A stretch of DNA of 34,893 nucleotides from a virus: IMG/VR virus record IMGVR_UViG_3300025009_000281, positions 1 through 34,893 of that record; one strand, written 5' to 3'. The notes beneath the pieces were generated by a model, which was not told where the DNA came from, did not search any database, and saw only the letters and a program-made list of their open reading frames with translations. The number at the start of each line of letters is the position of its first letter. The first letter of the stretch is position 1. Shown one piece after another: positions 1 through 34,893 of this stretch. The position numbers were made by a program, and so were the translations under genes.

Positions 1-357
1 AACTACACTCAATGGTGCCCCCGGCGTCGCCGTCCCGATGCCGACGTTGCCTGTAGAATCTATCGACAATCTTGTTAGACCTTGAGTATCATCTATTATA
101 CTAAAGTTATCTGCGTCTACATTGATAGACCAATCATTGTCACCTGCAGTTGTATCGGTTAGGGTAATAAGAGGAGTGGTATCTTGAAGTGTGATATCAG
201 ATAAAATACCAACTCCAGAAATATTTAAATTACCTATTTGTTGAGTGCCTGGAGTTACTTTCTGTAATCCTATATCACCGCCATATTTAGTCCAACCATA
301 TATATTTGTTGTTCCTAACAACAATATTCCTAAAATTATTGATATTATTTTCTTCAT
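1..357 (-). CDS. Fibre-like surface protein, N-terminal part (runs off left edge)
   Basis: Open frame of 119 codons that leaves the window at base 1. The ATG at 357-355 overlaps the TGA of the preceding gene (ATGA), which suggests translational coupling. Residues 1-20 (MKKIISIILGILLLGTTNIY) look like a Sec signal peptide or membrane anchor: two lysines followed by a hydrophobic core. The rest is Thr/Asp-rich and ends with STGNVGIGTATPGAPL, a motif common in phage tail fibres and bacterial surface fibres, often upstream of an intramolecular chaperone domain. It sits at the distal end of the tail operon, as expected for a receptor-binding fibre. The signal-like N-terminus is unusual for a virion fibre, so a secreted or membrane-displayed phage protein is the alternative. 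The C-terminal half is not visible. Confidence 0.7.
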   Translation of the reverse strand, partial: MKKIISIILGILLLGTTNIYGWTKYGGDIGLQKVTPGTQQIGNLNISGVGILSDITLQDTTPLITLTDTTAGDNDWSINVDADNFSIIDDTQGLTRLSIDSTGNVGIGTATPGAPLSVV

Positions 358-707
358 TTCTCTACTCCTCTAATCTTTGCAGTTACAGTTGGGTTTGTGC
401 CACTGGTTAATGTAAGTAAGTTAGCTCTTACCAAAAATGCTCCAGTATCTATTATCTCAAATATAGCTTTTGCTTGCCCTATTTCTTCAGCAGTGAATGC
501 GTATCCACCTGAACCAGTCATAGGATTTACAGGCGTCCCATTTAAAGCTCCTTCTACTGCTAATATTACATCAGTCGGATCTCCTGTTAATGCTATTTCA
601 CAAGTCCAATCCCTATAGAACCTTTTCATGCCTGATACAATTGCTCCACGCCCTACTGCTGTAGCAGCGTCAAGCAAAGTAAATTCCTGTGTATATTTTC
701 TATCCAT
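354..707 (-). CDS. Small structural protein of unknown function
   Basis: A 117-residue protein with ribosome site aaaaggagataaaaa directly before its ATG. It has no signal peptide or membrane segment. Composition is beta-rich with many Thr, Gly and Ala, as in small virion proteins. A segment around residues 50-65 (NGTPVNPMTGSGGY) looks like a loop. It lies between an FN3-like tail protein and the fibre-like protein and overlaps the latter by 4 bases. A tail-tip or fibre-attachment role follows from position only. No family was recognised. Confidence 0.65.
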   Translation of the reverse strand: MDRKYTQEFTLLDAATAVGRGAIVSGMKRFYRDWTCEIALTGDPTDVILAVEGALNGTPVNPMTGSGGYAFTAEEIGQAKAIFEIIDTGAFLVRANLLTLTSGTNPTVTAKIRGVEK

Positions 708-753
708 TTTTTATCTCCTTTTATTATTATAACATTATATCATTTATTGTCAT

Positions 754-1287
754 CTACAATTTTAAATAAGTTACTGTTAAACTATCCAATCTTGGAGTCC
801 ACTGCCCTCCTCCAGCAGTGCAGGTTAATGTTGCTACAATTCTTATATATTTTGAATTCGGAACACTTGCAATATCAGTATAACTACCAGAATAAGTTAT
901 ACCATCTGGTGAAGTCTGAAATACATAAGTAATACTTCCAGGAGTTGCAGGAGGTGCATATACTGTTGCACTTATATTTGAATAAGGACTATACATTCTT
1001 GATAATGGATCTGATGGTTCTTCAAGTGCTCTAACTTTATAATTATAATATTTATTCGTTATTATATTTGTATCGTGATGTTCTCTTATATTATGGTATA
1101 TCTCACTTTCTGAAATATATATTTTTATTCTTGAATATGCAGCACCATTAACACTTCTCCATATTTCATATCCACGCTCACAAGGTGGACTTACAGAATA
1201 TGCCCAAGTATGTTCCCATGTAATTTTCATGTCTTTATTGGTAATAGCAACCGCTGCACAATTTGTAGGCGCTATCGGTAGACTCAT
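754..1287 (-). CDS. FN3-like tail tip protein
   Basis: A 177-residue protein whose ATG overlaps the stop of the hub-like gene by 4 bases. Residues 1-110 resemble a fibronectin type III fold: P-x-A-P-T-N start, ITWEH strand, ERGYEIWRSVNGAAY strand pair and YYNYKVRAL strand. The second part (about 112-177) is another beta-rich unit with PDGITYSGSYTDIA and a C-terminal LDSLTVTYLKL strand. FN3 domains are common in phage tail tip and hub-associated proteins, where they are thought to bind cell-surface sugars. Fold assignment is by eye; the position among tail tip genes supports it. Confidence 0.6.
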   Translation of the reverse strand: MSLPIAPTNCAAVAITNKDMKITWEHTWAYSVSPPCERGYEIWRSVNGAAYSRIKIYISESEIYHNIREHHDTNIITNKYYNYKVRALEEPSDPLSRMYSPYSNISATVYAPPATPGSITYVFQTSPDGITYSGSYTDIASVPNSKYIRIVATLTCTAGGGQWTPRLDSLTVTYLKL

Positions 1288-2717
1288 TTTTTCCTCTCAA
1301 GTAAAGATATATTATCTCTAAAACTTTGCCAATTTTTTGTTGTAGTAGTATCTCCAAAATCAAAAGTTGCAGTCCCTGTTGTAATGCTTGTAGAGGCTGC
1401 TAATTCTACATGATCATACCCTGATGGCACTCTTGTATTTGAGAAAGTGCCAGTATTTAGTTCGCTTTCTGTATCCCAAGTCTTACCGTAAAAATAAAAA
1501 ATTAATTTCATTCTTGTTGTCCAATCTGTTGGATTTAATGAATAGTTTACCAGCAACATAATGGAGGATACTTCTTCAACATTAATGATATTCCTTACTT
1601 GAATTGACGGTAAAAATTCTCCATCAATCTCAATAACTTTTTGAGACATTAATATTCTATTAAGATAATTCTCAGCCATATCAGCAGCTAACCCATTAGC
1701 AGTTACATAAGTATTATTAATCTTCATTACCTGATTCCCTGTTCCACTGCCAGACGCTGCATATATTCCGCTTGCTCCAATAACTACTACTTTTGATATT
1801 CTATTCCTATCCCAATCTTGCCCTGTATACCACAGTTTTTGTATTCTGTTACTTGGTAAACTATAATCTACAATAGTCGGTTCGTTAGGGAAACTTCTAT
1901 ATTGTATCTTCCCTGCACCTGTGGTGTTAAAAGAACCAAAGGCTATTTCTGCAAGTATTTGCAAGCATTCTGCTACTGTCTTTTCTTCAAAAGAAATTGT
2001 CAATGTTGAAAATAATGATACATCTTCTATATCAAGGTCAGATAATGTCAAATCTGCATAAGTTACAAGCAAATCTTCAATAATATATTTAAAAGTCTTT
2101 GCTGTATAAGTTAATGGAGTTGCAACACCATCCGCATCAGGTAAGCCGACATAAGTCTCAAGTGCATTTTTCATATAATCAGTGCAATATAATCGGACTT
2201 TTCTTTCGTGTAACATATTCTCTATTTTTACTAATTTCTGAGTAGCAACTGCAATAAGAGAATCATGGTTAGATGGTATTGTATGTAGTCTAAAGCCAGC
2301 CCATACTATAACTTTTGAACCTACATAAGTCTTATTATATAAAACAGAAGCATCTGCATAATCAGTTAAATAATTATCGGTATTATCTAACTCTATTACT
2401 ACATCAGAAGCTATAATTTGAGAAGTAGTCTCAAAAATATCAGGTATCTCATAATCTATTGAAGATATACTTATTATCCTGCTTGATAAATCTACAATAT
2501 CACTGCCTAAATATAACCAGGCTCCAGAAAGTGGAGAATTATATTGGCTATGCTGTGCTGCAATAAAATCAGAATTGGCAGGTTGTAATGAATGAAATAT
2601 TCCGTAATCTATCCATGCTTCAGATATTCCAATATTCTCAAATAAACTCAAGAAGTGTTCTGCTGCACTCCAATTTTGATCTCCCCAATTATATTGTCCC
2701 CAATTCCAACTTGGCAT
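1284..2717 (-). CDS. Tail hub / baseplate-like protein
   Basis: A 477-residue protein with ribosome site agaggaag close before the ATG. It opens with an aromatic repeat (WNWGQYNWGDQNW) and continues as a beta-rich protein with segments such as SSRIISISSIDYEIPDIFE, VVIELDNTDNYLTDY and VGSKVIVWAGF. This pattern is usual for tail hub or tail-tip proteins of the gp27-like type in phages with long tails: strand-rich domains followed by DYMKNALETYVGL and an EKTVAECLQILAEIAFG helical segment. Its place between the spike and the FN3-like protein fits a tail-tip hub. No catalytic motif is visible. The family assignment is an inference from order and composition. Confidence 0.6.
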   Translation of the reverse strand: MPSWNWGQYNWGDQNWSAAEHFLSLFENIGISEAWIDYGIFHSLQPANSDFIAAQHSQYNSPLSGAWLYLGSDIVDLSSRIISISSIDYEIPDIFETTSQIIASDVVIELDNTDNYLTDYADASVLYNKTYVGSKVIVWAGFRLHTIPSNHDSLIAVATQKLVKIENMLHERKVRLYCTDYMKNALETYVGLPDADGVATPLTYTAKTFKYIIEDLLVTYADLTLSDLDIEDVSLFSTLTISFEEKTVAECLQILAEIAFGSFNTTGAGKIQYRSFPNEPTIVDYSLPSNRIQKLWYTGQDWDRNRISKVVVIGASGIYAASGSGTGNQVMKINNTYVTANGLAADMAENYLNRILMSQKVIEIDGEFLPSIQVRNIINVEEVSSIMLLVNYSLNPTDWTTRMKLIFYFYGKTWDTESELNTGTFSNTRVPSGYDHVELAASTSITTGTATFDFGDTTTTKNWQSFRDNISLLERKK

Positions 2718-2723
2718 CTTCCT

Positions 2724-2813
2724 CTATGACATCCATTTTAACAAATAAATAATAAATAATATCAAAGAAATTAACAATGCAAATGGGAGAATTAAATATA
2801 TTATTTCATTCAT
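2724..2813 (-). CDS. 29-residue single-pass membrane peptide
   Basis: Short frame M-N-E-I-I-Y-L-I-L-P-F-A-L-L-I-S then further hydrophobic residues, ending L-L-K-W-M-S. It is almost entirely one membrane helix with a positive C-terminal end. A good ribosome site, gaggtg, lies 5 bases before the ATG and overlaps the stop of the spike gene. The stop is 7 bases before the next gene's ATG, so it fills an otherwise empty gap between two tail genes. Alternatively the gap may be non-coding and AT-rich by chance. Function unknown. Confidence 0.5.
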   Translation of the reverse strand: MNEIIYLILPFALLISLILFIIYLLKWMS

Positions 2814-2817
2814 TTTT

Positions 2818-4245
2818 TCACCTCGCAACTGCAACCATTGAAGGCGCAACTGTATATGTCGTCCTCAAGGAATCATAAGTGTGGACTCTAAATATGCCAG
2901 CAGTTAAGCCAGTTGTATAATATGTAGAACCATCTTTTGAGAATTCAATTAGTGATACAGTGCCACTATTAACTATAACATCAAGAGGATAAGGGTTTGT
3001 ATTCTGATAATTATATGCAGAAGCTCCAACTGTAATAGTTGCAGGTGCAATATTATTATTATAATTTAAAAAATGCCCTACTTTGTTGGAATCTGATATA
3101 GTTCCACTTTGAATATAATTATAAACACAATAAGGTTTATTTCCCGCATCGGTTACATAAATTGCAGTTCCCTTGCGTAGATAATTTAATGCAATAAAAT
3201 TATCTTCACTCCCAGAACCTTCACAATATATATTTTTATCAAAATCTCTAATAAAATTACCTGCAACTATATTGCTATCACAATTGCCTCTTATATTTAT
3301 TCCTATATTCCCACCACTATCATCAAGGATTTCATTGCCAATTATTACATTTCTACTTGCATTACTAAGATACATTGCTACAGCACCAGCAGTTGCATTT
3401 CTAATAACATTCCCAATAATTATATTGTTATTGCTATCACCTGTAAGATATATCCCATTACCAGAAGCTACAAGAGATGCTACTGAATTCCCGATAATAC
3501 TAATATCTTTTGCACGATAAAGATATATCCCTTTATTGACATTACTAAAAAAGCAATTAGTTACTTTGCCTCGTTGTGAAGTGTCTGTTGTCGCATGAGG
3601 GTTAATATAAAGAGCCTCTGCGGGCATATCGCTAAAGACAACCCCATCTACTATTGAATCCGTGCAGCCAATTCCAATATTGATACCTCTATTATTTGTA
3701 GATATATAAGTTGCAGATTGTCCATCTATCCACATATTTCTGAATACCCAATTATTACAGTTAGTTATATCAAACAATCCTTTAGCTGAAGCAGACTCAA
3801 ATCCTCTTTGTATTTTTGTTGCTTTCCCACATCCTTCTATTATTACACTATCAAAACTATCTTTAACAAGTTCTGCATGAAATAGATAAACACCTTCTCT
3901 CAAAGAAATTCTGCCACCAACACCAGCAGGTAAAGCATTTATAGCGGTTAATATTGTATCTTCATCGCTAATTCCATCACATACATAATTAGCATTTTGA
4001 GCTAACGGATAACCAGAGGGCGCTATAACTAAAGAAAATGGTGAATTAGTATTATTAAGTCTTGTTTTTGTATCACTATAATTGCCTTGAGGAGATGTCC
4101 CCAATGCTGTTTGTATTTTAATAATACAATCTGCTAAATCATTAGGCACATCAGGCCTTGCAGATGTTGCTGTATTCTCTTTTGTATTATCTGTATCTAA
4201 TGTTGCAGGAAAACTTGATCCTGCTCCAGACCCTATTTCTCCCAT
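2818..4245 (-). CDS. Right-handed beta-helix tailspike
   Basis: A 475-residue protein. Residues 1-75 are an attachment-like domain (DCIIKIQTALGTSPQGNY, then TRLN) of a type often seen at the N-terminus of phage tail proteins. Residues about 110-400 carry regularly spaced Asn/Ile/Gly coils such as NIIIGNVI, NVIIGNEI, NIVAGNFI and NFIALNYL, the signature of a parallel beta-helix (pectate-lyase or NosD-like repeats). The last ~70 residues form a small C-terminal domain. Such spikes bind or cleave host capsule or O-antigen. No catalytic residues can be assigned by eye, so depolymerase activity is possible but not shown. Confidence 0.8.
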   Translation of the reverse strand: MGEIGSGAGSSFPATLDTDNTKENTATSARPDVPNDLADCIIKIQTALGTSPQGNYSDTKTRLNNTNSPFSLVIAPSGYPLAQNANYVCDGISDEDTILTAINALPAGVGGRISLREGVYLFHAELVKDSFDSVIIEGCGKATKIQRGFESASAKGLFDITNCNNWVFRNMWIDGQSATYISTNNRGINIGIGCTDSIVDGVVFSDMPAEALYINPHATTDTSQRGKVTNCFFSNVNKGIYLYRAKDISIIGNSVASLVASGNGIYLTGDSNNNIIIGNVIRNATAGAVAMYLSNASRNVIIGNEILDDSGGNIGINIRGNCDSNIVAGNFIRDFDKNIYCEGSGSEDNFIALNYLRKGTAIYVTDAGNKPYCVYNYIQSGTISDSNKVGHFLNYNNNIAPATITVGASAYNYQNTNPYPLDVIVNSGTVSLIEFSKDGSTYYTTGLTAGIFRVHTYDSLRTTYTVAPSMVAVAR

Positions 4246-4247
4246 TT

Positions 4248-4781
4248 TTACACCTCGCTAAATGTATAAGTAAATCTTCCTGTAAATATATCCGATGATG
4301 CTTTTGTAACTGCCGTAAATACCTGTCTGCTTATCATAGTTCCAGAACTTAGGGCGTTAAATGTTGATGCTTCCTGTATTGTAATTTCAGAAGTAGAGGG
4401 ATCATTAGCTCCCCATTGAGTTTCAACATAAAATACTTTTGTTCCTGTTGTATGAACATAAGAACTATAAGTTTTTATATTTACTACAGCACCTTGTAAC
4501 AATGTCTGAGTTGCTGCAAAGGCATTGCTTGCACCATTACCATAACCAATACCCGCATGTGTTATGCCAGTTGGTGGAGTTCCACCCGAAGCTATTCTAT
4601 GGCATAACCAATCAAACCCTCCATTGGTCATACTATTGCATTCACCTTTTATATGTTTAAGTAACTTGCCATCTTTATCATATAACCAACCTTCAAATTC
4701 ATCTTTGATTTTTAATACTCTTTCTTTGCCATCAAAACTTATAACATCTAAAATTTTCTTTATTATATTTATGTCTATCAT
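4248..4781 (-). CDS. Tail fibre-like structural protein
   Basis: A 177-residue protein whose ATG overlaps the preceding stop by 4 bases. The N-terminal part is a charged segment (IKDEFEGWLYDKDGKLLKHIKG). It is followed by NGGFDWLCHRIASGG and GITHAGIGYGNGASNAF. A C-terminal beta domain contains STSEITIQEASTFNALSSG, MISRQVFTAV and DIFTGRFTYTFS. The pattern of a GIG-x-G segment followed by an EA-x-x-FNA strand and a RxxF strand recurs in small phage tail/fibre head proteins. Position just upstream of the beta-helix spike suggests an adaptor or accessory fibre. No catalytic residues seen. Confidence 0.6.
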   Translation of the reverse strand: MIDINIIKKILDVISFDGKERVLKIKDEFEGWLYDKDGKLLKHIKGECNSMTNGGFDWLCHRIASGGTPPTGITHAGIGYGNGASNAFAATQTLLQGAVVNIKTYSSYVHTTGTKVFYVETQWGANDPSTSEITIQEASTFNALSSGTMISRQVFTAVTKASSDIFTGRFTYTFSEV

Positions 4782-5182
4782 GCTTTTATCGGTATTGCAC
4801 TTAGCAATGCCGACCCTTCTAATTCAATATTACCAACATAATAGGTTATATCTCTTTTATGAAAATGAACAAAATTAAATTCATTAGTCCAAAATCCAGA
4901 TAATGCATAATTAGGGTAAGTAGTTGGATAAGGAATAAAAGATAATTCTGTATGTAAATTATATACTTGCCTTAATTGTTCATAATCAGTAGAATTAAGG
5001 AGAGATTCCGTTGAGAATTCCATCCTTGCTTTCATTCTATAGCCCTGATGATATATTTTGGGTTCTTTAGTAAATACCTGATGAATCTCCTTTTGTTCCT
5101 CAAACCAGACATTCATAGGGAATGGTGAATGCTGTAATTGATATTCGTTTCCTGCTATTCCAATTTTAGGAGGTGCTTCCAT
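4778..5182 (-). CDS. Tail component (distal tail region)
   Basis: A 134-residue protein, rich in aromatic residues and beta strand. It includes MKARMEFSTESLLNSTDYEQLRQVY and SGFWTNEFNFVHFHKRDI. It follows the tape measure gene after a small overlapping frame and is coupled by ATGA to the next gene. In siphovirus maps the gene after the tape measure usually encodes the distal tail or tail-tip protein, and this is the working guess. No family was recognised from sequence alone. Confidence 0.55.
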   Translation of the reverse strand: MEAPPKIGIAGNEYQLQHSPFPMNVWFEEQKEIHQVFTKEPKIYHQGYRMKARMEFSTESLLNSTDYEQLRQVYNLHTELSFIPYPTTYPNYALSGFWTNEFNFVHFHKRDITYYVGNIELEGSALLSAIPIKA

Positions 5183-5312
5183 AATTCCCTTCCAAAAAAT
5201 AATTGATTTTAGCCTTATAGTAAAGGAAAAAGAAGGAAGTCAATATAATACCATCAATCAACAATAAAAATGCAACCACGAGTCTAATTTTAAGCCAAAC
5301 GGGTATATGCAA
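5166..5312 (-). CDS. 48-residue TTG-start membrane protein after the tape measure
   Basis: Frame starting at TTG 5312-5310, only three bases after the tape measure stop. A ribosome site ggaggg lies inside the last tape measure codons with 7-base spacing, which is why this start is credible despite the rare codon. The peptide has a short basic N-terminus (HIPVWLKIRL), one membrane helix (VVAFLLLIDGIILTSFFFLYY) and a polar tail. Its stop lies 17 bases inside the next tail gene, a normal coupled overlap. It could be an assembly factor or a small membrane effector. It was not recognised. Confidence 0.5.
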   Translation of the reverse strand: MHIPVWLKIRLVVAFLLLIDGIILTSFFFLYYKAKINYFLEGNYGSTS

Positions 5313-5314
5313 TT

Positions 5315-8300
5315 TTAGACCCTCCTATTGCTATTTCTATTAATTGCAGGCTGTATATACCACCTAACTATTTTATCCCAATATGCAGGGTCATCAATAG
5401 CACCGCCTTTAAGGTTGATAATAACATTAATAGGTTGTTGAGGAATAGAACCAGTTTTGTTTATATAATCTAAAGCTGGCAAGGTTTCTTGATTAACAGA
5501 ATTCCTTCTTGTAATATATTCTCCTCTTTGTGCTATAATCATTTGTTCGCCTGCTGAAATCATAGGAGTATACCAACCACCATGTGCTTTGATAATACCG
5601 CCATAATGAAAGTTTGGCGAAGGCGGAGGTGCAACATTATAAGATACATTAATTGTTTTTGGAGCTAATTGTATTGAATTTAACCATTCTAATGTAGCCC
5701 CAAAGTCAAAAGCTCCAGCTCTAGCGGAATTCAATATAGTCGTTAGATATTGAACTTGTGCTGCTGTAAATCCTGATTGACTTGCATTTTGTAATAACGC
5801 TAAAGCCATATCCATCAATTTAGTTCTATATTCTAATGTAACTCCCGTAGCATTTTGTGTTTGTGCAGCCATCACAACAATAGAAGCTATTAATTGTTTT
5901 GCTGAGGCATTAGCCATATCTGAGGTAGGAGTTTGTTCTTTTAATATATTAAGATACCGTTCTGAAGCTGAGCCGACTGTCTGCATTACTCCTTCAAATT
6001 CTCCAAAATTTACTTTTCCATAATTAACTCTATTAATAGTATCGTCAAGAGCTTCTGCAATAACTGTTAATCCCACTTTAAAATCACCTAAAGAGCCATC
6101 TACTAATGCTCTAATAGAAGCGTCTAATGCTTGGATGCCTCTAGACTCATCCGTTGCTTTTATTCCAAGTCCTTCAAAAACAGAAGGTGCGTTTTTGCCA
6201 AATCCTAATGCTCCTAATAATGAACCGCCTATACCACCTAGAATTGCTCCTATGGGTCCCCCAATAGCCATTCCTGCCATAGCTCCTGTTGCTCCGCCAA
6301 TACCTCCAGCAGGTCCCCTTTTCCCAAATAACTTACTTATTATATTTCCACCTATAAATCCCAATCCCCCAGCAGTTACAAGACCACCAAGCGAAGCTCC
6401 AAGAGATTCCTCAACTATTGCTAATTGATCTGCGATTGCATAAGCGGCATCACTAACCGCTCCAATACCTAATGAAGAAACTGCATCTGCTACAGAATAT
6501 GCAATATCAACAAGATTTCCTCCAAATAAACCAGCACCTGCTCCAGCTCCCCCTATACTTACCCCGCCACCTTCACCACCAAGAGATATTTTTGGTAATA
6601 ATGCCCCTGCTGCTACACTCACTATATTTTTTGCAGTTCCTCCGCCGCCGCCACCACCAAGACCTATAGCTCCAAGAACACTACCTATAATATCTTGTAA
6701 TCCTATTTTCAACATGATAGCATCTGCTACCATTTGAGCTATTGTTTTAAGGAATATATCTCTTAACATCTTCCAAAATCCAGTCCAGAAGTCTGAAAAA
6801 CTTCTCATATGCCCTTTTAACCCTTCAAACAAATAATTACCTATATAGTCCCTTGTCTTATCAGCAAAATCATAGCCCATTTCAGCCATCAGTAGTGTAG
6901 TAGAATGCCAGTTTTCTTCTGCACTTTTCCAGCCTAGTTTAAACGATTGCATAAGATTCATATTAGAAGAATTTAAATTTTGATTTAATTCTTCCATTGC
7001 TTTCATTTTTTCTCCTGCTGTAGCTTTATCGGATTTAAGTATTTCAAGGTTTGTAGCCATATTAATTTCTCTATTTTTATTTAATTTATCTATTTTTTCA
7101 TCCAATAATTTTTGCGATAAGTCTATAGCACTATCATATAAAGTCTGGTCAACTTGCAATTGTAAATTTGCTGTATGTCCTGTTATAGAAAAATCTGTTT
7201 TCTCGCTAATTTCTTTCATCTTTTCTTTGCTTACAGAAAAACGATTGACTGATTCATCAAGAGTATCTTGTAATTTCACAATAGAAAATCTATCACTTAT
7301 ATCAATAGACATATGAAAATTTTGATCAAGATCATTAACTTTTTTGTAATATGTTGCCCAGATAGCTTCTTTTGCTTTCGCATTATTGCCAACTTTCTTT
7401 AAATCTTCATTTCTTTGTAATGCTAATTTCTCATGTAAATCAGCATTGTCCATTGCATATTTTTTGAGATATTCTTCTGCAGCCTTAGCCTGTTTTTCCA
7501 ATAATGCCTTTACTTTCTTTGCTTCTTCTTCATCAATTATTGCACCCATCTTAGGAGGTTTTGCATAAAAAGCTGATCCCCAAAGTTCTTTAAATTTTTT
7601 ATCTGTTTTTTCTGCTGCTTCTGCCGCAGCCTGCAAAGCAGGAATAAGCCCTTTTTTAGTGCGTTGTTCCATAAACGCCATAGCTTTATCCATATTTGGA
7701 GCAATTCCTATAAATTCCTTTATTTTGGTTATAATATTGTGCAATATTTCTATTCCCTTATCATCTTCTTTGAATAAAGGTTTGCTTTCTATATCATCAA
7801 CAAATCCTTTCCATTTATTCCAGACATCTACTATTGCACTTGCAAGCCATGCAAGTTTATCCGCAAAGAAAGCAAGAGGAGTTATTATAAAAGTATCAAC
7901 AATACCTGCAAAAGATTTCAATGCTGTTAGCCAATCCATATAAACTTGTCTATTCTCCCAAATCGTTGCTCCAAAATTTGCAATTGAGGTAGCCGTATTT
8001 TCTAATTTCACACTTAATTCATCTAGCCATCTTGCTCCTTGTATGCTTTCAAAATATTCATTTATCTCTTTTGTCTTCTCTAAAATTAATTCAAATGTAG
8101 GAACAAATAATTGTCTTAAAGTTTTGGTATATAAAGTCTTCAAAGAAGACCCAATAGCTTCCCATGTATTTTCAAAATCTTTAGAGGCAGCCCCAAAACC
8201 TTCTAATAATTTTCCTAAATTTTCCCATAATGTGCCTGCTTCTCTCCATTGTTTAATGTTCTCTTTTAAAGAACCTCCAAGTCTTTGGTCAACCATTTTA

Positions 8301-8983
8301 GCTAACTGATCCACTTCTCGTGTTTGCCCTGTAAAGAGTCCTCTTAATTCCTGTCTTATTTGAACTCCTGCATTTTGATATTGTGCAGAAACTGTTTTTA
8401 CAGCATTACCAACACTAATAAAACCTTCCACTGCCTTTTTATTGTTCATATCAAGTGTAATGCCATAAGCAGACATTACTTCTACCATAGATAAGGCTTC
8501 CGTAATATTTGTTAGCATTCTTTTGTCAATTACTTCAAGAAAACTTACTAAATCTTTGGCATAGGTAGAAGCTTCTTTATAAGCACCAGCAAGATCAAAT
8601 TTACTCTTTTCTGAAAAAGTAGTGTATAAAGCAGAGATTTTAATGATAGCCATTCTATAATCTTCTACAGCATTGAAAGCATCGGTAAATAGAGTTTTAA
8701 TGCCTCCAATTGTCAATCGCATTATTGAATACAAAGCCATCATTTCTACAATTGCAAGAACTGTAGATTTCCTGAAAGCACCCATATGCCCACTATGTTC
8801 TTGAGTAGCTTTTGATGCTTGCGTAGTTGCAGTAGTAAGACTTTGTGTTGCATTCACCATTGGTCTAGTTGCAGTAGCCATACCACCCATAGTAGTCTTC
8901 ATAGTAGAAGATAGACTTTCCAATACTGCCTTAGCTTGTGCTGCTGATGCTTCTATTACAATTTTTATAGATTCAGTAGCCAC
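5315..8983 (-). CDS. Tape measure protein
   Basis: A 1222-residue protein, the largest in the window. It starts at GTG directly after the stop of the frameshifted tail chaperone. The N-terminus is helical and Ala/Thr-rich; a hydrophobic segment around residues 75-100 (VLAIVEMMALYSIMRLTIGG) follows. Long helical, Lys/Glu-rich stretches cover about 350-720. Very glycine-rich hydrophobic segments cover about 780-990 (GLGGGGGGG, GGPIGAILGGIGGSLLGALGFG). This mix of coiled coil and membrane-active segments is typical of tape measure proteins, which set tail length and help DNA cross the membrane. Size and place after the tail chaperone support the call. About 1200 residues predicts a long, siphovirus-like tail. 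Confidence 0.92.
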   Translation of the reverse strand: MATESIKIVIEASAAQAKAVLESLSSTMKTTMGGMATATRPMVNATQSLTTATTQASKATQEHSGHMGAFRKSTVLAIVEMMALYSIMRLTIGGIKTLFTDAFNAVEDYRMAIIKISALYTTFSEKSKFDLAGAYKEASTYAKDLVSFLEVIDKRMLTNITEALSMVEVMSAYGITLDMNNKKAVEGFISVGNAVKTVSAQYQNAGVQIRQELRGLFTGQTREVDQLAKMVDQRLGGSLKENIKQWREAGTLWENLGKLLEGFGAASKDFENTWEAIGSSLKTLYTKTLRQLFVPTFELILEKTKEINEYFESIQGARWLDELSVKLENTATSIANFGATIWENRQVYMDWLTALKSFAGIVDTFIITPLAFFADKLAWLASAIVDVWNKWKGFVDDIESKPLFKEDDKGIEILHNIITKIKEFIGIAPNMDKAMAFMEQRTKKGLIPALQAAAEAAEKTDKKFKELWGSAFYAKPPKMGAIIDEEEAKKVKALLEKQAKAAEEYLKKYAMDNADLHEKLALQRNEDLKKVGNNAKAKEAIWATYYKKVNDLDQNFHMSIDISDRFSIVKLQDTLDESVNRFSVSKEKMKEISEKTDFSITGHTANLQLQVDQTLYDSAIDLSQKLLDEKIDKLNKNREINMATNLEILKSDKATAGEKMKAMEELNQNLNSSNMNLMQSFKLGWKSAEENWHSTTLLMAEMGYDFADKTRDYIGNYLFEGLKGHMRSFSDFWTGFWKMLRDIFLKTIAQMVADAIMLKIGLQDIIGSVLGAIGLGGGGGGGTAKNIVSVAAGALLPKISLGGEGGGVSIGGAGAGAGLFGGNLVDIAYSVADAVSSLGIGAVSDAAYAIADQLAIVEESLGASLGGLVTAGGLGFIGGNIISKLFGKRGPAGGIGGATGAMAGMAIGGPIGAILGGIGGSLLGALGFGKNAPSVFEGLGIKATDESRGIQALDASIRALVDGSLGDFKVGLTVIAEALDDTINRVNYGKVNFGEFEGVMQTVGSASERYLNILKEQTPTSDMANASAKQLIASIVVMAAQTQNATGVTLEYRTKLMDMALALLQNASQSGFTAAQVQYLTTILNSARAGAFDFGATLEWLNSIQLAPKTINVSYNVAPPPSPNFHYGGIIKAHGGWYTPMISAGEQMIIAQRGEYITRRNSVNQETLPALDYINKTGSIPQQPINVIINLKGGAIDDPAYWDKIVRWYIQPAINRNSNRRV

Positions 8984-9828
8984 TTAATTTAGTATCATAC
9001 TCCTTGCTTTTTGTCTTAATTGCTGTCTTTCTACTTCTCTTTGTTCTCTCATATTTCTACTTGCAATAGCTTTTAGATAACCATTAAAAGTTTTCCATCC
9101 CATGTGCATTAATTCTTCGTGTGTAAATCCTTCATTTATCATAGCTAAGAACAAAGGAAGAATAGTTATATCTCCTTGTTCTTCTCCATCTCCGTTAAAG
9201 TTTTTTTTTCAATATCTTCATCTTCAGTTGTTATTCCGCCAAGAATTTCTTTAGAAACAAAAACAATTAATTCCATTAATTGTTTAAAACTTAAATCAGC
9301 CAAAACGCCAGTCTTGATACCTTCATTTTTAATCTTGATTATTTCTTCTAATGAATTTATAATCTGTTTATATGCTTCTTGCTTATTACCGCTAGCTAAC
9401 TGTTCCCCAGCTTCCATAATTGCAAAAGCATGAGTAACTATTAAATCTCCTGGTAATATTAGATTTTTGCCATGCAATTTTATCTCAACATCTTCATAAG
9501 TAGTTTCATCAAGATTAAGGGATTTTTTACCTCCTTCTGTGAGAAGATCAACAAAGACAAAAGGAATAAGTTTGAAAAAACCTCCCTTATACATCATTTT
9601 CTTTTCTATCTCGTTATTCCCTAATGTATTCTTTATTTTTAATAATTCTGTATATAATTTTATTACTTCCCTATATGCCGAGATTTTCCCTCTTGTTAGT
9701 TCCTCTTGTAATGATATTACAACAAGAGCTTGTTTTGAAGGAAGGTCGGCAGGCAAGAACCAAGTCTTGCCCTGCCATATAATCTCAGCATCTTTTGGAA
9801 GTAACAAATCTAAATCTAATACTTTCAT
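8984..9828 (-). CDS. Tail assembly chaperone, -1 frameshift product (GT-like)
   Basis: Joined product: residues 1-209 come from the upstream frame (9828-9202). After a -1 slip on the nine-A run at 9209-9201, reading continues from AAC at 9202 to TAA at 8986-8984 for another 72 residues. The extension (NFNGDGEEQGDITILPLF, then FTHEELMHMGWKTFNGYLKA, ending in a helical Arg/Gln-rich tail) has no ribosome site of its own. It ends exactly one base before the tape measure GTG. In lambda and many tailed phages the G/GT tail chaperones are made by this kind of slip just upstream of the tape measure gene. Total length would be 281 residues. A homopolymer sequencing error is the alternative. Confidence 0.8.
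9166..9828 (-). CDS. Tail assembly chaperone, unshifted product (G-like)
   Basis: A 220-residue protein that reads through the nine-A run and ends 44 bases later. Ribosome site aaaggaggtt lies directly before the ATG. It contains two similar halves, each with an acidic strand plus ILPGDL / FLPADL and a helical segment (DAEIIWQGKTWFLPADLPSK near residue 12 and EDVEIKLHGKNLILPGDL near 110), suggesting an internal duplication. Position between tail tube and tape measure is the canonical place for the G protein that coats the tape measure during tail assembly. Confidence 0.8.
   Translation of the reverse strand: MKVLDLDLLLPKDAEIIWQGKTWFLPADLPSKQALVVISLQEELTRGKISAYREVIKLYTELLKIKNTLGNNEIEKKMMYKGGFFKLIPFVFVDLLTEGGKKSLNLDETTYEDVEIKLHGKNLILPGDLIVTHAFAIMEAGEQLASGNKQEAYKQIINSLEEIIKIKNEGIKTGVLADLSFKQLMELIVFVSKEILGGITTEDEDIEKKTLTEMEKNKEI
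9201..9210 (-). promoter_or_regulatory. Programmed -1 ribosomal frameshift slippery site
   Basis: On the coding strand the sequence is GAAAAAAAAAC, read GAA AAA AAA ACT in the starting frame. Two lysine codons in register with A-AAA-AAA allow tandem slippage to -1, giving GAA AAA AAA AAC TTT. The long open -1 frame that follows is the main evidence. I did not find a convincing downstream stem-loop by eye. Confidence 0.75.
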
Positions 9829-9839
9829 ATAACCTCCTT

Positions 9840-10796
9840 TTAGTATGCTGAATCTGTTGCATTCTGTATTGTGAATGTTATTGGACTCGCACCCTGAGCA
9901 AATCCGACAAAATCTTGAGTTAGAACTTTAATATCGGGGTCTAAATGGACTGGTGAATTTACATACACAAGTTTATTTATTACAAACCTCATTGACCTCA
10001 CACCACTACCTGCTCCATAACTTAGTGTAACATCAAAACTACCACTTGCTACTACTTCAGCAGGATTAACGCCTGCTGATCCACCATAATATATCTGATT
10101 GAATTTATTTTGATTATTATAGACAAGTGTAAAGTCAAGTTCTATATCTCTATTACCTTCCAAAATATCATTTCGGCATATATCGTCAGTAAATACTTCT
10201 TGAAGATTATTATTTATTCTTAGAGAAAATTTCTGTATTTTATTATCAGGAACTCCATCTATTGTAAAAGCTCCTTGATAGAATATCCAGGGATTATCTG
10301 TCTCATAAGTATCGCTAAGAACTTGCGTTCTTCCAGAAGCAGAGATACCCATAAGATTGACATTGCATTTTACAGGTTGGCTTGCCTCTGCTGATATTTC
10401 AAAACTATTGACCTTACAATCCTGTAATCTTTCTATAATCTGATTATTGATATTCTTTTCCACAGATAGCCAGGGTAAAGTTTCTGCACCTGATACTGTA
10501 TGAGACCAGGGAGAACTTGAGCCAGCAATTGTTGCATTACCAAGAGCAGCAGCAACAAAGAATCCAGACATATCGGGTCTTGCCTTGAAAGTAAATCCTC
10601 CATCATATTTCTGAAATTGCTTTAATGAACTTCCAATATCTCTTACATCTCCACCTTCCCTGAATTTCCCAATTTCTTGAGTAGTTTCTATAGTATCAGC
10701 TCCATCGTATTTTACAAATTTATTAGGAGTTACAGCAGTTGCTTTAGATGTTTGCTTGCCAACTGCTATATATCCTTTTCCAGTTGAAATAGCCAT
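9840..10796 (-). CDS. Tail tube protein
   Basis: A 318-residue beta-rich protein. The N-terminus MAISTGKGYIAVGKQTSKAT with GKFREGGDVRDIG is typical of siphovirus major tail tube proteins, which often begin with an 'I-x-x-GKQ' strand. A later segment (DGGFTFKARPDMSGFFVAAALG) fits the same family, and the C-terminal part ends in TQDFVGFAQGASPITFTIQNA. It lies between the tail terminator region and the tail chaperone, the canonical position. No sheath gene precedes it, which argues for a non-contractile tail. Confidence 0.8.
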   Translation of the reverse strand: MAISTGKGYIAVGKQTSKATAVTPNKFVKYDGADTIETTQEIGKFREGGDVRDIGSSLKQFQKYDGGFTFKARPDMSGFFVAAALGNATIAGSSSPWSHTVSGAETLPWLSVEKNINNQIIERLQDCKVNSFEISAEASQPVKCNVNLMGISASGRTQVLSDTYETDNPWIFYQGAFTIDGVPDNKIQKFSLRINNNLQEVFTDDICRNDILEGNRDIELDFTLVYNNQNKFNQIYYGGSAGVNPAEVVASGSFDVTLSYGAGSGVRSMRFVINKLVYVNSPVHLDPDIKVLTQDFVGFAQGASPITFTIQNATDSAY

Positions 10797-10798
10797 GT

Positions 10799-11068
10799 TT
10801 ACTTACCTCCTTTCTTCATATCCTTTATAGATTCACTAATAATAGATTCACTAATAGTAGATTCACTAATAATAGATTCGCTAATAATAGGATTTTTTTC
10901 TTTTATTATTACTTTTGGCTCTTCTTCTATAACTTTTTCTAAATCAGCCCTTTCTTCTATTTCCCAATCTGCAATTTTACCATTTTCTATAATATCTCCA
11001 TGATTAAGTGTTTTCCCAATCTTTGGCATATATACAGAAAAAGAACCTATATATCTTGCTTTCGCCAT
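10799..11068 (-). CDS. Small head-tail region protein with IISES repeats
   Basis: An 89-residue protein. Residues 1-40 form a small beta unit (ARYIGSFSVYMPKIGKTLNHGDIIENG). An acidic Glu/Lys segment follows, then four five-residue repeats of the form I/T-I-S-E-S, and a basic end (KDMKKGGK). The first part resembles the N-terminus of the 121-residue protein at 12519-12884 in layout only. The gene lies between the tail terminator and the tail tube. The repeat block is likely a flexible tail. Function unknown; a virion-associated role is inferred from position. Confidence 0.65.
   Translation of the reverse strand: MAKARYIGSFSVYMPKIGKTLNHGDIIENGKIADWEIEERADLEKVIEEEPKVIIKEKNPIISESIISESTISESIISESIKDMKKGGK
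10829..10888 (-). repeat. Four tandem 15-bp repeats encoding IISES units
   Basis: Unit on the plus strand is agattcactaataat. The four copies at 10829, 10844, 10859 and 10874 differ at single positions (gt for at in copy 2, g for a in copy 4). The period of 15 keeps the reading frame, so copy number can change without breaking the gene. Confidence 0.9.
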
Positions 11069-11069
11069 T

Positions 11070-11540
11070 TCACACCTCCTCCGTTTTGACTATTATCTCA
11101 ACTTGCCCTTCTTTAGCAAAGATACCATCTAATGCTTTATTTCGCATAAGTGGATAATAGTCCCATCTTCTTAAATCTATATTCCATGCTGTGCTATTCA
11201 ACGAAACATCTGTCCATAATATTTCAAGAATAGCCCTAATATATCTATATATTCTTTTTGTTATTACTTCTTCATCACTATCAACATCTACTATTGAAAT
11301 TACTACATTCTGATTTGCCTCCAACCAATCGGATGTTTGAATGATTGTTTCTCCACTATCACCAAGAATAATTATGGAGGGGAAATCAGGATATTCTTGT
11401 TTTTCACTAAGATAATAATGAGCTATGTCTCTTAAAATTATCCCATCTCCGTATGTAGTATTGAGACTAGTCAATTTTGCAGACATATTATTTTGCAATA
11501 AAGTCTTAATCTGATTTACAATCGTCTCCATTAAATTCAT
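11070..11540 (-). CDS. Tail terminator-like / head-tail joining protein
   Basis: A 156-residue protein. It begins with a helix (ETIVNQIKTLLQNNM), followed by strands (DFPSIIILGDS, NVVISIVDVDSDEEVITKRIYRYIRAIL) and a late DGIFAKEGQVEIIVKTEEV strand pair. This helix-strand order is common to gpU-like tail terminators that cap the tail tube. Gene order (connector, gpG-like protein, this gene, tail tube) is the usual siphovirus order and is the main support. The ATG overlaps the preceding gene by 4 bases. No exact family could be named. Confidence 0.65.
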   Translation of the reverse strand: MNLMETIVNQIKTLLQNNMSAKLTSLNTTYGDGIILRDIAHYYLSEKQEYPDFPSIIILGDSGETIIQTSDWLEANQNVVISIVDVDSDEEVITKRIYRYIRAILEILWTDVSLNSTAWNIDLRRWDYYPLMRNKALDGIFAKEGQVEIIVKTEEV

Positions 11541-12046
11541 GTTCCCATTGCTCCAAATATTCTTCTTCTTTCTTCTACAATCCTTTTCCTAAACAATTCA
11601 ATCCATTCTCCTTTAATTCCCATAACTGTTTCGGGAATATCTACAGGAGGTCTACGAGGTAGTTTTCTTCTTTTACCTGTTGATTGATGATAGATTGCAT
11701 ATGGGACATTAGTTCCTATTTCAAGTCTTGTTGGTGTTAATTTATATAGAGATCCCTTGCTACCTTTTTTTATTAAGCTTCCTCTTAAATCTCCTTTTCT
11801 AACTAAAATAGGTTGTCCAGGATAGTGCTTCGCTTTCCATATTGCATATCTCGGACTAAGTGCAACCCATCCACCCGAATATCCACCCTGACTATCAAAT
11901 TGCTCTTTCTCTACTCTATAGAAAATATCGCCAGCTTTTTTTAATGGTTCAGTCCAATCTGATATTGATTCAGAAAATTGAACAAGATTTCTTTCAAATT
12001 GCACATCCCCTAAAACTGAGATTTTAAAATCTATATAACCACCCAT
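11537..12046 (-). CDS. Phage virion morphogenesis protein (Mu gpG-like)
   Basis: A 169-residue protein. The motif WVALSPRYAIWKAKHYPGQPI is followed by LVRKGDLRGSLI and then by TNVPYAIYHQSTGKRRKLPRRPP. This series is the recognised pattern of the Mu gpG / phage virion morphogenesis family, which acts in joining tails to heads or in tail completion. It overlaps the DUF1320-like gene by one base and the tail terminator-like gene by 4, so translation is coupled. Length agrees with the family. Confidence 0.85.
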   Translation of the reverse strand: MGGYIDFKISVLGDVQFERNLVQFSESISDWTEPLKKAGDIFYRVEKEQFDSQGGYSGGWVALSPRYAIWKAKHYPGQPILVRKGDLRGSLIKKGSKGSLYKLTPTRLEIGTNVPYAIYHQSTGKRRKLPRRPPVDIPETVMGIKGEWIELFRKRIVEERRRIFGAMGT

Positions 12047-12519
12047 TAGAATACCTGCCCTTTCCTGAATTTAGGTTTTAGATGTTCTTCTACTTGCAAA
12101 CCTGCGTCATCATCATCATCTGGATTATCTACAGCATAAGAAGTAGCTCCTTGAGACCATGAAGCACGAGGTGCATCATTAAGTATTTGTGGATTTTTCT
12201 CTATTGCACTCAATTGTTGGTTAAATATTGTCCAATACCTATTTGGTGGTTCGCCTTCTGCCGTAGAGACAGCAAGTCTTCTTGAATTCTCAACTAATGC
12301 TGCTGCACCTATTGCATTTAGAGTTAATAGCATACCAGAAGCAACCGAATAACCAGTTCCAACAGGAACTGTAAATCCTACAGCCGATAATCTTGCATCA
12401 ATAATCCCCGCAATCTGTGAAATTATAGAATTTATTTCGTTCTGGTTAGGATGAGAAATAGAAGTAAAAACTATTTGACTATTTACAGCTTGAACATCAC
12501 CTGACGTGCAATAAGACAT
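12046..12519 (-). CDS. Head-tail connector (DUF1320 / Mu gp36-like)
   Basis: A 157-residue protein beginning MSYCTSGDVQAV. Helical segments follow: NEINSIISQIAGIIDARLSAVG, then LLTLNAIGAAALVENSRRL and RYWTIFNQQLSAIEKNP. The start, the 'I-D-x-x-L' helix and the Tyr/Phe-rich helix before a flexible acidic tail (DNPDDDDDAG) fit the DUF1320 connector family, which lies next to Mu-like gpG genes. It likely forms a ring below the portal. Confidence 0.75.
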   Translation of the reverse strand: MSYCTSGDVQAVNSQIVFTSISHPNQNEINSIISQIAGIIDARLSAVGFTVPVGTGYSVASGMLLTLNAIGAAALVENSRRLAVSTAEGEPPNRYWTIFNQQLSAIEKNPQILNDAPRASWSQGATSYAVDNPDDDDDAGLQVEEHLKPKFRKGQVF

Positions 12520-12884
12520 TATATTTCTCCATCTTCCAAATTAATGCCTACTAACTTCAATAAATATTCTCTATATTCATCATTAGTAGCTTGTCTAAGA
12601 AATTTTTTTAAAGAGCGTGCTTGAGTTTTATAAGTAAAGAATATAAAATCCGATTTCTTATATTCTTTATCTCTAATAGACATATTTTTTTTAAATATAA
12701 ATGGAATTGCTTGACTATCAAGTGCGATAACTGTTTTATTATCAGTTATCTTTCTAAATTTGTCTTTATCTTCATTAAGTAAATTTAAAAGAATAGGATG
12801 GTTGATATATATTACATCCCCAGCCTTTCTCTTTTCGCCACACCATTTGGTGGTTTCTGTTACAACAAAATATCCTGCACTCAT
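12519..12884 (-). CDS. Small protein of unknown function between cassette and connector
   Basis: A 121-residue protein, Lys-rich, with a short N-terminal beta unit (GYFVVTETTKWCGEKRKAGDVIYIN) and helical remainder. It overlaps the methyltransferase gene by 4 bases and the DUF1320-like gene by one base, so it is translated together with both. Small proteins with an 'x-G-D-V-I' strand are common near phage connectors. I could not assign a family. It may be structural rather than part of the enzyme cassette. Confidence 0.6.
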   Translation of the reverse strand: MSAGYFVVTETTKWCGEKRKAGDVIYINHPILLNLLNEDKDKFRKITDNKTVIALDSQAIPFIFKKNMSIRDKEYKKSDFIFFTYKTQARSLKKFLRQATNDEYREYLLKLVGINLEDGEI

Positions 12885-13675
12885 AAAATCACCTCCTTAA
12901 TTTTCAAAATACATCTTAAATGTTGTTTCCACCTTAAATCATGATGCCTTTGGTAAAGTTTCTTACTTGTAAGTGTAAAGAAACTATTGCCATATTTCCA
13001 ATTATTCCATGAATCTTTTATACCTTCAATACAATAAGAGAAATCATCAATAAACCAACCTGTTTTTTCAAATAATTCAGCCCACCATATAGCAGGTTTA
13101 GCTATTTTGTGTGTTTTATCAATATTATATGCGGGGACATTATAGGTATTCCCAACTCCCAATGGAATTATTGCAAATAAGACATATCCTTTATCACTCA
13201 TTAGATTTAATAATTCATTTATTCTATCTTCTGGTATATGTTCTAATGTATCTTTAGATACAATATATTCAAAATGTTCAATATCATCAAATGGTATAGG
13301 GTCTTTTTTTGTAGAAAGTCTACAGTATTGTTTTATTTCTTTATCTACTTGAGATATTGCATATTCAGATATATCGCATCCCCAAGCCTGCCTATATAGC
13401 ATCAATCTAAAAGCTCTCACTAAGTAACCTTTTGACGAACCAAAATCTAAAATTTTATCCTGTCTTCTTATACCAAGATGGTCTACCATAGCCATTGCCA
13501 TAGGCGTGGTTAATTCAGGTAACCATCTATACATAGAAAAACAGGAAATGCCTTTTTCAAACCCTCTCTCAAAATAATCCTCTCCATATTCCTCCTCTGT
13601 AATAGAAGGATGATTGAATTCATAGTAATTTAAATTCTCTCTTTTCACAATCTCAGCCAAGCTGTTCTGTTGCAT
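12881..13675 (-). CDS. Class I SAM-dependent methyltransferase
   Basis: A 264-residue protein. Motif I is ILDFGSSKGY at residues 75-84, the glycine loop that binds S-adenosylmethionine. A later acidic/His stretch (SKDTLEHIPEDRINELLNLM) matches the post-I/motif IV region of Methyltransf_11/23-type enzymes, which act on small molecules or sugars. The N-terminal ~50 residues carry an aromatic/acidic segment (EEEYGEDYFERGFEKG). It overlaps the radical SAM gene by 31 bases. Substrate unknown; a sugar or a radical SAM product is a reasonable guess given its neighbours. Confidence 0.8.
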   Translation of the reverse strand: MQQNSLAEIVKRENLNYYEFNHPSITEEEYGEDYFERGFEKGISCFSMYRWLPELTTPMAMAMVDHLGIRRQDKILDFGSSKGYLVRAFRLMLYRQAWGCDISEYAISQVDKEIKQYCRLSTKKDPIPFDDIEHFEYIVSKDTLEHIPEDRINELLNLMSDKGYVLFAIIPLGVGNTYNVPAYNIDKTHKIAKPAIWWAELFEKTGWFIDDFSYCIEGIKDSWNNWKYGNSFFTLTSKKLYQRHHDLRWKQHLRCILKIKEVIL

Positions 13676-14598
13676 TTATTACATGGCTCCATTATTTGTT
13701 TAGTTTTTTCTTGTGACTTAATTTCATCTCCTAAATAATGCTTTGGTAATTCAATTCCTTCTGGAAATTCAAATGAATTTTTAAATAAATGTCTGATTCT
13801 CGTTAATGCTTCGCAATTCCATATTCTTGTCAAATCCTCTTCTTTTTCTATTTTCCCAAAAGTGCATTCCCCCTGAACATCATCAGTGCAACATATACAT
13901 ATAGTTCCATCCCATAAAACATGAGGAAGTATGAATGGATAATCACATACCGATGGAGTTAGACATCCAGTATCATAGCCATCTTCACCAGCCATCTCTT
14001 TAACTAAATCCAACCAGGGATTCATATTCTTAATTACATGAATATTATCATCGGGTAACATTTGTCTGAATCTTTCAACAAATTCTTTCTCAATTCCATT
14101 ATGAACATATTTTGTTTTTATCAATGCTATATGCTTATGCACTCTTTCTATGCTGCCAAGTTCATGGTATAATTCAAGAAAGTTTTTTATCATTAATTCC
14201 ATTTTCACTTCCTGGAATTCACCTTTAGAATTAAAGGGATGATAAGTCATTGCAAGCGTTACATCACATTTAGAATCTTTAATAACCCTTACAACTCTTT
14301 TAATTTGTTCAGGATCTGCAACTAAACCTGTAAATAAATCAAAGTGGACATCCTTTTTAAGAGAACATAAATATTCAATAAATTCTGGTAAATATGAATA
14401 TAATAAAGGCTCACCTAAACCATTAAGATTAAATCCTGCATAGTAATTATATTTAAGTGTCTCTAAAGCTATAAGTTTTGCAAGTTCAAAATCCATCATT
14501 CCAACTTTTCTTGTCATATACCGTCTTGGACATTCGGCACAATCTAAACCACAAGCATTAGTTAATTCTAACTGTATTGCTTCAATCTTGTGTTGCAT
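13645..14598 (-). CDS. Radical SAM enzyme with SPASM-like C-terminus
   Basis: A 317-residue protein. CGLDCAEC (Cys16, Cys20, Cys23) is the CX3CX2C site for a [4Fe-4S] cluster and SAM cleavage; GLGEP at 60-64 is the SAM-binding motif that follows. The C-terminal region carries Cys212, 218, 234, 236, 237, 245 and 262, with DGTICICCTDD and 'FGKI...IWN', as in SPASM or twitch auxiliary cluster domains. A last CNKC pair is at 306-309. SPASM proteins modify peptides or carbohydrates. The gene overlaps both neighbours (17 and 31 bases), so one transcript makes all three enzymes. Confidence 0.88.
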   Translation of the reverse strand: MQHKIEAIQLELTNACGLDCAECPRRYMTRKVGMMDFELAKLIALETLKYNYYAGFNLNGLGEPLLYSYLPEFIEYLCSLKKDVHFDLFTGLVADPEQIKRVVRVIKDSKCDVTLAMTYHPFNSKGEFQEVKMELMIKNFLELYHELGSIERVHKHIALIKTKYVHNGIEKEFVERFRQMLPDDNIHVIKNMNPWLDLVKEMAGEDGYDTGCLTPSVCDYPFILPHVLWDGTICICCTDDVQGECTFGKIEKEEDLTRIWNCEALTRIRHLFKNSFEFPEGIELPKHYLGDEIKSQEKTKQIMEPCNKCNRTAWLRL

Positions 14599-15382
14599 AA
14601 GGTCTCCTTTCTATTAATACGATTAAATCGTTTTCCCATAATTTTGTCTTAATCCATTCAGGATTATTTTCTAAAAATTCATTTAAAGCTTGTTTAATAT
14701 CAGGAATAGTTGCATCATCAAATATAATTGCATCAGTCATCTTGCTACAAATTGCTATTTCCTTTTTTGTATGTTCGTAAGTATGAATAGTATCTAGAAA
14801 AATTAATTCATAATATAGGGATAAATTCCCTGAATTAAGCATTGCAATATCATCTCCTTGCCAAAAAGTCCACCAACTAACATCTTTATACCTGACCCAT
14901 GTTTTACCTAATGGGTGCCTATCAACACTATCCAGCTTGCCACCTTGTGTTTTACACCAATAATGAAATAACGAAGTAGATATACCACTATCTCCACCAA
15001 CACCAAGTTCTAAGATTGAATATGGTTGCACTTTTGCTAAGCCAGCCATATATGCAATAGCAGATGGGTATTTCATTAACGAAAGATGCCAGAATAACTC
15101 TATTTCTGATTGAAAATATCTGTTATCCAATGCCTTACCTTTCTCTAAAATATTCGGTGTATTTTGTTCATAATGAATAAGGTCAGGATAATAAGCATTA
15201 ATAAGAGAATCATCTACCGTTGATAAGAATGGTAAATCTTGCCAACTTTCTTTTTCTTGTAGTTTAATTTCATCAGGTATAATAGGGGATTGTTCTTTTA
15301 ATAATTCATAATGCATTCTTAAACCTGCCTCAAATCCTTCTTGAATACTACCATCAGGATATAAGCATTTATAATTAGCCAT
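14582..15382 (-). CDS. Methyltransferase of the Methyltransf_24 type
   Basis: A 266-residue protein. SILELGVGGDSG at residues 122-133 is the SAM-binding loop. LDSVDRHPLG is the next acidic strand. LIFLDTIHTYEHTKKEI followed by IIFDDAT matches the 'D-x-x-H-x-Y' plus late Asp pattern of the Methyltransf_24 family, also seen in CmcI-like proteins. Family members act on sugars and small hydroxylated compounds. The N-terminal 100 residues are an extra region (DGSIQEGFEAGLRMHYELL). Ribosome site gagg lies 6 bases before the ATG. Confidence 0.75.
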   Translation of the reverse strand: MANYKCLYPDGSIQEGFEAGLRMHYELLKEQSPIIPDEIKLQEKESWQDLPFLSTVDDSLINAYYPDLIHYEQNTPNILEKGKALDNRYFQSEIELFWHLSLMKYPSAIAYMAGLAKVQPYSILELGVGGDSGISTSLFHYWCKTQGGKLDSVDRHPLGKTWVRYKDVSWWTFWQGDDIAMLNSGNLSLYYELIFLDTIHTYEHTKKEIAICSKMTDAIIFDDATIPDIKQALNEFLENNPEWIKTKLWENDLIVLIERRPYATQD

Positions 15383-15437
15383 TAATGCCTCGCATATGAC
15401 GATATTTTTCCATTCTATCTTGCCCTACTGGAATTAA

Positions 15438-16400
15438 TCACTCTATCCTCTTGTTTAATTGATTTGGATACTTTAATATCAAATTTTCGGTCTTACCCCT
15501 TATGTCATCATCTACAACCTGCTTCCATATCCTATCTTCTCTTTCCCACCAGAAATTCTCGTATTTCAAGACAAATCCATCATTTACATCGTGTTTAACT
15601 CTGTCCCATGCTCTTGTTCCACCCCAAAAATGGATATAATAAGGATCTGCATAACCTCCATAATAAGTTCCTTCTGGCACATGATCGGGAAATGGGAAGT
15701 ATCTATGATCTACAGGTGCTTTAATTAAATTATATCCTTGTTCTTCAAGCCAATAATATAGTTGTTGCCCTGGTTCATACCAACCTGCATTTAATCTACC
15801 ATTATCAGAACCAGTCTTTTGCTTAAATCCTCGTTTCTCGGCAAATGCTCCAGTCCACGATAAGTAACTTTGATCCATTTCTCTTATATCCATTGTCTGA
15901 TTAAATCCTTCTCCAAAATACATTGTATAATCGTGATTATCCATGCAAAGTTTATTGAATTCTTGTACAGGTTTAGTTCTATATAATGTTGCAGATGGAT
16001 TAATATAATTATGCACATATCCGCCTTCATCCCAATAATAGCCAACTGCCACATTCTTTTGCTCTCCTTCTAAGAACGAAAGATACCAATCAAGCCATCC
16101 ATCTTTACATGCCATACTATCTGTCTCTGCTGTAAATATATATTCAGTATCAATAAGTTCTATTGCACAATCTAAAGCTGAAGCATGGAATCTATTTGGT
16201 TTCCAATTATCTACTACCTTTACTCCTTCACCTAATTTCGTCTCAGTTATTCCTCTAATACTGTTATGCCATGACGAATTATTAACAATCATAATATCAT
16301 AATCAACATTATTCTTAGTTTTCTTAAAACTTGACACAACCACTTGTGTCCATTTCCATGTATGTCCATGTGGTATTACTATTGTTACTTTTTTATTCAT
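15438..16400 (-). CDS. Glycosyltransferase family 2-like (GT-A fold)
   Basis: A 320-residue protein. VTIVIPHGHTWKW at the start and DIMIVNNSSWHNS are the nucleotide-sugar side of a GT-A fold. FHASALDCAIELIDTEYIFTAETDS gives the acidic metal site at residues 92-95 (E-T-D-S instead of the usual D-x-D). The C-terminal half is rich in Trp and Tyr, suiting acceptor binding. It overlaps the GT4-GT9 gene by one base. After its TGA stop the same frame stays open for 20 more codons and would overlap the next gene by 8 bases, so the stop may be recent. Donor and acceptor unknown. Confidence 0.78.
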   Translation of the reverse strand: MNKKVTIVIPHGHTWKWTQVVVSSFKKTKNNVDYDIMIVNNSSWHNSIRGITETKLGEGVKVVDNWKPNRFHASALDCAIELIDTEYIFTAETDSMACKDGWLDWYLSFLEGEQKNVAVGYYWDEGGYVHNYINPSATLYRTKPVQEFNKLCMDNHDYTMYFGEGFNQTMDIREMDQSYLSWTGAFAEKRGFKQKTGSDNGRLNAGWYEPGQQLYYWLEEQGYNLIKAPVDHRYFPFPDHVPEGTYYGGYADPYYIHFWGGTRAWDRVKHDVNDGFVLKYENFWWEREDRIWKQVVDDDIRGKTENLILKYPNQLNKRIE

Positions 16401-18460
16401 TAATTACCTCCTTTTTCTAATGCGTAATTTATTGCTTTTATAACATCCGCTGGTGGAATAGTGTTAATGCAATAAGGCGGACGGCAATCCATTCTATTAC
16501 CAAAACAAGGACCCAAAATAGGGCATACCCTTACATAGTCTGGTTCAACCCCTATTGTCATACGATAAGGTTGCGTTACTCGTGCTGCACCCGTCCCATA
16601 AAGGACTACTGATTGAGTGCCGACACTTGCGGCACAATGCGATATAAATGAATCAATGCAGATTACAAGTTTTGCTTGTGCCAGGATAAAAGCAGTTTCT
16701 CTAAAAGAGAGTTTCCCTCTTAAATCAAGAGATACTCCTTCTGCATATATGTCTCCATTACCTCCAACTTGAACAAAAGGAATATTCTTAAAATGTGTTA
16801 TAACTTCTGCAAATCTACTATAGACACGGAAAGGATGTCCTCCCGATGTATGGATTGCAAAGAATTCTTTGTTACCATATTTAAAATCATTAACGATTTT
16901 GGGATATATTTTTGGTTCAGTCCAAGATACATTCAGCATATCGGCATATATCCTATATAATGGAACATCAGCAGTTCCCCAATTTCCCCTCAAAACAGGT
17001 TCATGTATCATATACATTTTCTTATATTTATTTAAAAGATTAACATTCCAATCTACAACTTCATCTATATCAGGGTTACCTTCCAAAATGTCTTTGTATA
17101 TAGATTTAGTCATGTATACCAATTTTGATTCAGGGAATTTAGCTTTAACTCCTGGTATTGCAGAAGTCCCAAGCAAGACATCTCCTGCGGTTTCATCTAA
17201 GGCATATAATATATCGTTTTCATTAGTGATTTTAGGCACTACAAAAATAGGTTTTATCTTTTCAATATTAAATACTTCCCTAAATCCTTTCATAACATTA
17301 ATAATATGAAAATCTGTTAATATTAATTTAAAGCCTTCTTCTACTCTTGGGTTTAGCTTACCATCAGCAATATTTATAGCTTTTTCAACCATGTCATCTA
17401 TATCAACAATAGGTCTTGCACTGCCATCATTACCAGGGAAATGATGATAAGTCTGAATTTTAATCGGCACTCCAGCTTTTTCTAGAGTCTCGCTTAAAGC
17501 AGAATGGTCAGGCATTAATACGGGAGTTTTTGTTGCAAAAGCATATAATTTAGGTAACCAGAACCCTTCAGCAGTTGATGTAGTTATCAATAAGTCAAGG
17601 CAATTATATATCTTATTCATTTGTTCCGTAGTAACAAGATATGGATTAAAACCCTCAATATTCGGTGATTTAATAACGCCATGCTTCAATACATACCAGT
17701 TTAACATTTGCCCTAAGTTATATCCCATTGCCCATCTATCCACCATTGGATTATCAGCATTTAATCTCGTATGTAAATATAAGACAGATGGTCTTTCATA
17801 TTTCTTTTCAAATAAGTTATAAAATTGTAGAGTTCTTGGGAAGTTTTTCCTATAACTATGATGATTAATATTGCCTATTATATAAGAATCAGGATTTACA
17901 CCCAAAACATTAACTTTAAAATCTGTTAATTGGTCTTTAATAATAGGATAATATTCATCAGGATTAACGCCTATTGGTATAATTTTCATTTTTTTCTTCA
18001 ATTCGGGTGCTACTCTCAATATCTGTTTAAATCCATATTCAGAATAAACTAAAATTATATCTACATCTCTTATATAGTCAGCATAATCTCTTAATATTGG
18101 TGCATCTATTGCTGTATAAGTAATAATAACAGGATATTTTAAATGTTCATGTAAACTTCTGATTAATTGAGGCATAAATCCTAATTCAAATATATCTATC
18201 TGTAAAAAAATTACATCAAAGTTTGCTCTAATAGCATATTCAAAAAATTTAGCTCTCCCTAATGGATCATTGTGGGGGTTAGGTAATGCTGGTATAATAA
18301 AATATTCCAAACTTCTATTATCAATATAAAATTCATTAATTCCAAAAAATGTAAAATCAAATTCTTTCCCTAACGAATCGGCTATGTTTTTCATAACAAT
18401 ACCCCTACCAGTCGGAGCTGTCGGAGTATCGGAATAGCATAAAATCTGTTTTTTTGCCAT
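16400..18460 (-). CDS. Fused GT4-like plus GT9-like (heptosyltransferase-type) glycosyltransferase
   Basis: A 686-residue two-part protein. Residues 1-390 form a GT-B enzyme of GT4 type: PTGRGIVMKNIADSL at 16-30, a GNINHHSYRKN region at 196-206 and TTSTAEGFWLPKLYAFATKTP at 283-303. In that last motif Glu288 is present, but the position of the second glutamate of the E-x7-E motif is Tyr296. Residues 414-686 resemble GT9 heptosyltransferases: LLGTSAIPGVKAKFP, IHTSGGHPFR and CIDSFISHCAASVGTQSVVLYG with Asp603, Ser604 and His608. Four cysteines (646, 652, 659, 664) end the protein. Ribosome site aaggaagg precedes the ATG. It heads the cassette. A two-step glycan extension is inferred. Confidence 0.82.
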   Translation of the reverse strand: MAKKQILCYSDTPTAPTGRGIVMKNIADSLGKEFDFTFFGINEFYIDNRSLEYFIIPALPNPHNDPLGRAKFFEYAIRANFDVIFLQIDIFELGFMPQLIRSLHEHLKYPVIITYTAIDAPILRDYADYIRDVDIILVYSEYGFKQILRVAPELKKKMKIIPIGVNPDEYYPIIKDQLTDFKVNVLGVNPDSYIIGNINHHSYRKNFPRTLQFYNLFEKKYERPSVLYLHTRLNADNPMVDRWAMGYNLGQMLNWYVLKHGVIKSPNIEGFNPYLVTTEQMNKIYNCLDLLITTSTAEGFWLPKLYAFATKTPVLMPDHSALSETLEKAGVPIKIQTYHHFPGNDGSARPIVDIDDMVEKAINIADGKLNPRVEEGFKLILTDFHIINVMKGFREVFNIEKIKPIFVVPKITNENDILYALDETAGDVLLGTSAIPGVKAKFPESKLVYMTKSIYKDILEGNPDIDEVVDWNVNLLNKYKKMYMIHEPVLRGNWGTADVPLYRIYADMLNVSWTEPKIYPKIVNDFKYGNKEFFAIHTSGGHPFRVYSRFAEVITHFKNIPFVQVGGNGDIYAEGVSLDLRGKLSFRETAFILAQAKLVICIDSFISHCAASVGTQSVVLYGTGAARVTQPYRMTIGVEPDYVRVCPILGPCFGNRMDCRPPYCINTIPPADVIKAINYALEKGGN

Positions 18461-18490
18461 AAATCCTTCCTTTCATTTATATTTTAATAA

Positions 18491-18517
18491 GAAGCCCAGT
18501 TGTTCAGGCTGGGCTTC
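18491..18517 (-). terminator. Hairpin, possible weak terminator before the enzyme cassette
   Basis: Stem gaagcccag / ctgggcttc (9 bp) with a 9-base loop, in the gap between the small head-region gene and the GT4-GT9 gene. On the minus strand it is followed by TTATTAAAATAT, a poor U-tract, so termination may be partial. It would reduce cassette expression relative to the capsid genes. Confidence 0.45.
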
Positions 18518-18533
18518 AATGCTAATCCAATTA

Positions 18534-18914
18534 CTAGTTTCCAAATGCAACATAAGATACATTTGTAGTTCCAGCTTTATATAACTCTCCAGAAGCAAGC
18601 ACTTGATATATCCAGAATCTACCTGCATTAGAATAATCAGGTGCCCATGTATATTTTTCTGGTGTCACACCTGCACTTGGTGCTCCTGATCCTGCTGGTA
18701 TTACTTGGAAAACATTTGTTAGTGGGGTGCTAAAATATCCACTTCCGGTTGTTCCTACTTGTCCTCCACCAGAAACTATTATCATATTAGCTCCAGTTGA
18801 TCTGACAATATTAGGACTTGCAGAGGTAACTTTGGTTGTGCCAGCTATTTGAAGAGTTGAACGCACATCTAGTATATCTAGAACTAATTTTCTTCTCTTT
18901 CTTTCTGTTCCCAT
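18534..18914 (-). CDS. Small head-region protein, possible decoration protein
   Basis: A 126-residue protein with a basic start (GTERKRRKLVLDILDV) and a Gly/Ser/Thr-rich body (IIVSGGGQVGTTGSG, VIPAGSGAPSAGVTPEKY). It follows the major capsid gene and precedes the hairpin and enzyme cassette. Size, beta-rich composition and position fit a capsid-binding or cement protein. No family was recognised. Its Ser/Thr richness and location make it one candidate acceptor for the neighbouring glycosyltransferases, which is speculation. Confidence 0.6.
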   Translation of the reverse strand: MGTERKRRKLVLDILDVRSTLQIAGTTKVTSASPNIVRSTGANMIIVSGGGQVGTTGSGYFSTPLTNVFQVIPAGSGAPSAGVTPEKYTWAPDYSNAGRFWIYQVLASGELYKAGTTNVSYVAFGN

Positions 18915-18963
18915 ATTATTCTCCTTCTAACCATCGTAAGTTATAACTTACTTAGGCAACAGA

Positions 18964-19893
18964 TTAAGCTACAATATTCGCAAACATGTAACCACAATCT
19001 GCACTTACAACATATTCATCTACACTATGCCATGCCTCATATACATCCTGAGATTTATTCTCTTCTCTCCAGCTTTTTACATAATCAGAGGGGCCATGAC
19101 TAAATATATAAGCAGCAGTTGGAGTTCTAAGTCCTGGTTTTGGAGCTACATAACCAATCCAACAATGTTTTCCCCATATATAAGCCATAGTTGTTGTAGA
19201 TGCGCCTTCTACTGAAGTTGCCTTTATTGCTTTTCCAACAAGCAATTTATCAAATCCAAGTAATGCTGCTGTTGCATCTACTGTTAGTATTCTTTTATCA
19301 TTGTTTGAAAGTTTACTTAGAAAGTCAGGATGAGTCCTTAGAATATCCCATACCTGCGCTCCTATAACCATTGTATTGGGGTCTCTCCCTATAAGTCCTC
19401 TAACTGTTGATACAGCAGTATAAAGAATATCATAGAATGGGTCAGATGCTGCATAATCATTCCACAGATTTGATGGTGTAGAAGTGCTTGTCCAATTTGC
19501 AGCAGTAAATATCATTGAAGCAACTCTCCCTTCCATCCCTAATAACAATACATTTTTCGCATATTCCGTAGCTTCTACTTCCAAATTAAAAGGTGGATCT
19601 GCATTATTTTTGACTTGATCTGCAACTTCTTTTGCCCATGAATAATCTATGCAAGTATAAGAATTACTCACATCTATACGGTATCCGCCTCTAGGGCCTT
19701 CGGAACTCACACCTCTTGGCACTATTTCATCTCTGAACCAGTCAGCTTTTGAATATAATGGCACTATATCTGACTTTTTCTTTACATCTATTATCGGTGC
19801 TACTTTATCAGCAATAAATTCAGTATTTTTGTATAATACTGAAATGTTAGACATTATTTGATTTACATGAACATCATGTTCTGTTGGTAACAT
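18964..19893 (-). CDS. Major capsid protein (HK97-type fold expected)
   Basis: A 309-residue protein with ribosome site aggaggtgaagagaa. The N-terminal arm MLPTEHDVHVNQIMSNISVLYKN is followed by FIADKVAPIIDVKKKSD, then GGYRID and CIDYSWAKEVADQVKNNADPPF. A long helix (EVEATEYAKNVLLLGMEGRVASMIF) is followed by DPNTMVIGAQVWDILRTHPDF. This is the pattern of capsid proteins found with DUF2190 decoration and Mu-like I proteins. Length and gene order support it: protease/scaffold, decoration, capsid. Confidence 0.85.
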   Translation of the reverse strand: MLPTEHDVHVNQIMSNISVLYKNTEFIADKVAPIIDVKKKSDIVPLYSKADWFRDEIVPRGVSSEGPRGGYRIDVSNSYTCIDYSWAKEVADQVKNNADPPFNLEVEATEYAKNVLLLGMEGRVASMIFTAANWTSTSTPSNLWNDYAASDPFYDILYTAVSTVRGLIGRDPNTMVIGAQVWDILRTHPDFLSKLSNNDKRILTVDATAALLGFDKLLVGKAIKATSVEGASTTTMAYIWGKHCWIGYVAPKPGLRTPTAAYIFSHGPSDYVKSWREENKSQDVYEAWHSVDEYVVSADCGYMFANIVA

Positions 19894-19909
19894 TTCTCTT
19901 CACCTCCTA

Positions 19910-20296
19910 TTATGATTCTTTATGCCCTAAGCCAACAAGAACAACTTCTATAATCTCATTAGCGGCAGTTGCTACTTCTTTATTTACTCCTACTCTATAT
20001 TGGTTACCATTGGTCTGAGTTATAACTCTACCACTGGAATCAAAAGTTAGCATCGTTCCCGCACTTGCTATTGCGTCTCCTGCTACTACTTTGCTTGTTC
20101 CTGCCTGCCTTACTGTAGCCTCTTCATTGGCTGCAGCAGGGTCATTCTGCAATATTCCTACAGGAACTTGTGATGTATTTGTTGCTGCTGTGTTGACAGT
20201 ATCTGCTGCTGATATTCTCATTACATAATATTGCTTCGCACTTAAATCCCCAGCAGCTTTATAACTTATATCATTTCCGTCTGTAGATTTAGACAT
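19910..20296 (-). CDS. Head decoration protein (DUF2190-like)
   Basis: A 128-residue Ala/Thr-rich beta protein: GDLSAKQYYVMRISAADTVNT, then PVGILQNDPAAANEEATVRQ and GTSKVVAGDAIASAGTMLTF. The 'G-I-L-x-N-x-P-x-A-G/N' strand and the closing IIEVVLVG strand are typical of DUF2190 capsid-stabilising proteins next to major capsid genes. It lies 16 bases upstream of the major capsid gene. Confidence 0.75.
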   Translation of the reverse strand: MSKSTDGNDISYKAAGDLSAKQYYVMRISAADTVNTAATNTSQVPVGILQNDPAAANEEATVRQAGTSKVVAGDAIASAGTMLTFDSSGRVITQTNGNQYRVGVNKEVATAANEIIEVVLVGLGHKES

Positions 20297-20315
20297 TTTT
20301 TCTACCTCCTATTTC

Positions 20316-20864
20316 TCATGTTTTGAAGCCTTGAGCTTCTCTATATATCTTATAGAGTTCAGGTTTTTCTTTAAATACCATAGTCAAAGCTCCTGCATAA
20401 TCTATTTTAGCTTCGGTCATTTTCTTAGCTATCTCTTCTTCTACCAGCTCCATACCTTCTTTTACTTTAACAGAGTCTCCATCTGCACCTCTTATGCCGA
20501 GGTCAACAATAGGTGGTAATTCTGATAGTAATTTTGTAGTTCTTTCAGGATCAATTTTATACCATTCTACATAATGGTCTTTAAGGACTGGAATTATTCT
20601 CCCCTCTTTGAGGGCTTTATTTATAACTTCATCCATTTCTTTATCTCTTAGCTTATCTTCAAGAGTTTTACTCTTTTCTGCGAGTCTTTTTATTTCTTCT
20701 TGATCCTTTATAACTAAATCAGATAGCTTTTTGACTTCTTCTTTTAGTTTATCTGAATTTTCCATGTTTTTTACTCCTTCTTTTAGTTTGCGAATTGCGG
20801 TTATAGCAATTTCTATTGCTGAATCTTCTGGCAATTCTAACTCTTGTAATATTAAATTATCCAT
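20316..20864 (-). CDS. Nested scaffold protein from internal start
   Basis: In-frame internal ATG at 20864-20862 gives a 182-residue product (MDNLILQELELPEDSAIEIA start). An almost ideal ribosome site, AAGGAGG at 20879-20873 with 8-base spacing, lies before it inside the protease gene. The protein is a long coiled coil (residues 20-90) plus a mixed C-terminal part. Mu and lambda make scaffold from an internal start of the protease gene, which this mirrors. Expression ratio cannot be read from sequence. Confidence 0.75.
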   Translation of the reverse strand: MDNLILQELELPEDSAIEIAITAIRKLKEGVKNMENSDKLKEEVKKLSDLVIKDQEEIKRLAEKSKTLEDKLRDKEMDEVINKALKEGRIIPVLKDHYVEWYKIDPERTTKLLSELPPIVDLGIRGADGDSVKVKEGMELVEEEIAKKMTEAKIDYAGALTMVFKEKPELYKIYREAQGFKT

Positions 20865-21764
20865 TGATACTTCCTCCTTCTTCTGTTTTTGTTTAGCTGC
20901 AGTCCATTCTGCTAATTTCCACCCTTCAGATAACATAACAGGGGACATTCCTTCTAGAAATGGTCTATTTGTAAGAGCAGAGGCGAAAACAGTTTGTCCT
21001 TGTTGTTTACCCTGTTTATTTGTATAGGCAAAATCAAATTCTGGACTTAAGAATCTATATTCACCATTAACAATGTAGTCTACAGCTCTCTTTGTCCAGT
21101 ATGGGATAGCCCAAAGCCCTTGTTTACCTTTATTTAATAATTTTCTTATCCATCCAGCAGCTGGAACAGGTCCCTGTATATTGCCATCGGCTGACAAATG
21201 TTCATAATCTATTACTAATTCACGCTTGCCCTTCTCAAAATTTTCTACAAATTTTGCTACATCACCTTCTGTAATTGAAAAATCCCCATATTCAGGGTGA
21301 CTCCATTCTCCTACACACATTATCTGTATAGGGGCACCCTCTGTTAAGCCTTTTATATCTATTTCCGTAGTATCTATAAGTCTTATGCCATGTAAATCAA
21401 TAATAGACTTCATTTTGCTTTTAGACCCATCTTTAGGAACCAACATCATTCCAGACATTATATTCTGCATCATATCGCCCATCATTTTTTGCATCATCTT
21501 CTTCATTTTTTCATCTTCATCACCGTCTGATATACCAGGCACATGCACAGAATTAGGAGTTGGTTCCATTGCCTTCTTTACCCACTCCTCACCTTCCTTA
21601 GTATATTGCTTCTTAACTGCTGCCCATGCGACAGCAAAACTTTTTTCTTCATCTCCATCATATTGTTCGTAAGCACTATTAAAGGCACTTTGCCAGATAT
21701 TCTGAGCATGAGATGGCATTGTCTTCACTCCATCAGGCAAACTATCTAATGTTGGATATGGCAT
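20316..21764 (-). CDS. ChaB-fused capsid maturation protease/scaffold (Mu gpI-like)
   Basis: A 482-residue protein. Residues 1-65 form a ChaB-like domain (AQNIWQSAFNSAYEQYDGDEEKSFAVAWAAVKKQY, split here: IWQSAFNSAYEQY, then EEKSFAVAWAAVKKQY). A Met-rich linker follows (about 82-112). Residues about 120-300 match Mu protein I: GEWSHPEYGDFSITEGDV, ELVIDYEHLSADG, PVPAAGWI and EYRFLSPEFDF. The C-terminal ~180 residues are a Glu/Lys coiled coil, the scaffold, with its own start at 20864. Proteases of this family cut scaffold during capsid maturation. The ChaB fusion is unusual but known in phage head operons. Confidence 0.82.
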   Translation of the reverse strand: MPYPTLDSLPDGVKTMPSHAQNIWQSAFNSAYEQYDGDEEKSFAVAWAAVKKQYTKEGEEWVKKAMEPTPNSVHVPGISDGDEDEKMKKMMQKMMGDMMQNIMSGMMLVPKDGSKSKMKSIIDLHGIRLIDTTEIDIKGLTEGAPIQIMCVGEWSHPEYGDFSITEGDVAKFVENFEKGKRELVIDYEHLSADGNIQGPVPAAGWIRKLLNKGKQGLWAIPYWTKRAVDYIVNGEYRFLSPEFDFAYTNKQGKQQGQTVFASALTNRPFLEGMSPVMLSEGWKLAEWTAAKQKQKKEEVSMDNLILQELELPEDSAIEIAITAIRKLKEGVKNMENSDKLKEEVKKLSDLVIKDQEEIKRLAEKSKTLEDKLRDKEMDEVINKALKEGRIIPVLKDHYVEWYKIDPERTTKLLSELPPIVDLGIRGADGDSVKVKEGMELVEEEIAKKMTEAKIDYAGALTMVFKEKPELYKIYREAQGFKT

Positions 21765-21796
21765 TTTATACCTCCATCTTTTTTTTCATATATAAT

Positions 21797-21839
21797 AAAA
21801 AAGCCTGTTAGAGCCAGTCATGCATGACCCTAACAGGCT
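21797..21839 (-). terminator. Strong intrinsic terminator / attenuator before protease gene
   Basis: Stem agcctgttag / ctaacaggct (10 bp) plus an inner gtca/tgac helix; on the minus strand six T follow (21802-21797). It sits in the leader of the protease/scaffold gene, 33 bases upstream of its ATG, so it should limit head gene transcription. A second hairpin upstream (21853-21871) contains AAGCCTG, which could pair with the 3' terminator arm and block it. Confidence 0.7.
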
Positions 21840-21902
21840 AAATATTATTGCTCTAAGCTGATCAGGCTTAGATTAAATTAATATATTTTTATTATAATTT
21901 AT

Positions 21903-21931
21903 ATTATATCATATTATAAAAAACAAGGCAA
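21903..21931 (-). promoter_or_regulatory. Promoter for capsid gene block
   Basis: On the minus strand TTGCCT (21931-21926) is followed after exactly 17 bases by TATAAT (21908-21903), with TGA directly before it as an extended -10. Predicted start near 21896. The transcript would carry the two hairpins before the protease/scaffold gene. Confidence 0.6.
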
Positions 21932-22178
21932 AGTTCTTGGATTTGTTTGAGCCACATCTGCGGATTAAACAAAACCAATGCAAAATCATAAGGAATGTAA
22001 TTAAAAAAATGCGTAATCGTAAACATTTATCTCCTAAAAATCTTGATCTTTTTAAACATTTAGCTTCAAAACTTCACCTTTAGCTGGTGGTAGTTGACAT
22101 TTCTATTAAAGCAATTTTTTCTATATTGTATGAGCATCACTCAAATTTTTCGTTTCTTTCTTTTTTCTTGAATCCATA

Positions 22179-24341
22179 TTACCTTACCTCTTTCATCAAA
22201 TAAACATTAATACACCTACATCTTAATCCACCAGAACATCGGGGGTTTGGAGTTGCATAGACTGGATCATTTAATTTATGTCTTATTCCATCAAGATTTC
22301 GGCAAGGAATACATGATTTTGTATCCATTACTGCTGAATATACCGCAGTCTCTACTACTTCTTCGTATTGCTGGGCTTCTGTATTTCTTCCTATACCAAA
22401 AGCTTCCATTACTGCCATATTTGCAGATTTTTCAAGTTCTCTATCTGATAACTCCTGTAAATCTTGAAAGACTAATTTTCGTGTAGTTTCATTGTCTATC
22501 CCAGAACGCTTATAATTCATTGCTGAAAAGGTTGCTGTATCAAGATATTTCTGGGATAATCTTCTCGCAACTAGCAAAGATTTAGCATAAATATAAGCAA
22601 ATATAGCTTTTTCGTCTATATTTGATTTTTTATCTTCGTCTTTTAATAATCTTACTGGTCTTGCTTGTTTTTCTATCTCATTATTAACTTGTTTTCTTCC
22701 AAAATTGTATATAGAGACAAGTACATCTTTGATATTTTCAGCCATTTGAGATACATATCGTGCTTTTACATTAGGAATATCATCTACTTCTCTTTTTGAC
22801 ACTTCATAGGCAATATTATCTATCTGGTCTTTCTGTATTGATTGCACTTTTTGAATGAGAAGATTAACCGCTTCATCAAGCCCATCCTCCATCTCTTTTA
22901 AAGCCAAAATATTGCTTTCCAAATCAGTTGGTTCTCTTAGATATTCTACTTTATCTTTTTTTTCTTTTCTTTCTTCTTCCGCTTTCTCCCCATGATAATA
23001 ACCTCCTATTTGAAATTTTGGTTTGATACCAGCTATTTTATATATTCTCTCTTTCATGTTTTGATAGTTTTCGTTCTTGTCTACTGGTTCAACTTCCCCA
23101 TCTTCTGATCTGATAGGCAAATCCATCTGAGTTCTTAATGCCGATTCTGTGCTTATATCGGGTTGTAAGAAACCAGATTTTGCTAAATTTAGCAATGTTT
23201 GAGATAATTTTACAAAATCCATAGCTTGTAGTCTTGAACATTTTAATTTAGGATATTTATTGACTTTCCAATTAAAATCAACTAATTGCTTAATACCATA
23301 AGCATTCATGGTATCTTCAATATTCCTTGCTTGTGCCTGTAATGCCATCAAGAAAAAGTCAGACATTGTTTCACCTAATGCCCTTGCTCCTAATTCGGAA
23401 ATACCATATAATAAAAATTGCTGCAATATACTCGTTGCAATCATTTCGTTATGGTGTTTTATGAGCCTACTCGGATCTGTTAATTGACCTGTATAACCTT
23501 CAATTTTAAACTCCCAACCAGGAGGCTTCATTACATAAGCTCTTTCATGTGCTCTTACCGATTCTCCTATGCTTTTTGCGGTGGTTACATCATCGTTTGT
23601 ATATCCTATTGGTAATGTTATAACAGGTATTCCCATTCCATGCCTTTCAACTGCCATTGCTCCTATACGGTAAAGATGGCTTTTGTAATACCAATGTTGT
23701 CTCATAGCCCTTAAATATGATTTACCTTCATAATTAGAGCCTTCTCTTTGATTTGTAAATATTAATAATTTATTGATTGGTATAGTATAAGTGCCACTCT
23801 GCTCACCTTTCATCACTTTTTGTGTCCATGATTTAATACCTCCAGAATCATCAAATTCCCAAGACCACGAAGTTTTAGGTAATCTCGGTGCTAAAGTTTT
23901 CCAATAATATTTATTATCATCTCCAACTATAAAAATCTTTTCAAAATTACTGAATCCAAAAGCGTTCATTAAAAATATATGTTCCAAAAAAGAATCCCAA
24001 GAAATTGACAATCCCTCGAAGAGGTTATCTTTTACAAAATCAGCAATCTCTCTATCAATTCCATCTTGTGAAGTAGGCACTATATCCCATTCGGCAGTGC
24101 GTAAAGGTAATGAACAGCCCAACAACACTGCTGAAACCATGCCATCCCCGCTCCTCATTTGTTCATATTCTTCATACTTTTTAGTATGTTGTAAATCAAC
24201 ATTGTATTCATCGTAAATAATACCCGAATAGACAGTTGTTCCAGTTACTCCTATTTCTTGCCCAAATGCTCCTGCTGTTGTAGGTGTTTTTTGGCTTTCT
24301 TCTTTTTTGAATAATTTTATTTCAAAGGGTCCTAGTTTCAA
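22179..24341 (-). CDS. Portal protein (DUF935/Mu gp29-like) fused to MuF-type C-terminus
   Basis: A 720-residue protein starting at TTG, one base after the radical SAM stop. GGAG lies 9 bases before it and no ATG is near. Residues about 40-470 are the portal: MRSGDGMVSAVLLGCSLPLR, ISWDSFLEHIFLMNAFGFSNFEKIF, NKLLIFTNQREGSNYEGKSY and AHERAYVMKPPGWEF match the DUF935 pattern. A helical section (470-660) leads to a MuF-like end: DTKSCIPCRNLDG (Cys677, Cys680), then PNPRC (Cys702) and RCRC (Cys708, Cys710). Mu gpF is a separate minor head protein; here both parts share one chain. The portal forms the DNA gate of the head. Confidence 0.87.
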   Translation of the reverse strand: MKLGPFEIKLFKKEESQKTPTTAGAFGQEIGVTGTTVYSGIIYDEYNVDLQHTKKYEEYEQMRSGDGMVSAVLLGCSLPLRTAEWDIVPTSQDGIDREIADFVKDNLFEGLSISWDSFLEHIFLMNAFGFSNFEKIFIVGDDNKYYWKTLAPRLPKTSWSWEFDDSGGIKSWTQKVMKGEQSGTYTIPINKLLIFTNQREGSNYEGKSYLRAMRQHWYYKSHLYRIGAMAVERHGMGIPVITLPIGYTNDDVTTAKSIGESVRAHERAYVMKPPGWEFKIEGYTGQLTDPSRLIKHHNEMIATSILQQFLLYGISELGARALGETMSDFFLMALQAQARNIEDTMNAYGIKQLVDFNWKVNKYPKLKCSRLQAMDFVKLSQTLLNLAKSGFLQPDISTESALRTQMDLPIRSEDGEVEPVDKNENYQNMKERIYKIAGIKPKFQIGGYYHGEKAEEERKEKKDKVEYLREPTDLESNILALKEMEDGLDEAVNLLIQKVQSIQKDQIDNIAYEVSKREVDDIPNVKARYVSQMAENIKDVLVSIYNFGRKQVNNEIEKQARPVRLLKDEDKKSNIDEKAIFAYIYAKSLLVARRLSQKYLDTATFSAMNYKRSGIDNETTRKLVFQDLQELSDRELEKSANMAVMEAFGIGRNTEAQQYEEVVETAVYSAVMDTKSCIPCRNLDGIRHKLNDPVYATPNPRCSGGLRCRCINVYLMKEVR

Positions 24342-25316
24342 TTATACAAACTCCGCATGTTTAATAGGATATAATGCACTTCTTAATAATCTATTGTTTT
24401 CTTCAAAAACGCATTTATCGCAAGTTATACCATTGATTGGTTTTACTTCTTTTGAATAAATACCCTTAGCTTTTTGCCAGAAATACCATCTATAGGGAGC
24501 ATTAAATCGGACTTCAGAATCACTATTTAAAACTACAGAAGAACAAGGGAAAACATACCCGTCTGTATATAAGTAAGGCTTGAAATAACCTACAAGACAT
24601 TGCCCCCCCTGTTGAGGATTTTTGGCTTGATAGAAAAATCCTATATCTTTGTGTGGTTCTATAAGCTTTTGTATTCTAAAATGTTCTTCTTTCATTTGCC
24701 TTATGGAATTTCTACAGTTTGGCACTACGCGGACATAATCAGGTTTATATTGCAGAGTATATTCAACAATCCTGTTTAATCTACCACTTAAATCTATTAT
24801 ATTATCAGCTACATAACTAAAACCAAGCGTAGTATCACGAGGAATTTTGGGAATTAACAGTTGTTTAGGATATATATAATCAATGGTATTCATTGATATT
24901 CTTATCCATATTAGTTTCGGTAGAATATCTTGGATAGCCATCAACATAGTCCCATTTGTAATAAGTCCTATTTTTAACCCTTTTTGTTGACAATATGTTA
25001 CAAATTCTCTAAAGCGACTATAGAGAGTCGGTTCGCCGCCACCTGTTATTTCTATTGTTTCTATGCCTAATGCAATAAAAATATCAACCGCCGCAATTAA
25101 TTCATCATAATCCCATTCTCTGTTTTTATTTCTATTTGCAACAGAGCAAAAACTACATTTTAAATTACATTTATCTGTTAATGCAACCTGCAAAGTAATA
25201 GGGGACGCCTTCTTTGTCTCTTGTAATATTTTCATTCTATCCAAATGTTTAAGATATTTTATGCCAGTGCTTGTATAAACATCATCTACTTTAATTTTGA
25301 CTCTATACGCTAACAT
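24342..25316 (-). CDS. Radical SAM enzyme next to the portal gene
   Basis: A 324-residue protein. CNLKCSFC (Cys50, Cys54, Cys57) is the cluster site and TGGGEP (91-96) the SAM motif, with NGTM near 121. C-terminal cysteines at 240, 258, 299 and 302 suggest an auxiliary SPASM- or twitch-like cluster. The N-terminal 40 residues (MLAYRVKIKVDDVYTST) are extra. It overlaps the HTH/zinc gene by 14 bases and abuts the portal. Placement inside the packaging/head genes is unusual for a metabolic enzyme. Substrate unknown; peptide or nucleotide modification are both possible. Confidence 0.85.
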   Translation of the reverse strand: MLAYRVKIKVDDVYTSTGIKYLKHLDRMKILQETKKASPITLQVALTDKCNLKCSFCSVANRNKNREWDYDELIAAVDIFIALGIETIEITGGGEPTLYSRFREFVTYCQQKGLKIGLITNGTMLMAIQDILPKLIWIRISMNTIDYIYPKQLLIPKIPRDTTLGFSYVADNIIDLSGRLNRIVEYTLQYKPDYVRVVPNCRNSIRQMKEEHFRIQKLIEPHKDIGFFYQAKNPQQGGQCLVGYFKPYLYTDGYVFPCSSVVLNSDSEVRFNAPYRWYFWQKAKGIYSKEVKPINGITCDKCVFEENNRLLRSALYPIKHAEFV

Positions 25317-25935
25317 AAATCCCTTCCTTGTATTTTGTTGTTATTATACTTTGTCCTTCAATAGCTTTTCTTTGTTCTCTCATTCGCAATCTATAATGAT
25401 AATCCGCACAAGCTTCTGAACAATAGTGTTGTATAGTTTTGTTTGCATTGTGAATACTTACTTTAAATTCTTTATGGCAATGTATGCCTATACATGTTCT
25501 ATCTAATTCGGTAATTCCATGTTTCACTAATACTCTCGTTATAGTTCTTCTATTCCGCTTATATACCTTAGCCAATTCCCCTATAAGCTTACCTTCTAAC
25601 GTTAATTTTACAACTTCATCTTCTGGAATAGGTTTATATTTCCCTTTCCTACGCCCTTTATCCCAATTTCTATTCTCTTGAGACTCTAAGAGAGGATCCT
25701 CACCACGGTATATCTCGCCTCTATGAACAGTTTGCATATAATCTAATATTCTTTGTGCGTAATTATGGATTATATGTTCGCAATTTCCATAAACATTATA
25801 ACCCAAGCCAATAAATTCTGTCAAAACTTTATTAATAGTGATATATTCACTCCACATAGGATCACCATATTTCCTGAGACATAATTTCTTAACTAATTTT
25901 ATTCCGTCATCGTCTATTAGCTCTTTATATTGCAT
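25303..25935 (-). CDS. HTH and zinc-finger protein
   Basis: A 210-residue protein. Residues about 105-145 (IPEDEVVKLTLEGKLIGELAKVYKRNRRTITRVLVKHG) form an HTH of resolvase/sigma-like type, split here: GKLIGELAKVYKRNRRTI is the core. A C-terminal zinc unit follows: TCIGIHCHKEF with HYCSEACADYH (Cys149, Cys154, Cys171, Cys175 approximately). It lies between the terminase block and the radical SAM/portal genes, so a small terminase-like or regulatory DNA-binding role is possible. A hairpin ends directly before its ATG and no ribosome site is visible. Confidence 0.65.
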   Translation of the reverse strand: MQYKELIDDDGIKLVKKLCLRKYGDPMWSEYITINKVLTEFIGLGYNVYGNCEHIIHNYAQRILDYMQTVHRGEIYRGEDPLLESQENRNWDKGRRKGKYKPIPEDEVVKLTLEGKLIGELAKVYKRNRRTITRVLVKHGITELDRTCIGIHCHKEFKVSIHNANKTIQHYCSEACADYHYRLRMREQRKAIEGQSIITTKYKEGIYVSV

Positions 25936-25942
25936 AAAAATT

Positions 25943-25961
25943 CAGGCAAATAATTTGCCTG
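25943..25961 (-). terminator. Hairpin touching the start of the HTH/zinc gene
   Basis: Stem caggcaaa / tttgcctg, loop taa. On the minus strand AATTTTT follows and runs straight into the ATG of the HTH/zinc gene. This looks like a short intrinsic terminator or a translation block, since no Shine-Dalgarno is visible between hairpin and ATG. Confidence 0.5.
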
Positions 25962-25982
25962 TCATTAAGAACACCAACTTTT

Positions 25983-26252
25983 TTAAACTTTGGCTTCACG
26001 CCTTCTTTCTCCTTCTTTCTCATTCTTTATAAGAGCCTCTCTTAATTCCTCGTCATTATGAATTACTCCCAAACCCATCTGCCCCCATAGATGAAACGGA
26101 TAGTCGGGATGTCCTTTGGGAAATTCTGGATTATTTATGCATCTCATATTATAATATGGTATGCCTTTAGGGACATGTGGTAAATAATCCTTTCCTTCAT
26201 AGCCAATGCATTGCTCTCTCATTTCTTCTTCTCCGAATACATTTAAAGACAT
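25983..26252 (-). CDS. Small protein of unknown function
   Basis: An 89-residue protein with a strong ribosome site (aaaggaggtaac). Central segment CIGYEGKDYLPHVPKGIPYY and CINNPEFPKGHPDYPFHLWGQMG are rich in Pro, Gly, Tyr and His; the tail is helical and charged (EELREALIKNEKEGERRREAKV). No motif that names a function. It lies between terminase and HTH/zinc genes on the late strand. Confidence 0.6.
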   Translation of the reverse strand: MSLNVFGEEEMREQCIGYEGKDYLPHVPKGIPYYNMRCINNPEFPKGHPDYPFHLWGQMGLGVIHNDEELREALIKNEKEGERRREAKV

Positions 26253-26276
26253 AGTTTGTTACCTCCTTTAATTATA

Positions 26277-26549
26277 TTATATCATACTTTGATTTAATTT
26301 GGTCTCATGGACATTAGCCAACAAAAGTTTATCAATTTCTCTCTCTAATATATTCCATACCCCAGATTCACCTTTTGATGATAATTCTGAATATAATTCT
26401 ATGGCTGTTGGACTGTCGCAATATCTATATGAAACGTCCATCTTTATTATTATTCCATATTGCACTTTTTTTGTTCCTTTTATCAATGTAAACACTATAG
26501 ATAATGAATTATCAATACTTTCTATATGTATAACTCTTTCACTATTCAT
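26277..26549 (-). CDS. Small protein of unknown function next to terminase
   Basis: A 90-residue protein; the ribosome site is an extended match (aaggaggtgat) ten bases before the ATG. The N-terminal half is beta-like (VIHIESIDNSLSIVFTLIKGTKKVQYGIIIKMDVSY). The second half is helical (GVWNILEREIDKLLLANVHE). It was not recognised. A small-terminase role is conceivable only from position. Confidence 0.6.
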   Translation of the reverse strand: MNSERVIHIESIDNSLSIVFTLIKGTKKVQYGIIIKMDVSYRYCDSPTAIELYSELSSKGESGVWNILEREIDKLLLANVHETKLNQSMI

Positions 26550-26578
26550 ACACTATATCACCTCCTTTCAAAACTTAG

Positions 26579-27892
26579 TTAAAAATGTTTTTTATACATA
26601 TCATGAAATATTAGTTGTTGTTCTGGAACTATATCCTTCCATTCAATATAATCTCCATATTCCATGCGATAGCTATGGAGTGCATACCTACTTGCATCTG
26701 CCGAATGTGAATCGGTATCTATATGTTTACCATCTATTATCATTCCACTCCTATCTTTTTTATTTTGCAAATATTGCAATGACCTATATGTAGCAATGCA
26801 ATCTCTGTGAATTCCAATGTCAAACCAATTTACAGTGCTATCCCCTGCCGAGACATCTTTATAGGCATTTTTTGCATTAAATCCTTTCCTTTCTGCCTCT
26901 TTTATTCTATCTGGTTCATGGTCGCAATAAACAGGGAAAGTTTTATAATCAATCTGCTTATTTTGCAATATTATTATGATTTCTTCAAGGAATTCATCTG
27001 TAATTTTATCCTTTGCCTCTAACTCTGCAAGGCAAACAGCTTTTTTACCAACAATTCCCCATAAATTAAAGGCAGAAGTATATCCCCAATCTATACCTCC
27101 AACAAGATGGGTAAATGCTCTTATATCATAACTATCAACTTTGACGGATGAACTAATATTTTTATAGACAAAATCCCCACCACCTATCCAGAGTCCATCC
27201 ATTAATCTCAATTTTTCTTGCGGATTTAATGATTTTTCAAGGTTTGTAATGTAATATTCTGTTAAATTCTCTTTATTATCATAGGTAGTCCACCTCAATC
27301 TCGCCTTATCTTTGCTATTTATATCTTCAAAGCGTTTATTAAGATAAAATTCCCCAAAAACAGGGTTGCAATCAAAAATTAGCTTTGGTTTCCAGAATTG
27401 TCCCTTTTTACCTGGTTTTGGCACTTTTTGGGCTAATCTTGTGATAACTTTGTCAACCATTTCTTCTTCAATCTCAGGTGCTTCATTCAAAAATGCCATT
27501 AGATATTCTCTACCCATTATCTCTGTAATATGTTTACTATCATCAAAGCCGCCTATCCAGATTTGAGACCCATTTCTAAACCTGATAATCCAATCTGCCT
27601 TATTCACTTTGTATAAATGCGATGGCAAAACTGCAAACATTGGCTCAATTGTTTGTAAATATAGGCTTTTCCTTGCATGTTCAAAAAACCTTCTACCAAT
27701 TAATATATATACTCCTGGATTCTCAAGACAAAAAGTAAGTAGAAAAAAGACAACAAGAGTAGTTTTGCCAGAACGCACTCCACCATCTAGCAATACTTCT
27801 GTAAAATCTTCGTTTTTAAGAAGGCGGAATCCTTCTTTTTGCTTTGGAGTTCTTCTGAAGATAATTTCGTTCTTATTGTTTACTGTGAGCAT
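26579..27892 (-). CDS. Terminase large subunit
   Basis: A 437-residue DNA packaging motor. The Walker A site is GGVRSGKT at residues 37-44. The Walker B region is YLMAFLNEAPE, where the usual Asp-Glu is Asn136-Glu137. The nuclease domain shows GGIDWGY (Asp268), VYCDHEPD (Asp324, Glu326) and SHSADASRYA (Asp399), the RuvC-like metal triad. Length and motif order agree with Terminase_3/6 proteins. The ATG lies only 9 bases after a TATAAT box, so its transcript may be nearly leaderless. It begins the late operon and packages DNA into the head through the portal. Confidence 0.92.
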   Translation of the reverse strand: MLTVNNKNEIIFRRTPKQKEGFRLLKNEDFTEVLLDGGVRSGKTTLVVFFLLTFCLENPGVYILIGRRFFEHARKSLYLQTIEPMFAVLPSHLYKVNKADWIIRFRNGSQIWIGGFDDSKHITEIMGREYLMAFLNEAPEIEEEMVDKVITRLAQKVPKPGKKGQFWKPKLIFDCNPVFGEFYLNKRFEDINSKDKARLRWTTYDNKENLTEYYITNLEKSLNPQEKLRLMDGLWIGGGDFVYKNISSSVKVDSYDIRAFTHLVGGIDWGYTSAFNLWGIVGKKAVCLAELEAKDKITDEFLEEIIIILQNKQIDYKTFPVYCDHEPDRIKEAERKGFNAKNAYKDVSAGDSTVNWFDIGIHRDCIATYRSLQYLQNKKDRSGMIIDGKHIDTDSHSADASRYALHSYRMEYGDYIEWKDIVPEQQLIFHDMYKKHF

Positions 27893-27901
27893 ATTATTTA
27901 T

Positions 27902-27907
27902 ATTATA
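27902..27907 (-). promoter_or_regulatory. Candidate -10 box for the late operon
   Basis: TATAAT on the minus strand, ending 9 bases before the terminase ATG. The -35 region (near 27925-27930) is an A-run and poor. It overlaps the rightward promoter, so the two directions could compete or share a regulator. Confidence 0.4.
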
Positions 27908-27917
27908 TCAAAATTTC

Positions 27918-27945
27918 TTGTTATTTTTTTAATATATGTTATAAT
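27918..27945 (+). promoter_or_regulatory. Rightward (early) promoter
   Basis: TTGTTA at 27918-27923, a 16-base spacer and TATAAT at 27940-27945 with TGT just before it (extended -10). It lies between the divergent terminase and the 28081 gene and should drive the plus-strand arm. Confidence 0.6.
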
Positions 27946-27993
27946 TAATATATGGTGGCAATCAAAAAACTTGAAATTTCACAAAAAAATATA

Positions 27994-28062
27994 GGCAAAC
28001 AACTCCCCTTTGGGATTATTCATTAATTCTTCCTGCCATCTTCCCAAAAGGGGAGAATTGCC
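27994..28062 (+). repeat. Long imperfect hairpin in the early leader
   Basis: Outer arms ggcaa / ttgcc enclose ctcccctttggga (28003-28015) pairing with tcccaaaaggggag (28042-28055), with one bulged base and a ~26-base loop. It ends just before the ribosome site aaggag of the 28081 gene. Its layout resembles, in reverse orientation, the hairpin at 33176-33215. Confidence 0.6.
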
Positions 28063-28080
28063 TTTAAGGAGAAAAATAAA

Positions 28081-28512
28081 ATGCAAAAAGGTAGAATTAA
28101 TATAGAAGCATTACTTATCATTATAATAGGAATTATAATAGTATTGCTCTCCATTTTATCAGAAGAAGACATAAGAGAAGAAAAATCTAATATAATGATA
28201 GCAGACGGTGTAGTTTCTGGTAAACAAATATATACTTATAAACATGGGGAAAACATATATATAACAGAAATTCACATAAATATAAAAGATATACAAACAA
28301 AAAATGCAATAATTTACAAAAATTGCGATGTAGGAAATAAAATAAAAATTTGCTATAGAGAAATTTATACCACTAGATATAAAATAGGATTGTTACGATC
28401 GGTAATAGAACGATATATTTATCGTGTTGATGAAATTAACAACAAGAAAGTATTAACAGGATACGAATTTGATGAATGGGCAACTATCAAAAATAATAAT
28501 ATGATTAGTTAA
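28081..28512 (+). CDS. Single-pass membrane protein of unknown function
   Basis: A 143-residue protein with ribosome site aaggag 9 bases upstream. Residues 7-26 (NIEALLIIIIGIIIVLLSIL) are one membrane helix. The remainder is a soluble beta-rich domain (VVSGKQIYTYKHGENIYITEIHINI). It is the first gene of the plus-strand arm, where phages often place host-takeover or superinfection functions. No family was recognised. Confidence 0.65.
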   Translation: MQKGRINIEALLIIIIGIIIVLLSILSEEDIREEKSNIMIADGVVSGKQIYTYKHGENIYITEIHINIKDIQTKNAIIYKNCDVGNKIKICYREIYTTRYKIGLLRSVIERYIYRVDEINNKKVLTGYEFDEWATIKNNNMIS

Positions 28513-28524
28513 AAGGAGGGGAAT

Positions 28525-29328
28525 ATGCCAATAATGTGTGGATTTAGTAGTGATTATGAAGATCCAGCGTGGTGTAAACAGAACGATGAAGCATGGAAAA
28601 GAGTTGATAAAATAAATAGTTATAGAGCCAAAGTAGGTAAAAGGGGATTATGTGAATGGGGTTCCCTTAAAATTGGTGTAATTAATAGCAATATAGAGAG
28701 CGTGTGTGTTCTTTTATATAACGGAATGATTTTAAATATAGATCAGATATATCAATACCAAAAAAATAAACTAATCCATTTAGATAAAATAGAAACTTAC
28801 AGTGGATTAATATTTGAAGGCAATTCAATTATAACAAACATAGCTATATCTAAAGAATGTATGAATAAAAATATAGGTAAATTCATCAAAGAGACTCATA
28901 AAACTTTTTTAATTAATAAAAATCAAAATAATACTTCAAAATTATCCAAAACAGAAAAATTATATTGTATATCTAATAATATAATTAATATTCGTTCTTC
29001 ACAATTATATATTGACATCTTTTATAAAATAAGAACAAGAGGCCTTAAATATATAAATAGTAATAATTATTTTTTTATTAATAATGAAACAATAAAATGG
29101 AGATGTGATTTTCAAAATGTTCAACCCATTATATGTTTAATTAAAATATTGAGGATTGTATCTGTCAATATAGATACTGCGGAAACTCTTAAACTTCAAA
29201 AAATAATAATCCCTCAATATCTAAAGGATCTCTATCAACTTCATGATTATGTCTATTCCCAAACAAACAGAATACTTGATGGAGATTATAATAAAAAAGG
29301 AGATATAAGAAAATCGTCAAAACGATAA
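28525..29328 (+). CDS. Protein of unknown function, early region
   Basis: A 267-residue protein, ribosome site aaaaggagggg 5 bases upstream. Very rich in Ile, Asn and Lys (AT-driven). N-terminal cysteines (5, 17, about 43) and a WCKQNDEAWKRVDKINSYRAK segment are the only distinctive parts. No catalytic motif is visible. It starts 12 bases after the membrane protein gene and ends about 35 bases before the left hairpin of the TnpB element. Confidence 0.6.
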   Translation: MPIMCGFSSDYEDPAWCKQNDEAWKRVDKINSYRAKVGKRGLCEWGSLKIGVINSNIESVCVLLYNGMILNIDQIYQYQKNKLIHLDKIETYSGLIFEGNSIITNIAISKECMNKNIGKFIKETHKTFLINKNQNNTSKLSKTEKLYCISNNIINIRSSQLYIDIFYKIRTRGLKYINSNNYFFINNETIKWRCDFQNVQPIICLIKILRIVSVNIDTAETLKLQKIIIPQYLKDLYQLHDYVYSQTNRILDGDYNKKGDIRKSSKR

Positions 29329-29363
29329 TCATTAATATTATTTATTAAAATTTTGCCAGAAAA

Positions 29364-29386
29364 CTCAAGGGTCTTTAGCCCTTGAG
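29364..29386 (+). repeat. Left-end hairpin of the TnpB element
   Basis: Stem ctcaaggg / cccttgag, loop tctttag. The loop and inner bases match the right-end hairpin (gtctttagcc in both), the paired subterminal hairpins of IS200/IS605 elements. The exact left boundary is not visible. Confidence 0.65.
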
Positions 29387-29405
29387 ATGAATGGCTAAAT
29401 AATAC

Positions 29406-29435
29406 TTGACTTTTTACAAATAGGTATGCTATACT
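29406..29435 (+). promoter_or_regulatory. TnpB promoter, leaderless type
   Basis: TTGACT (29406-29411), 18-base spacer, TATACT (29430-29435) with TGC before it (extended -10). The ATG of tnpB is 6 bases after the -10 box, so transcription would start at or very near the start codon; no Shine-Dalgarno is present. Confidence 0.6.
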
Positions 29436-29441
29436 ATAAAT

Positions 29442-30626
29442 ATGATTAATAAGGCATACAAATATAGGATTTACCCCAACAAAAAACAGCAAGAATTGCT
29501 TGAAAAACATTTTGGCTGTGTCCGTTTTGTCTTTAATTGGGGGTTAGGTGAAAAGATAAAAGCATATCAGCAGGATAAAAAAAGATTAAACTGTTTTGAT
29601 TTAATAAATGAATTAGCGGAATTAAAAAAAGAAAAAGATTTTGAATGGTTGAGTAAAGTAAATAGCCAGTCGCTTCAGATGTCATTAAGAAATTTAGACA
29701 ATGCTTTTACAAACTTTTTTAGAAAACAAAATAAATTTCCTAATTTTAAGAGTAAAAAGCGTAATATCAATAGTTTCCAAATACCGCAACATTTAAAATT
29801 GTCAAATAAATTGGATATACCAAAAGTTAAGGGTATAAATATAAAACAACATAGAAAATTAGAAGGTAAGATAAAAACAGCTACTGTCAGTAAAATGCCA
29901 ACTGGAAAATACTATATTTCTATTTTAATTGAACAAGATAAAGAATTACCTAAAAAGAGAAAGATAAAAGAAAAAACTACTATCGGGATTGATTTGGGCA
30001 TTAAAACATTTGCCACTATTTCTGACGGTAGAAAAATAGATAATCCAAAGTATTTGAAAAATAGTTTAAGAAAGTTGAAAAGACAACAGCGATGGTTGAG
30101 TAGAAAAGTTAAAGGAAGTAATAACAGAAAGAAACAAATTAAAAAAGTTGCTTTAATGCACGAAAAAATAAGTAATCAAAGGTCGGACTTTTTAGACAAA
30201 TTTTCATATCAGATAACTCACGAAAAACAAGTGAATACTATCGCTATTGAAGATTTGAATGTAAAAGGAATGGTTAAAAATCATTGTCTCGCTCAAGCAA
30301 TATCAGATGTAAGCTGGGGAGAATTTAGACGACAACTTGAATACAAAACTGAATGGTATGGGAAAAATTTGCTTGTAATCGGCAGATTTGAAGCAAGCAG
30401 TAAGACTTGTATTTGCGGTCAAGTCAATCAGGAATTAAAACTTTCGGATAGAGAATGGATTTGTAAAGAGTGTGGAACAAAACACGATAGAGATGTGCTT
30501 GCCGCAAACAACATTAAAAAATTTGCTTTAATACCCGTGGAACGCGGGAAATTCACGCCTCTGGAGAGAACAGCATTAGCTGGCTCGTTGAAAGAGGAAG
30601 CCTCTTGGTCTTTAGCCAAGAGGTAG
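29442..30626 (+). CDS. tnpB: RNA-guided nuclease TnpB (IS200/IS605 OrfB)
   Basis: A 394-residue protein. N-terminal KAYKYRIYPNKKQQELLEK and FNWGLGEKI are the usual OrfB start. RuvC residues are Asp184 (GIDLGIKTFA), Glu270 (IAIEDLN) and Asp351 (KHDRDVLAANNI), all present, so the nuclease should be active. The zinc site is Cys323, Cys325, Cys341, Cys344, with C-x-C instead of C-x-x-C in the first pair. Length is typical for compact TnpB. The last codons and the TAG stop lie in the right-end hairpin, as in elements where the 3' end of tnpB also encodes omega RNA. Confidence 0.93.
   Translation: MINKAYKYRIYPNKKQQELLEKHFGCVRFVFNWGLGEKIKAYQQDKKRLNCFDLINELAELKKEKDFEWLSKVNSQSLQMSLRNLDNAFTNFFRKQNKFPNFKSKKRNINSFQIPQHLKLSNKLDIPKVKGINIKQHRKLEGKIKTATVSKMPTGKYYISILIEQDKELPKKRKIKEKTTIGIDLGIKTFATISDGRKIDNPKYLKNSLRKLKRQQRWLSRKVKGSNNRKKQIKKVALMHEKISNQRSDFLDKFSYQITHEKQVNTIAIEDLNVKGMVKNHCLAQAISDVSWGEFRRQLEYKTEWYGKNLLVIGRFEASSKTCICGQVNQELKLSDREWICKECGTKHDRDVLAANNIKKFALIPVERGKFTPLERTALAGSLKEEASWSLAKR
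30601..30623 (+). repeat. Right-end hairpin of the TnpB element / omega RNA 3' part
   Basis: Stem cctcttgg / ccaagagg, loop tctttag, overlapping the end of tnpB; followed by tagttcac. It is the counterpart of the left-end hairpin and likely part of the scaffold of the guide RNA. Confidence 0.65.
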
Positions 30627-30668
30627 TTCACTGCAATATGCAAATAAAGATTAAAGGAGGTATAAGAT

Positions 30669-31382
30669 ATGCAAAAACTCGGTTTAGCAAGTAATTTTTT
30701 TAACGAAGTTGATAATGTAGAGCCTATATGGGAAAATTTTAAAGATATAGTATCTCATTGGTTAGTCGTTGATACAGGTTCTACAGATGGAACACAGAAA
30801 AGACTCCAACAAGTTGTTAATGATAAATTAACTCTTGTAGAGTCTAATATGATACAAACCCAAGGGTATGGATATTCAAGAACTAAATTGATTGAATTAA
30901 GCGAAGGGATGGATTGGGTATTAATAATTGACGGAGATGAAAGAATGGATTGGCACTATGTGGCACAACTTAAATCTATGATTAATACTTATTATGATTG
31001 TGATTTAATCTGGTTGCCTAGATACCAATGCAAATTTATTTATTACGATGGAACAACATCTTCTTCTTCTCTTCGAACAAGTAAAGTTATCCTAATGGAT
31101 TTAGAGCATAATCCAGACTATCAAGCAAGATTGATAAAGAGAACAATAATCAATAGTAAGTCTAAAATTCAATTCAAAAATATGGTTCATGAACAATTAG
31201 AAGGAATCGAAAAAGATTTTAAAAGTATTCTAAATCCATTAATAATGCACTTAAAATATTTAAGTAATCCAGAAAGAAAAAAGAGGATAACTAAACTTTG
31301 TGCTGATTTATGGGAAAAAGAAGGGCATGATTTGAGTTATAAAGAGGCTTGTGAGAAAAATGGATGGGATTATGTTGAGTAA
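30669..31382 (+). CDS. GT2 family glycosyltransferase (copy A)
   Basis: A 237-residue protein with ribosome site aaaggaggtataagat. ASNFFNEVDNVEPIWEN at the start, VVDTGSTDGTQ (35-43) and WVLIIDGDER (Asp88, Asp90) give the nucleotide-sugar and metal sites of a GT-A fold; QFKNMVHEQL is a later acceptor-side motif. Shorter than a full GT2, like the compact TupA/SPBc2-type enzymes. It is clearly related to the gene at 31707. It lies directly after the TnpB element. Confidence 0.82.
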   Translation: MQKLGLASNFFNEVDNVEPIWENFKDIVSHWLVVDTGSTDGTQKRLQQVVNDKLTLVESNMIQTQGYGYSRTKLIELSEGMDWVLIIDGDERMDWHYVAQLKSMINTYYDCDLIWLPRYQCKFIYYDGTTSSSSLRTSKVILMDLEHNPDYQARLIKRTIINSKSKIQFKNMVHEQLEGIEKDFKSILNPLIMHLKYLSNPERKKRITKLCADLWEKEGHDLSYKEACEKNGWDYVE

Positions 31383-31692
31383 AATATTTCATTGTTTTTA
31401 CAAATGGAACCGATGGTATAAATTTAAAAATAGGATAAGAAAAAAACTTCCTGCTTATCATCCAGTGACAGGTCAACCATTAGATTGGGATATTCGTATT
31501 TTATTCCGAAATTCATATTATGATATGCAAACAGGGAAAATTGGAGGATTCCCCTATTTGCATATAAACCAGATAAGCCCAAAAGGTATGCGTGTGGATG
31601 ACCGAATATATGAATTTTCTTGGAAGAAAAAACAAATTATTAATACATTTGGAAGCTGGGAGAAAACATACTATAGAGGAAATAGACTATAA
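31351..31692 (+). CDS. Small protein between the GT2 pair, unknown function
   Basis: Up to 113 residues from ATG 31351, overlapping the GT2 gene by 32 bases. A start at 31372 (106 residues, 11-base overlap) is equally plausible, and I cannot decide between them from ribosome sites. Basic N-terminus (FYKWNRWYKFKNRIRKK), then PAYHPVTGQPLDWDIRILF and GGFPYLHINQISPKGMRVDD. No recognised domain. Its place between two glycosyltransferases suggests a shared task. Confidence 0.6.
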   Translation: MRKMDGIMLSKIFHCFYKWNRWYKFKNRIRKKLPAYHPVTGQPLDWDIRILFRNSYYDMQTGKIGGFPYLHINQISPKGMRVDDRIYEFSWKKKQIINTFGSWEKTYYRGNRL

Positions 31693-31706
31693 AGGAGGTA
31701 AAGATT

Positions 31707-32354
31707 ATGGGAATAATAACAATAGCAAGTAATTATTTTAACGAAATTGAATCGGCTGAAGCTATGTGGCGATCAGTAGAACCTATTGCTAACCACTGGC
31801 TGGTGGTTGATACTGGTTCTATGGATGGCACACAAGAATTATGTAGAAGTTTAGGAGCTATAGTTGTTGATGATGATATTATTAAGAGAGAGGGTTACGG
31901 TCCCGCTAGAACTCAACTAATAGAATTAGCTCCAGAAGATACAGATTGGGTATTAATAATTGACGGAGATGAAAGGATAATTGAAGAAGATTACGACAAA
32001 TTTTTAGGACTGTCAGAAAGTTCTTATGATGTTATATGTTTACCAAGACAGCATTATAGAGCATGGGACATGAGTATATGCGAGAATCCAGATATTACAT
32101 TCCATGCAGATTGGCAATGGCGGTTTGTTAGAAGAATTATGGAAAGACAGTCAGACGGAAGTAGAAAAAGTAAAATTAAATTTCAGAAAGCAGTTCATGA
32201 ACATATAACTGGTTTTCAAAGACCTCTACAAAGTTTTGATAATCCGAGAATTAGACACTTTGGATGGTTAAAATCACCAGAGAGATTAAAAGAAATAGCT
32301 GATTTATGCCAAGTATTGTATGAGAAAGATTTGAAGAAAATGAAAATAATTTAG
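31707..32354 (+). CDS. GT2 family glycosyltransferase (copy B)
   Basis: A 215-residue protein with ribosome site aaaggaggtaaagatt. Key motifs are in the same places as in copy A: ASNYFNEIESAEAMW, HWLVVDTGSMDGTQ (35-43) and WVLIIDGDER (Asp86, Asp88), then KFQKAVHEHITGF. The two copies are paralogues that have diverged in the middle and C-terminal parts. Its last codons run into a half copy of the hairpin repeat (from 32353). Confidence 0.82.
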   Translation: MGIITIASNYFNEIESAEAMWRSVEPIANHWLVVDTGSMDGTQELCRSLGAIVVDDDIIKREGYGPARTQLIELAPEDTDWVLIIDGDERIIEEDYDKFLGLSESSYDVICLPRQHYRAWDMSICENPDITFHADWQWRFVRRIMERQSDGSRKSKIKFQKAVHEHITGFQRPLQSFDNPRIRHFGWLKSPERLKEIADLCQVLYEKDLKKMKII

Positions 32355-32380
32355 GAGTTTTCTTGCCTGAAACTTTATAA
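32353..32380 (+). repeat. Half copy of the 33201 repeat
   Basis: The 20 bases aggagttttcttgcctgaaa are identical to 33201-33220, and 6 of the next 8 bases also match. The left arm of the hairpin is missing here. It begins inside the stop codon of GT2 copy B and ends at the ATG of the NYN gene. Confidence 0.8.
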
Positions 32381-32863
32381 ATGAACATTCTTGCAGCAAT
32401 TGACATACAAAACCTGTATTATAAATTTTCAATGAAATCTTCTAAAATAGATTTCGGCAAGCTAAAACAAAGAATTATTGATGATGTAGTAACAAAAGAG
32501 AATGATAATTTAGAATTATTAGCCTTTTTCTCTATCCACCACAAGGGAGTTGGTCAGGATTTTAAGATAATGCTTGAAAAGTATGGATATATCACTCACG
32601 AAAAAGAGACTTTTGATAAAAATAAAAATATGGATGTAGTAATAGTAAATGAGATATTTAAAAGGCTTATATGTGATGAGAGTTCTTTTGAAGTTTTTGT
32701 ATTGGTTGCAGGAGATAAAGATTATCAAACACTATTAGATATGGTGAAATTCAAAGGAAAATATACAATAGTTTATTCTCTAAGAGATGTATTTTCAAGA
32801 AAGTTATTAATAGCTGATAAAATCTTCTTATTGGAAGAAGAAGATATAATATTAAAATATTAA
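32381..32863 (+). CDS. NYN-domain protein (PIN-like nuclease fold)
   Basis: A 160-residue protein, nearly all of it one NYN/LabA-type domain. AAIDIQNLYYKF (Asp8, Asn11), NMDVVIVNEIF (Asp85) and VLVAGDKDYQTLL (Asp112, Asp114) are the acidic residues that bind metal in NYN ribonucleases. Phage proteins of this type may cut host or phage RNA. No Shine-Dalgarno precedes the ATG; the repeat lies there instead. Confidence 0.78.
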   Translation: MNILAAIDIQNLYYKFSMKSSKIDFGKLKQRIIDDVVTKENDNLELLAFFSIHHKGVGQDFKIMLEKYGYITHEKETFDKNKNMDVVIVNEIFKRLICDESSFEVFVLVAGDKDYQTLLDMVKFKGKYTIVYSLRDVFSRKLLIADKIFLLEEEDIILKY

Positions 32864-32883
32864 GAAAAGGGGAAAGAGAAATA

Positions 32884-33129
32884 ATGGATATTAAAAAACA
32901 GTTCTGCATAAGATGTGGGAAAGAACTCATAGAAGAATGGAGAGGGACATACATAAAAGAAACGGGAGAAAAGAGCTATAGGTTAATATGTCCCGAATTT
33001 CCTTGTGAACATAGTCAAGACCTTTATGAGGGACATATTTTTAAAGTAATACGAGAAGGTTGGTTTTCTCAGACAGACCAATGTCAAAGATGTGGAAAAA
33101 CCAGAAGATGGGGTGGATATGAGTTTTAA
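32884..33129 (+). CDS. Small zinc-ribbon protein
   Basis: An 81-residue protein with ribosome site aaggggaaagag. Metal-type cysteines: CIRCG (8, 11), Cys36 and Cys41, and CQRCG (67, 70). Two ribbon-like units separated by a strand-rich middle. Likely a nucleic acid or protein adaptor; no function named. Confidence 0.65.
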   Translation: MDIKKQFCIRCGKELIEEWRGTYIKETGEKSYRLICPEFPCEHSQDLYEGHIFKVIREGWFSQTDQCQRCGKTRRWGGYEF

Positions 33130-33175
33130 ATTTCATATGTAAGTTATCAAGTAAAATCTTTCAAGAAAGGAGGAC

Positions 33176-33225
33176 GGCAATTCATCTCCTGTTTAAAAAC
33201 AGGAGTTTTCTTGCCTGAAATTCTA
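33176..33225 (+). terminator. Hairpin repeat with T-tract (terminator or mobile repeat)
   Basis: Inner stem ctcctgttt / aaacaggag (9 bp, loop aa) followed by TTTTCTT, with outer arms ggcaa / ttgcc. As a plus-strand terminator it would end the zinc-ribbon transcript. Layout ggcaattcat-stem-ttttcttgcc also resembles end hairpins of IS200/IS605-type elements. Confidence 0.6.
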
Positions 33226-33254
33226 TAATATTAAGTAAAAGAGGTGAGAAAGTT

Positions 33255-33707
33255 ATGTTCACGATAAATTCAGAAATACAACAAATCATCAAAGAAATCA
33301 GGAAAGCACCTAATGCAGATTTCTACTTACGAGATATTAAATATCAATGCGATGAAGAAGGTTGTTGGGATACAGGATTAATTAGTATATATAATCCAAA
33401 GACAAAATATTCTTTAACTTATGCCTGTCATTGTGAAAGAGGATTCAATTATCAATTATCTATTTTACATTGGGAAATAGAGAATTATTACAAAAGACCC
33501 TTTTTAAACTTCCCCAGACCAATGGTATGTATCAGAATCTACGATCCTATATCTGGGAAACATAATTTCGCATGTAAAAGAACTTGTCCTGATGAAAGAA
33601 AAGAATTATGTTTAGACTTTAATCAATCTATTGTTCCTATGCTTTATAAAAAATATTGGACAAAAACAAAAAAATACAACAAAAAAGATGATGATATACC
33701 TTTTTAA
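33255..33707 (+). CDS. Cys-rich protein ending in an SSB-like DDDIPF tail
   Basis: A 150-residue protein with ribosome site gaggtgag. Cysteines at 32, 37, 58, 60, 92, 107, 111 and 119. The first four (C-x4-C, C-x-C after a WDTGLI strand) resemble the zinc unit found before the ATPase domain in DnaC/DnaI-like loaders, but no ATPase follows. The last residues are a basic linker, KKTKKYNKKDDDIPF. The final six equal the E. coli SSB C-terminal tip that docks on SSB partners such as PriA, RecO and primase. No OB fold is seen, so it is not an ordinary SSB. A replication-recruiting or SSB-mimic role is inferred; the initiator gene is next. Confidence 0.65.
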   Translation: MFTINSEIQQIIKEIRKAPNADFYLRDIKYQCDEEGCWDTGLISIYNPKTKYSLTYACHCERGFNYQLSILHWEIENYYKRPFLNFPRPMVCIRIYDPISGKHNFACKRTCPDERKELCLDFNQSIVPMLYKKYWTKTKKYNKKDDDIPF

Positions 33708-33723
33708 AAAATTAAATCTCTCC

Positions 33724-33752
33724 TTGACATTAATTAAATAACGGATAATGAT
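33724..33752 (+). promoter_or_regulatory. Promoter before the leader RNA and initiator gene
   Basis: Perfect TTGACA (33724-33729) with AATGAT after 17 bases (4 of 6 consensus bases); start near 33759. A second TATAAT at 33772-33777 lacks a good -35 box. Confidence 0.5.
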
Positions 33753-33758
33753 AAAAAT

Positions 33759-33872
33759 TTAGGATGGTATTTATAATATCCAGAGAAAATCAAATACAAC
33801 GCAGAAAAACACAAATCACCAATATATTTGTGGAAGAGACCAACCATCCGCTCGTTTTCTGCGTTGCTTTTT
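33759..33872 (+). ncRNA. Structured leader RNA / attenuator of the initiator gene
   Basis: A 12-bp stem caacgcagaaaa / ttttctgcgttg (33797-33808 with 33855-33866) is followed by CTTTTTT, a terminator shape, just before the ribosome site aaaggag. Inside the 46-base loop lies cacaaat / atttgtg (33810-33816 with 33826-33832). The loop bases accatcc (33843-33849) can pair with ggatggt (33762-33768) upstream, giving a pseudoknot. Could be an attenuated leader or a free ~110-base RNA controlling replication. Not matched to a known RNA family. Confidence 0.6.
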
Positions 33873-33884
33873 TAAAGGAGTAAT

Positions 33885-34703
33885 ATGAGATACCAAAAAA
33901 TATATACTCAAATATGGCAGGATGAAAAATTTACAAAATTAGATATTGATTCTCAAATTTTATTTCTTTATTTGCTTACTTCTCCTCATTCAAATGCAAT
34001 TGGCTTTTATTCCCTTCCAATAGGGTATATTCATGCTGACTTATATTGGTCAATAAATAAGGTTAAAAAAAAACTTACCCAACTTATTCAAAAGAATTTT
34101 ATATTATATGACGAAAAAAATTCTATTATACTTATCAAAAATTATTTTAAGTTTAATCCGATTGATAATCAAAATCTTTTTATCTGTGCTATTAAAATTT
34201 TAAATAGTCTACCAAAAAACTCTTTAATTTCATATATCAAACCATTTATTGAACCTCTTTTTAATAAATATCAAAGCCCCTACCCTAGCCCCTTCAAAGC
34301 CCCTACCCTAGCCCCCCCGAACTCCGAAGCAGTACCAGAAACAGAAACAGAAACAAAAGAATATATATACCCCCCTGTATATAAAAAAAATCCTTTAAAT
34401 CTCCAAAATAAAAAAAAATACGGAGAATTCCAAAATGTCTCACTCACAAATATCGAATACTCTAAACTTATCGACAAATTCTCAGAACCTATAACTAAAG
34501 AATTCATAGAACAACTCAGCCAATATATCGCCTCTAAAAATAAAAAATATTATTCACATTACGCTACTCTCCTAACATGGATGAAAAAATCCAACGCTTC
34601 TAACATAAATGATTATATCCAAAAAAAAGTAGACAATTTTAATACCCATCTAAAAAAAATTCCCAATAAAAACTCTCAAACAATAAAAAAATCTGATGTA
34701 TAA
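33885..34703 (+). CDS. Phage replication initiator (winged-helix plus C-terminal domain)
   Basis: A 272-residue protein with ribosome site aaaggag. Residues 1-115 look like a winged helix (YTQIWQDEKFTKLDIDSQILFLYLLTS split: IWQDEKFTKLD, then SQILFLYLLTSPH) with a later LIQKNFILYDEKNSIILIKNYF strand/helix. A flexible Pro/Glu-rich linker spans 128-168. The C-terminal domain (KKYGEFQNVSLTNIEYSKLI, then YYSHYATLLTWMKK) is a helical unit common in DnaD-like and lambda O-like phage replication proteins. It likely binds the origin and loads helicase. Linker DNA carries GC-rich direct repeats. Its function name is inferred from layout and context. Confidence 0.78.
   Translation: MRYQKIYTQIWQDEKFTKLDIDSQILFLYLLTSPHSNAIGFYSLPIGYIHADLYWSINKVKKKLTQLIQKNFILYDEKNSIILIKNYFKFNPIDNQNLFICAIKILNSLPKNSLISYIKPFIEPLFNKYQSPYPSPFKAPTLAPPNSEAVPETETETKEYIYPPVYKKNPLNLQNKKKYGEFQNVSLTNIEYSKLIDKFSEPITKEFIEQLSQYIASKNKKYYSHYATLLTWMKKSNASNINDYIQKKVDNFNTHLKKIPNKNSQTIKKSDV
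34272..34315 (+). repeat. GC-rich 21-bp direct repeat inside the initiator gene (candidate origin)
   Basis: Two identical 21-base copies (34272-34292 and 34295-34315, starting caaagcccctaccctagccc) with a 23-base period, so each copy is read in a different frame. Very GC-rich for this genome, followed by AT-rich DNA (34355-34425). Lambda has its origin repeats in the linker of gene O in the same way. Confidence 0.7.
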
Positions 34704-34893
34704 CCTATCAAAGCTAACGATAGTAAAACGAAAGAAGTAAGATTAATATAACCCTACTAACAAAATATAAAAATCCAACCATAAGCCTCTTCGATACCTT
34801 AAAAACAATTTCATAAAAATTTCGAAAAATTTAATCGATTTCTATAAAAACTTCGAAAAAATTTGATCAATAAAATAAAAACTTCGAAAAAAT
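34704..34893. other. Non-coding end region with a 31-bp repeat array
   Basis: No coding frame was recognised. Three copies of ataaaaa-t/c-ttcgaaaaa start at 34813, 34844 and 34875, exactly 31 bases apart, with the palindrome ttcgaa in each; the last one is cut by the window end. A weaker ttcgat at 34790 is in phase. Could be iterons or repressor operators. Confidence 0.65.

Follow-up and report, generated by a model that had tools for sequence, protein, structure and literature searches.

An orphan, cysteine-rich phage protein ending in the SSB tip DDDIPF, with the same tip on other non-SSB phage proteins

An SSB-type tip at the end of a phage ORF

What does the C-terminal tip of SSB do on a phage protein that is not recognizably an SSB? 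The SSB tip is among the best-studied bacterial protein-docking peptides, yet it has been treated as a property of SSB. The question arises from an ORF at positions 33255 to 33707 (+) of the window, i.e., the whole stretch of 34,893 nucleotides of viral DNA analyzed here. Terminase, Mu-like portal, and tail tube genes mark the virus as a tailed phage, of which a 34.9-kb fragment is all that is known. The ORF, with an ATG start and a TAA stop, encodes 150 amino acids (aa) and is preceded by a ribosome-binding site (GAGGTGAG, 33241-33248, +) that is a good match at a suitable distance from the ATG. Its third-codon-position GC is low, as in the adjoining genes.

The C terminus of the protein is YWTKTKKYNKKDDDIPF followed by TAA, the final residues being KYNKKDDDIPF, and the codons of the terminal hexapeptide DDDIPF occupy positions 33687 to 33704 (+). 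E. coli SSB (SSB-Ct, MDFDDDIPF) has the same last six residues, also at a free C terminus. The exact SSB tip described in the original prediction therefore exists at the true C terminus (...KKDDDIPF, then stop), as does the basic linker that had been placed before it, a short Lys/Tyr-rich segment of ca. 18 residues (IVPMLYKKYWTKTKKYNKK, 33633 to 33686, +) that connects the body to the tip. The pI of the whole protein is 8.7. Thus, one feature of SSB is present, the acidic tip ending in PF at a free C terminus, while another, a long disordered linker leading from the domain to the tip, is absent. The linker of SSB is long, disordered, and neutral, whereas the one found here is short, basic, and Lys rich, and no SSB/OB domain was detected in front of it.

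Such a tail might arise by coincidence where a genome is AT rich and Lys, Asp, and Ile codons are plentiful, and the collections searched contain no orthologue to display its conservation. However, with the composition of the window, the chance of DDDIPF is ca. 2.5e-8 per ORF end. The window contains one DDDIPF-stop (0.00 expected from shuffles), and among its ORFs of at least 60 codons, none besides 33255-33707 has an SSB-like tip. Within 2.9 million viral contigs, the DDDIPF-stop DNA pattern was found in at least 120 stretches and the stricter K-[KNDE]-DDDIPF-stop in 24. The scrambled tip DIDPDF was never found in this collection, and DIDDPF was found five times, two of them at the end of ORFs of >100 codons that belong to a single protein family. 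Because scrambled tips of the same composition are essentially absent, chance is a very unlikely reason for an ORF to end in DDDIPF. The tip of the 150-aa protein is almost certainly not a chance product, and we regard coincidence as extremely improbable.

Body of the protein and neighborhood of the gene

Translation of 33255-33707 confirmed the eight cysteines predicted for the body (residues 32, 37, 58, 60, 92, 107, 111, and 119), which form two groups of four. Cluster A, C32-x4-C37-x-DTG-x16-C58-x-C60 (33348 to 33434, +; pattern found once), is a probable zinc site, and cluster B, C92-x14-C107-x3-C111-x7-C119 (33528 to 33611, +), is a possible second one. The spacing of the cysteines is compatible with zinc coordination, and the body is probably a zinc-binding one with two structural sites.

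Searches for relatives were empty. Sequence searches with the 150-aa protein against Pfam, PHROG, NCBIfam, and PDB gave nothing credible, and tblastn found no relative in 50,697 phages (E values of up to 10) or in 72,556 plasmids. Degenerate-peptide scans of the viral contigs and of ca. 85,000 genomes recovered no relative except on a second contig of the same virus; this sole other copy belongs to a second assembly that is 99.9% identical. When the exact Cys/DTG spacing was used as a pattern, 15 other contigs matched, all by chance and none as a homologue, and 384 genomes from the class of the metagenome-assembled genome (MAG) with the nearest TnpB (see below) gave weak noise only (best E value of 1.2e-4, to a long ORF).

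The original prediction had seen no OB fold in the body and had considered a divergent SSB as one possible reading. The hhalign comparison with 12 SSBs aligned residues 138 to 150 alone, that is, the last 13, which are the tip. The absence of an OB fold is supported to the extent that these residues are the only ones to fit an SSB profile; the single-sequence AlphaFold2 model (mean pLDDT of 39) is too poor to judge the fold. The divergent SSB is disfavored, as no OB or SSB profile matched the protein. Judged by its sequence, the 150-aa protein is an orphan and not recognizably an SSB. A related possibility is a noncanonical ssDNA-binding protein, in which the Cys-rich body would bind ssDNA without a recognizable OB fold and the tip would act as it does in SSB. 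The basic pI and the adjoining replication initiator agree with this, as do the many unannotated tip-bearers that, among the matches listed, fall in PHROGs called single-strand DNA-binding. Nevertheless, PF00436, gp32, SSB_1, DUF669, and the PHROG SSBs gave no match, the hhalign alignment to SSB spans the tip alone, and two Cys clusters with a short linker are unlike SSB, making this explanation quite unlikely.

The gene had also been predicted to lie directly before the replication initiator, and it does: 177 bp farther along the same strand, the following gene encodes a DnaD-like helicase loader/replisome organizer (33885 to 34703, +; phrog_1701, E = 3.7e-27). Just 3' of the helicase loader are three exact iterons (AAAAAYTTCGAAAAA, 31-bp spacing; 34815 to 34891, +), cut by the contig end, which are likely the replication origin. 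The tip gene is within ca. 1.1 kb of this likely origin. A terminator-like hairpin (33186 to 33205, +; a consensus match only) separates the ORF from a Zn-ribbon gene upstream. On the other side, in the interval that precedes the helicase loader, are the promoter-like sites TTGACA-17-AATGAT and ATGATA-18-TATAAT (33724 to 33777, +), the count of which is not above that of shuffles. Directly before the ribosome-binding site of the helicase loader, a stable 12-bp hairpin is followed by a T run (33797 to 33873, +; z of -3.2); this element had no match in Rfam and could be a terminator or a regulatory leader. With terminator-like and promoter-like elements flanking it, the tip gene may have a transcript separate from that of the helicase loader. 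No similar gene was present upstream of two relatives of the helicase loader (L004 and L005).

The surrounding plus-strand genes are accessory (NYN domain and glycosyltransferases). Several radical-SAM, methyltransferase, and glycosyltransferase genes were also seen among the structural genes (window 12881-18460 and 24342-25316). A TnpB gene at window 29442-30626 is 82% identical to a copy in a Patescibacteria MAG, the next best match being in Methanosarcina, a likeness that could be a clue to the host lineage or to recent transposition. Patescibacteria were considered as the host on the basis of this identity, but transposons move and no host is claimed. The SSB of the same MAG ends in ...IDIKDIPF.

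The tip on other phage proteins and in DUF6511

In order to place the tip in context, all tip-bearing ORFs among the viral-contig matches listed were translated, and 127 were scanned. Pfam SSB was matched by 34 of the 127, and a further share of the tip-bearers among the matches listed belonged to PHROGs called single-strand DNA-binding. DDDIPF also ended, again among the matches listed, four SF2 helicases (L063, L097, L101, and L105), two VapE-like proteins (L009 and L015), an AEP-TOTE primase (L007), a DnaB-type helicase (DnaB_C; L131), a clamp loader (L018), a sliding clamp (L094), an ERF annealase (L045), a CAP12-TIR protein (L054), and a DUF6511 protein (L056). The TIR protein (L054:4873-5748) is of the CAP12/Pycsar type, a defense-type protein with the end DFDSFDDDIPF, and its gene is downstream of apparent phage tail and lysis genes and a Dam-like methylase. 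Another contig encodes a small orphan phage protein of 76 aa with four cysteines and the end SSKKDDDIPF (L026:3963-4193).

Relatives of the L063 helicase in cultured phages had SSB-like tips in five of eight cases, with divergent linkers, a fraction biased upward by the choice of three of the eight because the match reached their C terminus. The tipped relatives end in FDDDIPF, FEDIPF, FEEIPF, DDEVPF, and EDDLPF; since the remaining three lack the tip, it is dispensable in related helicases. The four contig helicases named above and those of phages JG054, CRP-901, CRP-902, HD01, and RHph_TM3_3_14B are phrog_16 SF2 helicases with SSB-like tips. These helicases (e.g., that of Pseudomonas phage JG054, ...FDDDIPF) resemble the 150-aa protein as non-SSB tip-bearers, here in cultured phages, but differ from it in being large enzymes of a known class and in lacking the tip in some relatives. 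A similar patchiness was seen in phrog_1811 (75 residues), with the tip present in those IMG/VR members that the tip pattern had picked out (L036, L050, L061, L093, and L142) and in Pelagibacter phage HTVC033P and absent from the cyanophage and other relatives read, a distribution suggesting either lineage-specific gain or lineage-specific loss.

The conserved case came from DUF6511 (PF20121), an uncharacterized family. We searched 398 genomes of one phylum (Pseudomonadota), found the family in 32, and read 32 loci, 30 from Pseudomonadota genomes and two from a Shinella plasmid record (L238-L269). A terminal [DE][IV]PF was present in 27 of these 32 divergent members, all of them different in sequence, and the N-terminal part contains Cx2C...Cx3C in some members. 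Besides the Pseudomonadota genomes, the family occurred here in one cultured phage and one viral contig (L056:8850-9353). The two phage members are situated amid recombination/replication genes, the neighbors in L056 being ATPase, exonuclease-like, helicase, and primase-like genes (identities assigned by eye). The 150-aa protein did not match the DUF6511 Pfam profile above its cutoff, hhalign gave a probability of 0.7%, and by sequence the two are not homologous. Both are small and have Cys clusters (in some DUF6511 members) and comparable ends, [DE][IV]PF and DDDIPF, but there is no similarity outside the tip, and the helical region of DUF6511 and its Cys spacing differ. DUF6511 thus shows the same design conserved in nature, a small non-SSB phage-type protein with Cys clusters and an SSB tip in a recombination/replication neighborhood.

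The idea that the tips on non-SSB proteins are annotation artifacts was rejected, as an uninterrupted reading frame spans domain and tip; it is also contradicted by the 27 DUF6511 and five helicase tails, which are alike despite divergent linkers. Because the same end is carried by many non-SSB phage proteins and by DUF6511, DDDIPF looks like a portable docking motif. That the tip of the 150-aa protein is a real SSB docking motif, as first proposed, is well supported by the counts in the collection compared with scrambled tips and by this partly Cys-containing family with the same end. There is perhaps an even chance that the SSB tip serves phages quite generally as an interchangeable docking tag. 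Replication and recombination proteins and even defense-type ones, all unrelated to one another, as well as small Cys-rich adaptors (the 150-aa protein and DUF6511), would each have acquired the peptide, and SSB-interacting enzymes of the host or the phage would assemble on them without SSB.

A possible adaptor near the phage origin

Our preferred reading, with a probability of roughly 0.5, is that the 150-aa protein, without being an SSB, serves the phage as an adaptor on which SSB-tip-binding enzymes dock close to the phage origin; zinc, partner, and recruitment are what we infer. The Cys-rich body, probably with two structural zinc sites, would be anchored at the phage replication module, either on DNA or on a phage partner. 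The free C-terminal DDDIPF, on its short basic linker, would enter the conserved pocket that receives SSB tips in replication and recombination enzymes of the host or the phage (PriA, RecQ, RecO, RecG, RadD, DnaG, ExoI, and the like are candidates), and the docked enzymes would be brought to, or activated near, the phage origin. An SSB-tip pocket recognizes its ligand by the side chain of the terminal Phe, the alpha-carboxylate of that residue, and Asp side chains (PMC10238739), and the 150-aa protein presents every one of these determinants, namely, a terminal Phe, a free carboxylate, and upstream Asp. When PriB was given the SSB C-terminal domain, both its ssDNA affinity and its stimulation of PriA increased (PMC8509808); therefore, such a tail can function outside SSB. 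This laboratory chimera, PriB-SSBc, is comparable to the 150-aa protein in carrying the SSB C-terminal domain on a non-SSB protein, with stronger action on PriA (PMC8509808), but it is engineered, and PriB itself has an OB fold.

The same tip could instead serve host takeover. A flood of SSB tips would block the SSB pockets of RecQ, RecO, ExoI, and PriA and shut down host replication/repair or the nucleases that attack phage DNA. A small gene with apparently its own transcription, an exact host-type tip, and accessory genes adjacent on the plus strand (NYN domain and glycosyltransferases) would suit such a competitor. However, the KD of RadD for an SSB-tip peptide is ca. 5 uM (PMC10238739), and monovalent tips of micromolar affinity should, we infer, lose to tetrameric SSB. 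Furthermore, the tips in the survey are mostly on phage replication/recombination enzymes, where recruitment is more sensible. We consider competition unlikely, yet still a serious rival. Of the two roles first proposed, hijacking or blocking of the host SSB hub, the survey favors the former (recruitment) because other tip-bearers are phage replication/recombination enzymes, although the same results do not separate the two.

A last alternative is that the tip is a degradation tag, which as a ClpXP target would set a short half-life. In some Streptococcus mutans strains, ClpXP degrades proteins with the LPF end of SsbA, and GFP-DDDLPF is a substrate of this protease in S. mutans UA159 (PMC5143411). 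The effect was absent in E. coli, S. gordonii, and S. sanguinis, and an altered tripeptide impeded degradation (PMC5143411), while the 150-aa protein has IPF, not LPF. A tag of this kind is very improbable.

Returning to the adaptor, the SSB tip itself is known, but apparently neither its presence on phage proteins other than SSB nor its retention in DUF6511 has been described; a literature search of incomplete coverage, which does not prove novelty, found no account of either. The general pattern of tip-bearers is more interesting than the 150-aa protein itself. If phages add the tip to helicases, clamps, primases, annealases, and Cys-rich adaptors, a short C-terminal string would predict which orphans plug into the host replication/repair hub. 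If this is true, tail removal would be a direct and cheap test for many unannotated genes, and DUF6511 would gain a testable role.
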